Source: Flavobacteriales bacterium (GTDB lineage: Bacteria; Bacteroidota; Bacteroidia; Flavobacteriales_C; GCA-002722245). Taken from it: a stretch of DNA of 64,000 bases. Position 1 is the first letter of the stretch. Each line of letters opens with the position of its first letter. A program made the translations under genes and the position numbers. Below, in pieces: positions 1 to 64,000 of this stretch. The stretch spans positions 1 to 64,000 of the forward strand of contig CANFBW010000013.1 of the NCBI GenBank assembly GCA_947444925.1, written 5' to 3'. The notes under the pieces were generated by a model. It had not been told where the DNA came from and ran no database searches. It was given only the letters and a program-made list of their open reading frames with translations.

Positions 1-149
1 AAGACAACAACCCGCAAATCCCCGTGTGGAACGGCACCTTTGGCGATAGATTGGCTTCGGCCGGAACCTACTACTGGGTGGTTCGATACACCGATTCATC
101 AAATGCCACCTACGAACAAACGGGCTATGTTACTTTGTTGGGAGACTAA
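1..149 (+). CDS. C-terminal fragment of a gliding motility-associated (CHU_C / T9SS type B sorting) domain protein, truncated by window start
   Basis: Frame from nt 3 translates to DNNPQIPVWNGTFGDRLASAGTYYWVVRYTDSSNATYEQTGYVTLLGD*, resembling CHU_C C-termini (W-[DN]-G-x-x-x-G-x-x-x-x-x-G-T-Y-Y-[WY]-V-[VI]). Confidence 0.7.
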   Translation, partial: DNNPQIPVWNGTFGDRLASAGTYYWVVRYTDSSNATYEQTGYVTLLGD

Positions 150-310
150 GTATTTGGTATTGTTGCAAGCAATGTAACAACACCAATCATTGTTCCTAAA
201 GTTCAATTATTGCATTTTCATTTTGAGCTGGCTTATCGTATCGCAAAAAAACTTTTTTGCAGTTAAAGCAGTTGAAAAACATCCTCCCCTTTGATTATTT
301 TTCAGTACAA

Positions 311-415
311 TGTGCGTGGTAAGCGCATAATTTTTGTCTAAAATAAATCGCAACATTTTTTTAAATACCTGTATAACACACATTTAAAAAAAACAGGTGT
401 TGCGTTGTAAGCGCA
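311..415 (+). promoter_or_regulatory. Two copies of a putative operator motif (TAAGCGCA core, 320-327 and 408-415) upstream of the GH81 gene
   Basis: TGTGCGTGGTAAGCGCA (311-327) and GTTGCGTTGTAAGCGCA (399-415); same core upstream of two other units of the locus. Confidence 0.45.
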
Positions 416-572
416 AACAACATTTAATGTAATAATCTGTATATCAATCAATTAAGCTGTAACTTTTCCTTATTTTACTTTGTTTATACCACCGTACCAC
501 TTAAATTGCGGAGCAGGCGATCACAAAGAAGCACATAAACCTTCTTTAACTTTTAATCGTAAGTAATACAAA

Positions 573-3500
573 ATGAAAATAACTCTCTTCTTTCTTCTCT
601 TAGCGTCCACCGGATTGTTAGTGGCGCAAACTGTAGCGGTTGGCTCAGGCAGCTATACGCTTTCATTGCCAGCAGGACCAACAATTTTACCGAATAATGC
701 AGCTCCTGGAACATCGCATTACCAAAGAGTAGACAATGTGGACAGAACGGGCGCGTTACCAAAAGTTGTTGCAGGTTTTTCTCAACCAATTGCCACCAAC
801 GATTGGTGGTCGTCAGCCATGTGGAGTTACGAAATGCCAAATAGCAACTACTACCCTGATTGGTTAATTGCTCCGTACTCTTTCTTGATGCATCCGCATC
901 CTTTAATTATACAAGCAACGCGATATGGATTAAATGTCTCCTCTGAAAACAATCCAGTATTCTCCAATAGCGCCAATGGCGGAATGGTGGACTACCATGT
1001 TTGGAGGGAAAATCACTTATGGGTAGGGCTTGATGGCATGGATGTTCCAGCGTCTACCGGCACAAAAATAAAAAGCTACGGAGATTGGTCCGTGACCATG
1101 CAATGGGACGATGGTGCAGGAAGGGTATTGGAAGCAACCACTGGTCACGGTATTCCATACGTATATTTCAAAAAAACGGGGCCAAGCAATCCAACCTTAC
1201 GCTATGTAGCAGGCACACCAACTCCTTTTGCTTCCATTTCAAATACTACTATTGAAGCCAGAGGAATAACCTTATTAGGCAAACATTATGGTGTCTTTTG
1301 CCCTCCGGGAACAATCATCAGCACCTCCTACATACTTAATATCATGGAAGGAGATATGGCTTACAACAACGTACCTCGTGATGCGCAAAAAATTCAATTA
1401 CCAGCAGGACAAAACTATTTTTCTGTTGCCGTACTCCCAGATAATTCACCAGCCACCCTTGCTTATTACGCCAAATTTGCTTTTGCTTTCGTCACCGACA
1501 CAAAAGTTTCATGGGAATACGATGAATGCAAATCACTTGTAAAAAACACGTTCAATTTTGTTACATCTCCGCAAGGAACTAGCACCGAAACCAAAACATT
1601 GATGGCAATGTATCGACATCAGTATAAAAACATTGATGCAACTTCATCCGCGGCCGCAACAGCATACAGTTATCCTGCAACTGCTCGTGGTGAAATGAAG
1701 GTGTATGAAGGTAGTTCCTTTGTGAATGGACACACCAACCATGGCTTCCTGCCTGGAATGCCAGATTACGGAAATTACGACAAAACAAAATTGTATAATT
1801 ATGTGCAAACCGAACTCGCCAAAGGAAAAAATTACTTTTTCTATGCCGATAATCAATCATTAGCAGTATACGGTGCGGGGGTTGCACTTCTTAAAATTTG
1901 TGATTTGATTGAATTAGCTGATATGGTTGGACATACGGTTGCCCTCAACACTTTTAGACAGTGGACCAAAGATTATCTACAACGATGGTTTACCACAGGC
2001 AAAGCAGCAGCACCAAACGACGATCAATTTTATTACGATGCCACCTGGCAGTCGCTCATCGGAATGCCTTCCGCTTTTGAATCTGATCGACAGCTGAATG
2101 ACCATCATTTCGGTTATGGATATTTTGTTAAAGCAGCAGCAATCGTGGCTAAATATGAGTCGAACAATACTTGGGAAACCCAGTGGGGACCAATGGTAGA
2201 AATGCTAATAAAAGATGTTGCCAACTGGGACCGCAGCAATACACAGTTTCCTTTTTTGCGCAATTTCGACCCGTATGCTGGGCATTCATGGGCTTCTGGC
2301 CATGCTAATTTCACTGCAGGAAACAATCAGGAATCCAGCTCCGAAGCGATTAACTTTGCCTCTGGTGTTGCCCTTTGGGGAACCGAAACCAACAACAAAA
2401 CCTTACGAGATTTAGGTGCTTTTCTTTATGCCACAGAAATTGATGGTTACCGCCAATATTGGCAAGATGAGGACAAAGCCACATATCCTGCGGGCAACTG
2501 GTTTAATACGGCTGGTATGGTTTGGGGGTGGGGCGTCGGCTATCAAACTTGGTTTGGAAGTGGCGCATGGCCAGGACCTTATAATCCTGAATACAATCAT
2601 GGCATAAGTTTTTTACCCATTAGCGCAAGCTCGCTATACCTAGGTTTGAATCAAAGCGCTGCAGCTGACAACTACAATGAAATGACAGCCAACAACCTGA
2701 ATGTCAACAGCAAAATTGGCCCCCCACATACCGACTTCAAAGACATTATATGGTGTTCGCAAGCCCTATTTGATAATCAGTCGGCAAAAAGCGCCTTCGA
2801 TGCAAACGAAACCACCTATATTCCGCAAACTGGAGAAACCAAAGCACATACTTATCAATGGATATACGCTTTAGATAAACTAGGAACCGTTGATGCCTCC
2901 ATCACTGCCGACATGCCAACTTATGCTGTTTTCAACAAAAACGGCTGTAAAAACTACGTCGTGTACAACCCTACAGGCGCCTTTGCAAAATCAAAGGTAA
3001 CCTTCTCCGACGGCCGCTGTTTTCTCTTGCCAAAGCAAGATACAATCTACGTTTTCAACAAATGTCCCGACCCAAAAAAACCAGATTCAATCTATGTAAC
3101 CTGTCCCAATAATCCGGTAAAACTCATCGCCAAAGACACTCTTTGCGGCAGTAATTTTCAGTGGGACCGTAATGGCACAAGCATTGGTGGCGCCACAAAA
3201 CTCAGTTATCTCGCAGCACTTGCGGGAGAATACCACCTAAGTTACAAGATCAGTGACTGCTTGGTAAAGAAAGACACGTTTAAGGTTGTATTGAAGGACA
3301 CCATTAGTACATCAAACCTTAAAAAAGTATGCAATGCTTTAGGAACAGCCTATACTTTAACCTTCGATATCAGTGGTGGTGATGCTGCATCATATACTGT
3401 TAAAGTCAATGGCTCCGCGACAGGTGGACCTGGGCAACTTAACGGATCTACCTTCACAAGCGCATCCATTCAAAGTGGAAAATCATACTTCTTTTTGATC

Positions 3501-5903
3501 AGCGACAAAAATAACTGCGATGTTGACACCATTTCCGGAACGCAATCCTGTCTTTGCACAACCATGGCTGGAACTATGAAACAAGCCGCCTTGAAAGTCT
3601 GTGGAGATACCGCAATTGCTCGCGCCATGCACAACAATGATGAGGTCTTAGATGCCAACGATACGCTGATCTACTATTTGCACAATGGCAGCGGCGGCGC
3701 ATTAGGAACAGTTTACGGCAGCGCCAACACCCCTTCTTTCAGCTATAACAACACCCTAAACTATGGCACCACTTATTATATTTCAGCTGTAGCAGGCAAT
3801 AAAAACAGCAGCGGTGGCATTGACTTGAGTGATCCTTGTTTGTCGGTTGCCAAAGGAACCATAACAGTTTTTTGGCCATTGCCAAGCGCCCAACTGGGTA
3901 ACGATACCGCTGTTTGTCAAGGAAGCAGTATAACACTTGATGCAGGTAACAGCGTAAGCTATCTTTGGTCAACTGCTGAAAGCACCAAAACAATTTCGGT
4001 AAATACAGCTGAGAAGTTCAGTGTGCGTTTTACCGATGCTAACGGCTGTGTTAATAGCGATACTATTGTTGTAAAAATCACCCAAGCGCCAAGTACACCC
4101 ACATTCACTGAAACATGCAATGGCACCAACGATTATACTGTGAGTTTTACCATCAGTGGCGGCGACTCATTGTCATATAGCGTTCTCATGAGTCCCGGAA
4201 GTGCTGGTGGGCCAGGTATATTAAACAACAAAACATTCACCAGTGCACCTATTCCTAGCGGTACTCCCTACTCTTTCATCGTAAAAGACAAATTCAGCTG
4301 CACACCCAATACTGTAAGCGGCACAAAAAACTGTAATTGCTTCACCAATGCGGGCAACATGTCGCTTGCTACAGTAAGCGTTTGCGAAAATACCACAGCT
4401 GTAGTAGCCACCACAAGCGCTTCCCAACTTGATGGCACCGACATATTGCGCTACTATTTGCATAGCAACAATGGCACAACTTTGGGCACGGTATTCGCGA
4501 GTAACGCAACGCCTTCGTTCAATTTTGCACCTCCCCTGGCATACGGCGTCAATTACTACATTTCAGCGGTAGCAGGAAATGACAATGGCTCAGGCGCAAT
4601 TGATTTAAGCGACCCCTGTCTATCAGTTGCAAAAGGAACACCAGTGGTTTTTTCTGCACTTCCTTCTTCTTCATTTGCAGGAAATGACAGCACTGTATGT
4701 GGCAATAATGCTATGCTCGCTGCAAATCTTCCTGTACACGGCACTGGTATTTGGACACTTAGCGCAGGCACTGGAAACTTCACCAACATTACCTCACCCA
4801 ACAGCTCAGTAAACGGCATATCCACTGGAAGCAACACCTATACCTGGACCATCATCAGTGGAACCTGCCCACCCACCTCGAGTAACGTGACGATCAAAAG
4901 TGATGCGCTTCCAAGTCCTTCGCTTGCAGGCACGGCGCAAGAAATTTGCACCAACGAAAGCGCACTCGCAGCAAACATGCCAACTGTAGGTATTGGATCA
5001 TGGACAGGCAGCGCAACCATCAATGATAATTTGTCGGCAACATCAAAAGTATCAGTGCTGCAAATCGGAGACAATACTTTCACCTGGACAATCAGCAATG
5101 GTGTTTGTCCGCCGTCAGTATCCAACGTCATTGTGAAAGTGGATGCACAACCGATTAACGACAATGTTTTCGCAGCAAAGGAAATTTGCGGAACAAGCGG
5201 CGCCATCGCTGCAACGGCACCAAGCATAGGTACTGGCGCATGGTCAATCAGCGGGGGAAGCGCCACAATTGACGATGTAAACAGCAACAACACAACGGTG
5301 AGCGGCCTGCAACAAGGCGACAATGAAGTGCTGTGGACAGTGAGCAATGGAACTTGTCCAAGCGTAAGCAAAACCCTCCACATCAGCACCAAACCACTCC
5401 CTGCACTAAACCTCGGTAAAGATTCAACCCTATGCGACGGAGACCATGTGCTCCTGAGTGCCGCAAGCGCTTCGGCTCCATACACCTATAGTTGGCAAGA
5501 CAACAGTACTGGGTCACAATATTTGGCGACGAAACCGGGGCAATATTTTGTAAGTCTAAAAGCAGCTGACTGTCCGGCAGTGAGTGACACCGTCGTTTTC
5601 GATAACAATTGTCCCTACCATTTCTACTTGCCAAACGCTTTCACACCAAATGGCGACAACAAAAACGAAGTATTCAATGCCAATGCCTATAACATCCTAA
5701 GCTTTGAAATGGATATTTTCGACCGATGGGGAGAAAACATATACTCAACAAGTGACCTAGAGAGCGGATGGAATGGCAAAAGCCGGTGGGGAAATGATGC
5801 CCAAATAGACGTTTACGTTTACAAAATCAACTTTACAGTACTGTCCCAAAACGACAAAACTTTATACAAATCTATCATAGGAAGAGTGTCTCTTATCAGA
5901 TAA
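573..5903 (+). CDS. Secreted GH81 endo-1,3-beta-glucanase (laminarinase) with Ig-like repeats and C-terminal gliding motility-associated (CHU_C, T9SS type B) domain
   Basis: Signal peptide; GH81-like motifs NDWWSSAMW, DYHVWRENHLWVG, GHSWASGHANFTAGNNQESSSEAINFASGVALWG; C-term FYLPNAFTPNGDNKNEVFN...FDRWGENIYSTSDLESGWNGK. Confidence 0.9.
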   Translation: MKITLFFLLLASTGLLVAQTVAVGSGSYTLSLPAGPTILPNNAAPGTSHYQRVDNVDRTGALPKVVAGFSQPIATNDWWSSAMWSYEMPNSNYYPDWLIAPYSFLMHPHPLIIQATRYGLNVSSENNPVFSNSANGGMVDYHVWRENHLWVGLDGMDVPASTGTKIKSYGDWSVTMQWDDGAGRVLEATTGHGIPYVYFKKTGPSNPTLRYVAGTPTPFASISNTTIEARGITLLGKHYGVFCPPGTIISTSYILNIMEGDMAYNNVPRDAQKIQLPAGQNYFSVAVLPDNSPATLAYYAKFAFAFVTDTKVSWEYDECKSLVKNTFNFVTSPQGTSTETKTLMAMYRHQYKNIDATSSAAATAYSYPATARGEMKVYEGSSFVNGHTNHGFLPGMPDYGNYDKTKLYNYVQTELAKGKNYFFYADNQSLAVYGAGVALLKICDLIELADMVGHTVALNTFRQWTKDYLQRWFTTGKAAAPNDDQFYYDATWQSLIGMPSAFESDRQLNDHHFGYGYFVKAAAIVAKYESNNTWETQWGPMVEMLIKDVANWDRSNTQFPFLRNFDPYAGHSWASGHANFTAGNNQESSSEAINFASGVALWGTETNNKTLRDLGAFLYATEIDGYRQYWQDEDKATYPAGNWFNTAGMVWGWGVGYQTWFGSGAWPGPYNPEYNHGISFLPISASSLYLGLNQSAAADNYNEMTANNLNVNSKIGPPHTDFKDIIWCSQALFDNQSAKSAFDANETTYIPQTGETKAHTYQWIYALDKLGTVDASITADMPTYAVFNKNGCKNYVVYNPTGAFAKSKVTFSDGRCFLLPKQDTIYVFNKCPDPKKPDSIYVTCPNNPVKLIAKDTLCGSNFQWDRNGTSIGGATKLSYLAALAGEYHLSYKISDCLVKKDTFKVVLKDTISTSNLKKVCNALGTAYTLTFDISGGDAASYTVKVNGSATGGPGQLNGSTFTSASIQSGKSYFFLISDKNNCDVDTISGTQSCLCTTMAGTMKQAALKVCGDTAIARAMHNNDEVLDANDTLIYYLHNGSGGALGTVYGSANTPSFSYNNTLNYGTTYYISAVAGNKNSSGGIDLSDPCLSVAKGTITVFWPLPSAQLGNDTAVCQGSSITLDAGNSVSYLWSTAESTKTISVNTAEKFSVRFTDANGCVNSDTIVVKITQAPSTPTFTETCNGTNDYTVSFTISGGDSLSYSVLMSPGSAGGPGILNNKTFTSAPIPSGTPYSFIVKDKFSCTPNTVSGTKNCNCFTNAGNMSLATVSVCENTTAVVATTSASQLDGTDILRYYLHSNNGTTLGTVFASNATPSFNFAPPLAYGVNYYISAVAGNDNGSGAIDLSDPCLSVAKGTPVVFSALPSSSFAGNDSTVCGNNAMLAANLPVHGTGIWTLSAGTGNFTNITSPNSSVNGISTGSNTYTWTIISGTCPPTSSNVTIKSDALPSPSLAGTAQEICTNESALAANMPTVGIGSWTGSATINDNLSATSKVSVLQIGDNTFTWTISNGVCPPSVSNVIVKVDAQPINDNVFAAKEICGTSGAIAATAPSIGTGAWSISGGSATIDDVNSNNTTVSGLQQGDNEVLWTVSNGTCPSVSKTLHISTKPLPALNLGKDSTLCDGDHVLLSAASASAPYTYSWQDNSTGSQYLATKPGQYFVSLKAADCPAVSDTVVFDNNCPYHFYLPNAFTPNGDNKNEVFNANAYNILSFEMDIFDRWGENIYSTSDLESGWNGKSRWGNDAQIDVYVYKINFTVLSQNDKTLYKSIIGRVSLIR

Positions 5904-5991
5904 TTCAATCATCTAAGTCCATAGAAAAATGAAACATTGTTTTCCACCATCAGTAAAAAGTCCACTACGTAACTTAATAAAAACAGCATTG

Positions 5992-7881
5992 ATGACTAAA
6001 AAATTCATTGCCCTACTTTTCGCCTTAGTGCTTTGCCTGCCCTACTTTTCTAACGCACAAGAAGCCCTTATTTTGGATGAAGCCAGTAAAGACGACTACG
6101 TCATTGAAGGCAATTCCACCGTGGTTTTAGAAGACCCGAGCAATGAACTCACATTTGAGCAAGTGAGTAGCGAAGACTATCAATCAAAATTTTTACCACA
6201 TCACATTGCAGAGCGCTTCGACTTTGTTGAAAATCCAGAATCGACCTATTGGATAAAATTTAAATTGCGGGCAAACACAGTACTTCGCAAACACTACGTT
6301 TTAGAAAACAGCGACTCTCACATCGACAATTTTGAATTGTACAAACCTGGAAACAGTAGCGCTAATGTTTACATCAAAGAAAAAGCAGGTTTCGCTTCAA
6401 ACTTTGGAATACGCAAATATTCACACAAAAACTTTGTCTTTGATATTTCACCAAGCACTACTGTGCAAACCTATTTTGTGCGCATAAAATCCGCAAACCA
6501 CAACCCCTTTATTTTTAAAATTCGAGCCACTTCTTCTTTCTCAAGTTACGCTTTGGCGGAATATTACTTATTGGGCCTTTTCTACGGAATTTTAGGTATA
6601 ATGGCGATATACAACTTCATCATGTTCTTATCCTTACGAGACAAAGTGTATTTGTACTATGTGCTTTACGTAATTTGCGGCGCGCTAATTTCAATGGCCG
6701 AAGATGGTTTGGGCTTTCAATACCTATGGCCAAATAGCCCCGCAGTGAACTCATTTGTAGCGCAAACCGCACCACTACTTTTACTCTTGAGCTTTACGGT
6801 TTATGCAAAGCAATTCCTGGAATTGAAAACACTTTTGCCAAAAACAGACAAGATCCTCAATTACATTATGATAGGATATGTGTGTTTCTATATGGTCAGC
6901 GTAACAACTGGAATGCAGTTCGCTTATGAAATATATCTACTTCCCTATCTATTCCTATACGCCACCTCCATTGTTTGCATAAAAAAAGGACTACACCAAG
7001 CCCGCTACTTCATTTTGGGATATTCATTCATGATCTTGACCATCATCAATTTTACCTTGCGAATGAGTGGATTTATTAGATGGGACAACATCATTTTCAT
7101 TTACTCCTTTAACATTTGTCTCGTATTCGAAATTGTAATTCTCTCCATCGCATTGGGTGACCGAATTAGATTGATTCGCGCCAAACAAGAAAAAGCACAA
7201 GAAAAAATCATTGAACACTTGAAAGAAAATGAACTACTCAAAGACAAAGTAAACCGTGAACTTGAAGAAAAAGTTTTGGAAAGAACACGCGACCTCGACG
7301 AAAGAAACTTGGAGTTAAAAGATGCCTATGAGGAAATCAATCGATTCAATGCCTTACTGGATGCCGACAATAAAGTGCTCAAAACCAACGTAAAGGAGTT
7401 GTCAAAAGCCCGCGTTTTGATGAAAGAAGTGAACTTTGAGGAATTCAGCAGAATATTTCCCGACAAAGACAGCTGCTTGAAATACCTTATCGATTTAAAA
7501 TGGTCAAAGGGTTACGCATGCAAAAAGTGCGGTAATACCAAATGGTGCGAAGGCAAAGACGACTTCTACCGAAGATGCACGAAGTGCCGCTATGATGAAT
7601 CGCCAACTGTTGACACCATCTTTCATAAACTGAAATTTCCCATCAATAAAGCATTCTATCTGCTCTTTTTGGTATTTGCCAATAAAGAGAAAATCACTTC
7701 GCTGGAACTTTCCAACATATTGAGTTTACGCCAAAGCACTTGCTGGACTTTCACAAAAAAGATTCATGAGATTTTGGCTTCTCGCAAGAAGATAAGTCAC
7801 AACGACCAAGATGGTTGGGGAAAATTAGTACTTAACGAAGAAGATGATAAAGCAATAAAAACAAATGAAACTTCTATTTAA
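5992..7881 (+). CDS. 7TMR-DISM-type membrane receptor fused via coiled coil to an IS1595-transposase-like zinc ribbon/HTH domain (ORF opens at 5929; start at 5992 gives a clean signal peptide)
   Basis: Signal peptide MTKKFIALLFALVLCLPYFSNAQ; extracellular DISMED2-like domain; several TM helices (about aa 205-415 of the 650-aa ORF); EKAQEKIIEHLKENELLKDKVNRELEEKVLERTRDL coiled coil; then IFPDKDSCLKYLIDLKWSKGYACKKCGNTKWC...RRCTKCRYDESPTVDTIFHKLKFPINKAFYLLFLVFANKEKITSLELSNILSLRQSTCWTFTKKIHEIL. Confidence 0.85.
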   Translation: MTKKFIALLFALVLCLPYFSNAQEALILDEASKDDYVIEGNSTVVLEDPSNELTFEQVSSEDYQSKFLPHHIAERFDFVENPESTYWIKFKLRANTVLRKHYVLENSDSHIDNFELYKPGNSSANVYIKEKAGFASNFGIRKYSHKNFVFDISPSTTVQTYFVRIKSANHNPFIFKIRATSSFSSYALAEYYLLGLFYGILGIMAIYNFIMFLSLRDKVYLYYVLYVICGALISMAEDGLGFQYLWPNSPAVNSFVAQTAPLLLLLSFTVYAKQFLELKTLLPKTDKILNYIMIGYVCFYMVSVTTGMQFAYEIYLLPYLFLYATSIVCIKKGLHQARYFILGYSFMILTIINFTLRMSGFIRWDNIIFIYSFNICLVFEIVILSIALGDRIRLIRAKQEKAQEKIIEHLKENELLKDKVNRELEEKVLERTRDLDERNLELKDAYEEINRFNALLDADNKVLKTNVKELSKARVLMKEVNFEEFSRIFPDKDSCLKYLIDLKWSKGYACKKCGNTKWCEGKDDFYRRCTKCRYDESPTVDTIFHKLKFPINKAFYLLFLVFANKEKITSLELSNILSLRQSTCWTFTKKIHEILASRKKISHNDQDGWGKLVLNEEDDKAIKTNETSI

Positions 7882-7971
7882 TACGCTCGTATTAATTGTT
7901 AGCTAAGTGCAAAAGACACAATAGCAACAATGGTATTTGTCTTTTAAAATCAGCCCTTTGCTACAATACGA

Positions 7972-7988
7972 ATTGTTTATTAAGCGCA
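7972..7988 (+). promoter_or_regulatory. Putative operator motif copy upstream of the 8106-8984 gene
   Basis: ATTGTTTATTAAGCGCA; same core as at 320, 408 and 9908. Confidence 0.4.
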
Positions 7989-8105
7989 AATTAACTTAGT
8001 TTAACACTCTACTAATCAATTAGTTACGAAAAATAAATCTTCAATTTTACTTGACCTTCGAACAAATAACACTTATCATTGTCTCATAAACTAATACTCT
8101 ATACC

Positions 8106-8984
8106 ATGAAAAAAAATTTACTCTCTATTTTAAGCGCAGTTTTTTTAGGAATCAGCGCTAACGCACAAACTTTCTTATACAGCAACGACTTCTCTACAGC
8201 ACCAGTTCCAACAGGAAGCGGCGCATTCACACACGCAGGCGATGGCTCTGTTTGGACAATCACAGCAGCTGGTCATGATGAATGGGATGTAATTGAACTT
8301 GCATTTCCTTCAGCGCTGAACTTCAAAACTTCTGGAGCTAAACCAGTAGTGAGCATAACCGCTACCACAAATCAAACCGTTGCTTTCAGCTTCACATTAA
8401 AAGATGGCAGCGGCAATCATTCTGATGCACTCGGAGATCTTCCTTCAGCTCCTACAACTATGAATATCATTAAAGACGCAACCGTGGCAACTTACTCTTG
8501 CAATTTTGCAGGTGGTTTTGATGATTTACATGGCGGACCAGAAGGCTCTTACAAAGGAAAAGTAGATTCAACAAACATTGTTGGCATAACTTTCAGAGTG
8601 AACGCTGGATGGGCTTCAAGCCAATGGACTTACCACCACGGTTTAGGAGATGCTGCTACATACAAATTGGCATTAAACGGCACCATTAAAATTGACAAAT
8701 TAACCGTTGGTGAAATACCAGCTGGTGTTGCGGTAAACAACAACAGCAATTCAATGAATGTTTTCCCAAACCCTGCAACAGGTGTTGTGAACGTAACATT
8801 GAACAACCCAAATTCTGAGTTACAAACCGTTTCAATTTCAAACGTGTTGGGTCAGCAAGTATATAACAACCGAACAAGCAACTCAAACATCACTGTTGAC
8901 TTATCTGGATTAGAAAAAGGACTTTACTTAGTAAGCACTCAATCTAAAGAAGGCATTACTACTAAAAGATTGTTTTTGAACTAA
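8106..8984 (+). CDS. Secreted protein with C-terminal T9SS type A sorting domain
   Basis: Signal peptide MKKNLLSILSAVFLGISANAQ; C-term MNVFPNPATGVVNVTLNN...GLEKGLYLVSTQSKEGITTKRLFLN. Track start at 8079 is TTG; ATG at 8106 is better. Confidence 0.85.
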   Translation: MKKNLLSILSAVFLGISANAQTFLYSNDFSTAPVPTGSGAFTHAGDGSVWTITAAGHDEWDVIELAFPSALNFKTSGAKPVVSITATTNQTVAFSFTLKDGSGNHSDALGDLPSAPTTMNIIKDATVATYSCNFAGGFDDLHGGPEGSYKGKVDSTNIVGITFRVNAGWASSQWTYHHGLGDAATYKLALNGTIKIDKLTVGEIPAGVAVNNNSNSMNVFPNPATGVVNVTLNNPNSELQTVSISNVLGQQVYNNRTSNSNITVDLSGLEKGLYLVSTQSKEGITTKRLFLN

Positions 8985-9006
8985 AGACAACACTATACCC
9001 CTAGTG

Positions 9007-9042
9007 AGAGAATAATGAGAAATCATTATTCTCTTTTTTTTT
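9007..9042 (+). terminator. Rho-independent terminator
   Basis: AGAGAATAATGA-gaaa-TCATTATTCTCT followed by a T tract. Confidence 0.85.
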
Positions 9043-9052
9043 GCTAGTACAC

Positions 9053-9510
9053 CATGAAAACACTATCGATTAAGCACAATAGCGCCCGAACTTTCTACAC
9101 CGAGTTACACATCAACCTCACGCTAAAGCGACAAATGCAGCGCTGTCCATCAGCAGTTTTTAAGATCGATTGCCTTCATCAAATACTTTGAAGGAATTAT
9201 CCCCACTTTCAATATGGATGTCTGTGCTTGCCCACAATACAAGTATGCTAACGCAGCAAAACCAGCGAACACAATCAAATACTACACTAAATGCACAAAA
9301 TATACATCAAAGATTACGCAACAACAGCTAGAACGAAAATTGAAAGCATTGAGATACCACAAACACCTGACACGTCTCACTAAAAACAATACCATCATCC
9401 ATTGTGGCAGATTTTATAAGACTATTCCTATTAACGAAACAAAGAAAATCAAAGTATTTCATTGCAGTGACAGCGGCAATGCTTTCCAACAAGCGCTGTT
9501 AGCACATTGA
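9053..9510 (+). pseudogene. Possible decayed transposase-like remnant (two short ORFs, 9053-9190 and 9214-9510)
   Basis: Two small consecutive + strand ORFs without strong RBS or homology. The second (TQQQLERKLKALRYHKHLTRL...FYKTIPINETKKIKVFHC) faintly recalls the core of IS4-type transposases. Confidence 0.2.
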
Positions 9511-9898
9511 CTACTAATAATAAACACCCCACACAATGCCTTTGATGTTTCTAAAACCCATCGAAATGGGCATTTGAAAAATAACTATAGAAAGCAGCGC
9601 TTGGCATATCTTTAATAATAGCAAACATTAATTCAAAGCTTCCGTATAGACCCACTATTACATGATGAAAATTAAATAATCAAAGCTTTGCATTTAAAAA
9701 AAACCAAAGTTGCTGTTGCAAGATGTATCTACAAAGAATAAACCGCAAGAAATGCTCAATGAAATACAAAACAAATACAAAGAGAAAAGGAACTAAATCT
9801 TACACCATCGTACATAAAAACGTGCTACTTAAACGATATTTATACTAACGTATGACTCCCCTTAAACCTTCAATAACAGAGTTTTACAAACAAAATAG

Positions 9899-9915
9899 AT
9901 TGCATTTTAAGCGCA
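9899..9915 (+). promoter_or_regulatory. Putative operator motif copy upstream of the 10052-18695 gene run
   Basis: ATTGCATTTTAAGCGCA. Confidence 0.4.
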
Positions 9916-10051
9916 CACAAAATCTAATTAAACGATTGATTTTCAGATTTTTATGTGTTATTAGATTAAAAAAAATAGTTTTAATTTCACTTGATTAATG
10001 CCCATTTATGATCTATACTTGTTTTGATAACAAACTAAAGCACTTCAATCA

Positions 10052-10636
10052 ATGAAAAGGTATCTAGTATTAATAGCAGCTTTTGTTCTAATTGGATCCT
10101 TTGCGTTCACAACTCCGCAAAGCGATGAAACGGAAAGTTACTACGTCTATGCTGATGGATTTGTGCACGGCATCCCTACTGGTTTTATGGGCGAGCACGA
10201 CGGTAAGAGCTTAAAACTCGATGTATCATGCAAAACAGAACCGTATAAAGGAGAAAGTTGCTTAAAACTTGCTGTAGACAACTCTGAAACTTGGAGAGGA
10301 CTTCACATTCAATTCACAGGCGCTTGGAATGCACAAATGCGTGAAGACGCAAAACTACCAGATCTTACGCCCTATGACAAACTCGAATTTTACGCCAAAG
10401 CAGATCCCGTAAATGGAGAGCCATACATTTTAAGCACCATCGGTATTGGCGGGGGAGGTGCACCCGAAGACAAAGTGGAAGACTCCTACTTAGAAATTGG
10501 CAGTACCTGGAAAAAATACAGCATCAGCATCAAAGGAGCCGATTTCAAAAGAGTAAACACCCTATTGTTTATGGTGCTCCCAGTAGGAACCCTTTACCTT
10601 GACGAAATTCGTTTTACAAAAAAAATAAAAAAATAA
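10052..10636 (+). CDS. Exported carbohydrate-binding-module-like (jelly-roll) protein
   Basis: N-terminal signal sequence; DLTPYDKLEFYAKAD...YLEIGSTWKKYSISIKGADFKRVNTLLFMV...TLYLDEIRF resembles CBM4/CBM11-like beta-sandwiches; sits beside GH16. Confidence 0.55.
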   Translation: MKRYLVLIAAFVLIGSFAFTTPQSDETESYYVYADGFVHGIPTGFMGEHDGKSLKLDVSCKTEPYKGESCLKLAVDNSETWRGLHIQFTGAWNAQMREDAKLPDLTPYDKLEFYAKADPVNGEPYILSTIGIGGGGAPEDKVEDSYLEIGSTWKKYSISIKGADFKRVNTLLFMVLPVGTLYLDEIRFTKKIKK

Positions 10637-10645
10637 GCTTTGACT

Positions 10646-11545
10646 ATGCTGAGATACAACCCAATAAAACTAATGACCATCCTCTTCCTTGCTTTGCTAG
10701 GGAGCGCATGCTCCACGGTAACTATGGTGGAACAAGAAGATCTATACGTACCGGAGTCGGAAATGGTCACGATAGACAACACGTCAACCATTGACAATGG
10801 CTATAAACCATCACTTAAACGCAAAGGCTGGGAGTTAATTTGGGCAGATGAATTCAATGACAAGAAACTTGACACTAGCAAATGGAACTACGAAGTTAAT
10901 GGCGATGGCGGCGGCAACAATGAATTACAGTACTACACTGCATCGCCGAACAACGTTTACATGTTAGAGAACAAATACCTCGTGCTCAAAGCCATCAAGC
11001 AAAATTACAAAGGCAAAATGTATACATCAGGGCGATTAAACACAAGATACAAACATGGTTGGATATACGGCCGTTTTGACATACGCGCTAAAACGCCAGT
11101 ACAACAAGGTATTTGGCCGGCCATTTGGATGCTTCCTACCGACTATGTTTATGGAACGTGGCCTCAAAGTGGTGAAATTGACATCATGGAATCGGTAGGT
11201 CATCAGCCAAAATCATGCGTGGGCACAATGCACTTCGGACAACCATGGCCCAACAATTCTTACAAAGGAAAAACTATTGACGTCGCTGAAGGCGACCTTT
11301 CTACTGCCTTTCATTTATATTCAGTAGAATGGGAGCCCAAAGAAATCAGATGGTACATTGACGACAGCTTGTATTCCACTATGACACCAGCCAACACAGA
11401 TCCGCAGAGATGGCCCTTTGACCAAACATTTCACATGATATTGAACTTAGCGGTTGGTGGGCAATGGCCAGGTCCGCCAGATGAGAACACCACATTCCCA
11501 AAATACATGTACGTAGACTATGTACGTGTATACCAAAAAAAATAA
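10646..11545 (+). CDS. GH16 family glucan endo-1,3-beta-glucosidase lipoprotein (laminarinase)
   Basis: Lipobox LLGSAC; WELIWADEFND...; catalytic motif SGEIDIMESVGH; WPAIWMLP. ATG at 10646 preferred over the TTG at 10640. Confidence 0.92.
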   Translation: MLRYNPIKLMTILFLALLGSACSTVTMVEQEDLYVPESEMVTIDNTSTIDNGYKPSLKRKGWELIWADEFNDKKLDTSKWNYEVNGDGGGNNELQYYTASPNNVYMLENKYLVLKAIKQNYKGKMYTSGRLNTRYKHGWIYGRFDIRAKTPVQQGIWPAIWMLPTDYVYGTWPQSGEIDIMESVGHQPKSCVGTMHFGQPWPNNSYKGKTIDVAEGDLSTAFHLYSVEWEPKEIRWYIDDSLYSTMTPANTDPQRWPFDQTFHMILNLAVGGQWPGPPDENTTFPKYMYVDYVRVYQKK

Positions 11546-11570
11546 ATACTCATTATAACTTATTGAAATA

Positions 11571-13529
11571 ATGCATATTAAAATAAAAAACAAACGTATT
11601 CTGAACCTACTTTTCATTTGCTGTGCGGGCGTGAGCCAAGTGAATGCACAACAAAGTGAAGCAGATTCCTTGAAACAAGTTTTCACCCCTTGGGCAATGG
11701 TTAGAAAATCTTTGGTGCGCGTAAACACATCCGATGGAATTAGCTCTCCCATTGAAAAAGGCCTATTCAAAGACTTCCTAAGCGGGATTCAAACCGGAGG
11801 TTACTACAGAGGTTTTTTCTACAATAGAGACATGAATCAAACCTATGGAGATGGCGCCAAACGCAGTATGAATGTGGGCGATGGTTACTATGACCCTACT
11901 ATGTTTTTATACGTTGGGGGCCAACCAAGTCCTACGATGAGTTTTGGTACCGAAATCATGATAGGCAATCCATTTCTTGTTTACAAGGGACCAGGAATTG
12001 GTGGGGCTCCCACCGTGAGTCCATTTTTCTCAGCTGTTTTAAGAGGAAACATCAGCACCCCAATCGGTAATTTCTTTTTAATTGCTGGTGGAATTGAATG
12101 GACTAAATTAACGCCTTTCACATTTGGCGCCAACGTAGGCCTAAATCGCTTTAGTATCTTCGAGCGCCGACCGTGGGATCCGGCAGGAAATGTAAAAACA
12201 CGTTACGCCTCCTATTACTATAGTGGATCAATTGCTCAGGACAACAGATTTGGCACCCAAGCTTTCAAAGGCTTTATGTTGACGGGTTTGATCACTAAAA
12301 TCAACACCAATGTGGATGTGTTTTACGGAAAAACTGGTGCTAACGGCGGAATCAGTAGAGAAAATGAAGTAAAACCTTCTCAAAACTTAGGCGTCCGTTT
12401 GAAGAAAAACTTCAAAGACAATATGTATGTAAGTTTGAATACATTCAACAACTTCAATCGGTCTGACAGTCTTAAATCAACTAACGATGTTCAGTGGAAT
12501 ATTTTCACGAGTGAATTTTCATTCAAAATAAAAGACATTTCCCTGAAAGGAGAAATAGGTGGAGGACGCTACATGAGTCCGACCTACAAGGAAGACTGGA
12601 GTGAAGGTATCATTTTAGATTTATCGATTCCAAAAAAATACACGCTCATTCCTTTAGATTTTCGTTACTACACCATTGGAAAAAGTTTCACCAGCAACGT
12701 TGCCAATTTCAACAATACCACCATCAAAGAAGTGTACACCGGGTACCAAGGAAATACTGGCACGTCTTCGCTGCAACCCTTTGGTCCATCTCTCGACAAT
12801 GTGGGTGATTTGGCCAACAATAGAATGGGAGGTGCTGTAAACACTAACTTCAAAGTCGGGAAATTGATGGTGTCAACCGGCACTCAGATTTCAGCAGAAA
12901 AAGAACTTATGGCGAACAGCACAGTGTTAAATTACAGCCACAGAGTCAATAGTTTATTATGGTCGAGATTGCCCGGATATTTCCCTATTCCAGCAATGTT
13001 TGGACCGAACAACAGAGTAGGCACTTACTATAGAGGCGCTTACGAACAAGTGCATGTAAATGACACGACGAACAAAGGCAAAGCGCAATTCAAAAGGTTT
13101 TACAATGCTTTCGATTTTCAGTTGAAATACAAAATGTCTGTTTTAAATCGCGATTTGTATGTTAACTACCTCGGGACATTTAGTTCGGTGCAAAAACAAT
13201 TTTCAGCTTTCACTAAATTTGACAATAGTGCTTACATCAGAGCTCAATACCACGAAATGGATGTATACTATCAAATACATAAAAATTTCATTCTCACGCT
13301 ATACGGAGGCATAGAACTGATTAAAGGGAATAATGAAACTGATTTGGGCACAAATCTTTTGCCTAGAGATCAGATCGGGAAAGCAATTGGGGTCGGTTTC
13401 GATTTCTCCCTTTCAAACTCAACCACCCTATACCTCCGTCAAAGATGGTTCTCTTTTGAAGACAAAAATTTCGCCACTGAGAAATTCTCTGGAAATGAAG
13501 GCACTCTCGAATTAAAAGTAATGTTTTAA
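11571..13529 (+). CDS. Putative outer-membrane beta-barrel protein of the glucan locus
   Basis: Signal peptide; alternating amphipathic strands; C-terminal ...LELKVMF ending in Phe; shares a KLTPFTF motif with the next gene (KLTPYTF). Confidence 0.65.
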   Translation: MHIKIKNKRILNLLFICCAGVSQVNAQQSEADSLKQVFTPWAMVRKSLVRVNTSDGISSPIEKGLFKDFLSGIQTGGYYRGFFYNRDMNQTYGDGAKRSMNVGDGYYDPTMFLYVGGQPSPTMSFGTEIMIGNPFLVYKGPGIGGAPTVSPFFSAVLRGNISTPIGNFFLIAGGIEWTKLTPFTFGANVGLNRFSIFERRPWDPAGNVKTRYASYYYSGSIAQDNRFGTQAFKGFMLTGLITKINTNVDVFYGKTGANGGISRENEVKPSQNLGVRLKKNFKDNMYVSLNTFNNFNRSDSLKSTNDVQWNIFTSEFSFKIKDISLKGEIGGGRYMSPTYKEDWSEGIILDLSIPKKYTLIPLDFRYYTIGKSFTSNVANFNNTTIKEVYTGYQGNTGTSSLQPFGPSLDNVGDLANNRMGGAVNTNFKVGKLMVSTGTQISAEKELMANSTVLNYSHRVNSLLWSRLPGYFPIPAMFGPNNRVGTYYRGAYEQVHVNDTTNKGKAQFKRFYNAFDFQLKYKMSVLNRDLYVNYLGTFSSVQKQFSAFTKFDNSAYIRAQYHEMDVYYQIHKNFILTLYGGIELIKGNNETDLGTNLLPRDQIGKAIGVGFDFSLSNSTTLYLRQRWFSFEDKNFATEKFSGNEGTLELKVMF

Positions 13530-13645
13530 AGAAAACAACTATGAAAGGCTCCTCATTCCAGCATAGACCAATGAATTTAAGTCATGGCATAAAAGATGAC
13601 AAAAATAAACACATGCAACTTATGAAAAACTTATATACACCTACC

Positions 13646-15349
13646 ATGAATAAAAAAACAATAGTACTTTGTTTGATGCTCATCAGTATTCAGTTCTTGA
13701 ATGCGCAAGATGATAAAATCAAATTCGGCGCGTATTCCAGAGCGTTTCAACAAATAAATACACTTGGTAACCCTGGCGACAAAAATGCCAATCATACCGC
13801 AAACGGAAATGTATTGATGGACTTAGGCATTAATATCAATCCGGATAAAAAGACGGAAATTCAAGCCATTGTCCGTTTTAGCAATAATTTCAGTGGCTTC
13901 TATACTGCAGGAGCAGCTGCAACTTTGCGACAATTATACGTAAAGGGAACTGTAGCCAAATATTTCAACTATCAGGTTGGGGACATGTACATGAAATTAA
14001 CTCCTTACACTTTCTTCAATAACAGTTCAGAAGGATCGGTGAATGAAGCGACTATTTTTAGCGACTTGCGAAGAGATTACACCAACTACGAAAACTTAAG
14101 CGCAAGAGGCAATGCATGGTGGCAACAAGGAGCTGCAACAAACTTCGCTTTTGCCTTCAACGAAACTTTCATAGATTCAATTAAAGTAGATGCTTTCTTT
14201 TTGCGCAACAGAGCCAGCTATGCTACCTTCCCATCTGCTTTTCATGCCGGCGGAAAAATAACAATTACGCAGAGCCCACGCTTAAAAATTGCAGCCAACT
14301 ATGTTGACCTATTTGATGTGGCGGCGAGCCTAAAAACAGATACTGTACTGCTATACAACCCAGTCGCAACAGGAGAAATCAATTACAAAATAATCAATGG
14401 CGCAAACACTCAGTTATCATTGATCGGCGAAGGCGGTTACTCCGAAAACGCGCACAGCGCTTTCAAATCAGGAAGTACGATTGGTTATTTCTGGGACGCT
14501 GGATTACAGTTGAATTTAAAGAAACAACACTTAATCATCAGTTCAAACTACATTTATGTAGCTCCTGAATTCTACAGTTCAGCAGCGCAAAGCAAACGAG
14601 TGAACTACAATAACACCGTTTCAAATTTTCAATTGTATAGTGACACAATGCCCCGCGGCATAAGCGTATTTGATTTAATGAGAGACCCAGGTATCTACAA
14701 CCAAAAAATATCAAGAAGTTTAATGTCATATAATCCCATGTACGGAAATGCTCAGCCATATGGAAAAGCAACTCCTAATAGAACTGGACTTCAATTGAAC
14801 ATGCAATACAAAGATTCTTTAGAGAAAATTGTAGCCGATGTTGACGCGGCTTACTTGTCAGAGATCGCTGGTGTGGGGTCCAAACAATACAGAACATTCC
14901 TGGTTCTGAAAGGGGCTATTGACTTCAATATTCACAAGTTCTTCGATTGGAAAAAACGACTTATTGTGACTACTGGATACAGCTTCGAATCCACAAACAG
15001 AAGTGGCGCTGATGCAGAAAAAGTTAATCTGTCGAACAATTTACTGGACCTTGGTTTAGAAGTAGAAGTATTTAAAAAGATGAGTGTTTTGGGAGGTTAT
15101 AAAATGCTGACATCAAAAGGAAATGAATTTATTTCCGTTAGAAACGTTTACAATGACGTAATTGTAAACAACAACTCAACAAATATGAACGTAGCGCAAA
15201 CAATTATTGCTTTTGGATTGAAATACCGTTTCAGCGAAAAATCATATTTAACCATTCAAGATCATTTGTTCTCTTATCAGGACAAAAGCGCAAGTAATAA
15301 AAACTACTCGCTGAGTCAGATTTTAGTTATGTTCAACATGAACTTTTAA
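13646..15349 (+). CDS. Putative outer-membrane beta-barrel protein, likely paralogue of the preceding gene
   Basis: Signal peptide at MNKKTIVLCLMLISIQFLNAQ (ORF opens at 13541, better start 13646); C-terminal ...ILVMFNMNF; strand-rich. Confidence 0.65.
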   Translation: MNKKTIVLCLMLISIQFLNAQDDKIKFGAYSRAFQQINTLGNPGDKNANHTANGNVLMDLGININPDKKTEIQAIVRFSNNFSGFYTAGAAATLRQLYVKGTVAKYFNYQVGDMYMKLTPYTFFNNSSEGSVNEATIFSDLRRDYTNYENLSARGNAWWQQGAATNFAFAFNETFIDSIKVDAFFLRNRASYATFPSAFHAGGKITITQSPRLKIAANYVDLFDVAASLKTDTVLLYNPVATGEINYKIINGANTQLSLIGEGGYSENAHSAFKSGSTIGYFWDAGLQLNLKKQHLIISSNYIYVAPEFYSSAAQSKRVNYNNTVSNFQLYSDTMPRGISVFDLMRDPGIYNQKISRSLMSYNPMYGNAQPYGKATPNRTGLQLNMQYKDSLEKIVADVDAAYLSEIAGVGSKQYRTFLVLKGAIDFNIHKFFDWKKRLIVTTGYSFESTNRSGADAEKVNLSNNLLDLGLEVEVFKKMSVLGGYKMLTSKGNEFISVRNVYNDVIVNNNSTNMNVAQTIIAFGLKYRFSEKSYLTIQDHLFSYQDKSASNKNYSLSQILVMFNMNF

Positions 15350-15360
15350 TTGCAAAAATT

Positions 15361-16416
15361 ATGAAGTACTTCTCATATATACCCGCTGGTCTAATTGTCC
15401 TTCTGCTGTTTGCAGTCGGCTGCAGAAAAGACACACTAGGACCTTCGCTTGTTGAAATGCACGGTCCGGTTACAGTAACTGAACCCTTCTCCGCAAGCAA
15501 GAACTCCGTTGATTTTTCTAAAAATGAACAGGTACATTTTACTGCAAAATTTGAAAACGATGCAGCATGGATCGTTACAGTTAAAGGCCAGATAAGCGGC
15601 GCTGTAAAAACTTTTGAGGGCGCCTCTAAGAGTGTAGATATTTCCAATTCAGTATGGACGGGTTATGCCAACACTATTCCTTCTTTTCAGGTAGAACCGG
15701 TAACAGCAACCTTGTCCTTTAAATACACCGCCGATACTTTTAAAACAACAATCAATGCCACAGGCTTGAGAGATCTAGATAAAAATGCGGTTCTCATTAC
15801 CGATTTTTCTCATTTTAAATTTATACATCAATGGGATGTAGATGCCAATCACAACTTAATTAAAAATGCGGACTGGAAATACATCGATACCGCTTATAAA
15901 GCCTTCCCAAAAGCTGATGGTGGAGTGTATTGCACAATGGTTGGTCATCCATGGGTGGCATCAAATATGGATCCTTATATAAACTATTTAGACCTCACGA
16001 GTATTAATCCCCTAGTGCAAAACGCACCTTATTACCCACTACCAGCTGACTCAAATTCAGTTTACTTCAATGTTATGGTATATGGTACAGGAACGGCATC
16101 CACACGATTGCTCATAAATTTTCAAGAAGACCACATCACCTGCAGACACGCTGATATTGCTGTGAATTGGGAAGGATGGAAACTATTGAGTTACCGCTAT
16201 GCTGATTTACTTGATAATGTTACAACACCAAACCAACCCAACAAAATTACTATGGTTTCTTTTGTATTACTTTCATCTGCCACTGGTCCATATCCTGGAG
16301 ACAAAGCATATCCTACTCCACCTACAAATAAACCATTTGAAGATAAAAATCCATTTATGGTAGGAGTAGCATTTGACCATCCAATATTTACTTTACACAC
16401 GCCCTACCAACCATAA
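15361..16416 (+). CDS. Lipoprotein of unknown function, possible glycan-binding surface protein
   Basis: Lipobox LLFAVGC; located between OM barrels and GH3. Confidence 0.6.
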   Translation: MKYFSYIPAGLIVLLLFAVGCRKDTLGPSLVEMHGPVTVTEPFSASKNSVDFSKNEQVHFTAKFENDAAWIVTVKGQISGAVKTFEGASKSVDISNSVWTGYANTIPSFQVEPVTATLSFKYTADTFKTTINATGLRDLDKNAVLITDFSHFKFIHQWDVDANHNLIKNADWKYIDTAYKAFPKADGGVYCTMVGHPWVASNMDPYINYLDLTSINPLVQNAPYYPLPADSNSVYFNVMVYGTGTASTRLLINFQEDHITCRHADIAVNWEGWKLLSYRYADLLDNVTTPNQPNKITMVSFVLLSSATGPYPGDKAYPTPPTNKPFEDKNPFMVGVAFDHPIFTLHTPYQP

Positions 16417-16448
16417 TTTTCTAAGCACAAAAAAATAAAAACCATATT

Positions 16449-18695
16449 GTGAATATTAAACTCATACCCCTATCCTTGTTGTGTCTGTTTTACACGACAT
16501 CTCCCGCTCAGCAAAATGCTGACGAAGCTACAATCGACAAGCTGATTGCTCAAATGACACTCGCTGAAAAAGTGGGACAAATGACACAGTTAACCCTCGA
16601 CAAAGTAGCCAAAGGCAAAGAATTTGACGACAACAAAACCATGGAAATAGATCCGCAAAAATTGGATTCTGTTTTGTTGCACTACCACGTTGGATCCATT
16701 TTAAACACAGGAACATACGCGCTTCCACGCGAAAAATGGTACGAGCTAATTTCTCAAATACAAAAAGTTGCTACGCAAAAAACACGAATGAAAATTCCTG
16801 TCCTGTATGGCATCGACGCCATACACGGCGCAACATTTACTGCTGGCTCTACCATCTTTCCACAGGAGCTGGCAATGGCTGCAACTTGGAACCCTTCGCT
16901 GGTTGAAAAAGCAGGAGCGATCTCAGCCTACGAAGTACGTGCATCGGCTATTCCGTGGAATTTCTCACCCGTATTGGATTTGGGCAGACAACCCCTCTGG
17001 TCTCGCTTTTTTGAAACCTTTGGCGAAGATCCCTACCTCGTTGCACAAATGGGAAAGGCCATCATTCACGGCTATCAAGGAGATGACTTCAACCATCCCG
17101 AAAAAGTTGCTGCCTGCTTAAAACACTACGTCGGCTATAGCAATTCGGTATCAGGAAAAGACCGCTCGCCCATTTTAATGCCTGAACGTTTGTTGAGAGA
17201 ATACTATTTGGTACCCTTTGCTGAAGCAGTGAAAAATGGCGCGATGACCGTAATGGTGAACTCAGCCGAAATCAATGGCACACCCGTGCACGCCGACTAC
17301 CACATCATCACCGAAATACTAAAACAAGAACTAAAATTCGACGGTTTTGCTGTTACCGATTGGGAAGACATCATTATGTTGTACTCGGTGCACAACGTTG
17401 CCGCAAACTACAAAGACGCTGTTGCAATGGCCATCAATGCAGGCATCGATATGAGCATGACGCCATCTGACGTTACTTTTTGCAAACTACTGATTGAAAA
17501 CGTAAATGAAGGCAAAGTTGCCATGAGCAGAATCGACGATGCCGTGAGAAGAATTTTACGTGTGAAAATAAAATTGGGTTTGTTTGAACACCCTTACTAC
17601 GACGCTAAAATGTATCCTAAATTTGCTTCCCCTGAATTTAGCAATCAAAATTATTTAACGGCCTTAGAAAGTGTAACGCTATTGAAAAACAACAACAACA
17701 TCATGCCATTGTCTAAAGGCAAAAAAGTTTTGGTAACAGGTGCTGGCGCCAACTTGCTGAATCCCTTAAATGGAGCATGGACCTATACTTGGCAGGGTGT
17801 TGAAACTAAACACAATCCAAAAGACAAAAAAACAGTTTTGCAAGCCATACAAGATGAACTAGGAGCTGACAAAACAATATATGTCGAGGGAACAAGCTAT
17901 GACAAAGATATCAATACAGCAGAAGCTGTTAAACAAGCCCAAAACGCCGACTACATTGTTGTTGTTTTGGCAGAAAAACCAAGTGCAGAAAAACCTGGAG
18001 ACATCGAAGATCTAACCATGGACAGAACGCAACTCAACCTGGTGAAAGAATTGGCTAAAAGCGGCAAACCCATCGTACTGGTCTTGTTGGAAAACCGCCC
18101 GCGCATCATTTCTGAAATAGAGCCCTTGGCTGCAGCCGTAGTAATGGCCTACCACCCAGGAAATGAAGGCGGAAGAGCTATAGCAGAAATCTTATTTGGC
18201 GATGCCAATCCGAGTGGAAAACTTCCTTTTACCTACCCGCGTTTCACTGGTTCTTTCACAACCTATGATTACAAAAAATCGGAAACCCGCGACATTAATT
18301 TTAAATTCAATGCAGTCAATCCTCAGTTTACTTTCGGTTCAGGATTGAGCTACACCACATTTCAATATAGTGATTTAAGCATTGACAAAACAAAAATAAC
18401 ATTGAACGACAGCCTTACTGTTACTGTGAAATTGACCAACACGGGCGCACGCGAAGGAAAAGAAGTGGTGCAAATGTATGTTCGTGACGAAGTCGCATCA
18501 ATTACACCCTCGAACAAGCGCTTGAGAGCCTTCTCTAAAGTGAATTTAAAGGCCGGAGAGAGCACAACACTAAGCTTTGTTATTCACCCTAAGGACTTGG
18601 CATTTGTAAATGCTAAAAACGAATGGATCACCGAAGCTGGAGATTTCACCGTGATGATAGATGGAATGAGCAAAGGATTTTTGTTGAGTAAATAA
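16449..18695 (+). CDS. bglX: GH3 beta-glucosidase (BglX-like)
   Basis: GH3 motifs IPVLYGIDAIHGA, FAVTDWEDI (nucleophile Asp), FTFGSGLSYTTFQYS and fibronectin III-like C-terminal domain. GTG start. Confidence 0.9.
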   Translation: MNIKLIPLSLLCLFYTTSPAQQNADEATIDKLIAQMTLAEKVGQMTQLTLDKVAKGKEFDDNKTMEIDPQKLDSVLLHYHVGSILNTGTYALPREKWYELISQIQKVATQKTRMKIPVLYGIDAIHGATFTAGSTIFPQELAMAATWNPSLVEKAGAISAYEVRASAIPWNFSPVLDLGRQPLWSRFFETFGEDPYLVAQMGKAIIHGYQGDDFNHPEKVAACLKHYVGYSNSVSGKDRSPILMPERLLREYYLVPFAEAVKNGAMTVMVNSAEINGTPVHADYHIITEILKQELKFDGFAVTDWEDIIMLYSVHNVAANYKDAVAMAINAGIDMSMTPSDVTFCKLLIENVNEGKVAMSRIDDAVRRILRVKIKLGLFEHPYYDAKMYPKFASPEFSNQNYLTALESVTLLKNNNNIMPLSKGKKVLVTGAGANLLNPLNGAWTYTWQGVETKHNPKDKKTVLQAIQDELGADKTIYVEGTSYDKDINTAEAVKQAQNADYIVVVLAEKPSAEKPGDIEDLTMDRTQLNLVKELAKSGKPIVLVLLENRPRIISEIEPLAAAVVMAYHPGNEGGRAIAEILFGDANPSGKLPFTYPRFTGSFTTYDYKKSETRDINFKFNAVNPQFTFGSGLSYTTFQYSDLSIDKTKITLNDSLTVTVKLTNTGAREGKEVVQMYVRDEVASITPSNKRLRAFSKVNLKAGESTTLSFVIHPKDLAFVNAKNEWITEAGDFTVMIDGMSKGFLLSK

Positions 18696-18712
18696 CAAAA
18701 CACATACTATAA

Positions 18713-18753
18713 AACGAAAGAAGCAATCTCTAAAAGGGATTGCTTCTTTCGTT
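18713..18753 (+). terminator. Strong hairpin after the GH3 gene
   Basis: AACGAAAGAAGCAATC-tctaaaag-ggATTGCTTCTTTCGTT, a 15-16 bp perfect stem. Confidence 0.8.
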
Positions 18754-18790
18754 GACCATTTATTAGTTCTCCATCAATATAATACCCATA

Positions 18791-18943
18791 TTGCATGCTA
18801 ATAAAACGATCAAACACCATCTAATAAAAAATTTATTTGCTCTTCTTTTTCTTTTGATAGTGTTACTAACAGGAGCCTGCACAAAGAAAGCCAACACAAA
18901 CACCGTTCAATCGTCCAATACCGCGAAGAGAATGGGTTTGTAA
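18791..18943 (+). CDS. Possible small (about 50 aa) lipoprotein, TTG start, not in the ORF track
   Basis: Frame reads (L/M)HANKTIKHHLIKNLFALLFLLLIVLLTGACTKKANTNTVQSSNTAKRMGL*; hydrophobic stretch plus lipobox-like TGAC. Confidence 0.35.
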   Translation: MHANKTIKHHLIKNLFALLFLLIVLLTGACTKKANTNTVQSSNTAKRMGL

Positions 18944-19166
18944 TCCAACTATTTAATAGTCTTAATCACTTTATCAACGTTAGCTTTAAACACCAGACCG
19001 CGATTGTGCAAAATACGATCCACGTCCCTACGGACACAACAGCTTTTAGAGCTATTTTTTATTGTGCTGATAACTTCAAAATTTAAATGGATGACAATTC
19101 CAATAAAAAGCAGAAAAAATAATTATATTTGATTAAATAAACCGTGTACGAACACACTATGTAGAT

Positions 19167-20177
19167 ATGACCAGTAACGTGCTAACATGGGGAGAGGTGA
19201 TGTTGAGATTGTCGTCACCAAATAACCAAAGATTTTCGCAAAGCGAATCCTTTGAGGCTTGCTATGGCGGATCAGAAGCCAACGTAGCCGCATCTTTAGC
19301 AAAACTAGGGATACCATCGTCCTTCGTTACTCGTGTTCCAAAAAACGACTTGGGAGAAGCGGCACTTTCCACTTTTAATTATTACGGTGTGGATACTTCG
19401 GCAAGTAGCATTGGTGGTGACCGACTGGGATTGTACTATTTAGAAAAAGGTGTTTCCTCTCGACCGGGAAAAGTAATTTACGACCGTGATCTTTCCTCCT
19501 TTGCTACAATACAGCCTGGAATGATCAACTGGAAAAAAGTATTTAAAAACATTCAGTGGTTTCACTGGAGTGGTATCACTCCGGCCTTAAACAAAACTAT
19601 GCCTGCTGTTTGTTTAGAAGCTTTGAAAGTTGCCACTGAAATGGGAATCACAATATCCTGCGATTTAAATTACCGCGCCAATTTGTGGAAGTACAACAAA
19701 AAAGCAAATGAAGTATTGCCCGAACTATTGCAATACGTTGATGTATTGTTTGGTGGAAAAGGTGATTCGGAATTAATGCTGAACATAAAAATCAAAGAAA
19801 AAGATGCTCACGAAAAAGTATTTGCATTGTGGCAAAAAGAATTTCCGCGCATAAAAACAATAGCCTCCACTGGCCGCACTGAGGCAAATGCAAGCAAATG
19901 CAATTGGCAGGGATTCATTTGGCAAGACAAGCGTTTGTATACTTCCACGCAATACCACATCTCACACATTGTTGATCGCGTTGGCGCAGGTGATGCCTAT
20001 AGCGCTGGAATTATTTATGGATTGCTCAAAAACAAAAATGATTTACAAAAAGTGGTGGAGTTTGCCACAGCTGCTTCCTGCTTAAAATACAGCATTGTTG
20101 GCGATGTAAATTTAGCAACAGTGAATGAAGTTGAACAACTTATGCTTGGCAATGCAGGCGATAGAATAGCACGTTAA
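19167..20177 (+). CDS. kdgK: 2-dehydro-3-deoxygluconokinase (PfkB family)
   Basis: PfkB features: YGGSEANVAASLAKLG, GLYYLEKG, VDRVGAGDAYSAGIIYGLL; adjacent to KDPG aldolase. Confidence 0.88.
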   Translation: MTSNVLTWGEVMLRLSSPNNQRFSQSESFEACYGGSEANVAASLAKLGIPSSFVTRVPKNDLGEAALSTFNYYGVDTSASSIGGDRLGLYYLEKGVSSRPGKVIYDRDLSSFATIQPGMINWKKVFKNIQWFHWSGITPALNKTMPAVCLEALKVATEMGITISCDLNYRANLWKYNKKANEVLPELLQYVDVLFGGKGDSELMLNIKIKEKDAHEKVFALWQKEFPRIKTIASTGRTEANASKCNWQGFIWQDKRLYTSTQYHISHIVDRVGAGDAYSAGIIYGLLKNKNDLQKVVEFATAASCLKYSIVGDVNLATVNEVEQLMLGNAGDRIAR

Positions 20178-20179
20178 CT

Positions 20180-20842
20180 ATGGAGAAATATCAACATACA
20201 TTTTCCACATTAAATGAAACCAGAATGATTCCGGTTTTTTATCATGCTGATTTATCAACTTGCGAAAAAATCATTGAAGCCTGCTACCACGGAGGCGTAC
20301 GCGCATTTGAATTTACCAACAGAGGAGACAATGCACTGGAACTTTTTAGCGCATTAAAAAAATATTGCAGCACAAATTTTTCTGATTTGCTTCTTGGCGC
20401 GGGATCAATTTTAACGGTGAAAAATGCACACGACTTTATCCACGCCGGAGCCGATTTTATTGTGTCGCCAATATTGAAAGAAGAAATATTAATTGCTTGT
20501 CGACAACAAAACATTTATGCCATTCCAGGGTGTATGACATTGTCGGAAATTGCACAAGCACAAGAATGGGGCTCCGACATTATTAAACTTTTTCCTGGAT
20601 CGGTGCTCGGACCACAATTTGTTTCGGCCGTACTAGGCCCAATGCCAAAATTAAAATTAATGCCCACTGGTGGTGTTGAACCCACCAAAGAAAATTTGCA
20701 AGCTTGGTTTCAATCGGGTGTTGTTTGTGTTGGAATGGGATCACAATTGCTATCGAAAAAAATAATAGCCAGTGAAAATTACTCGCAACTCACTACGGAA
20801 ATAAAAACTATTTTATCCATCATCAACAGCATTAGCAAATGA
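20180..20842 (+). CDS. eda: KDPG/KHG aldolase
   Basis: GAGSILTVKNAHDFIHAGADFIVSP, KLFPGSVLGPQFVSAVLGPMPKLKLMPTGGV. Confidence 0.9.
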   Translation: MEKYQHTFSTLNETRMIPVFYHADLSTCEKIIEACYHGGVRAFEFTNRGDNALELFSALKKYCSTNFSDLLLGAGSILTVKNAHDFIHAGADFIVSPILKEEILIACRQQNIYAIPGCMTLSEIAQAQEWGSDIIKLFPGSVLGPQFVSAVLGPMPKLKLMPTGGVEPTKENLQAWFQSGVVCVGMGSQLLSKKIIASENYSQLTTEIKTILSIINSISK

Positions 20843-22119
20843 ATGCACCTATAGGCAAATACAGATGGCGAATTGCTTCTTTGTTGTTTTTTGCAACAAC
20901 AATAAATTACATTGATCGTCAGGTTTTAGCGCTCGTAGCTACCGACGATGGATTTATTCGTGATGTTGGTTTGATGGGTAGCGACGGGAAAATTAACAAA
21001 GAACTTTTTGGCTATTTGGATGCCGCATTTAAAGGAGCATATGCCTTGGGATTTTTGCTGATGGGAAATGTTTTGGATAAGTTGGGGAGCAAAAAAGGAT
21101 TTAGTATTTCTATTGTATTATGGAGCATCGCCGCTGCGGGACACGCCTTAGCAAGATCCATTTTCGGCTTGGGCATCGGTCGCTTTTTTTTAGGCATTGG
21201 AGAAGCCGGAAACTTTCCTGCCTGTGTAAAAACAGTCGCCGAATGGTTTCCAAAAAAAGAACGCTCCTTTGCCACTGGTTTGTTCAATGCCGGTTCAAAC
21301 ATCGGAGCTATTCTTGCGCCTTTAATGGTGCCCTTCTTAGTCATTCAATATGGTTGGCAAAGTGCATTCATTGTTACGGGAGCATTAGGATTTATTTGGT
21401 TGATTTTTTGGATCATCACTTACAAAAAACCAGAAGAACATTCCAAACTTTCCAGTGAAGAACTAGCATACATCAACAGCGACAAAGAAGTAGAACCTAA
21501 AAATAAAATTGGTTGGTTTAAATTACTGACCTACAAACAAACCTGGGCTTTCGCTTTCGGACGAATGTTCACCGATCCTGTTTGGTTTTTGTTTTTAACG
21601 TGGCTGCCCATTTTCTTTAAAGAGGAACACAACGTTGATTTGAAATCAATGTTTATCCCCATGTTGGTGATTTATCTCATCTCTGACGCCGGAAGTATTC
21701 TCGGTGGATGGTTCTCCTCCAACTTGATTAAAAAGGGGTACACAGTTAACAAGGCGCGAAAATTAACCATGCTCATTTGTGCGATAGCAGTCACTCCAAT
21801 TTTCTTTGCTTCTATTACGTCAAACATCTACATAGCAATTGCATTGATTTCACTCGCCACAGCAGCGCATCAAGCGTGGAGCGCAAATTTACTGACTACG
21901 GTTTCTGATTCTTTTCCAAAATCAGCAGTAGCTTCTGTAGTTGGAATTGGCGCAATGACAGGCGCTTTGATGGGCATGATAGTGGCTGCGTTAACAGGAT
22001 TGATCTATCAGGAATTCGGACCAATACCTTTGTTTGTTTTTGCGAGCTGTGCTTATTTGCCTGCGCTATTCTTGTTGAATCGCTTCAACAAAACATTGGA
22101 ACCAATTGAAATAAAATAA
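20839..22119 (+). CDS. MFS transporter, hexuronate transporter (ExuT/DgoT-like)
   Basis: ATTINYIDRQVLALV, GEAGNFPACVKTVAEWFPKKERSFATGLFNAGSNIGAI; about 12 hydrophobic segments; overlaps eda by 4 nt. Confidence 0.88.
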   Translation: MNAPIGKYRWRIASLLFFATTINYIDRQVLALVATDDGFIRDVGLMGSDGKINKELFGYLDAAFKGAYALGFLLMGNVLDKLGSKKGFSISIVLWSIAAAGHALARSIFGLGIGRFFLGIGEAGNFPACVKTVAEWFPKKERSFATGLFNAGSNIGAILAPLMVPFLVIQYGWQSAFIVTGALGFIWLIFWIITYKKPEEHSKLSSEELAYINSDKEVEPKNKIGWFKLLTYKQTWAFAFGRMFTDPVWFLFLTWLPIFFKEEHNVDLKSMFIPMLVIYLISDAGSILGGWFSSNLIKKGYTVNKARKLTMLICAIAVTPIFFASITSNIYIAIALISLATAAHQAWSANLLTTVSDSFPKSAVASVVGIGAMTGALMGMIVAALTGLIYQEFGPIPLFVFASCAYLPALFLLNRFNKTLEPIEIK

Positions 22120-23334
22120 TTATTTTCTCACTATCGGATTTTCACTTCTATCTACTTCATTTTTCAAAAAGGAAATGAAGGCTTCTCTATTCGAAAATTT
22201 CTTATCGTTCAATTCCCAACACGCATAAAAGCGATAGGAAAGAGGAAGAGTTGTTGATACAAATTGGACAGCGAAAGTATTGGTAACATCGGAATTTACG
22301 TTGGGTGTTTTGTAAAATCCGGCACAATCAGTTTTCTTTGAAACTACTGCCATACCGAGGTATTCGCCATTGAAAGCTTGTTTGTCATGTGTATAGAAAA
22401 TGCTGTGGTTCAAATAATTTTCTTGATACATTGTGTCCGAATGCAAATTCACAATACCTACCACCAACTGCATATTTTTTGGCATTTCAGAAATTGAAAT
22501 CTCATTGTTATAAAAATATTTTCCTGCGCTGATTTCTACTTTATGATGAATGTTAATGAGCTGAGAATCCACCATAAAATTATTGTAGTTCAAGTTGAAA
22601 GTGGTTTGCAATATTCCTTCCGACAATCCATCAAAATTGGATTCTTTGTATTGTGAAACACGATATAGAGAATCCACATTTTTAACAGCAATGGCGCCTG
22701 CTCCTAAAGAAGAACCCACTTTTAAAATATCCATGCCCCAAGATTGCAACTCGTGATAATTTTGATCAACACCTACTCGATCTAAAATCATTCCAGGCAA
22801 TTTTTTTCCGAAAATATCGATGCCATTTCTCTCATCAAAATAATTTCGAAAAGCCACTTTATCATTCTCCCAACCCGGACCTTCAAACTGAAAATATTTT
22901 TGAGTGGTGTCGGTATTTTTTCCAGCCAATCGGTTGGCAGTAGTGCACTCTTCAAATTCCTTTCCATTATTTTTCTTTTTGGCAAATCGGAAATTGGTGC
23001 GCGCTGCATACACTGGCGCTGCAGTGCTTTCAACAAAAACTATTTCTACTTTTTTTATTTCAAGAGCAGCAAAATTCAAATTCATCAACAAACGATCCCA
23101 CTGTGAATCACCATTGGTATCCAATAATTGCGAAGGAATTGTATCCTCATTACAAAGAATTAAAGGCAGCATATCATTGGCGCAATTTTTAAAAACACTA
23201 TCGCTTCTTAATAAAGAAATTTGCTCATCCATTCTTTCAAAAGAAGATGGATTACTGAAAGTGATTTCATTCTTCACACAATTAGTGCAGCTAAAAAGCA
23301 ACGAAGAAATAGAAAGTAAAAAAAGAGTACGCAT
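22120..23334 (-). CDS. DUF4861 domain lipoprotein
   Basis: Signal MRTLFLLSISSLLFSC (lipobox); length and context match DUF4861 proteins of uronate/pectin-type loci. Track ORF extends to 23385. Confidence 0.65.
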   Translation of the reverse strand: MRTLFLLSISSLLFSCTNCVKNEITFSNPSSFERMDEQISLLRSDSVFKNCANDMLPLILCNEDTIPSQLLDTNGDSQWDRLLMNLNFAALEIKKVEIVFVESTAAPVYAARTNFRFAKKKNNGKEFEECTTANRLAGKNTDTTQKYFQFEGPGWENDKVAFRNYFDERNGIDIFGKKLPGMILDRVGVDQNYHELQSWGMDILKVGSSLGAGAIAVKNVDSLYRVSQYKESNFDGLSEGILQTTFNLNYNNFMVDSQLINIHHKVEISAGKYFYNNEISISEMPKNMQLVVGIVNLHSDTMYQENYLNHSIFYTHDKQAFNGEYLGMAVVSKKTDCAGFYKTPNVNSDVTNTFAVQFVSTTLPLSYRFYACWELNDKKFSNREAFISFLKNEVDRSENPIVRK

Positions 23335-23341
23335 AAAATTA

Positions 23342-24127
23342 CTATTCAATTGGTTTACCAATGGTAGCAAGTATTCCACCATCAACGTATAAAATATGTC
23401 CGTTCACAAAATCAGATGCAGGTGCAGCTAAAAAAACAGCAGCACCTTTTAAATCGTTGGGATTTCCCCATTTGGCGGCAGGTGTGCGATTAATAATAAA
23501 ATCGTTGAATGGATGTCCGTCAACACGAATTGGAGCAGTTTGTTCGGTTTCAAAATAACCCGGACCGATGCCATTCGTTTGAATATTGTACCTCGCCCAT
23601 TCGGTAGCCATATTTTTTGTGAGCATTTTCAATCCGCCTTTTGCTGCAGCGTAAGCGCCTACGGAGTCTCTACCTAACTCACTCATCATGGAACAAATAT
23701 TAATTATTTTTCCACCACCTTTTTCAATCATGCTTTTTACCACGTGCTTGGCCATAATAAATGGTCCAACTAAATCCACATCAATCACCTTTTTAAAATC
23801 ATCAACTTCCATTTCCAACAAAGGCGTTCGCAAAATCATTCCCGCGTTGTTCACCAGCACATCAATGCTTCCAACCTCTATGGTGATTTTTGCAATGGCG
23901 GCTTTAACTTCAATTTCATTGGTCACATCAAATAAATATCCATGCGCTTTCAAAGAGCATTTTTTGTATTCGGCCAATGCCGCTTCCATTTTTTGTGCAC
24001 TGTGACCATTGATCACCAGCGTTGCTCCAGCCTCTCCCAATCCTTTGGCCATGGCCATTCCCAAGCCGTGTGTTCCACCAGTAATCAAAACTATTTTGTT
24101 GCTTAAATCAAATAAATTATTGGACAT
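23342..24127 (-). CDS. kduD: SDR-family 2-dehydro-3-deoxy-D-gluconate 5-dehydrogenase / gluconate 5-dehydrogenase (KduD-like)
   Basis: Rossmann TGGTHGLG, NNAG, YAAAKGG; adjacent to kduI. Confidence 0.82.
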   Translation of the reverse strand: MSNNLFDLSNKIVLITGGTHGLGMAMAKGLGEAGATLVINGHSAQKMEAALAEYKKCSLKAHGYLFDVTNEIEVKAAIAKITIEVGSIDVLVNNAGMILRTPLLEMEVDDFKKVIDVDLVGPFIMAKHVVKSMIEKGGGKIINICSMMSELGRDSVGAYAAAKGGLKMLTKNMATEWARYNIQTNGIGPGYFETEQTAPIRVDGHPFNDFIINRTPAAKWGNPNDLKGAAVFLAAPASDFVNGHILYVDGGILATIGKPIE

Positions 24128-24131
24128 ATCC

Positions 24132-24974
24132 TTATTTTAAATCGTTTATAGCTACTGCATCCATATCTGAATAATCTAAATTTTCTCCTGCCATTCCCCA
24201 AATAAAAGAGTAATTTGAAGTTCCTGCACCACAATGAATCGACCATGCCGGAGAAATAATTGCCTGTTCATTTTGCATCCATACGTGACGCGTTTCTTGC
24301 GGCTGACCCATGAAATGGCAAACGGAATGATCGACTGGTACTTCAAAATAAAAATACACTTCCATTCGTCTGTTGTGTGTGTGCGCAGGCATCGTATTCC
24401 ATACACTTCCTTCGTTCAATTCTGTTAAACCCATTTGCAGCTGACAAGAATCCAACACCGAATTCACGAGCAATTTATTTATAGTGCGTGAATTCGCTGT
24501 GCTAGTACTGCCCAACACCAGCTTGTCGGCCATAGCTCTTGTAATTAACTTTGATGGATACTCCTTGTGCGCAGGAGTTGAATTCAAATAAAATTTTGCC
24601 GGAGCATCTTCATTTACACTTTCAAAAACAACCTCTTTAGTTCCTTTACCCAAATACAAAGCCTCTTTAAAATTCAGGGTATAAGATCCATGTTCAGTGC
24701 GAACAATTCCTTGTCCACCAACATTAATAATTCCCAATTCTCTGCGTTCCAAAAAAAACTGTGCACGCAATGGCGCAATGGTATCCAACTTCACCGCTTT
24801 ACTCACAGGCCAACATCCGCCACTAATAAAACGATCGTTCATACTGTAAACCAAGTTCACGCTATCCTTCACGAACAAGGTCTCCATTAAAAATTCTTCA
24901 CGAATTCTTTTGGTATCGTAAGTAGCAAAATCCTTTGGATGATTGCTGTATCGTTCGGTGTAAATGGTACTCAT
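24132..24974 (-). CDS. kduI: 5-dehydro-4-deoxy-D-glucuronate isomerase
   Basis: Cupin motif NTMPAHTHNRRMEVYFYF and C-terminal SIHCGAGTSNYSFIWGMAGEN. Confidence 0.93.
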   Translation of the reverse strand: MSTIYTERYSNHPKDFATYDTKRIREEFLMETLFVKDSVNLVYSMNDRFISGGCWPVSKAVKLDTIAPLRAQFFLERRELGIINVGGQGIVRTEHGSYTLNFKEALYLGKGTKEVVFESVNEDAPAKFYLNSTPAHKEYPSKLITRAMADKLVLGSTSTANSRTINKLLVNSVLDSCQLQMGLTELNEGSVWNTMPAHTHNRRMEVYFYFEVPVDHSVCHFMGQPQETRHVWMQNEQAIISPAWSIHCGAGTSNYSFIWGMAGENLDYSDMDAVAINDLK

Positions 24975-24977
24975 GAA

Positions 24978-26171
24978 TTATTTGTTTAAGTGTTTTTTAA
25001 AGCGAAGTAATGCTTCAATAAAATAGTAATCGGCATAATTTAAAGGAACATCAATTTCAGATTTATTTGGTTTGTGTCCGGTAGCATGCTTGAGTAAAAA
25101 TCCAAAATTCTCATTGTCGGCATTAAAATATTTATCAGAAGACAACGACAACAAAACCTTTTCAGCGAAGGAAATATATTGTTGATTGTCTTTCACATAT
25201 TCGCTCAACTCCATTAATCCAGAAGCAAAAATTGCAGCAGCAGCAACGTCTCTCGGCTCGTTGGGAATTCCCGATGCATTAAAATCCCAGTAAGGAATTG
25301 CATCTGCTGGCAGGTTCGGATGCGACATAAAAAATTTAGCAATGCCAATGGATTGCTTTAAATACAAAGGATTTTTTGTTTCACGATACATCGTAAGGTA
25401 ACCGTAAAAAGCCCATGCTTGTCCGCGTGCCCAAGCTGATGGATCTGAAAATCCTTGTACCGTTTGCTTTTTAATTACTGCACCAGTGATGGTATCATAA
25501 TCCACTAAATGGAAAGAACTAAAATCATCCCGAAAATGATTTTTCAATGTAGTGTTGGAATGCGCCACAGCAACTTTGTACAAGTTTGAATCACCGGAGA
25601 TTTTGAACGATTCCATTAACATTTCCAAATTCATCATATTGTCGATGATCACCGGAAATTGCCATGCACCATGATCCCATGATCGGATGCATTTTGCGTT
25701 TTTATTGTAGCGCGTAATTAAGGTTTGTGAAGTCTTTAAAAAAACATTTTTGTAGTAAGGATCAGCAGTGATGGAATACGCCAATCCATGCGGACAATAA
25801 ATCATAAAACCCAAATCGTGAGTACCACTGTAATATTTAAGAGGCTCCAAAGTGCGTGTTGATTTATCGGCCAATTTTTTCAATTCAGCATCTTTTGAAA
25901 ACTGATATAAATACCATAACGAAGCTGGAAAAAAACCAGAAGTCCAATCGTACATATCAACGAACTTCACTTTACCATCGACAATTGTTCTGGGATACAA
26001 ACTATCGGCGGTGTTGTGCGCTAATGTTTTATATTTTATGATCGACTTGTTTAATGTTGCGTCAATTTGAGCAGCGTTTAAATGCGCTGCGGGCTTCTCT
26101 TTCACCAAAAATGCACTGCTTAAACAAGCCATTGAAACAGCGCCAATAATGATTACAAGTATTTTTTTCAT
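24978..26171 (-). CDS. GH88 unsaturated glucuronyl hydrolase
   Basis: DMYDWTSGFFPASLWYLYQF, DLGFMIYCPHGLAY, GFSDPSAWARGQAWAFYGYLTMY. Start at MKKILVIIIGAVSMAC (26171) rather than 26369. Confidence 0.9.
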   Translation of the reverse strand: MKKILVIIIGAVSMACLSSAFLVKEKPAAHLNAAQIDATLNKSIIKYKTLAHNTADSLYPRTIVDGKVKFVDMYDWTSGFFPASLWYLYQFSKDAELKKLADKSTRTLEPLKYYSGTHDLGFMIYCPHGLAYSITADPYYKNVFLKTSQTLITRYNKNAKCIRSWDHGAWQFPVIIDNMMNLEMLMESFKISGDSNLYKVAVAHSNTTLKNHFRDDFSSFHLVDYDTITGAVIKKQTVQGFSDPSAWARGQAWAFYGYLTMYRETKNPLYLKQSIGIAKFFMSHPNLPADAIPYWDFNASGIPNEPRDVAAAAIFASGLMELSEYVKDNQQYISFAEKVLLSLSSDKYFNADNENFGFLLKHATGHKPNKSEIDVPLNYADYYFIEALLRFKKHLNK

Positions 26172-26226
26172 GTCGAATATTTTGAATGTTAAAACGATCA
26201 ATATAAAATCCAATTTATGAATTTTT

Positions 26227-26340
26227 ACGTTAACGAACACGGAAATTAGAACAATTTCCACAAACAATAGCGTTAACAATACTTTCAAGATAAAAAACCA
26301 CATCAATAACGAATGTGCAACCGCATGACGAACACGGAAA
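26227..26340. promoter_or_regulatory. Promoter region of the GH88-kdu operon with a CGTTAACG palindrome and repeated ACGAACACGGAAA element
   Basis: CGTTAACG 26228-26235, GCGTTAACA near 26270; ACGAACACGGAAA at 26233-26245 and 26328-26340. Confidence 0.4.
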
Positions 26341-26353
26341 ATAAAGGGCATAA

Positions 26354-26386
26354 AAAAACCCATCAGCAAAACGCTGATGGGTTTTT
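26354..26386 (-). terminator. Rho-independent terminator downstream of ppc
   Basis: aaaAACCCATCAGC-aaaac-GCTGATGGGTTttt; U-tract on the minus strand. Confidence 0.85.
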
Positions 26387-26406
26387 AAATATCTGCTTAG
26401 AAAATT

Positions 26407-29013
26407 TTACGCCGAATTCCTACTTGCATTAATACTTCCAAAGAAAGCACGAATGATCATTTTCTCAAATACAGGGGCCATCTCCGCATCCTTTCTTTCC
26501 CCTTTTTCAATGTCCTTTAAGTTCATTAAAGCATATTGTTGAATAGTGATCAAAGGTAAGATAATGTTCTCTCTCATTTGGATAGAAGCCTGGTTGGAAG
26601 GTTGGTTTTCTAACAATGACTCCATTCCTGAAATCTCTAACAAAAGAGCTTTAGTGATGGTGTATTCAGTGTGAATCCATGCCCAAAACTTTCCGAATTT
26701 TTTGTCGTTCGCCAAATAGGCTGTTAACGGAAAGTAGGTTTTAGACAGCGCCATCATTGAGTTTTCGGCAAGTGTTCGGAAGAACAAAGATTTTTGATAC
26801 AAATCTTTAATCTCGTCGATTCTACCGGCATCTTTGTATTTTTTGATGGCAGTACCGAAACCAAAAAACCCTGGTACGTTTTGCTTCATTTGCGTCCATG
26901 CTCCTACAAAAGGAATGGCGCGTAAATCACCTAAGGTCAATTTGTCGGCCTTCTTTCTTTTTGACGGACGAGAACCAATATTTGTTTTGCCAAAATATTG
27001 CAGTACGCTCACTTCTTCAAGGTATTCAATAAACTTTGGATCGGTTTTAAAACGAACATATTCGCTATAGCTTTCCTTGGCCATGTCGTCGATAAGTTCG
27101 CGGTTTTTGTCCGACAATTTTAATACATCTCCTTTGAATACATAGTTTTCTAAACCGGCACAAATCAATTGCTCAATGTTAAACTGTGAAGAATCAACAG
27201 TTCCAAAGTTCGAAGAAATTGTTTGCCCTTGCACGGTCAATTGTATTTCATCGTCTTCAATACGATCTCCTAAACTAGAATAAAATTTATTTGTATTCCC
27301 TCCACCGCGAGCGGGTGGACCGCCACGACCGTCAAAAAACACAACGCTTACTTTGTTCTTTCTAGCAATTTCAGTCAAGTTTTCCTTAGCACGGAAAATA
27401 GACCAGTTGGCCATTAAATAGCCACCATCCTTTGTTCCATCAGAGAAACCCAGCATGATGTATTGTTTTTTACCACGGAACTTCATGTGCGCAGCGTACG
27501 TTTCGTTGGCGTACAAAGTCTCCATGATATCATTGGCATTGATCAAATCTTCAATGGTTTCAAACAAAGGAACAATGTCCAGTTTCATTTGCTCTTCCCA
27601 ACCACAAATACGCGCCAAGGCGTATACCTCTATCATGTTCACCGCATTTTGCGTATTGCTAATGATGTAACGGTGACAAGCAATTTCGCCGTTTGCCTTT
27701 TGAATATCTTTGATGACGTATAGCGATTTCAAAGTCTCGCGCGTCATTTCATCGTCAAACAAAGTCGGATCAATATTTCCTTCTAAAGTCAACAAAGCAG
27801 CGATCTTTTTAGCTTCAGATAGTTCTTCGTAATTCTTAGGGATTTTACCTTTTACAGTATCTTTTAGTTTTCCGGAAGCCATTGCCTCAAAAACATCGTT
27901 CAATACTTTTCCATGAATTCGGGAATCCTGGCGGATATCTAATAGCGCAAAATGGAAACCAAATATTTTAACCTTCCAAATCAGCTCATCCAAAAGATGA
28001 ACAAACAAGCCATGGTGCTCACTAACGATCACAGCGCGAACTTCATTCAAATCTTTTAAAAGGTCTTCTTTGATGTGATATCGTTTTCCGTCGGTATTGA
28101 AAATGGTATTGGAAAGCGTGCCATATATTTTTTCCATGCGCTCGTCAATCCCACTGAAAGTAAGGCGACGACGCAACATGCGCAAATCACGGTAATAGCA
28201 AATAAAAACCTTCTGCTTCAACTCAGCAGCTACTTTTGTTGTAATTTCTGCGGTAACGAAAGGATTGCCATCTCTGTCACCTCCCGGCCAAAAACCAAGG
28301 TCAATCAAGTTATTGTCGAAGTTCTCTGTCTCCATGCCAGCCAACTTCATTTGCTTGCGCATTCTGCTATGAATTTTAGGTATAGAATGGTAAAAAACAT
28401 ATTCCAAATACCACATCAAACGCATTGCTTCATCAAGCGGAGTTGGTTTTTCTTTGGTGATGAATGGCGTTCTTCCAAGTTGACGAAGCAAATCATTGAT
28501 GTCGCGCAAATCATTTTTACGAATGGCCACTTCCAAATCGTTGATAATGGATAAAACGCGGCTTGGATAAAACTGTGTAGGATGAGCGGTGAGCACGGGG
28601 CGCACTTTAAAATCCTTCAGTTTGTGCACCAATTTATCGGTGCGATTGGCGTTTTGCGACCTGCTGAACAAGTATTTGATAGTACCTTGACCGTCTAAGT
28701 CGTTTATTTTTTCAAAAGCTGAATCCTCAATGGCATCAAAAAGCACCACTTGTCTTTCGATGTATTGAATGAATTTAAAAATCAACAGATTGATTTCCTT
28801 TTCACTTTTGATCTTTGTTCTTTTTTTGAAGAACTGTTCTATGATTTCCTGTGGGGTCTTGTTTTGTTCAAAGCCATCCTTGCAATCTTGAAACAACAAA
28901 GGCAGTGTCACGCCAATGTTTGTAACCTCCTCAAAGGGAAGCGTCAAAAATAAACTGTTGAAGATTTGGTATTTAACCGCTACGTTGTTTTGAAATTTCT
29001 CTAGGGTTGCCAT
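26407..29013 (-). CDS. ppc: Phosphoenolpyruvate carboxylase
   Basis: VRPVLTAHPTQ, GFWPGGDRDGNPFVT, FFDGRGGPPARGGG, LRAIPFVGAWTQ. ORF opens at 29085; MATLEKFQ start (29013) likely. Confidence 0.95.
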   Translation of the reverse strand: MATLEKFQNNVAVKYQIFNSLFLTLPFEEVTNIGVTLPLLFQDCKDGFEQNKTPQEIIEQFFKKRTKIKSEKEINLLIFKFIQYIERQVVLFDAIEDSAFEKINDLDGQGTIKYLFSRSQNANRTDKLVHKLKDFKVRPVLTAHPTQFYPSRVLSIINDLEVAIRKNDLRDINDLLRQLGRTPFITKEKPTPLDEAMRLMWYLEYVFYHSIPKIHSRMRKQMKLAGMETENFDNNLIDLGFWPGGDRDGNPFVTAEITTKVAAELKQKVFICYYRDLRMLRRRLTFSGIDERMEKIYGTLSNTIFNTDGKRYHIKEDLLKDLNEVRAVIVSEHHGLFVHLLDELIWKVKIFGFHFALLDIRQDSRIHGKVLNDVFEAMASGKLKDTVKGKIPKNYEELSEAKKIAALLTLEGNIDPTLFDDEMTRETLKSLYVIKDIQKANGEIACHRYIISNTQNAVNMIEVYALARICGWEEQMKLDIVPLFETIEDLINANDIMETLYANETYAAHMKFRGKKQYIMLGFSDGTKDGGYLMANWSIFRAKENLTEIARKNKVSVVFFDGRGGPPARGGGNTNKFYSSLGDRIEDDEIQLTVQGQTISSNFGTVDSSQFNIEQLICAGLENYVFKGDVLKLSDKNRELIDDMAKESYSEYVRFKTDPKFIEYLEEVSVLQYFGKTNIGSRPSKRKKADKLTLGDLRAIPFVGAWTQMKQNVPGFFGFGTAIKKYKDAGRIDEIKDLYQKSLFFRTLAENSMMALSKTYFPLTAYLANDKKFGKFWAWIHTEYTITKALLLEISGMESLLENQPSNQASIQMRENIILPLITIQQYALMNLKDIEKGERKDAEMAPVFEKMIIRAFFGSINASRNSA

Positions 29014-29124
29014 CGGATTTTTGCCTTTCTTTTGATTGTCAATGCTTTCGCTAGGCGAATATAAAGATAGTTGCCGACAGTGCAAGGGCAGAAAACAAAA
29101 CTATTTTAAAAAAAGAATGGACTA

Positions 29125-30999
29125 CTATTCTACTACAAATTTCAGCGTATATAACTCTTGCTGCATCTGCACGCTGATGAAGTAGATGCCTCGTGCCAAT
29201 TGCTTTTCAAATTGCAGAGGCAATGCTACTCCTTTGTCAAGCCAAACGATTTGCGAAAACAAGAGCTGGCCAAGTGCATCATACAAAACCACCGTGCACG
29301 CCGAGCGTTTCACAGGCAATGAGAAAAAGAGTGAAATTGCACTGCCATCACATGGATTCGGGTAAAGTGAAAAAACCGCATCGGATGTACCTTGCGCAGC
29401 GATCAACACTATTTTTGAATATGAACTTGAGCCATCGGCATCTGTTTGCTTTAAGCGGTAGTAAACCATCTGCGCAGTGGCATCCGCATCGAGAATTTCA
29501 TAGTTCAAAACAGCGTAGGAAGTGCCCGCACCTTGTACTACAGCGATATTTGTAAAATGAACACCATCCGTTGACCTTTCAACGGTAAAATAATCGTTGT
29601 TGATCTCTGATGCTGTTGACCAATAAAGGCTATTTCCACCACTAACACGTGCTGCATTGAAAAACAAAAGCTCAATGGGTAAAACTGCGTTGCTGTATTG
29701 AAATGCACCAATGTCTTTGTTATTAGTTGGGCGAACATAAGGGGGATTGCGCCTCACATCATCGGTCACTGTGCCATCAGCACCAGCAGCACCAATAGCT
29801 GGTGAGCCCACAGTGATATCAAGTACAGTAGCACTTGTATACAATGGGTCGGCACTCAAACTATTGGCATCCTTCGACAACGCAGCTTTCCACGCAGCCA
29901 ACGTTGAATAATTCGATCCATTTCTATTGGCAATGTATCCACTAGGCGCATAGTATATGTTGTAGTTCAAAGTAGTTGGATCATTGCTATTGTCGGGAAA
30001 ATTGAGACAATTGCGAGCGGTGGAATAAAAAATATTGTTTTGAATCGTCCAACTCAAACACGCACCATAAATACAATCCTTATCAGAGCGAATAGAGTTG
30101 AACTTAAAAGTGTTAGTGGCATGACTGCCAGTACTGTTCACGCAAAAAAGTCCATATTCACACGCCCAAACAAAGTTGTTTACCCAAGTATTGCCAGTAC
30201 CTTCTTGCTGAATGTCGAAGCCGTAATTGAAGCCACTGATTCTGTTGCTGCTTAAGCGACAATTGTCGGCCAAGTAGGGAGCGGGAAAAGAAGTAGTTCC
30301 TTCAATGATAATGCCCAAATGGTTTTGTCCGGCAGTGTAGGCCGATGCATGGGTGATGGTATTTCCATCAAAAATCTGATTGGAACTATTGTACGAATCA
30401 ATACCGTTGTATACAGTGCTGATCGTACAAGAATTCACGCTGCAATTGCTCGCGGTCATAAACACAATGGCAGCTCCACTGGCCACACATTTAAAAGAGC
30501 ACGAACTGAAAATGATGTTCGATGTTCCTGCGTTGACGTAAGCTGTATTTACATTTTGTGTTGTTTCTACATACACGTCTCTAAAAGTAATATAGCTATT
30601 GCCACTTCCAGAGCCATTTCCAATGGCAATACCCTGCGAAGAAGTGTAAATATTTTTGGTCAGCCCTACGCCCGCTCCTTGAAAAGTCAAAGGTGATCCA
30701 TTTGTTCCGCCATCAGCATTTGAATTGAGTGCCCAACCCTCATTGTAGTTTCCAGCATCAATGTAAACAATATCGTTCGCACCAAGTACTTTGTTGCTGA
30801 TTACATACGAAACCGTTAAATAAGGTTGCGAGGCCGACCCTGTTCCTGCACTGTTATTGCCAACTGCAGAACAGTAAACGTCACCAATTGTTGCACCATC
30901 ATTAACATACCATGTTGCCGAAAAAGCACTTAAGTGCGCGCAAAAGCAAATAACGAAGAGCGAAAAATGAGGGAAAATGGATGTAAAATTCTTATTCAT
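29125..30999 (-). CDS. Secreted right-handed parallel beta-helix protein with C-terminal T9SS type A sorting domain
   Basis: Repeated N-x-I/F strand-turn pattern; signal MNKNFTSIFPHFSLFVICFCAHLSAFS; C-term FSLYPNPCDGSAISLFFSL...RGIYFISVQMQQELYTLKFVVE. Confidence 0.82.
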   Translation of the reverse strand: MNKNFTSIFPHFSLFVICFCAHLSAFSATWYVNDGATIGDVYCSAVGNNSAGTGSASQPYLTVSYVISNKVLGANDIVYIDAGNYNEGWALNSNADGGTNGSPLTFQGAGVGLTKNIYTSSQGIAIGNGSGSGNSYITFRDVYVETTQNVNTAYVNAGTSNIIFSSCSFKCVASGAAIVFMTASNCSVNSCTISTVYNGIDSYNSSNQIFDGNTITHASAYTAGQNHLGIIIEGTTSFPAPYLADNCRLSSNRISGFNYGFDIQQEGTGNTWVNNFVWACEYGLFCVNSTGSHATNTFKFNSIRSDKDCIYGACLSWTIQNNIFYSTARNCLNFPDNSNDPTTLNYNIYYAPSGYIANRNGSNYSTLAAWKAALSKDANSLSADPLYTSATVLDITVGSPAIGAAGADGTVTDDVRRNPPYVRPTNNKDIGAFQYSNAVLPIELLFFNAARVSGGNSLYWSTASEINNDYFTVERSTDGVHFTNIAVVQGAGTSYAVLNYEILDADATAQMVYYRLKQTDADGSSSYSKIVLIAAQGTSDAVFSLYPNPCDGSAISLFFSLPVKRSACTVVLYDALGQLLFSQIVWLDKGVALPLQFEKQLARGIYFISVQMQQELYTLKFVVE

Positions 31000-31335
31000 G
31001 ACAAAAGTTTGCTGCATTAGAGTAATCGGAGACAATATTACGCGTAAATGCGCTTTGAGTCAAGTTAAAAAAGCAAAAAATAAAATGCATCTTGCTGATA
31101 TATAGAACGTTACAAATACAAATTTGCGGTTACAACACACTTAGCATGAGACTCAAATACTTGATTGACAAGCCTTATTTAATTCAATTGCGTCTCAAAA
31201 TTTACACTTAGAGAACAATTCTTCACAAAAAAACTATTCTACCAACAAAGCAATTTTTCGGACAAAAAACACTAAAACATTAGGTTTTCATCACCACAAA
31301 TTATATATTAGGCAAGCCAAACTAATTTATTAGAT

Positions 31336-32790
31336 ATGGAACACAATAAGTTTTTCAATTTCGAATACCAAGCGTCTTCAGAAAACTACGATGAATTTGT
31401 TTCGAGCGACAACATAGTGCGCGCACACTATGATCCTCTTTCCGCGCAATTTGCACAATATAAAACCGAGCATTATCAAAAATTCAATGAAGAAGCCAAG
31501 CTCGTTTTTTTTAATGAGGGAATTACTTTCGCGGTGTACTCAGACAATCCCTTGGGCTCAGAAAAAATATTTCCATTCGACTTTATTCCACGCATCATCC
31601 CAGCCAATGAGTGGAACAGTATTGAAAAAGGAATCGTCCAAAGAAACCGCGCCATCAATGAATTTTTAAAAGATCTCTACCATGGAAAAAAAATATTGAA
31701 AGACGGTATTGTGCCCAAAGAACTAATCTACTCGAGTGCGAACATGTTGTCTGTCATGGAAGGCTTTGATCCGATCGGCGGAATTTACAACCACATTTCA
31801 GGCACCGACATTATCCGACACAGCGACGGAGAATATTATGTTCTGGAAGACAACGTGCGCTGTCCGTCGGGCGTGAGTTATGTGCTCGCCAACCGTAATA
31901 CCTTAAAGAAAACACTGCCTAAGCTTTTCAGTAAATGTCAACCGCAGCCAATTATCAACTATCCCGAAAAACTGCTAGAGATGCTTCAATCTGTGAGTCC
32001 CGGAAACAGCCACCCCAACTGCGTTGTACTAAGCCCAGGGATGTACAACAGCGCGTATTTCGAGCATTCCTTTTTAGCACAAAGCATGGGCGTTGAGTTG
32101 GTAGAAGGACGCGATCTCTTCGTGAAAAACGATGTGGTTTACATGAAAACCATTCACGGCTCACAAAGGGTACATGTGATTTACCGGCGCATTGACGATC
32201 CCTTTCTCGATCCCTTGTTGTTCAATCCTGATTCTGTTTTGGGAACGCCAGGATTAATGAGTGCCTATCTTGCCGGCAACGTAACATTGGTAAACGCACC
32301 AGGAACAGGAGTTGCCGACGACAAGGCAGTATATGCCTACATGCCCGAAATCATTAAATATTATGTAGGTGAAGAACAAATTCTTAAAAACGTGCCCACT
32401 TACCGTTGCGGTGAAGACGACGACTTAAAATATGTTCTTGAAAACATCGAAAAACTGGTAGTGAAGCCAGTTGATGAATCAGGAGGTTATGGTATCTCCA
32501 TTGGCAACACCTTAAGCAAAGAACAAATCAAAGAAGTACAATTACAAATACAGCAAAATCGCAGGAAGTACATCGCTCAGCCCATCATGTCGCTGTCGGT
32601 GCACCCCACTTACATTGAAGGAGAAGACACCATTGATGCCCGCCATATTGATTTGCGCACCTTTTGTCTTTTAGGAAAATCGACAGAATATGTACTTCCC
32701 GGAGGACTAACAAGAGTGGCACTTAAAAAAGGGAATTTAATTGTGAACTCTTCGCAAGGCGGAGGATCAAAGGATACTTGGGTAATTTAA
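31336..32790 (+). CDS. Circularly permuted ATP-grasp type 2 family protein
   Basis: YHGKKILKDGIVP, DIIRHSDGEYYVLEDNVRCPSGVSYVLANR, VYRRIDDPFLDPL, VVKPVDESGGYG. Confidence 0.92.
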   Translation: MEHNKFFNFEYQASSENYDEFVSSDNIVRAHYDPLSAQFAQYKTEHYQKFNEEAKLVFFNEGITFAVYSDNPLGSEKIFPFDFIPRIIPANEWNSIEKGIVQRNRAINEFLKDLYHGKKILKDGIVPKELIYSSANMLSVMEGFDPIGGIYNHISGTDIIRHSDGEYYVLEDNVRCPSGVSYVLANRNTLKKTLPKLFSKCQPQPIINYPEKLLEMLQSVSPGNSHPNCVVLSPGMYNSAYFEHSFLAQSMGVELVEGRDLFVKNDVVYMKTIHGSQRVHVIYRRIDDPFLDPLLFNPDSVLGTPGLMSAYLAGNVTLVNAPGTGVADDKAVYAYMPEIIKYYVGEEQILKNVPTYRCGEDDDLKYVLENIEKLVVKPVDESGGYGISIGNTLSKEQIKEVQLQIQQNRRKYIAQPIMSLSVHPTYIEGEDTIDARHIDLRTFCLLGKSTEYVLPGGLTRVALKKGNLIVNSSQGGGSKDTWVI

Positions 32791-32801
32791 AAATACAGTA
32801 T

Positions 32802-33740
32802 ATGCTATCACGTATCGCAAACAATTTATTTTGGATGGGCCGCTATCTCGAAAGAATAGAGCATACCGCCCGCTATACAAAAGTCAACTACTTTTCGGCA
32901 ATGGATGCACCCATTGTTTTACAAAAAGACCTGATGTTGCATTCGCTGCTGAAAATGAATGGCAAGGGCTTGGCCATCAATGAATTCAATGAACAAAACG
33001 TGTTGCAATGCTTGTCTTTCGACAAAGAAAACCCCTCGTCAATCATCAGTAATATTATTTTTGCGCGAGAAAATGCACGCGGCGCTAGAGATATTATCAG
33101 TACAGAATTATGGGAATCCATCAACAAGTACTACCACTTCGTGCTCAATTACGATCAGGAATCCTACCGCACCACTGCGCTTTACGATTTCACGCAAAAC
33201 TCTATTGAACAATTGACCATCATTAAAGGTCAAATGGACGGCACCTTGGTACACAACGATGCATGGTCCATCATTAAACTGGGTATCTACCTTGAACGTG
33301 CGGCACAAATTTTACGCGCCATTCATACCAAATGGGAAGATATTGAATCCCTCAAGGGAAACGAAAAAGAAAACATTTCAATACTGTCGCACCAATTGGC
33401 GGCATTGATGCGCGGATTAGAATCCTTCGACATGAGCAGAAAACACTACCGCCGCCCACCAAATTTGCACGATTCCCTTGAATTTATTCTGTTAAACGAT
33501 AGATTTCCTCGGTCAGTGCTCAGTTGCTTGAGAAAAGTGACCCAGCAAATTCACGTGATTAGCGCTGCGAAATCACTGACGAAAGACTCCGTGGAATTTT
33601 TAGCCAACAAAATTTACGCACGACTAAAACATCTAACTATAGAAGAAATTACAGAAGATTTACCCACTTTTATCAATAAAACGCAATATGATATTTATCT
33701 TATCGGCGCGAAACTAGAAGAGGAATATTTTCCGCTGTAA
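32802..33740 (+). CDS. Alpha-E domain-containing protein
   Basis: MLSRIANNLFWMGRYLERIEHTARYTKV N-terminus typical of the family; follows the ATP-grasp gene. Start at 32802 preferred over 32778. Confidence 0.9.
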   Translation: MLSRIANNLFWMGRYLERIEHTARYTKVNYFSAMDAPIVLQKDLMLHSLLKMNGKGLAINEFNEQNVLQCLSFDKENPSSIISNIIFARENARGARDIISTELWESINKYYHFVLNYDQESYRTTALYDFTQNSIEQLTIIKGQMDGTLVHNDAWSIIKLGIYLERAAQILRAIHTKWEDIESLKGNEKENISILSHQLAALMRGLESFDMSRKHYRRPPNLHDSLEFILLNDRFPRSVLSCLRKVTQQIHVISAAKSLTKDSVEFLANKIYARLKHLTIEEITEDLPTFINKTQYDIYLIGAKLEEEYFPL

Positions 33741-33741
33741 A

Positions 33742-34602
33742 ATGAGTCTGTATCAATTGCAATATAAAGCGAGCAATGCTTACGCTTCTCAGGTTTGGGG
33801 AGCTTACCTGAAGTTTTTAATACATCCCTATTCCGCCATTGGCGCACAAATTAACAAGCCCTATTTCTCATCTAATGTAGAAGGCGAATGGTGGATCAGC
33901 AATGCGCGCCAAAAAGAAGTAAGCGATATTTTTTTTAAAAGTAACACCAAATTTGATTCTTTGGAAATCAAATACAGCGTGTTGGTTGATGTGCCGATCA
34001 ATAATCCTTTTGAAAAAATCAGCTTGCCTATTGAACTTGAAAAAAGGATTTTGGACTCCAATTCTTGGATCATCGACAACTACCGTTTTATACAAAGTAA
34101 TCCGCAACGGCCAAAATCATATGTGTCAGCCAGCGATTGTAGCGCCTTCTATTGGCTCAACGAAGGCAATTTACTCGACAAAATTATTTGCCTTCGCGAT
34201 CAGGTTTACCACTACATCGAATTCGCTTCGGGTCATACCAACACCAGCACTTGCGCTGCTGAAATTGTGATTATAAAAAAAGGTGTTTGTCAGGATTTCA
34301 CACATTTATTTTTAGGCTTACTCCGACACTTCGGCGTTGCATCGCGCTACACGAGCGGATATTTACATCAAGGCACTGAAACCCGCGGGGCATCACAGTT
34401 ACACGCTTGGGCAGAATGTCATATTCCTGAAATTGGCTGGATGGGCATAGATCCTACCAACAACCTTTTGGTCGACCACCACTATATAAAAATTTGCCAT
34501 GGTTACGACTACGACGACTGTTTACCAGTGTCGGGAGTGCTGAATTCCATGGGTAATCAACAATCTACTGAACATCAAGTGATCGTACAACAAATCCAAT
34601 AA
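33742..34602 (+). CDS. Transglutaminase-like cysteine protease family protein
   Basis: Catalytic triad context: KGVCQDFTHLFLGLLRHFGVASRYTSGYL, SQLHAWAECHIPEIGWMGIDPTNN. Confidence 0.92.
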   Translation: MSLYQLQYKASNAYASQVWGAYLKFLIHPYSAIGAQINKPYFSSNVEGEWWISNARQKEVSDIFFKSNTKFDSLEIKYSVLVDVPINNPFEKISLPIELEKRILDSNSWIIDNYRFIQSNPQRPKSYVSASDCSAFYWLNEGNLLDKIICLRDQVYHYIEFASGHTNTSTCAAEIVIIKKGVCQDFTHLFLGLLRHFGVASRYTSGYLHQGTETRGASQLHAWAECHIPEIGWMGIDPTNNLLVDHHYIKICHGYDYDDCLPVSGVLNSMGNQQSTEHQVIVQQIQ

Positions 34603-34603
34603 A

Positions 34604-35335
34604 ATGACTTACTGCTTAGCAATCAAATTAAAAGAAGGCATCGTCGGAATCGCCGACACACGCATAACTTCAGGAACTGAAACCACCAATGGCAAAAAGC
34701 TATTCACACATCAGGAAGGCAACAACAGTTTGTTTTTAATGACGTCGGGCCTGCGCTCTGTGCGCGACAAAGCACTGACCTACTTTAAAGAAGTTTTGGC
34801 GGAGAAGTCGGAACCCACCGACAAAATTTACAAAGTGGTGAATCTCTTCAGCAAACAAATAAAACTGGTGGCGAAAGAAGATAAAGCTTCATTACACGAA
34901 GCCGGTTTAGACTTCAACATACAAACGTTGATTGGCGGACAAATGGAAGGAGACGCAGAACCCAAATTATTTTTGATCTATCCCGAAGGAAATTGGATTG
35001 AAATTGGCGGCACCACACCATTTATGATCATTGGCAATTCAGGCTATGGCAAGCCTATTTTAAACCGCTCCATCACAAAAGACGTCAGTATTCCATTTGC
35101 ATTGAAAACAGGTTTGTTGTCATTTGATTCCACACGTGTTTGTGCAAATGATGTGGGTTACCCCATCGATGTTTTTGTATACGAAAAAGATTCTTTTAAT
35201 ATCAAACAACACCGATTCGAAGAGAAGAATTTGCGCCAATACACCGAACAGTGGGCGGCGATTTTGAAAGAAGGCATCAACGATATGTCGGAAGAATGGG
35301 TCAATGTTTTGCACCAGCCAAAAAAGAAAAAATAA
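34604..35335 (+). CDS. Anbu-type (proteasome-like, HslV-related) predicted peptidase
   Basis: N-terminal MTYCLAIKLKEGIVGIADTRITSG with Thr as residue 2; in the canonical ATP-grasp/alpha-E/transglutaminase context. Confidence 0.9.
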   Translation: MTYCLAIKLKEGIVGIADTRITSGTETTNGKKLFTHQEGNNSLFLMTSGLRSVRDKALTYFKEVLAEKSEPTDKIYKVVNLFSKQIKLVAKEDKASLHEAGLDFNIQTLIGGQMEGDAEPKLFLIYPEGNWIEIGGTTPFMIIGNSGYGKPILNRSITKDVSIPFALKTGLLSFDSTRVCANDVGYPIDVFVYEKDSFNIKQHRFEEKNLRQYTEQWAAILKEGINDMSEEWVNVLHQPKKKK

Positions 35336-35338
35336 CCT

Positions 35339-35920
35339 CTAAATCGAATAGAAAAATCCAACTCCAAATACATTCGGATTGGAATCAAAAGAAGGATTAT
35401 TTACATCAGTTCCACCGACGCCAAATAAATAAGAAACACGCACTGTAAAAGGACGCTCAGCAACAGCTGCGCGAAACCCACCATGCACAAGGGGGCCATA
35501 AGAAATACTGTTGCCAAAGCCCATCATTAAATTAAAACCACCACCAACACCTAAAAAGCCCCCTATTGGAAACTCCGTAATATCGTTGGCCCTATTTCCA
35601 AAATTAATATCGGCAGTGATGGGTAAATCAACAGAAAAACGACCGCCGTAATATGAACTGAAATAGCCCGCAATGCTAGCAGGACAAGAAGCAGATAGCG
35701 ACAAAAATTCATTGAACTCATAGTAGTTCATTCGAAACCAATACGACAACGTTGGAGAAAAGGCGTACCCGCTGTAATAAAAGGAAACACCTCCTTCTTT
35801 AAAATGGGTAATGTGAAACGGGGAGTCGCTAATATTGCTTTTGGTCGATTGCGCATCGCTTATACCTGTGAAAAGTAAGAAGCAAATTCCAAACAATAAA
35901 CCGCGCAATCCCATGATCAA
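35339..35920 (-). CDS. Conserved hypothetical exported protein, probable small OM barrel
   Basis: Signal peptide; Gly/aromatic-rich strands; ends ...GVGFFYSI. Confidence 0.5.
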   Translation of the reverse strand: MIMGLRGLLFGICFLLFTGISDAQSTKSNISDSPFHITHFKEGGVSFYYSGYAFSPTLSYWFRMNYYEFNEFLSLSASCPASIAGYFSSYYGGRFSVDLPITADINFGNRANDITEFPIGGFLGVGGGFNLMMGFGNSISYGPLVHGGFRAAVAERPFTVRVSYLFGVGGTDVNNPSFDSNPNVFGVGFFYSI

Positions 35921-35926
35921 AATGAA

Positions 35927-37414
35927 TTAACCCACCGCCAACATAGAAGCATCTTTCGCCTCTAAAGCACTTTCACCCATCAAATAAATATCCACCGCAC
36001 GTGCACACTCGCGACCTTCGCTGATGGCCCAAACCACCAATGATTGACCCCTGCGCATATCTCCGGCTGCAAATACTTTTTCAATAGATGTTTTGTAATC
36101 TTTGGTATTCGCTTTCACATTACCTCTTTCGTCGTAAGCCAAGCCCATACCGTCTAACAAACCCTTGTGGTCAGGGCCCAAGAAGCCCGCAGCAATCGTT
36201 ACCAATTCACAAGGCAATACTTTTTCAGTACCAGGAATTTCGTTGAAAATATGTTTACCAGAGGCATCTTTGCTCCATTCAATTTCAGCGACTTTTAACC
36301 CACTAACATTTCCATTTTTATCCCCTACAAACTCCTTAGTCAAAACGCTCCATGCTCTTTCCGACCCTTCCTCATGAGAAGAAGTAGTTTTCAATACCAT
36401 TGGAAACTCTGGCCAAGGATTGTGAGGCGCACGACCCTCAGAAGGTTTGGGTGCAATTTCAAGCTGTGTTACCGACTTAGCGCCATGGCGGTTTGAAGTA
36501 CCAACACAATCCGATCCCGTATCTCCACCACCAATCACAATTACATTTTTGCCGCTTGCCAAAACTTCCTCCACCACTTTTCCTTTGTGGTTTTCGTGTT
36601 TCAATGCAGATACACGCGCGTTGTTTTGCGACAAAAATTCCATCGCAGGATAAATGCCTTTTAGTTCACGACCTGGGATTTGCACATCTCTAGGATCTGC
36701 AGCCCCACCAGCCAACACAAGTGCATCAAAATTTTTCAATAAATCCTCTTTACTCACAGTAACACCAACTTCAACACCACATTTAAAAACCACCCCTTCT
36801 TGCTCCATTACTGAAATGCGTCTTTCAACTACCTTTTTATCGAGCTTAAAATCAGGAATCCCGAAACGCAACAAACCACCAGGTTTTTGCGCTCTTTCAA
36901 ATACCGTTACCAAATGACCGGCTTTATTCAGTTGATCGGCAGTAGCCAATCCAGCAGGACCAGATCCGACCACAGCCACTGTTTTACCTGTTCTTTGTAT
37001 ATCAGTTTTGGGTTTTACCCAACCTTGTTTGAAAGCTTCTTCAATAATGCTTTTTTCAATGTGCTCAATAGCTACTGGTGGCTTATTGATGCCGAGAACG
37101 CATGAACCTTCGCAGGGAGCAGGGCAAATTCGACCCGTAAACTCTGGAAAGTTATTGGTAGTGCTTAATATATCATAAGCATACTTCCATTCTTTGCGGT
37201 ACACTGCATCGTTAAACTCAGGAATAACGTTGCCCAAAGGACAACCGTTGTGGCAAAAAGGAACGCCGCAATTCATGCAGCGCGCAGCTTGTTCACGCGT
37301 TTTTTCTTCCGACATCGGTTTGTAAAACTCAGCGTAATGCTTTTTTCTTTCTTCCGGTTTTTCGTATTCCGGTAGGTTTCTGTCGTACTTTAAAAATCCG
37401 TCTGCTTGACCCAT
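35927..37414 (-). CDS. gltD: Glutamate synthase small subunit
   Basis: CMNCGVPFCHNGCPLGN, GRICPAPCEGSCVLGI, VVGSGPAGLATADQL. Confidence 0.95.
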   Translation of the reverse strand: MGQADGFLKYDRNLPEYEKPEERKKHYAEFYKPMSEEKTREQAARCMNCGVPFCHNGCPLGNVIPEFNDAVYRKEWKYAYDILSTTNNFPEFTGRICPAPCEGSCVLGINKPPVAIEHIEKSIIEEAFKQGWVKPKTDIQRTGKTVAVVGSGPAGLATADQLNKAGHLVTVFERAQKPGGLLRFGIPDFKLDKKVVERRISVMEQEGVVFKCGVEVGVTVSKEDLLKNFDALVLAGGAADPRDVQIPGRELKGIYPAMEFLSQNNARVSALKHENHKGKVVEEVLASGKNVIVIGGGDTGSDCVGTSNRHGAKSVTQLEIAPKPSEGRAPHNPWPEFPMVLKTTSSHEEGSERAWSVLTKEFVGDKNGNVSGLKVAEIEWSKDASGKHIFNEIPGTEKVLPCELVTIAAGFLGPDHKGLLDGMGLAYDERGNVKANTKDYKTSIEKVFAAGDMRRGQSLVVWAISEGRECARAVDIYLMGESALEAKDASMLAVG

Positions 37415-37469
37415 ACTAATTAAATTTCATGTTTAACGTTCAATATTCAATGTTCACAATGAAGAGTTG

Positions 37470-40400
37470 TTAGCCAACCTCCAATTTTGAACTTTGAACT
37501 TTGCTCTTACTTTCTGCTTTCAATTTATCCATCACGCGCTTGTAATCACGCGGCATCACTTTTTTGAAGTTCTTCAATTCTTTGTCCCAATCGGCCAATA
37601 TTTGTTTTCCGATCTTACTGCTCGTGTGCTGAACGTGCTCTTCAATTAAGCCCTTCAATTCAGCGGCATCTTCAGCAGATATGGCTTCGAGATCAGCCAA
37701 TTCATTATTGAAATTACTTGCGAACTCCTTCCATTTGTCCCAGATATAAGCATAACCGCCGCTCATACCGGCGCCAAAGTTTCTGCCTACTTTACCCAAC
37801 ACCACTACTCTACCGCCAGTCATGTATTCCACGCCGTGATCACCAATTCCTTCTACCACCGTTGTAACACCCGAGTTTCTAACGCAAAAACGCTCACCAG
37901 CTTGTCCGTTGATAAACGACTTACCAGAAGTAGCACCATAAAAAGCAACGTTGCCAATAATGATGTTGTTTTCTGGAACGAACTTGCTTTCCTTGCTCGG
38001 ATAAATCACCAATTCGGCACCCGACAAACCTTTACCGAAGTAATCGTTTGCCTCGCCTTCAACAGTAAAGCGAACACCTTTAGTGGTAAAACCACCAAAA
38101 CTTTGTCCTGCTGAACCAATGAATTTAATGTCGATGCTGCCGTCGGGCAAGCCAACGCCACCGTGTACCTTACATATTTCGTTTGACAACATTGCGCCAA
38201 CAGAGCGATCGATATTGATGATTTTAAATTCACCTTTCACCTTCGCGCCATCGTGGATGGCAGGTTGCGCCAATTCAATCAATTTTCTGTCGATCACGTT
38301 TTCAATTTCGTGGTCTTGTTCTTTTTGTTTGTACAAGCCTACTGAAGCCGGCACATTTGGTTTGTACAACAATGGAGAAAGGTCAAGGTTGGCGGTTTTC
38401 CAATGTGGATCATTGTACTTCACTTCCAACATATCTGTTCTTCCGATCATGTCGTTCACCGTTCTGAATCCCAAAGCCGCCATTTCCAAACGCAAATCTT
38501 CTACTAAGAAAGTGAAGAAATTCACGAGGTGATCCGCATTACCCGTAAACAATTTTCGCAATTGCGGATCTTGTGTGGCAACGCCCACCGGACAAGTATT
38601 CAAGTGACACTTGCGCATCATGATGCAGCCTTCAACAACAAGCGCAGCTGTAGCAACACCCCATTCTTCGGCACCCAACATTGATGCAATGACAAGGTCG
38701 CGTCCAGTTCTCAATTGTCCGTCGGTTTGTACCGTAATTCTGCTTCTCAAATCATTCATCACCAAAGTTTGGTGTGTTTCGGCCAAGCCCAATTCCCATG
38801 GCAATCCAGCGTGACGCACGGAACTCAAAGGCGAAGCACCAGTACCGCCATCGTGACCGGCAATCAACACCACGTCTCCTTTTGCTTTCGCAACACCACT
38901 TGCAATCGTACCAACACCCGCTTCAGAAACCAGCTTCACGTTGACTCTCGCTGCTCTGTTGGCATTTTTCAAGTCGAAAATCAACTGCGCTAAATCTTCA
39001 ATAGAATAAATATCGTGGTGAGGTGGAGGAGAAATCAAACCAACACCAGGTGTGGAATGACGCACTCTACCTATCCATTCGTCAACTTTGTGACCAGGCA
39101 GCTGTCCACCTTCACCCGGTTTTGCACCTTGCGCTATTTTAATTTGCAATTCGTCGGCATTGGTTAAGTAATGCGCGGTAACACCAAATCTTCCCGAAGC
39201 CACTTGTTTAATAGCACTTCGTTCCCAATCGCCATTTGCTTTTTTTGCGTAGCGAATTTCATCTTCACCACCTTCGCCAGAGTTGCTTTTTCCACCAATA
39301 CGGTTCATTGCAACAGCTAATGTACTATGGGCTTCAAAAGAGATGGAACCAAAAGACATCGCGCCTGACGCCAATCGTTTGAAGATGCTTTCTTTAGGTT
39401 CAACTTCCTCTAAAGGAATAGCTGTTGCTCCTTTTTTAAATTGAAGCAAGCCACGCAGAGTCATTGCTTGCGCTGTTTGATCGTTTATCTTATCGGTAAA
39501 CTGCTTAAATATTTTGAAATCGTTGGTTCTTGTTGATTTTTGCAACAATGAAATCGTATCAGGATTGAACAAATGCGCTTCTCCTTTGCGTTTCCATTGG
39601 TAAAATCCACCGATGAACAAATGCTTGTCGATGCTCGTATCTTGAAAAGCACGTTTGTGACGAATACGTACTTCCTTAGCCAAATCATCAAAGCGCATAC
39701 CTTTGATACGAGAAACCGTTCCGGTGAAACATTTTTCAATCACTTCTGGTCCTATACCTAAAGCCTCAAATATCTGAGCCCCTTGGTAGGACTGTACCGT
39801 AGAGATTCCCATTTTTGAGAACACCTTCAACAAACCATAATTGATGGCTTTGCTATAGTTGGCCAATAATTTTTTAATGGACACATCACCGCTTTCTAGC
39901 TCCTCTTCAAACATGTGACGAATGGTATCGCCCGCCAAATATGCATTTACAGCATTGGCTCCAAAACCAATCAAAGTAGCAAAATGATGCGTTTCAATGG
40001 CATCACCCGACTCCACCACCAAGCTGGTACGTGTTCTTAGGCCTTTTTTGATCAAGCTGCTGTGAATAGCACCTACCGCCAGTAGCGATGGAATGGCCGC
40101 TGTATTTTGGTCGATATTTCTATCAGAAATAATCAAGATATTACACCCCATCAGCGTCGCACGCTCAGCATTGGCGCATATTTCATCAATCGCGCTTTCC
40201 AAAGAACCCGGACGGTCAAAGGCGGAGAAAATTGCATTAATGGTGTACGACTTAAATGAACCGTCGTTCAATTTTCGCAATTTGTCCAACTGACCATTTG
40301 AAATCACGGGTGTTTCCAGATGAATTTGACGGCAGTGCTCGGGCGTTTCAGCCAATATGTTTTTTTGCGAGCCCAAATTGGTGAAGAGTGACATGATCAC

Positions 40401-42014
40401 TTTCTCACGAATGGGGTCGATTGGCGGATTCGACACCTGTGCAAACAACTGTTTGAAATAGTTTGACAAATGCTGACTTTGTGCCGACAATACTGCCAAA
40501 GGAACGTCTGTTCCCATTGACCCTATTGGTTCATTGCCATCCTTTGCCATGGGCTCCAACACAGAAATTAAATCTTCTCTGGTAAAGCCAAAAGCGATTT
40601 GCTTTTGCAACAATTGCATGCCCTTCGCCGGAGCGTTGGTTTTTTTCATTGGACGCGCCAAATCTTTCAGATTCAACTTGTTTTCCTTCAACCATCTTCC
40701 GTATGGTTTGGCGGAACAAATTTGGTCTTTCAATTCCTGATCGGAAATGATTCTTCCTTTTTCTAAATCGGCAACAAATATTTTTCCTGGTTGCAATCTT
40801 CCTTTTTCAATCACCTTCGACTCGTCAACAGGCAATGAACCTGCTTCAGAAGACATGATCAAAGTATCGTCATCCAACAAACAATATCTTGAGGGACGCA
40901 AACCATTTCTGTCAAGCGTTGCACCCACAATTTTACCATCAGTGAACGAGATCGAAGCCGGACCATCCCAAGGTTCCATCATAGAAGAATAGTACTCGTA
41001 AAAAGCTCTTTTTTCTTCACGCATTTCAGGATTGTGCTGCCAAGCCTCAGGCACCAACATCATCATGACTTGTGCCATCGGACGACCACCAAGTGTCAAA
41101 ATCTCAATCACGTTGTCTAAGTTCGAAGAATCCGAACGATTAATATCACAAATCGGCATCAACCAATCAATCTCCTCCACTGTGAAATTGGTGCTTTCCA
41201 ACAATACTTGTTTTGAGCGCATCCAGTTCACATTTCCTTTGATGGTATTGATTTCACCATTGTGTGCAATGAAACGGAAGGGCTGAGCCAATTTCCATTT
41301 CGGAAAAGTATTGGTAGAAAAACGAGAGTGTACCACCGCCATAGCGCTAGTCATATTCAGGTTTTGAAGGTCTTTGTAATAAGGTTTCAGCTGATTCGTG
41401 CGCAATTGCCCTTTGTACACCATCACCTTGTATGAACTTGATGAAATGTAAAAACTATCGTTGGTCGAAGGCATTTCGCGGTGAATGTTTCTATTGCTGT
41501 ATTTTCTTAACACACACAGTCTGCGCTCTAAAGCTTCCGGATCATTGCTGTCTAAAAACTGTAGGAAAATTTGCTCGATGTGTGGTTCTACTTTTTTAGA
41601 AGATGCACCCAACATGCTGTTGTCTGTAGGCACCTCACGGAAACCCAATACTTTGAAGCCCAAGCGGTGAGCGTATTCTACAAATAAATCTTTACACTGT
41701 TGACGCTCTTCTGCATCTTTAGGAAAAAAAGTCATGGCTACACCATACTCCCCAAAGCCTGGAAGCGCAATTCCGAGTGCTGAACATTCTTGCTTTAAAA
41801 AGTCATGGGGAAGCTGAATCAATATCCCTGCACCATCACCTGTTTCAGGCTCACAGCCGCAACCACCACGGTGTTCCATGTTTTCCAACATGGATATCGC
41901 GTCTTGAATCGTTTTTGACGACTTTTTGTTTTTTAGGTTCGCTACAAATCCAATCCCGCACGAGTCGTGCTCAAAGGCGGGGTCATATAATCCTTGCTTC
42001 TCAATCATACGCAA
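37470..42014 (-). CDS. gltB: Glutamate synthase large subunit
   Basis: HDSCGIGFVANLK N-terminal nucleophile Cys domain; GEGGEDEIRY; CHLNTCPVGVATQDP; C-terminal GXGXG domain. Confidence 0.96.
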   Translation of the reverse strand: MRMIEKQGLYDPAFEHDSCGIGFVANLKNKKSSKTIQDAISMLENMEHRGGCGCEPETGDGAGILIQLPHDFLKQECSALGIALPGFGEYGVAMTFFPKDAEERQQCKDLFVEYAHRLGFKVLGFREVPTDNSMLGASSKKVEPHIEQIFLQFLDSNDPEALERRLCVLRKYSNRNIHREMPSTNDSFYISSSSYKVMVYKGQLRTNQLKPYYKDLQNLNMTSAMAVVHSRFSTNTFPKWKLAQPFRFIAHNGEINTIKGNVNWMRSKQVLLESTNFTVEEIDWLMPICDINRSDSSNLDNVIEILTLGGRPMAQVMMMLVPEAWQHNPEMREEKRAFYEYYSSMMEPWDGPASISFTDGKIVGATLDRNGLRPSRYCLLDDDTLIMSSEAGSLPVDESKVIEKGRLQPGKIFVADLEKGRIISDQELKDQICSAKPYGRWLKENKLNLKDLARPMKKTNAPAKGMQLLQKQIAFGFTREDLISVLEPMAKDGNEPIGSMGTDVPLAVLSAQSQHLSNYFKQLFAQVSNPPIDPIREKVIMSLFTNLGSQKNILAETPEHCRQIHLETPVISNGQLDKLRKLNDGSFKSYTINAIFSAFDRPGSLESAIDEICANAERATLMGCNILIISDRNIDQNTAAIPSLLAVGAIHSSLIKKGLRTRTSLVVESGDAIETHHFATLIGFGANAVNAYLAGDTIRHMFEEELESGDVSIKKLLANYSKAINYGLLKVFSKMGISTVQSYQGAQIFEALGIGPEVIEKCFTGTVSRIKGMRFDDLAKEVRIRHKRAFQDTSIDKHLFIGGFYQWKRKGEAHLFNPDTISLLQKSTRTNDFKIFKQFTDKINDQTAQAMTLRGLLQFKKGATAIPLEEVEPKESIFKRLASGAMSFGSISFEAHSTLAVAMNRIGGKSNSGEGGEDEIRYAKKANGDWERSAIKQVASGRFGVTAHYLTNADELQIKIAQGAKPGEGGQLPGHKVDEWIGRVRHSTPGVGLISPPPHHDIYSIEDLAQLIFDLKNANRAARVNVKLVSEAGVGTIASGVAKAKGDVVLIAGHDGGTGASPLSSVRHAGLPWELGLAETHQTLVMNDLRSRITVQTDGQLRTGRDLVIASMLGAEEWGVATAALVVEGCIMMRKCHLNTCPVGVATQDPQLRKLFTGNADHLVNFFTFLVEDLRLEMAALGFRTVNDMIGRTDMLEVKYNDPHWKTANLDLSPLLYKPNVPASVGLYKQKEQDHEIENVIDRKLIELAQPAIHDGAKVKGEFKIINIDRSVGAMLSNEICKVHGGVGLPDGSIDIKFIGSAGQSFGGFTTKGVRFTVEGEANDYFGKGLSGAELVIYPSKESKFVPENNIIIGNVAFYGATSGKSFINGQAGERFCVRNSGVTTVVEGIGDHGVEYMTGGRVVVLGKVGRNFGAGMSGGYAYIWDKWKEFASNFNNELADLEAISAEDAAELKGLIEEHVQHTSSKIGKQILADWDKELKNFKKVMPRDYKRVMDKLKAESKSKVQSSKLEVG

Positions 42015-42396
42015 TCAATTCTAGTAAAAAATTAAACGGAAAATGGACGGCAAATATAGGAAATTACAAGAAACAATCATAGCGAAAAACATAAATGTTT
42101 AGGGGTCTAGTGTAAAAAAGTTTAGAGGCATCTAAAAAATCCGTCGAAAATCACATTACTGCCAACACTTTTCTAACTCCTGCGCCTCAACATTAACGGC
42201 AAGATCAGCATTAATCATGTCGCAATACACCCCATTCGAACTACGGAAATTTTTGACCATCAACGCCACGAATCACATATCCTTCATGCTGCCATTTTAC
42301 TAAAATAAAGTGTTCCGCGTCGCATACAAAACAATTCTTGTAACCAATACAAAACAAATGCATTGATGCAATAGCTTAACCCTTAAATCCTAAAAA

Positions 42397-43998
42397 ATGT
42401 CAGCAGAAAAACTCAGCCCCCGCCAGCAAATGATTGGCATCATGTACCTAGTGCTACTGGCCATGTTGGCAATGAATGCGTCCAAAGACCTGCTCGATGC
42501 TTTTTTAAAACTAGAGGGCGGCATCGACCTCACCGCCAATAATTTTGTTGAAAATGTGCAACCCGTGTACTACAAAATTGAAGCCGCAGCAGCAACCAAT
42601 TCTGCAAAGGCAAAAGAAACATTAAAAAACGCGCACTTGCTCAAAAGCAAAATTCAAGAAATTCACACCCTGATCGACAGCCACAAAAAAACACTCATTT
42701 CGAGCACTGGAGGCGTTGATGAACAAGGGATCCCCCTCGCCAAAGACAACCAAGACATTGGCGCTGAATACCTCATGACCGCAGGTCACGGCGAAGACTT
42801 GCGCAAAAAAATAACCGCGCTTAAAATGTTTGTTTGCACATTGGTCGACAAAAAAGACAGCGCCATTTACCAAAGCGTCAATACTTTACTGGCGACCGAC
42901 GAATTCAAAGACTATGAAGGAAACAAAATGTCATGGGAGGCTGGACTTTCTGAGCACTTGCCATTGGCCGCAGTAACTGCCAACCTCAGCAATTTGCAAT
43001 CCTATTTGCGCAATACAGAATCAATCACTGTCAACTATCTTTACGAAGAATTGGGCATCGACAATTACCGCGTCAACAAAATCCAAGCGGCAACCATCGC
43101 ACAAAGCAGCTATATTTTGCGCGGTGAAGAATACAGCGCCAAAATTTTTCTGGCCGCTTCCGACACCACCCAAAAACCAATGATACTTATAGGCAACTAC
43201 GACGAGGCGCTTTACGCTAGCAACAAAGAAATAAAATGGCTTAGCGCCGTAGATACACTGGCAGTTAACGACGGTTTTGGCAAGTACATCACCAAAGCAA
43301 ATGCCGTGGGTGCACATTCTTGGAAGGGCATCGTCAAAATTCCACATCCCAACATCAAACGAAAAGGCGAATTTTTGACTTATCCTTTCGAAAACAAATA
43401 CCTCGTGGCGCAACCCTCTGCCGTAGTTTCATCGGACAAACTCAACATTATGTATCTAGGACTCAACAACGAAATGTCCATTTCAGTGCCTGGCATCAGC
43501 AGCGATAAAATTAGAGTTTCTGCCCCAAAATGCGATATCTCTAAGGTAGGTAATGGTCAATTTGTTTTCAAACCAAAGGCGGGAGGAAAAACAGATGTGC
43601 TGGTTCAAGCTGAACTTTCGCCAGGCCATTGGGAAAACATGGGCTCCTATGCTTGGACGATCAAAAGATTACCCAAACCCGACATTTTCCTGGGCGACAA
43701 GATGCTAAACGCAAAAATGTCAAAGCAACAAGTTTTGGCCTTTGCAAAAATATCTGCGAAATATTCTGCCGACTTTCCGCTCAACGCACAACCTGGAATT
43801 GAATATTGCGGAGTTGAAACTACCACCAGTGGCAGCACGGTGATGAGCCATGGCAATGCCGATAAAGGTGTTTTTTCTCCAGCCCACTTGAATGCTTTTA
43901 AAGCACTTCGAAAAGGCGAAAGCATCACCTTAATGATTAAAACAAGAGGAGCCGATGGTATCACGCATTCAATGACCAACACTATCACCATCAACTAA
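42397..43998 (+). CDS. gldM: T9SS/gliding motility protein GldM (PorM) homologue
   Basis: N-term MSAEKLSPRQQMIGIMYLVLLAMLAMNASKDLLDAF matches the GldM TM helix; 533 aa. Confidence 0.88.
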   Translation: MSAEKLSPRQQMIGIMYLVLLAMLAMNASKDLLDAFLKLEGGIDLTANNFVENVQPVYYKIEAAAATNSAKAKETLKNAHLLKSKIQEIHTLIDSHKKTLISSTGGVDEQGIPLAKDNQDIGAEYLMTAGHGEDLRKKITALKMFVCTLVDKKDSAIYQSVNTLLATDEFKDYEGNKMSWEAGLSEHLPLAAVTANLSNLQSYLRNTESITVNYLYEELGIDNYRVNKIQAATIAQSSYILRGEEYSAKIFLAASDTTQKPMILIGNYDEALYASNKEIKWLSAVDTLAVNDGFGKYITKANAVGAHSWKGIVKIPHPNIKRKGEFLTYPFENKYLVAQPSAVVSSDKLNIMYLGLNNEMSISVPGISSDKIRVSAPKCDISKVGNGQFVFKPKAGGKTDVLVQAELSPGHWENMGSYAWTIKRLPKPDIFLGDKMLNAKMSKQQVLAFAKISAKYSADFPLNAQPGIEYCGVETTTSGSTVMSHGNADKGVFSPAHLNAFKALRKGESITLMIKTRGADGITHSMTNTITIN

Positions 43999-44002
43999 AC
44001 AA

Positions 44003-44040
44003 AACAGCCTTGCTCTTCTTAGCAAGGCTGTTTTTCTATT
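44003..44040. terminator. Rho-independent terminator between convergent gldM and OM-protein gene
   Basis: AACAGCCTTGCT-cttctt-AGCAAGGCTGTT-TTTCTATTTT. Confidence 0.85.
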
Positions 44041-44935
44041 TTATTCCCACAGGTGTTTTGCCCTTGTGAATGATTCTTCCTCCTGAGGAAGAACTACTCG
44101 AAGAAGCAGCATGATTGGGGTTTCCACCTCCGGAGTATGTGCTTGAAGTGCTTGTTCCTCCATCATAAGTGGAATCACAATTCGTGCCTGATTGACTGCC
44201 GCGCGAATAACTTGTAGTGCTTGGATAAGGCGAGATACTTTGCGGAACATAATAAGAACTGCTACTATAATAAGTACTAAGGCCTCCTGAATTGTTGGTC
44301 CATGAAGAAAAATCAACCGAAAAAGCCAAGCCTAACTTAATGATCAACATATTGCTATTGGCATTGTTGATGTTGTAATCAATCACCTGATCTTGGGAGG
44401 TGAAAGAATGCAGATCTAAGAAATCTGCTGGACTACCACTGTTAAAAGCCACCCCCAGGTCAAAATAAAAATTGTCTGCAACTTTGTATAACACGCCAAT
44501 GCCTGCGCCCACATTGGTGGTTGTGACTTGCAACAACTGTTCACTCACCATTTGCACCTCCTCTGTCGTATTGTATCCCACAGATCCGTAATGCATCTCT
44601 ATATAAGGGCTCCACTTTTTCAAATTCATCAAAACACGACCTTCTAAAACCGCGGCTGTAAAGCCGTTGCTTACCGTGTAGTTGCCAATAGGCGAATCAC
44701 CGGAGCGACTGCCATTGCTAGATCCATAAATACTTCCCCCTAAATCCAAGGAGAATAAGGTCTCTGGGCTGATCATATAATATGCGCCAGCGCCCAAACC
44801 CGCGCCCGACAAATAGCCTTGGTGCTTCATATTAAAGAGCGGATTGGATTGTACTCCAAACAATGTGAACTTCCATTGCGCGATCACGGTGCTATGCAAT
44901 AAGGTGATCAGTAGGAGGAGGAGGAGTTTTTTCAT
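44036..44935 (-). CDS. Outer-membrane beta-barrel-like protein with Ser/Gly-rich C-terminal tail
   Basis: Signal peptide; GAGLGAGAYYMISPETLFSLDLGGSIYG; low-complexity tail STSSTYSGGGNPNHAASSSSSSSGG. Confidence 0.6.
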   Translation of the reverse strand: MKKLLLLLLITLLHSTVIAQWKFTLFGVQSNPLFNMKHQGYLSGAGLGAGAYYMISPETLFSLDLGGSIYGSSNGSRSGDSPIGNYTVSNGFTAAVLEGRVLMNLKKWSPYIEMHYGSVGYNTTEEVQMVSEQLLQVTTTNVGAGIGVLYKVADNFYFDLGVAFNSGSPADFLDLHSFTSQDQVIDYNINNANSNMLIIKLGLAFSVDFSSWTNNSGGLSTYYSSSSYYVPQSISPYPSTTSYSRGSQSGTNCDSTYDGGTSTSSTYSGGGNPNHAASSSSSSSGGRIIHKGKTPVGIK

Positions 44936-45034
44936 AGCTTTTTATTTGTGCTTTTCACCAAGCAACAACCTTGCCACAGAACTAAATACCTCTACTTCTT
45001 TTGAGAATCACAAAGAATGCCGTAGGTTTGAAAA

Positions 45035-45820
45035 GTGCATTTACTCACCACAGCCATAAAATACTTGATCTATTTGATCCGCGCAAAAACTCGCTACAGC
45101 ATACATTCCCCCTTTATTTTTGAATTGTACTCCGACGTTATTTTGTCGAACAAACATTATTATCCATTTGATGAAATCGATGGCGTTCGACAAGCGCTGC
45201 TCTCCAATGAAAATGAAATCACCATCACCGACTTTGGTGCAGGTTCGCTCTTCAACAACGGCAAAAAGAAAAAAATAAAAACAATCGCGAAAAATGCAGC
45301 CAAACCCGAAAAATTTGGAAAACTTTTTTTTCGATTGGCAGCGCATTTTCAATCCAAAAACATCGTTGAGTTAGGAACTTCTCTAGGCATGTCAACCTCC
45401 TATCTCGCCGCAGCCTCTAAAAACAGCAATGTGCAAACACTCGAAGGCTGTCCCGAAACCGCAAAAGTAGCGCGAAGAGTTTTTGACACCTTAAAACTAA
45501 ACAACATAAAAATCACCGTTGGCAACTTCGACGACACTTTTCAAAAGGTATTGGCTGATCTTCCCGCACTTGATTTTGTGTTTATCGATGGCAACCATCA
45601 ATTTGAACCTACCCTTCGCTATTTTGAACAATGCCTGCCGATGGTTCACGGAGATTCAATATTAATTTTCGACGACATACACTGGAGTGCCGACATGGAA
45701 CAAGCATGGAAACAAATACAAGCACATCCACAAGTAACAGCCACGGTGGACCTGTTTTTTATTGGACTCGTTTTTTTTAAGAAGGGGCAAGTGAAGCAGG
45801 ATTTTATTCTGCAGTTCTAA
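45035..45820 (+). CDS. Class I SAM-dependent O-methyltransferase-like protein
   Basis: NIVELGTSLGMSTSYLAAAS, LDFVFIDGNHQFEPTLRYF, LIFDDIHWS. GTG start. Confidence 0.85.
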   Translation: MHLLTTAIKYLIYLIRAKTRYSIHSPFIFELYSDVILSNKHYYPFDEIDGVRQALLSNENEITITDFGAGSLFNNGKKKKIKTIAKNAAKPEKFGKLFFRLAAHFQSKNIVELGTSLGMSTSYLAAASKNSNVQTLEGCPETAKVARRVFDTLKLNNIKITVGNFDDTFQKVLADLPALDFVFIDGNHQFEPTLRYFEQCLPMVHGDSILIFDDIHWSADMEQAWKQIQAHPQVTATVDLFFIGLVFFKKGQVKQDFILQF

Positions 45821-45903
45821 ACTTCAGTCCCTGCTTGCAAAAATAAAATATGCCGTTTCTTTAAAAAAAATTTATATTTTTAATCAGAGCGCAGAACAGC
45901 AAG

Positions 45904-46455
45904 ATGAAAATTTATACCAAAACAGGAGACAAAGGAGAAACCGGATTATACGGTGGAATGCGCTTATCAAAAAGTGATTTACGTCTTGAAGCATACGGAA
46001 CCCTTGATGAATTAAATTCATATTTAGGATTGATTCGTGCTTTGAAAATACATTCGCACCAACAAACATTAATCATTGACATTCAAACAGAACTCTTTAC
46101 AATAGGGGCTCACCTTGCCTCACAGCCCGACAAAAATTCTTTGCCCTTGCCGGAGTTCAATGAAAATTTAGTGTCTGAACTAGAAAAGGCCATTGACTTT
46201 ATGAACGAGTCCTTGCCCGAAATGAAACATTTCATTCTTCCTGGCGGCAATATCATCATCTCGCATATTCACGTTTGCAGAGCAGTTTGCAGAAGAACAG
46301 AAAGACGCATTGTAAAACTCAACCTCGAAAGCGACATTCACCCCCACATCATACGCTTGCTCAACAGACTGTCAGACTATCTTTTTGTGCTTGCACGCAA
46401 AACCGGCTTCGACGCTAAAATAGCAGAACAGCCTTGGGTTCCGATAAAGAAATAG
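45904..46455 (+). CDS. Cob(I)yrinic acid a,c-diamide adenosyltransferase, PduO type
   Basis: MKIYTKTGDKGETGLYGGMRLSKSDLRLEAYGTLDELNSYLGL; VCRRTERRIVKL. Confidence 0.95.
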   Translation: MKIYTKTGDKGETGLYGGMRLSKSDLRLEAYGTLDELNSYLGLIRALKIHSHQQTLIIDIQTELFTIGAHLASQPDKNSLPLPEFNENLVSELEKAIDFMNESLPEMKHFILPGGNIIISHIHVCRAVCRRTERRIVKLNLESDIHPHIIRLLNRLSDYLFVLARKTGFDAKIAEQPWVPIKK

Positions 46456-46573
46456 TGTTCGCAATCACTAAGCGCCTGTGCCTATAATAATAAATTCATC
46501 ATTTTTCTTGGCGGTGTAAACAAAAAATCTATTTTTGCGTTACAAACACTAAAGACTTTAAAAACAATACGAT

Positions 46574-46795
46574 ATGTACTGGACACTAGAATTAGCCTCT
46601 TACCTTACCGATGCACCTTGGCCCGCATCTAAAGATGAGTTGATCGATTACGCACAACGCTCTGGAGCACCAATGGAAGTAATTGAAAACCTGCAAGAAA
46701 TTGAAGACGAAGGTGAACCTTACGAATCGATTGAAGAAATTTGGCCAGACTACCCTACGAAAGACGACTTTCTCTTCAATGAAGATGAATACTAA
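46574..46795 (+). CDS. DUF2795 family small acidic protein
   Basis: WTLELASYLTDAPWPASKDELIDYAQRSGAPMEVIENLQEIEDEGEPYESIEEIWPDYPTKDDFLFNEDEY. Confidence 0.9.
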   Translation: MYWTLELASYLTDAPWPASKDELIDYAQRSGAPMEVIENLQEIEDEGEPYESIEEIWPDYPTKDDFLFNEDEY

Positions 46796-46803
46796 AAAAC
46801 ACT

Positions 46804-46829
46804 AAGGCTTCGAATTCGAAGCCTTTTTT
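46804..46829 (+). terminator. Rho-independent terminator
   Basis: Perfect palindrome AAGGCTTCGAATTCGAAGCCTT followed by T's. Confidence 0.85.
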
Positions 46830-46987
46830 GTTTCAATGCCTGACTTTGTGACCATACCACACCCCCACTTTCTGCCCAATTGCGCCATAAAGGCTAATTT
46901 TTAGCGCTGGTTTAATTTTTGTCAAATGGCGTTCGTTATTCTTTATTAATTAAAGTAAATTTGACCTCCTTATAAATACATAGCCTC

Positions 46988-49900
46988 ATGATTAAAGCAG
47001 TAGAGAAAATTTTCACCGCACTTTTTGGAAAAAAATCCGACAAAGACATCAAAGAAATAATGCCCCTTGTTGAGAAAGTAAAGGAAGAATATGCCAAACT
47101 ATCTTCGCTGACAAACGACGAATTGCGTGCCAAAACGCCTGAATTAAAACAGCGCATTGCCGCACAATTTGCCGAAGAAGAAAAACAAATTGAAGCCCTT
47201 AAAGTTGCAGCTGATGCACCAGGCCTAAGCGTGGAGGAAAAAGAAGCCAACTACGCTGCAGTTGACACTTTGATCAAAAAAATTGACGAGAAAATTGAAA
47301 TCGCATTGCTTGACGCACTGCCCGAAGCCTTTGCTGTTGTTAAAGAAACCGCTCGTCGTTTCACTGAAAATGAGGAAGTAGAAGTTACTGCAAATGCTTT
47401 CGATAGAGCGGTAGCAACTAAAAAAGACAATGTTGAAATTGAGGGCGATAAAGCCATATATTTCAACTCCTGGCTTGCTGGTGGCAACGAAATTAAATGG
47501 GATATGGTGCATTACGACGTGCAACTTATTGGAGGCATCAACCTTCACAAAGGAAAAATTTCAGAGATGGCTACAGGAGAAGGAAAAACTCTTGTGGCAA
47601 CACTTCCCGTGTATCTCAACGCCCTCGCTGGAAAAGGAGTGCATTTGGTTACGGTGAACGACTATCTTGCCAAAAGAGACTGCGAGTGGATGGCGCCTTT
47701 GTTTGAGTTTCATGGCTTGAGTATCGACTGCATCGACAAATACGAATCGCATTCTGAGGAAAGAAAAAAAGCCTACCTCAGCGACATTACCTACGGAACC
47801 AACAACGAATTTGGTTTCGATTACCTGCGCGACAACATGGCTACCAGTTTAGACCAATTGGTGCAACGCAAGCACCACTTTGCCATTGTGGATGAGGTCG
47901 ATTCAGTTTTGATTGACGACGCTCGAACACCGCTCATCATCTCTGGTGCCACCAAACAAAAACAAAGCATGCAGTTCAATGAACTTAAACCTTTCGTTGA
48001 AAAATTAGTGAACGCCCAAAAAGCCTATGTTACCAAAGCTTTGTCGGATGCCAAAAAATTACTGGCCGAAGGCAACAAAGACGAAGGTGGCGTTGCCCTT
48101 TTGAGAGCACACCGCGGTTTGCCGAAAAACAAAGCGCTGATCAAATTTTTGAGCGAAGCCGGTATTAAACAGCAATTGCAAAAAACTGAAAACGCACACA
48201 TGCAAGAGCATGGCAAACAAATGCGCGTTGCTGATGCCGAACTTTTTTTCGTGATCGATGACAAACACAACTCTATTGAACTGACTGAAAAAGGCATCGA
48301 CCTTCTTGCTCAATTTGTTGAAGACCGCGATTTCTTTGTGATGACGGACCTCGGTTCTGAAATAGCGGAAATTGAAAAATCAAACTTGAGCGACAAAGAA
48401 AAAATCGCCAACAAAGAAGCTTACATCAAAGATTATGGCGTTAAATCTGACCGTATTCACACGATGAATCAATTGCTCAAAGCCTACACCCTCTTTGAGA
48501 AAGACACCGAATATGTGATCATCGACAACCAGGTAAAAATTGTTGACGAACAAACCGGTCGTATCATGGACGGCCGACGTTGGAGCGACGGTTTACACCA
48601 AGCGGTTGAAGCAAAAGAGAACGTAAAAATTGAAGCGACCACGCAAACACACGCCAGTATTACCCTGCAAAACTATTTTAGAATGTACCACAAATTATGT
48701 GGTATGACGGGTACTGCTGAAACTGAAGCGCAAGAACTTTGGGACATCTATAAATTGGATGTGACCACCATCCCCACCAACCGTCCAGCCGTGAGAAAAG
48801 ACATGGAGGACAAAATCTACAAAACACAGCGCGAAAAATACAATGCTGTAATTGAAGAAATTGTTGAAATCACCAAAGCAGGCCGACCAGTACTGGTGGG
48901 AACGACTTCTGTAGAGATTTCTGAATTATTGAGCAGAATGCTGCAAATGCGCGGCATCAAGCACAACATACTCAACGCCAAACGACACCAGCAAGAAGCG
49001 CAAATTGTGCGCGAAGCTGGGCAATCGGCAATGGTGACCATCGCCACAAATATGGCGGGTAGAGGAACCGACATCAAGTTGTCAGATGAGGTGCGCAAAG
49101 CCGGTGGTTTAGCAATTGTTGGTACAGAGCGCCATGACTCTCGCCGCGTTGACCGCCAGTTGCGCGGACGCGCTGGCCGTCAAGGTGACCCAGGCACATC
49201 GCAGTTCTTCGTATCGTTAGAAGACCAATTGATGCGCCGTTTTGGTTCTGAAAGAATTGCACGCATCATGGACAAAATGGGCTACAAAGAAGGCGAAGTG
49301 ATTCAAGCCGGTATGATTACCACTTCTATTGAACGTGCACAGAAAAAAGTAGAAGAAAACAACTTCGGCATACGCAAGCGCTTGTTGGAATACGACAACG
49401 TGATGAATGCACAACGCGAAGTGATTTACAAACGCCGCCGCAATGCCTTGAATGGCGAGCGTTTAAGTGTTGACATTTCCAACCTCCTCTTGGATTTGGT
49501 GGAAAGCGTTATTGAAACCTACCAAGGCGGAAAAGATTACGAAGCCTTTCGTTTAGAGGTCATCAAGTTGTTTGCCTTCGAACCCGCTGTTTCTCAAGAA
49601 CAATTCCAGTCAATGAAAGTGCAGGATCTCTTTGCTCAACTTTCAACTGCCGTGTTGACAAAGTACGAGGAGAAGAAAGAACAATTGCGCAATCAGGCTT
49701 GGCCAGTCATTAAAAATGTATTTGAAACACAAGGTCAACAATTCACCAACATTGCCATTCCTTTTTCGCACGATGGACAACATGCTTTTCAAATTGCAGT
49801 AAATCTTCGCAAAGCATATGAAACTCAAGGAAAAGAAATTCGAAATGCTTTTGAAAAAACCATTGTTTTGTTCAACATTGACGAAGCGTGGAGAGAGCAT

Positions 49901-50290
49901 TTGCGCGAAATGGACGACTTGCGCAACAACGTGCAAAACGCTTCTATTGAACAAAAAGATCCTTTACTCATCTATAAATTTGAATCTTTCAACGTGTTCA
50001 AACAAATGGTGAACAAGATGAATGCTGAAATCGGCTCGTTTTTGTTCAAGGCGGACATTCTTCAAAGTCAAGGTGGACAGCAACCTGTGCAGGTTCGCGA
50101 AGCAGCCCGCGAGGAGTTTGCCGACAAAAACATGAAAACCATTCACGAAGACGATACTGAGCTTGACCGTCCGGCAAAACCAAAACAAGAACCGGCGAAA
50201 GCCGATCCTAAAGTGGGGCGAAATGACGCATGTCCTTGCGGTAGCGGCAAAAAATACAAACAGTGCCACGGCAAAATGGAAGTGGCCTAA
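46988..50290 (+). CDS. secA: Preprotein translocase subunit SecA
   Basis: [53 protein letters not shown]-terminal SEC-C zinc motif [17 protein letters not shown]. Confidence 0.97.
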
Positions 50291-50296
50291 ACAACT

Positions 50297-50350
50297 GTGA
50301 AACAATGCTTAACGCAGCCGTTCAGTAAGATTGCGTTAAGCATTGTTCAC
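50297..50350. repeat. Long near-perfect inverted repeat (hairpin) downstream of secA
   Basis: GTGAAACAATGCTTAACGCA-n14-TTGCGTTAAGCATTGTTCAC; 15 bp perfect inner stem plus outer pairs with one bulge; no T tract. Confidence 0.75.
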
Positions 50351-50414
50351 AAAATAATTATTTCTACCATTGAGATATAGCCTATCTTTGCCTCATTGTC
50401 AGTAAAATCCGCAA

Positions 50415-51497
50415 ATGATTACAGATAAATATAAATTCTCCAAAGACATCAATCCAAAGTTCTTCTCTACCCTGAAAGAGCGCGTGAATGCATACTTTGA
50501 GAACAATCAAATCTCAAAATACGGCAACTACAATATGGTGCTCAAAGCAGTGGTGATGCTGTGTTTGTATTTTGTACCCTTTGTTTTGATCAACGCTGGT
50601 ATTTTCACAAATCCCTTGCTCGTGATAGCGCTTTGGATAGTCATGGGTTTTGGCATGGCCGGCATTGGTCTTTCTATCATGCACGACGGAAACCACGGTG
50701 CTTTCTCCAAAAACAAATTGGTCAACAAAATAACAGGCCTTACCGCCAATCTTGTTGGTGGAAATGCCAAATTGTGGAAACTGCAGCACAACGTATTGCA
50801 CCATACCTACACCAACATACACCAAGCGGATGAAGATATTGATGGTCCATCATTTTTGCGCTTTTCTCCACACCACGAAAAAAAAGCCATTCACCGCTAC
50901 CAGCACATCTTTGCTTTCTTTGCATACGGACTAATGACTTTGGGTTGGGCAGGATGGTCAGACCACAAACAAGCCATTCACTTTAAAAACAAAGGACTCA
51001 TCAAGTCGAACAACTTTGTCAAAGAAATGATCATTTTGACACTTTGGAAACTCTTCTATTTCGCCTACCTACTCGTGATTCCGATATTTATATTTGATCT
51101 ACCTGTGTGGTTGGTTTTGACAGGTTTTTTAATCATGCATTTCGTTTGTGGACTGACCTTAAGTTTGATTTTTCAATTGGCACACATAGTACCGATGAAC
51201 GATTTTCCAACGCCAAATGAACACGGTGTAATAGAAAACAACTGGGCGATTCATCAGTTGCAAACCACTGCAAACTTTTCACCCAAAAGCCGCTTGTTTT
51301 CTTGGTACATCGGCGGATTGAATTACCAAATTGAGCACCATTTGTTCGCCAATATCTGTCATATTCATTACCGCAAAATCTCTAAAATTGTGCAAGAAAC
51401 GGCTCGTGAATTTGAAGTGCCCTATCATTCGCAAGGCAATTTCCTGAGCGCCATTGGCAGCCACTACACCATGCTGAAAACATTGGGCAGAGCATAA
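50415..51497 (+). CDS. Fatty acid desaturase (acyl-CoA/delta-6-like, no cyt b5 domain)
   Basis: Three His boxes: HDGNHGAFS, HNVLHHTYTN, QIEHHLF. Confidence 0.92.
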   Translation: MITDKYKFSKDINPKFFSTLKERVNAYFENNQISKYGNYNMVLKAVVMLCLYFVPFVLINAGIFTNPLLVIALWIVMGFGMAGIGLSIMHDGNHGAFSKNKLVNKITGLTANLVGGNAKLWKLQHNVLHHTYTNIHQADEDIDGPSFLRFSPHHEKKAIHRYQHIFAFFAYGLMTLGWAGWSDHKQAIHFKNKGLIKSNNFVKEMIILTLWKLFYFAYLLVIPIFIFDLPVWLVLTGFLIMHFVCGLTLSLIFQLAHIVPMNDFPTPNEHGVIENNWAIHQLQTTANFSPKSRLFSWYIGGLNYQIEHHLFANICHIHYRKISKIVQETAREFEVPYHSQGNFLSAIGSHYTMLKTLGRA

Positions 51498-51501
51498 AAA
51501 A

Positions 51502-51532
51502 ATCCCGCAGTGCGCAACTGCGGGATCCTTTT
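51502..51532 (+). terminator. Rho-independent terminator
   Basis: ATCCCGCAGT-gcgca-ACTGCGGGAT-CCTTTT. Confidence 0.8.
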
Positions 51533-51553
51533 CCTCATTCTCCTCTACCTACC

Positions 51554-54547
51554 TTATTCTTTCAAGATCTTTGTTTGCGATATCCACGCGTCTCCTTGCA
51601 AATGTAAAACATACATACCCGCGCTCAATGCACTGATGTTAACGCTTGCTTTTTCGCCAGTATCCTTCCCCTGCAACAGCAACTTCCCTTGCTGATCGAA
51701 CAGCGAATAAGCAAAAGATTTTTGAGCAATTACAAGCACCTCGTCGCTGGCAATAGTTGGGTAAACCAATACCTTTTCTTGCGCCACTTGAAGCACCGAT
51801 GTCGCTGCATCCACTATTTGACAAAACGCAAACTCTGAGGTACTGTTAGAAGCATCTGTAGCCAAAGCACTCACATAACCACCAATGGTCAAGGCTACCG
51901 TAAACGACTTTGAAATCGATGCATTGCCATCAACATCCGTTGTAATACTTTGTGTGCCGATCAATTGTTGGCCTTCGCCATTGCCCGATCCATCGCACAA
52001 ATCATTGTAAAAATACTGTATCTGAAAAGTGCTGTTGGGCAATGAATTAAAAGTGCCCGAAATTACGATGTCATTGGCCGACGCTAGTGCCGTCGTTAAC
52101 AAGGGGAAGTTCTGTCCGCCATTCGCACCATCATCAACGTCTTTGGCATCATTTGCATTGGGCACATCGTCCCATCCAATGTCAATGCCCATTTCGGCGT
52201 TGTTGTATATCAAATTCGACAGCAGTGCATTGCCTCGGCCAACGGCAGTTTGCAATATTACTCCGTGACTTAAACTATTGGCTATAACATTGCCTTCGTT
52301 GGCATTCCACCCGCCAATAGTATTGTCGTGACTGGCACCATTGATTACAATTCCACCACAGGGATTGCCGCTTACACCATTGCCAATATTCGCCGTCATT
52401 GCAGCATCAGTTCCAATGAAATTTGCTTGAATGGTATTGTTGTACACATTGTCCATCCAAATACCTCCTTCGTCAGTTGAATTGGCAGCAATAATGTTTG
52501 CATTTATTGTATTGTGATGCGTGCTATCAGCCAAATTTACGCCAGCTCTCCCATTCCCTAATGCAGTGCTTCCATCTCTGGCAACACCGATAAAATTTCC
52601 TAAAATTGAATTGTGGTGCGATTGCTTACCTGCGATGGATGCGCCAACACTGGCTCCACCTGAAATTAAATTGCACTCAGCAGCAGTATTTCCTCCAATG
52701 GTATTGAAATAGGAGGAGTCCTGAATGTCAATTCCGTAGTTTAATCCGGCCGCAGCAAGAAGTCCTGTTTTTTTGACACCAATATAATTTCCTATCACCG
52801 TATTGCTGTCCCCTTTAACAATAGTAATGCCTCCCACGATTAAATTGCGGGCAGCATTGCTGCTACCTCCTATGGTCACCCCTCCGGTATGATCAATTAC
52901 AATTCCGCCCGAACTGTATTTGGTGATCCCATCCACCCCAATGCCCATAAAGCACCCTTCTACGCTGTTTCTTCCTTCGCTCGTAGAATACCCAGGTTCA
53001 TAAGTAAAGAATATATCTCCTTGACGAAATGCCATACCGCGCACCCTGTTTTTTGCACTGTGAAACGACAAAGCAGGAGCGCCGCCATTTCCACCAGCAT
53101 ACACAAGAACAGTAATCACCGTGTTTAAGCCTTGATCAAAATTATTGGTATTCGCTGCGCCACCAGTTTGCGTATAGCCATTGATATCAACAGGGAAAAA
53201 TATTTCGGGAAAAGCACTTGTTGGTGAAATTGTTTTAAGACCACTTCCCGAAATGCCAAAATTAATGGCAATGGGAATAGTGTCATATCCCTTGTAGGTG
53301 GGACGAGCATTAGATTCCTCCAATGCTGCGCGCAAAGTACAGGTTGAAGCACCCACAATTTTACAAATACCATCTCCAGGCGTAGCATCCGACTGATTTC
53401 CTGCAGCAGTGACCGTAAAAGCAGTCACCACATTTTTTGTAAACTGCAATTGTATTCTCAACAAATCTCGGTCATACGTACCGCTGTTCCACTTGGTATA
53501 GTACAAATAGGGTGTTTGCCCACACTGCTCAAAATTACGAGAAGTATCAGCATGATCAATCAACGATGGATAATACAATCCACCCACTGCCCATGAACTG
53601 GGTGCCGCCATGATGAATTGCCGAGGTGACCAGTGAATTAAATCTTCTGAAACTGCAAAATAAAACCCATACTGATTGGTGCTTCCATTGTAATCTCCAT
53701 TGGTGTAATCCACCACCATATATTTGGACAAGTACGTATTGTACGTCAAACTCGCGCACATTTTACCAATATGCTCACGATCAACGGGTGCTAAAATTTT
53801 TTCGGCAATATTGTATCCTGTTTCAGTGTATGGATTCACAAACTGAACATTAAAACCACTTCCGTCCCATCCTCTCCAACTAGCAGGATCGCTTAAATTA
53901 TTGGTACGCAGCAAACCAGTACCCCAATCTTGCAAGAGATGTGCTTCAATTTGCACCATCTTATAGTAATAGCCATCTTTTTTGATAATGTTAGACCCAC
54001 CAAAAAACCCAAATGGAGTGTGCGTTGCAGGATAAGTGTCTTTGTACGGTGACGCAGCAACTAAATTAGAAGGCGCCATAGTGTGCGTATAAGTTTTGCC
54101 GCTGTCAGAAGAAGACGCGTAGGTTATAGAATTGTACCAGCAGTTGTTCCATGTTGGACAAGGTACAAACTCATTGTGCACCATCGCATGAATATTTACA
54201 CCATCGGTGGTATAGGGTGCCATGATCCACTCCTTGTTGTTGAAATCCGAGGGATCTGTGCCATCGTGCGAAGTCATTGTTGGACTGCAATCCTTTACTA
54301 AATTATCAAACGTACTTCCCGTCATTCGCCAAGTCGTATAATGCGAGGCAATTAAATTTATTTTGCCGGAAGCATCGCGAAAAGCTCGGGCCGGAACATC
54401 AGGTATATCAATAGTATTGCAATTAGAAACCGAGTAATCAAAAACCATGGTGGCACTGCCCACCGTAGCAACAATTCCTGGATATTCAACTTGACTAAAA
54501 GCCGAAAAACATAATGTTGAAAATAGAATAAAGACCGTGTTCTTCAT
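51554..54547 (-). CDS. Large secreted protein: N-terminal beta-propeller-like (DUF4185/sialidase-like) region, CSLREA-like motif, parallel beta-helix repeats and C-terminal T9SS type A sorting domain
   Basis: FAFTVTAAGNQSDATPGDGICKIVGASTCTLRAALEESNA (CSLREA-like); IGGSSNAARNLIVGG, IGNYIGVKKTG repeats; C-term VYPTIASDEVLVIAQ...ALSAGMYVLHLQGDAWISQTKILKE. Confidence 0.82.
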   Translation of the reverse strand: MKNTVFILFSTLCFSAFSQVEYPGIVATVGSATMVFDYSVSNCNTIDIPDVPARAFRDASGKINLIASHYTTWRMTGSTFDNLVKDCSPTMTSHDGTDPSDFNNKEWIMAPYTTDGVNIHAMVHNEFVPCPTWNNCWYNSITYASSSDSGKTYTHTMAPSNLVAASPYKDTYPATHTPFGFFGGSNIIKKDGYYYKMVQIEAHLLQDWGTGLLRTNNLSDPASWRGWDGSGFNVQFVNPYTETGYNIAEKILAPVDREHIGKMCASLTYNTYLSKYMVVDYTNGDYNGSTNQYGFYFAVSEDLIHWSPRQFIMAAPSSWAVGGLYYPSLIDHADTSRNFEQCGQTPYLYYTKWNSGTYDRDLLRIQLQFTKNVVTAFTVTAAGNQSDATPGDGICKIVGASTCTLRAALEESNARPTYKGYDTIPIAINFGISGSGLKTISPTSAFPEIFFPVDINGYTQTGGAANTNNFDQGLNTVITVLVYAGGNGGAPALSFHSAKNRVRGMAFRQGDIFFTYEPGYSTSEGRNSVEGCFMGIGVDGITKYSSGGIVIDHTGGVTIGGSSNAARNLIVGGITIVKGDSNTVIGNYIGVKKTGLLAAAGLNYGIDIQDSSYFNTIGGNTAAECNLISGGASVGASIAGKQSHHNSILGNFIGVARDGSTALGNGRAGVNLADSTHHNTINANIIAANSTDEGGIWMDNVYNNTIQANFIGTDAAMTANIGNGVSGNPCGGIVINGASHDNTIGGWNANEGNVIANSLSHGVILQTAVGRGNALLSNLIYNNAEMGIDIGWDDVPNANDAKDVDDGANGGQNFPLLTTALASANDIVISGTFNSLPNSTFQIQYFYNDLCDGSGNGEGQQLIGTQSITTDVDGNASISKSFTVALTIGGYVSALATDASNSTSEFAFCQIVDAATSVLQVAQEKVLVYPTIASDEVLVIAQKSFAYSLFDQQGKLLLQGKDTGEKASVNISALSAGMYVLHLQGDAWISQTKILKE

Positions 54548-54710
54548 GTATATAACTTTTTAGTTGCTGCTACATCTTACGCAGCAAAACGAAAAAAGTT
54601 AATTTGTACTTAGACGCGTCACTCTTCAAAAATCCATTTCGCTGCCTATTCGCCTTGCGAATGCCGAAAAAGCAGAAGAGCAATAAAAAAACTACAACCT
54701 CATTTTACAA

Positions 54711-55385
54711 CTACAAAACCCTTTGCTTCCGCAGTTTTTTAAAAAGCAACAAGTCATTCCCTTCTTCAATTGCTGCAAGCACTGTTACAGCGCATTGCTT
54801 CTCAAAAAAGCGAATCATTTTTTGATTTCTACCACTGAATTTTTCAGCAACATTTACGGTATTAAAAAGTATAGTTCCTTCTACCAGCAAAGATTTCAAG
54901 AGGCTATTCAAAAACTTTGGAGACGAAAACACTTTGGGCGTTTCACTGTCGATAAACAAATCAACGAGAATAAAATCGAATTTTACTTTATTCCTAAGTA
55001 CAAAAGAAAGGGCGTCTTCGACAACGATCTCTAAGTTGGCAAAAGCATTTACATTGAAATACCTTTGGGCGATATCTACGACCACAGGATCTATTTCAAC
55101 CGCAGTGATTTTACCTTCATTTTTAAACTCCCTACGCAAGGTCTCGATCACTGATCCTGCGCCCATGCCCAAGACTAAAATATTTTCAAAATTTGCTGCT
55201 TCAGCCCTGCCTATATGCAACAATCCTTCTCCCAGCGCACGCTGCAAAGCACCATAAGAATAATTGGCGTTTTCAGAATCCAGCAACAATCTGCCATCGA
55301 GCCAGTTCAATTCCAAGCGGCCATTGATTGCCGAGCTGTACACTTTTCCTTCTTTGGGAACCAATGGCGACACCTTTTTTTTCAT
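54711..55385 (-). CDS. Spermidine synthase-like SAM-dependent methyltransferase family protein
   Basis: ILVLGMGAGSVIETLRREFKNEGKITAVEIDPVVVDIAQRYFN; FDFILVDLFIDSETP. Start MKKKVSPLVPK (55385) more likely than 55505. Confidence 0.82.
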   Translation of the reverse strand: MKKKVSPLVPKEGKVYSSAINGRLELNWLDGRLLLDSENANYSYGALQRALGEGLLHIGRAEAANFENILVLGMGAGSVIETLRREFKNEGKITAVEIDPVVVDIAQRYFNVNAFANLEIVVEDALSFVLRNKVKFDFILVDLFIDSETPKVFSSPKFLNSLLKSLLVEGTILFNTVNVAEKFSGRNQKMIRFFEKQCAVTVLAAIEEGNDLLLFKKLRKQRVL

Positions 55386-55405
55386 CAGAAGCGCAATGTA
55401 AAATA

Positions 55406-56167
55406 TTAAATTTTGCCAAAGAATTCGATGTGCACTTTTTCTTTTGGAAAATCGAGTCTTGTTAGGATTTCCTTGCACGCTATATTCATTTCCGATGGTC
55501 CGCAAACAAAAATTTTGTATGCACGAGGAACTGGATTTGATTCAAAAAATCGACGTAAAATATTTTCACCAATGCGCCCTTCCCATATCTCCTGATGCTG
55601 CAAAAGATTAAGGACTTTGCTTTGTCGACTCAACACATGTTGCACCTTAATGCGTTCAGGATATTGGACAGAAAAAGCCATGATCTCTTTTCCAAAAATA
55701 ATACTGTCATCATTGGTGTTGCCATACAGCAAACAAATTTTACTATTAGGTTCAGCGCGCAATACCGATTGCAGCATGGAATGCATCGGCGCTATACCGC
55801 TTCCTGCAGCGATCAAGTAATAGGTGTTTTCAGCGGCTGCATTCAGTTCAATACAAAATTTTCCACGTGGCGCACCCACTTCTAAGTAGTCGTTCACTTT
55901 CAACTCGTTGTTGGCAAAATTTGACGTAATGCCATCGCCAACGCGCTTTACCGTAATTTGCAAGGGAACATTGTGCACCGCAGAATGACTCAACGAATAA
56001 CTTCTTTTATACTCCAGACCAGCCAATAAATATTTAACCACAACAAACTGTCCAGGATGAAATTGAAATTGCGATTTCAGCAACTCTGGAAGTTCAAATT
56101 CAATCACCACATTGTTGGGAACTGATTTGTCAAGAGAAATGACTTTTAAATTAGAATAATTCGCCAT
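55406..56167 (-). CDS. Ferredoxin-NADP reductase-like FAD/NAD(P)-binding oxidoreductase
   Basis: KRSYSLSHSA (FAD), GSGIAPMHSMLQSVL (NAD(P)), KIFVCGPSEMNIACKEIL; ends without a C-terminal 2Fe-2S domain. Confidence 0.85.
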   Translation of the reverse strand: MANYSNLKVISLDKSVPNNVVIEFELPELLKSQFQFHPGQFVVVKYLLAGLEYKRSYSLSHSAVHNVPLQITVKRVGDGITSNFANNELKVNDYLEVGAPRGKFCIELNAAAENTYYLIAAGSGIAPMHSMLQSVLRAEPNSKICLLYGNTNDDSIIFGKEIMAFSVQYPERIKVQHVLSRQSKVLNLLQHQEIWEGRIGENILRRFFESNPVPRAYKIFVCGPSEMNIACKEILTRLDFPKEKVHIEFFGKI

Positions 56168-56219
56168 ACATGTGTTTAATACCTATACGCACAAAAACAA
56201 AAAGGTTTCATATACTCGA

Positions 56220-57761
56220 TTAGCCGGCCCAGCTCCCCCTATCCAAACTGCGGTATTGTATCGCTTCGGCCAAGTGCATTTGTTGAATGTCCTCAGCGCC
56301 ATCTAAGTCTGCAATCGTTCGCGACACTTTTAAAATGCGATCATAAGCACGTGCCGATAAATCGAGCTTCTCCATCGCTGCTTTCAAAAGGGTTTTGCAC
56401 TGCGCGTCCAAATGACAAAACGCTTTGATGTGTCGCGGCTGCATTTGCGCATTGCAGTGCACCCCAATGTCCTCGGCGAAGCGCTTTTGTTGTTTCTGTC
56501 GTGCAGCAATCACACGCTCGCGCACGATGGAACTGGGCTCTCCGCTGCTTTGCACGGTGAGTTCATCAAAAGAAACAGGCGTTACCTCCACGTGCAAATC
56601 AATGCGATCCATCAATGGTCCTGAAATCCGATTGAGGTAACGCTGCACATCGCCTGGATTGCAAACGCACTCTTTGTCGGGATGGTTGTAAAACCCGCAA
56701 GGACAGGGATTCATTGACGCAATAAGCATAAATGACGCCGGATACAGCACTTCAAATTTAGCACGAGAAATACTCACCGTGCGCTCTTCCAATGGCTGTC
56801 GCATCACCTCCAACGCGCTCCGCTTGAACTCGGGCAACTCATCCAAGAAAAGCACGCCATTGTGCGCCAGTGAAATTTCACCAGGCTTCGGAAACACACC
56901 TCCACCCACCAATGCTACATCACTGATCGTATGGTGCGGATTGCGAAAGGGACGTTGAGAAACCAAGCCTCTGCTGCCCTTTAGTTTGCCTGCCACTGAG
57001 TGGATTTTAGTAGTTTCTAAAGCCTCGTGCAAACTCAAGGGCGGCAAAATAGTTGGCAAGCGCTTGGCAAGCATGGTTTTTCCAGAACCCGGCGGACCAA
57101 TCAAAATAACATTGTGACCGCCCGCAGCGGCTATTTCCAAAGAACGCTTCACGTTCTCTTGACCTTTGACCTCATTGAAATCAAATTCAACACCAGCTTG
57201 CTCCGTCAAAAAATGTTCGCGCGTATTGAAATCCAAAGGCGCTTTTCGCTCACTTTTTTTGACAAAAAAATCAATCACGTCCTTGATGTTTTTCATAGGA
57301 TATACTGCGAGTTGATCAACAATGGCGGCTTCTTCACCATTTTCTTCAGGCAAAATAATTCCAGCAAAACCCTGCTCCCGCGCCTTGATCGCTATGGGCA
57401 ATACGCCTTTTACAGGTTGCAGTGTTCCGTCGAGTGATAATTCCGCGAGCAAAATGTACTTGCGCAAGTCGTCAGCCTCGAGCTGGCCCGAAGCGGCGAG
57501 TATGCCCAACGCAATACTTAAATCATAAGCCGAACCTTCCTTCTTAATGTCGGCAGGCGCCATATTGATTATGATTTTTTTACCGGGCATGCGGTATCCG
57601 TTGTGCTTTAATGCCGATTCAATGCGCATTCGACTTTCTTTCACTGCATTGTCGGGCAAGCCCACCAAAAAAAATTTCGATCCAGGTGTTACACTCACCT
57701 CCACGGTAATAACAGTGGCGTCTATACCTGTTACGGTACAGCCAAAAGTTTTGATCAACAT
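56220..57761 (-). CDS. comM: YifB/ComM family Mg chelatase-like AAA+ ATPase
   Basis: GPPGSGKTMLAKRLPTILPPL, RPFRNPHHTISDVALVGGG, GVLFLDELPEF, MNPCPCGFYNHPDKEC. Confidence 0.94.
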   Translation of the reverse strand: MLIKTFGCTVTGIDATVITVEVSVTPGSKFFLVGLPDNAVKESRMRIESALKHNGYRMPGKKIIINMAPADIKKEGSAYDLSIALGILAASGQLEADDLRKYILLAELSLDGTLQPVKGVLPIAIKAREQGFAGIILPEENGEEAAIVDQLAVYPMKNIKDVIDFFVKKSERKAPLDFNTREHFLTEQAGVEFDFNEVKGQENVKRSLEIAAAGGHNVILIGPPGSGKTMLAKRLPTILPPLSLHEALETTKIHSVAGKLKGSRGLVSQRPFRNPHHTISDVALVGGGVFPKPGEISLAHNGVLFLDELPEFKRSALEVMRQPLEERTVSISRAKFEVLYPASFMLIASMNPCPCGFYNHPDKECVCNPGDVQRYLNRISGPLMDRIDLHVEVTPVSFDELTVQSSGEPSSIVRERVIAARQKQQKRFAEDIGVHCNAQMQPRHIKAFCHLDAQCKTLLKAAMEKLDLSARAYDRILKVSRTIADLDGAEDIQQMHLAEAIQYRSLDRGSWAG

Positions 57762-57904
57762 ACAAATGATTTTTGAGGAAGCGAAGTGCGTTCCAAGGTT
57801 TAGTCAAAGGCAAAAATAATCTTTTAATACTTGCTACTGTCTTTAGGTTTCGTAATTTTTCCTATTTTTAGGCATACAATAAACACGAATTAAACTTTAT
57901 TGAA

Positions 57905-58342
57905 ATGAACAGACTTCTATTAGGCCTATTGTTACTGTGTCTTCCAATGCTCACTATTGCTCAGGAAACCCCAGCGAATTGCTACGACAAATACTCCAAA
58001 AAATTTACTGAAAGAGGCGCCTTCATTGTAGAAGACGGCATTCATGAAGACATCATCATCACTATACGTAAAGGAAATACTGCCGAATGCGTTCCTGGAA
58101 AAGTTCGTGTTGAAAAAGGAGCGGTGATTGCGATGTACAGAAGATTTTCGGATGGAACCTACGAAGAAACCCCTTTGGTAAAAAGCTACAAACACAAAGA
58201 AGAGATGACCATTACCTCTGGAAGTGGTATTTCAAAATCAATGCTCACTGTTGATGATGAAGTAATCAATGTAGTATTTACCAAACACATCAAGCCGCCG
58301 AAAAAGAAATTTGCCACTGCCACCGATCCTGACGATCTATAA
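57905..58342 (+). CDS. Hypothetical exported protein
   Basis: Signal peptide MNRLLLGLLLLCLPMLTIAQ; precedes nitronate monooxygenase by 2 nt. Confidence 0.6.
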   Translation: MNRLLLGLLLLCLPMLTIAQETPANCYDKYSKKFTERGAFIVEDGIHEDIIITIRKGNTAECVPGKVRVEKGAVIAMYRRFSDGTYEETPLVKSYKHKEEMTITSGSGISKSMLTVDDEVINVVFTKHIKPPKKKFATATDPDDL

Positions 58343-58344
58343 CC

Positions 58345-59301
58345 ATGACAGAAAGCGCATTTGCCAAATCATTGGGTATACAGTATCCGGTCATCATGGC
58401 CCCTATGTTTTTAGTGTCAAATGCAAACATGATTATTGCCGCCCTACAAAGTGGCATAACAGCGGCGGTGCCAGCGCTCAACTACAGGAGTGACAATGAA
58501 TTCAGAGCGGCCATCAACGAAATAAAAAGCAAAAGCGACAAGCCTTTTGGCGTTAATTTGATCGTCAATAAATCAAATTTTAAATTGAACACGCAATTGC
58601 AAACCTGCCTTGATTTGAAGGTCGCCTTTGTCATTACCTCATTGGGCAGTCCAGAAGAAGTTATAAAAAAATGCAAGCCCAACCGCATCAAGGTGTACTG
58701 CGATGTGGTAGACTTGAAATACGCACAAAAAGTGGAAGCGATGGGTGCCGACGGACTGATCGCGGTAAACTCCAATGCGGGTGGACATTGTGGTCCGATG
58801 AAGCCCGAAGACCTGATTCCACTCCTCAAAAAAAATTGTAAAATCCCCGTAATTTCTGCAGGCGGAGTGGCAACGCATGAAGACTATACAAAAGCCTTGG
58901 CCCTTGGGGCTGACGGCCTGTCCATAGGCACCGTATTTATTGCCAGCAATGAAAGTCCAGTAAGTGCCGATTACAAAAATGCATTAATTCAATATGGCGC
59001 TAAAGACATTGTACTCACTGATAAGCTTTCAGGCTCACACCTCACCGTCATCAACACGCCCTACGTTCAAACTTTAGGAACAAAAGTGAATTGGCTGGAA
59101 AAGATGCTGAAGAAAAACAAATGGCTCAAAAAATACGTAAAGTTGTTTGTCGCTTTGCGCGGCATGAAGGCCATTGAGAAAGCTGCATTTGGCGCTACTT
59201 ATCAAACAATTTGGTGCGCCGGTCCGAGCATTGAGCACATTCACTCTATTCGTCCACTCAAAGACATTGTGAAGGACTTGGTCGAGGGAAAAGTAAGCTG
59301 A
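58345..59301 (+). CDS. Nitronate monooxygenase (2-nitropropane dioxygenase family)
   Basis: IQYPVIMAPMFLVSNANMIIAALQSG, NSNAGGHCGP, PVISAGGVATHEDYTKALALGADGLSIGTVFIAS. Confidence 0.92.
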   Translation: MTESAFAKSLGIQYPVIMAPMFLVSNANMIIAALQSGITAAVPALNYRSDNEFRAAINEIKSKSDKPFGVNLIVNKSNFKLNTQLQTCLDLKVAFVITSLGSPEEVIKKCKPNRIKVYCDVVDLKYAQKVEAMGADGLIAVNSNAGGHCGPMKPEDLIPLLKKNCKIPVISAGGVATHEDYTKALALGADGLSIGTVFIASNESPVSADYKNALIQYGAKDIVLTDKLSGSHLTVINTPYVQTLGTKVNWLEKMLKKNKWLKKYVKLFVALRGMKAIEKAAFGATYQTIWCAGPSIEHIHSIRPLKDIVKDLVEGKVS

Positions 59302-59314
59302 AATTTTTCAATAA

Positions 59315-61417
59315 TTACTTGTTCGCCAAATCGTATTTAACTTTCCCTTCTTTTAAAAACTTCAAGAAGCGTTCTACCGACTTTGCTTTGTCATAGTCAA
59401 TAGGATCATTCAATACCTGCTCCTCATTGTTCATCAAAACATAAAATGGCTGACTGTTTCTATTGAACCAGCATTTTTGAATGTCGGCATTTTTTTGAGC
59501 CAGTGTATGTACCTTTTTTCCGTCAACTTTGGATACATAATGTTCATACTTCGGCAGCTCAATCGTTCTTTCGTCAACGTACAAAGAGATCACCACATAG
59601 TTGTCTTTAAGCAATTGCAGCACTTGTGGATCAGTCCACACATTGTCTTCAATTCTACGGCAATTTGTGCAACCCAAGCCAGTAAAATCTAAAAACACAG
59701 GTTTACCCAATTGAGCAGCAACAGCCATTCCCTCCTCGTATTCAAAAAATGCATTGATGCCCAACGGCGCATGCAGCACATCGCTGTATTTGGGTTGTAT
59801 GTTCCACTCAGCAGCACTTTCCTTCTTCGCCAAAATATTAAAATCATGGGTACTCATTGGAGGTAAAAATCCACTTAAAAATTTAAGCGGTGCACCCAAT
59901 AATCCAGGCAACAAATAAATCACAAAACCAAAAGTGGCAATAATGAATCCAAGGCGCGGCACGCCAATGTGTTTCACTTCGGAGTCATGGGCAAATTTGA
60001 TCCATCCCATAAGGTAGCAACCCAATAATGTAAAAATAACGATCCACAAACCGATGTAAATGTCTCTATCGAGCAAGCCCCAATGCTGCGTTAAGTCGGC
60101 AACACTCAAAAACTTCAACGCCAAAGCCAATTCGATAAAACCAAAAACAACTTTTACGGAATTCAGCCATCCGCCTGACTTTGGTAATGAGCGCATCCAC
60201 GAAGGGAAAAAGGCAAAAAGTGTAAATGGCAAGGCGAGCGCAGTTGAAAAACCAAGCATCCCTACCAAGGGATGAATCAATTCCCCTTTAGAGGCCTGCA
60301 CCAGCAATGATCCTGCAATCGGCCCCGTGCAGGAGAACGACACCAATGCCGTGGTAAGCGCCATAAAAAAAACACCTGCATAGCCACCTTTTTCCGACTT
60401 GCTATCAACCTTATTGATCCACGAGCTCGGCAGAGTCAATTCAAACAAACCGAAAAAAGAAGCAGCGAAAACAATGAAAATCAAAAAGAAAATAACGTTT
60501 GGAATCCAGTGTGTCGCCAATAAGTTCGCAGCATCTGCTCCAAAAGCCAAACTGAATAAAGTCCCAATCAAACAAAAAATAAATACAATGCTTAGTCCAA
60601 AAAACACAGCCTTTGAACGACCACGCGCTTTCGACTCTGCGTCACTCATAAAAAAAGTCACCGTCATAGGCACCATCGGAAAAACACAAGGCGTCAACAA
60701 CGCAAAAATGCCCGCACCAAAGGCAATTAAAAAGAGCACCCAATACGAATCTTCCTCCTCCTCATTTACAATGAATTTAGAAGCGCAATCTTTATCACTG
60801 AAACGGTATTTTTGAATGTTGAGCCCAGCCGCATCAAAATAGGTTGACTTCTCTCGTACCGAAAATGCAGCTACTTTTGCTGTGTCATCAGCCACCGTCA
60901 TTGTTGTTTTATCATTGGGAGCAGCTTCTACTTTAACCACCTTCAGTGCAGCACAATTTTTTGAACCGCTGACCTCAAAAGAGAAGCTTTTTAAATCAGG
61001 AGGCAAACATTGGTGGTCGTCGCAACACATGTATTCCAACTCCCCTGTGATTTTAATTTTTTGGTCATTGATCAATTGCACTTCCTGCACAAAATACACA
61101 TCTCCCTCGTGGTAGCTGAGCTTCATTGAAAAAGTGGAATCGTAAAAAGTATGTGCAGCGGGTTCCTTTACCTTGCCAATGAGTTTGAATGGACCTTCGT
61201 CAAAAATAAAACGAGTAGGCACCGGACCGCCCTCTGCAATGTTTTGCGAATACATGTGCCATTTCTTGTCGATCTTGGCATGGAAACGCAGCTCGTAAAC
61301 ACAGTCGCTCTTTTTGTGCGCCTTGAACTGCCATTTAACGGGATCTTGAATTTGTGAGGTTGCAGCAAAAGATTGCAGCAAGATGACGATGGAGAGAAAT
61401 ATCTTTAGTTTACGCAT
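59315..61417 (-). CDS. DsbD-family thiol:disulfide interchange protein with thioredoxin domain
   Basis: N-terminal DsbD-alpha-like domain; LLTPCVFPMVPMTVTFF; CTGPIAGSLL; C-terminal FLDFTGLGCTNCRRIEDNVW. Confidence 0.94.
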   Translation of the reverse strand: MRKLKIFLSIVILLQSFAATSQIQDPVKWQFKAHKKSDCVYELRFHAKIDKKWHMYSQNIAEGGPVPTRFIFDEGPFKLIGKVKEPAAHTFYDSTFSMKLSYHEGDVYFVQEVQLINDQKIKITGELEYMCCDDHQCLPPDLKSFSFEVSGSKNCAALKVVKVEAAPNDKTTMTVADDTAKVAAFSVREKSTYFDAAGLNIQKYRFSDKDCASKFIVNEEEEDSYWVLFLIAFGAGIFALLTPCVFPMVPMTVTFFMSDAESKARGRSKAVFFGLSIVFIFCLIGTLFSLAFGADAANLLATHWIPNVIFFLIFIVFAASFFGLFELTLPSSWINKVDSKSEKGGYAGVFFMALTTALVSFSCTGPIAGSLLVQASKGELIHPLVGMLGFSTALALPFTLFAFFPSWMRSLPKSGGWLNSVKVVFGFIELALALKFLSVADLTQHWGLLDRDIYIGLWIVIFTLLGCYLMGWIKFAHDSEVKHIGVPRLGFIIATFGFVIYLLPGLLGAPLKFLSGFLPPMSTHDFNILAKKESAAEWNIQPKYSDVLHAPLGINAFFEYEEGMAVAAQLGKPVFLDFTGLGCTNCRRIEDNVWTDPQVLQLLKDNYVVISLYVDERTIELPKYEHYVSKVDGKKVHTLAQKNADIQKCWFNRNSQPFYVLMNNEEQVLNDPIDYDKAKSVERFLKFLKEGKVKYDLANK

Positions 61418-61502
61418 ACTCGATTTTACCTATCTCGAAGATATAACAATTGCTGCAAAGCAACGTTGGGACTGCGCTAAATATTACAAAAGAAGCGTTA
61501 AC

Positions 61503-61817
61503 TTAAAACAATCCTACTTTGTAAACACTCAAAATAGGAATCATCACCTCGCCCTTCAACGAAATGTTTTGTTCCGTCACTGCCCAAATAGTCGCTTCCA
61601 CTTTATATGGATTGCCCTGGTAAGACTTGAAATACAATTTCACATTTGACTTTTGTGTTGCGCCCAATGCAGCACCACGCTGCAAATCAATAAGGCGTTG
61701 CAGTTGCTCTTGCTTTGTAGGCAATACATCTTCATTACTGAATCTCAATAATTTCACTTGCTCTTTGTCAATCAATTGAGCGCTTGGAGCAGCTCCTGAA
61801 GATTTTTGCGCCGTCAT
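61503..61817 (-). CDS. Conserved hypothetical protein (about 104 aa)
   Basis: LLRFSNEDVLPTKQEQLQRLIDLQRGAALGATQKSNVKLYFKSYQGNPYKVEATIWAVTEQNISLKGEVMIPI looks like a conserved small Bacteroidota family. Confidence 0.7.
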   Translation of the reverse strand: MTAQKSSGAAPSAQLIDKEQVKLLRFSNEDVLPTKQEQLQRLIDLQRGAALGATQKSNVKLYFKSYQGNPYKVEATIWAVTEQNISLKGEVMIPILSVYKVGLF

Positions 61818-61868
61818 ATGTAATGCTTTTAAAAAGTTCTGTAGTGTAAATATAAAAAACCTTGCGGG

Positions 61869-62360
61869 TTATACTTTGACTGTTTGAATTTGTTTCTGTA
61901 TTACAGCACATAATTCCTTAGCCTTCTGACTACCAATGCAATATTTTAATCCGTCTCTGTCGGTAAGCAATACCGCCTGACTTCCTTTTGTAAAAAACTT
62001 GATGATTCCCTTTGAATGTAAATTATACACCGCTCTGTGCAGAGTAAAGCGAGGATAAATGGTGGTTTCAGCGCTAATGATACTGCCCAAATCAATTTTC
62101 ACGCGGCGTGCCATCCAAAAGCCATCCAACACCAAACTACCGGCCGACACCACAGTGCTAATGTGTAAAACAAAAACAAGCAATACCGAAATGGCAAGGG
62201 CTGTGGTACCTAAAATAAAAAACAACTCCTTCGTTTCATCGTCGGCAGCTGAAAAATGATACAATGAAAAGCAGCCCATAGCGATCACCAATCGAATCAA
62301 CAAATGCATTTTGTTGGTGCCTAAATATTGTTTTTCTTCAAATAATATTTCATCGCTCAT
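61869..62360 (-). CDS. Two-TM membrane protein with PH-like C-terminal domain, hypothetical
   Basis: Two hydrophobic helices then strand-rich domain; start overlaps tilS stop by 4 nt. Confidence 0.65.
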   Translation of the reverse strand: MSDEILFEEKQYLGTNKMHLLIRLVIAMGCFSLYHFSAADDETKELFFILGTTALAISVLLVFVLHISTVVSAGSLVLDGFWMARRVKIDLGSIISAETTIYPRFTLHRAVYNLHSKGIIKFFTKGSQAVLLTDRDGLKYCIGSQKAKELCAVIQKQIQTVKV

Positions 62361-63673
62361 ACCCTTTCTTTAAGGTGTGCAAGATAAACTTTTTTTGTGT
62401 TTTGACCAACCTTATATCGGTCGTCAATACGTTGTTTAACTAACCACACAATGTCCTTTCCCGATTCCAGTATCCAAATGTTTTCTTTGTCGGCCAATGA
62501 AAATTTGTGGTTCACAAAATAATCACTCAGTTTCACTTTTCCCTTCATACCAAAGGGAATGAACCAATCGCCTTTTTTCCAGCGACGCAATTTGAGCGGA
62601 AATACAAGCTTGTCGAAATCCAAAAAAGCCAGCGCAGTGTCCTTCGGGAATTTCAGCGCCTTGTTGCTTTTTGTTTTCACCTCCAACACAATGGGTGCTG
62701 TCAAACTTTCACCTTCTTCGAGCAAATACTCCTTTTCTTCGTGTAACACAGGCGTTAGCAGCCAAGCCTTTCTGTCTTTTACCAAACGACAATGCTTGCC
62801 CAAAAACTGTTTGCCTGAGCTGGCCGACACTGACGCCAACACGTCGTGTATTTGTTGGTGGGTAAATCCGAAATCAGTCAGCACCTCGCGAAACAATGCC
62901 CTATTTACAGCATTTCCAGTTGTTGTCAACAAGTCAAATTTCCATCCTCCGTCAAAGGCAGCGAGCACTAAATAATCTGCTTTTTCCTTAGCGTAAATTT
63001 TCTGCACGTTGCGAATTCGTTGTTCGCTGTGGGCAAAAGTTTGGTAAAACCCTGGATTAATCGACTTCAAAATGGGCACCACATGGTGGCGTATCCGATT
63101 GCGTGCGTATTTGTCTTCATTGTTGCTCGAATCCTCTTTCCAAGTCAATTTATTTTCCGCCGCATAAGCACTAATTTCAGCCCTTGTCGCGAATAACAAT
63201 GGGCGTGCAATGTTGCCATGCAGCAACTCCATTCCAGTTAAACCCATAATTCCTGTGCCACGTGTGAGATTGAGCAGTACGGTTTCAATTTGATCGTCGA
63301 GATGATGTGCCACCACTATTTTGCTGTATTCAAATTCTGCTGCCAATTGATGAAACCACTCGTAACGCAGCGCACGCGCTGCCATTTGTGTAGAAACACC
63401 TCTTTTTTCGGCATACATTGCCGTATTGAATTGGTTCACGTGCAGCTTCAAATCTAATTTTTTCACCTGTTTGCGCACAAATTTTTCTTCGTCGTCAGAT
63501 TCCTTCCCGCGCAAAGAAAAATTGCAATGCACCACTGCAATTCGGTAACCTGAACTGTGCAGCAGGTGCAAAAGCACCATAGAATCAATGCCACCGCTCA
63601 CCGCTACAAGCAGTTTTTCTTCTTTGTCAAAAATTGCGTGATCCGCAATGAATTGATTGAATCTATCCTTCAT
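62357..63673 (-). CDS. tilS: tRNA(Ile)-lysidine synthase
   Basis: PP-loop LLVAVSGGIDSMVLLHLL, VVAHHLDDQIETVLLNLTRGTGIMGLTGM, RNRIRHHVVPILKSINP. Confidence 0.95.
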   Translation of the reverse strand: MKDRFNQFIADHAIFDKEEKLLVAVSGGIDSMVLLHLLHSSGYRIAVVHCNFSLRGKESDDEEKFVRKQVKKLDLKLHVNQFNTAMYAEKRGVSTQMAARALRYEWFHQLAAEFEYSKIVVAHHLDDQIETVLLNLTRGTGIMGLTGMELLHGNIARPLLFATRAEISAYAAENKLTWKEDSSNNEDKYARNRIRHHVVPILKSINPGFYQTFAHSEQRIRNVQKIYAKEKADYLVLAAFDGGWKFDLLTTTGNAVNRALFREVLTDFGFTHQQIHDVLASVSASSGKQFLGKHCRLVKDRKAWLLTPVLHEEKEYLLEEGESLTAPIVLEVKTKSNKALKFPKDTALAFLDFDKLVFPLKLRRWKKGDWFIPFGMKGKVKLSDYFVNHKFSLADKENIWILESGKDIVWLVKQRIDDRYKVGQNTKKVYLAHLKERV

Positions 63674-64000
63674 TTCTCAACACCTTAAAAAGCACAGCTG
63701 CCTTTGTTAAACATTCATCGTATTCCTGCGCGGCATCGCAATTTGCGGTAATTGCACTGCCTACGGAGACTGACACATATTTTCGTTCTGCGTTATACAG
63801 CACGCTGCGTATAACGACATTGAAATCAAAATTGTTGTGTGCATCAATATAGCCAATGGCGCCTGAATAAACACCCCGCTTCATCGACTCATATTGCTCG
63901 ATCAACTGCAGAGCGCGCAGCTTTGGTGCCCCTGTCATTGACCCCATTGGAAAACATTTTTTTAAAATCTCCACCACTGGTATTGCGCTATCTACAGTGC
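63663..64000 (-). CDS. pabB: Anthranilate/aminodeoxychorismate synthase component I, C-terminal part, truncated by window end
   Basis: Chorismate-binding motif KCFPMGSMTGAPKLRALQLIEQYE, YSGAIGYID; frame remains open to 64000. Confidence 0.85.
   Translation of the reverse strand, partial: TVDSAIPVVEILKKCFPMGSMTGAPKLRALQLIEQYESMKRGVYSGAIGYIDAHNNFDFNVVIRSVLYNAERKYVSVSVGSAITANCDAAQEYDECLTKAAVLFKVLRNEG

Follow-up and report, generated by a model that had tools for sequence, protein, structure and literature searches.

Glycan breakdown in Bacteroidota is usually explained by SusR-like, HTCS or ECF-sigma control. SusR is a membrane one-component regulator of a PUL, with a DNA-binding domain described as similar to no known one and predicted operators made of direct repeats with a spacing of 67 or 77 bp (PMC3878776). 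HTCS regulators also act at PULs and place a periplasmic glycan sensor and a DNA-binding output in one chain. The original description of the 7TMR-DISM receptors reportedly predicted direct DNA interaction for some members. 7TMR-DISM is among the architectures that have been listed for the ChiS-family DNA-binding domain (PMC8092284).

The receptor encoded in the 64-kb stretch of Flavobacteriales DNA analysed here (the window) belongs to a family that shares with SusR and the SusR-like proteins of Bacteroides a membrane-spanning one-component design, a periplasmic sensor, a cytoplasmic C-terminal DNA-binding domain and linkage to SusC/D, together with long-spaced direct repeats (64-66, 76-79 and 89-92 bp in the receptor family) as the putative operator. 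Unlike SusR, it combines a DISMED2-7TM sensor with an IS1595-type domain, and the likeness to SusR is one of layout. The single-chain arrangement of HTCS is shared as well, and in one variant (genome G988) the propeller/Y_Y_Y sensor too, but the family has no kinase, receiver or AraC domain. Its extracellular and membrane domains, both above Pfam cut-offs, are those of 7TMR-DISM receptors (RetS, LadS and the kinase and cyclase forms), whereas its output is a transposase-type domain, different from the ChiS-family domain (PMC8092284). This output corresponds to the zinc ribbon and HTH of the N-terminal half of IS1595 family transposases, among which the receptors nest; unlike these, the receptor lacks the DDE catalytic half and is fused to a sensor.

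A first-pass annotation of the locus had taken kinase, cyclase or phosphatase domains as the normal outputs of 7TMR-DISM receptors. The IS1595-type output that it set against them is present, yet DNA-binding outputs as such have precedent (PMC8092284). Its reading of the protein as one-component transmembrane gene control is likewise supported, with a novelty that SusR softens (PMC3878776). The receptor family is real, conserved and functionally coherent; transmembrane one-component PUL regulation itself is already known from SusR. In the literature searched, subscription papers lying outside that search, we found no description of an IS1595-type domain as a receptor output.

Results

A 7TMR-DISM receptor ending in an IS1595-type ribbon-HTH module

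The proposed architecture of signal peptide, sensor, transmembrane helices, coiled coil, four-Cys ribbon and HTH held up, in an intact frame and by Pfam and NCBIfam matches (Table 1). An alternative in-frame ATG lies at 5929, ahead of the 5992 start, and the stop is at 7881. The 7TMR-DISMED2 domain of the window protein scored 74.1 bits against a Pfam cut-off of 22 and resembles in fold the periplasmic domain of RetS (3jyb; TM 0.74 by target length). The 7TMR-DISM_7TM domain scored 156.8 bits against a cut-off of 29 and was matched in 14 of 14 scanned orthologues. In the full-chain AlphaFold model, a continuous single helix (residues 372-475) runs from the membrane domain towards the ribbon.

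The match of the C-terminal part to the N-terminal half of IS1595 transposases, without DDE domain, was also confirmed. In the window protein, PF12760 (Zn_ribbon_IS1595) scored 23.4 bits (E 6e-5), just below its cut-off of 25.4, and all 14 scanned orthologues matched it (best E 4.7e-10). The NCBIfam model transpos_IS1595 (NF033547) matched the HTH part with E 1e-4 for the whole protein and 8.5e-6 for the C-terminal piece alone, at a score far under the whole-transposase cut-off, as expected since the DDE half is absent. No DDE domain follows the HTH, and the protein stops 29 residues on; Pfam gave no histidine kinase, receiver or AraC matches in the window protein or the scanned orthologues. 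The C-terminal module was modelled by AlphaFold as ribbon plus HTH, as anticipated (pTM 0.73; pLDDT mostly >90 in both); the full-chain model has HTH helices at residues 551-563, 570-577 and 581-599. In a Foldseek search with this module, no match to a solved structure reached significance; the weak ones were ribbon-like or of the Lrp/MarR-type HTH kind. Sequence searches of the PDB returned nothing relevant.

Table 1. Coordinates in the window of the receptor gene, its domains, neighbouring genes and candidate operator half-sites
Feature	Position	Strand	Basis or remark
Receptor-transcription factor gene (putative function), 629 aa	5992..7881	+	Single open frame; orthologues aligned
Predicted signal peptide region, ~aa 1-23	5992..6060	+	Hydrophobic N-terminus ending NAQ, read from sequence
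7TMR-DISMED2 periplasmic sensor, aa 42-174	6115..6513	+	Pfam 1.4e-20
7TMR-DISM_7TM membrane domain, aa 190-391	6559..7164	+	Pfam 9.1e-46
Signalling helix / coiled coil, aa 396-475	7177..7416	+	Model helix; kept in orthologues
IS1595-type zinc ribbon, aa 491-534 (C510, C513, C529, C532)	7462..7593	+	Pfam PF12760, just below cut-off
HTH segment homologous to IS1595 transposase N-terminus, aa 548-600	7633..7791	+	NCBIfam NF033547
Short C-terminal tail with conserved Trp, no DDE domain	7792..7878	+	Sequence and orthologue alignment
GH81 endo-beta-1,3-glucanase, CHU_C type IX secretion tail	573..5903	+	Pfam; directly 5' of receptor
Secreted protein with Por_Secre_tail, first gene 3' of candidate operator	8079..8984	+	Pfam
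GH16 glucanase	10640..11545	+	Pfam; 3' of receptor
GH3 beta-glucosidase	16449..18695	+	Pfam; 3' of receptor
Candidate operator half-site 1 ATTGTTAGCTAAGTGCAAAA	7895..7914	+	Spaced pair with 7972
Candidate operator half-site 2 ATTGTTTATTAAGCGCAAAT, 77 bp from site 1	7972..7991	+	Second-best single site in window
Candidate half-site upstream of GH16 operon CGTGCTACTTAAACGATATT	9821..9840	+	Pair with 9899, spacing 78
Candidate half-site upstream of GH16 operon ATTGCATTTTAAGCGCACAC	9899..9918	+	Pair with 9821
Weak candidate half-site upstream of GH81 TGTGCGTGGTAAGCGCATAA	311..330	+	Pair with 399, spacing 88
Candidate half-site upstream of GH81 GTTGCGTTGTAAGCGCAAAC	399..418	+	Pair with 311
Candidate half-site ATTGTTCTCTAAGTGTAAAT before beta-helix gene 29125-31035 (-)	31200..31219	-	Congener-matrix top pair, score 37.7
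Candidate half-site AGTGTGTTGTAACCGCAAAT, 78 bp from 31200..31219 site	31122..31141	-	Congener matrix

The fusion is widespread and most constrained at its DNA-binding end

The first-pass annotation had staked its reading on whether homologues share the fusion, and they do: the architecture occurs in ~180 sampled Bacteroidia genomes from several families. Two congeners carry the whole fusion at ~73% identity, and it was found again in other families at 31-36% identity over the full length. Profile searches for the coiled-coil/ribbon/HTH module, whose open frames were mostly 595-790 aa long, placed it in four further families, in 58 of 119 genomes of f9, 45 of 121 of f10, 62 of 201 of f2 and 11 of 299 of f3, with at most three copies per genome. 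Flammeovirga kamogawensis, Persicobacter and Aureibacter are named carriers; annotation names the 7TM part only, the RefSeq name of the family being '7TM diverse intracellular signaling domain-containing protein'. In one genome (G1025, L231), two receptor genes stand in tandem with 20 bp between them.

We extracted 98 receptors with their neighbourhoods. Both CxxC knuckles (four Cys) are present in 98/98, and in every one only 82-121 residues lie beyond the ribbon. Identity between the window protein and its nearest congener is 95% in the ribbon-HTH, against 70% in the 7TM domain and 63% in the sensor, so constraint is strongest at the DNA-binding end; dN for the same pair is 0.058 in the ribbon-HTH versus 0.295 in the sensor, with dS saturated.

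The module is also found on a different sensor. Genome G988 encodes a 1090-aa protein (L246:13112-16381, minus strand) in which this IS1595-type DNA-binding domain follows Reg_prop repeats and Y_Y_Y; it is a second copy near one of the 7TM type. Propeller/Y_Y_Y is the sensor type of classical PUL regulators, and its exchange for the 7TM sensor speaks for the module as a regulatory output.

The module nests among IS1595 transposases

In a tree of the module, built from a short alignment (119 columns), 16 receptors formed one group inside DDE-bearing IS1595 transposases (bootstrap/SH-aLRT 95/77; 96% of bootstrap trees). Exaptation of a transposase DNA-binding domain, as originally claimed, is supported by this nesting, and a single origin of the receptor domain among the sampled sequences is favoured. 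The sister of the receptors is a standalone 137-aa ribbon-HTH protein from genome G169 (L087:1194-1607, minus strand), which has a WIEILK tail like theirs and no DDE part, and the transposase-derived regulator may therefore predate its fusion to a receptor.

Genome G171 (L252-L260, L262) encodes at least nine diverged full-length IS1595-like proteins that have apparently lost the first two DDE acidic residues, nearly all of them from genes without clear terminal inverted repeats; this set is possibly a second domestication. One element of the same genome, L257, has a 25-bp terminal inverted repeat, CGACATCATAAAANGTAATTGGTAT.

Receptor genes adjoin SusC/SusD and glycan enzymes

The receptor gene lies inside a conserved gene order, and the glycan-locus neighbourhood ascribed to it was borne out in the window, with GH81 on its 5' side and GH16 and GH3 on its 3' side, and across the family. 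SusC/SusD adjoined or lay near 73 of the 98 receptors: SusC was the next same-strand gene in 58 loci, followed by SusD and glycan enzymes, second or third in 8 more, divergent next door in 5 and nearby in 2. The same was true of only 1 of 19 other 7TMR-DISM genes in the same genomes (Fisher 1e-8), controls that their C-terminal sequences mark as kinases or hybrid kinases, and this rules out SusC/D linkage as a general 7TMR-DISM trait. The sampled neighbours include GH16, GH3, GH30, GH5, GH2, GH81 and PF10091 glucanase-like enzymes, and also SusE; RefSeq-annotated Persicobacter loci have agreeing neighbourhoods. For 25 of the 98 receptors there is no nearby SusC/D, and several of these adjoin GH genes. 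They include the window's genus, where GH81 and GH16 are retained, as is GH3 where the stretch is long enough; the 64-kb window itself holds no SusC/SusD pair, though one stands beside most relatives.

A candidate long-spaced direct-repeat operator

From 54 non-redundant receptor-SusC intergenic regions, unbiased expectation maximisation recovered the motif TTGnTaTTnAAGCGTaata. Unseeded training found its CGCTTnAA core separately in the f9 and f2/f3 sets; trained by itself, the f10 set yielded another motif, rich in A. The TTGnTaTTnAAGCGTaata motif is weak in f10, whose intergenic regions are longer than controls. The cross-family matrices did not pass when held to the strict criterion of the 99th percentile of shuffles. 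Against real intergenic controls, the between-family held-out AUC was 0.80 (p 7e-5) and 0.81 (p 1e-6), values from an imperfectly clean hold-out because the matrices started from a motif that had seen all families. Held-out sites lay mostly in the orientation of SusC. A core site was present in 21 of 44 receptor-SusC promoters, but in only 1 of the 28 SusC/TonB promoters taken from elsewhere in these genomes, which excludes a general SusC promoter element.

The sites form direct repeats. In 11 of 27 f9 promoters their spacing is 64-66 bp; in 10 of 17 f2/f3 promoters it is 89-92 bp, and a 76-79 bp class occurs there as well. The null maximum for 3-bp windows was 4. Palindromic LacI-like words (GCAAACGTTT), spotted by eye in a few intergenic regions, were discarded, since the unbiased search returned the other motif. 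When compared with the terminal inverted repeats of related IS1595-like elements, among which only that of L257 was clear, the motif gave no convincing match.

The window's family and the congeners were left out of the cross-family motif training. The resulting cross-family matrix nevertheless ranked 7895/7972 (77 bp), just 3' of the receptor gene, first among the spaced pairs of the 64 kb, and it gave a further pair, 9821/9899 (78 bp), in front of the GH16 operon. The congeners have pairs spaced 78-79 bp before GH81, where the spacing is 78 bp in both, and before the GH16 operon. With a matrix built from the two congeners, two pairs stood out in the window: 7895/7972 and a minus-strand one at 31219; leave-one-species-out scores are supportive and fall short of independent proof, because the genus-level half-sites were picked partly by spacing.

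The gene at 29125-31035 (minus strand) encodes a secreted protein whose beta-helix and type IX sorting tail each match Pfam weakly. The strong 78-bp pair of candidate half-sites that precedes it lies 23 kb away from the receptor. Judging from this arrangement, it is likely a distant regulon member.

Discussion

We propose that the receptor is a one-component, membrane-tethered, transposase-derived transcription factor of glycan-utilisation loci, with putative DNA binding, activation and ligand, and give this reading a probability of roughly 0.8. Ligand, signal relay, dimerisation, binding of the paired motif by the receptor and activation are steps that we infer. The periplasmic DISMED2 domain would sense a glycan product, here presumably derived from beta-glucan, and the 7TM domain with the long coiled coil would relay the signal to two cytoplasmic IS1595-type ribbon-HTH domains that form a dimer. 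This dimer would bind two half-sites, direct repeats ~64-92 bp apart, in front of the neighbouring SusC/glucanase operon, which the bound receptor would then activate. The DNA-binding domain was probably captured once from an IS1595-type transposase, with loss of the DDE half.

The receptor might regulate the locus while another regulator, SusR-like, HTCS or LacI-type, binds the paired motif and the ribbon-HTH contacts DNA elsewhere. The link between motif and receptor is one of position, and SusR-like and HTCS motifs are likewise long-spaced direct repeats (PMC3878776). We nevertheless consider this unlikely, as the core is nearly absent from the 28 SusC/TonB promoters that served as controls and the motif occurs at receptor loci in at least three family-level groups with differing enzyme cargo. 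Release of a soluble DNA-binding fragment by regulated proteolysis of the membrane receptor would fit the low-confidence stretch between coiled coil and ribbon in the model (~aa 459-479) and the existence of the standalone 137-aa sister protein; the coiled coil is, however, kept in orthologues, and such cleavage seems slightly less likely still.

That the ribbon-HTH has given up DNA binding and serves zinc-dependent dimerisation or protein contact could be argued from the several HTH positions that vary among receptors. It is very improbable for the most conserved part of the protein, with an HTH region still close to that of the transposases and a linkage to SusC promoters carrying a conserved site. 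Read-through by chance, or a misassembly that joins a receptor gene to a decayed insertion sequence, is refuted by the intact frames of orthologues across ~180 genomes.

TldR proteins differ from the receptor family in being RNA-guided, soluble and of unrelated fold. As domesticated TnpB regulators, they share with it the turning of a mobile-element protein into a transcription regulator (PMC13418256). The receptors probably constitute a further class of Bacteroidota glycan-locus regulators, defined by a captured IS1595-type domain that is portable between sensors (7TMR-DISM, and propeller/Y_Y_Y in G988) and has its own putative long-spaced direct-repeat operator. Given the unmatched DNA-binding domain of SusR and the likeness in operator layout, one may ask whether capture from transposases lies behind more of such regulation. 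The family would add a widespread and testable further kind of glycan-locus control with an output of transposase origin, offers a concrete operator prediction for many glycan loci, and is a clear bacterial case in which transposase capture has led to a membrane receptor with a putative direct action on DNA.
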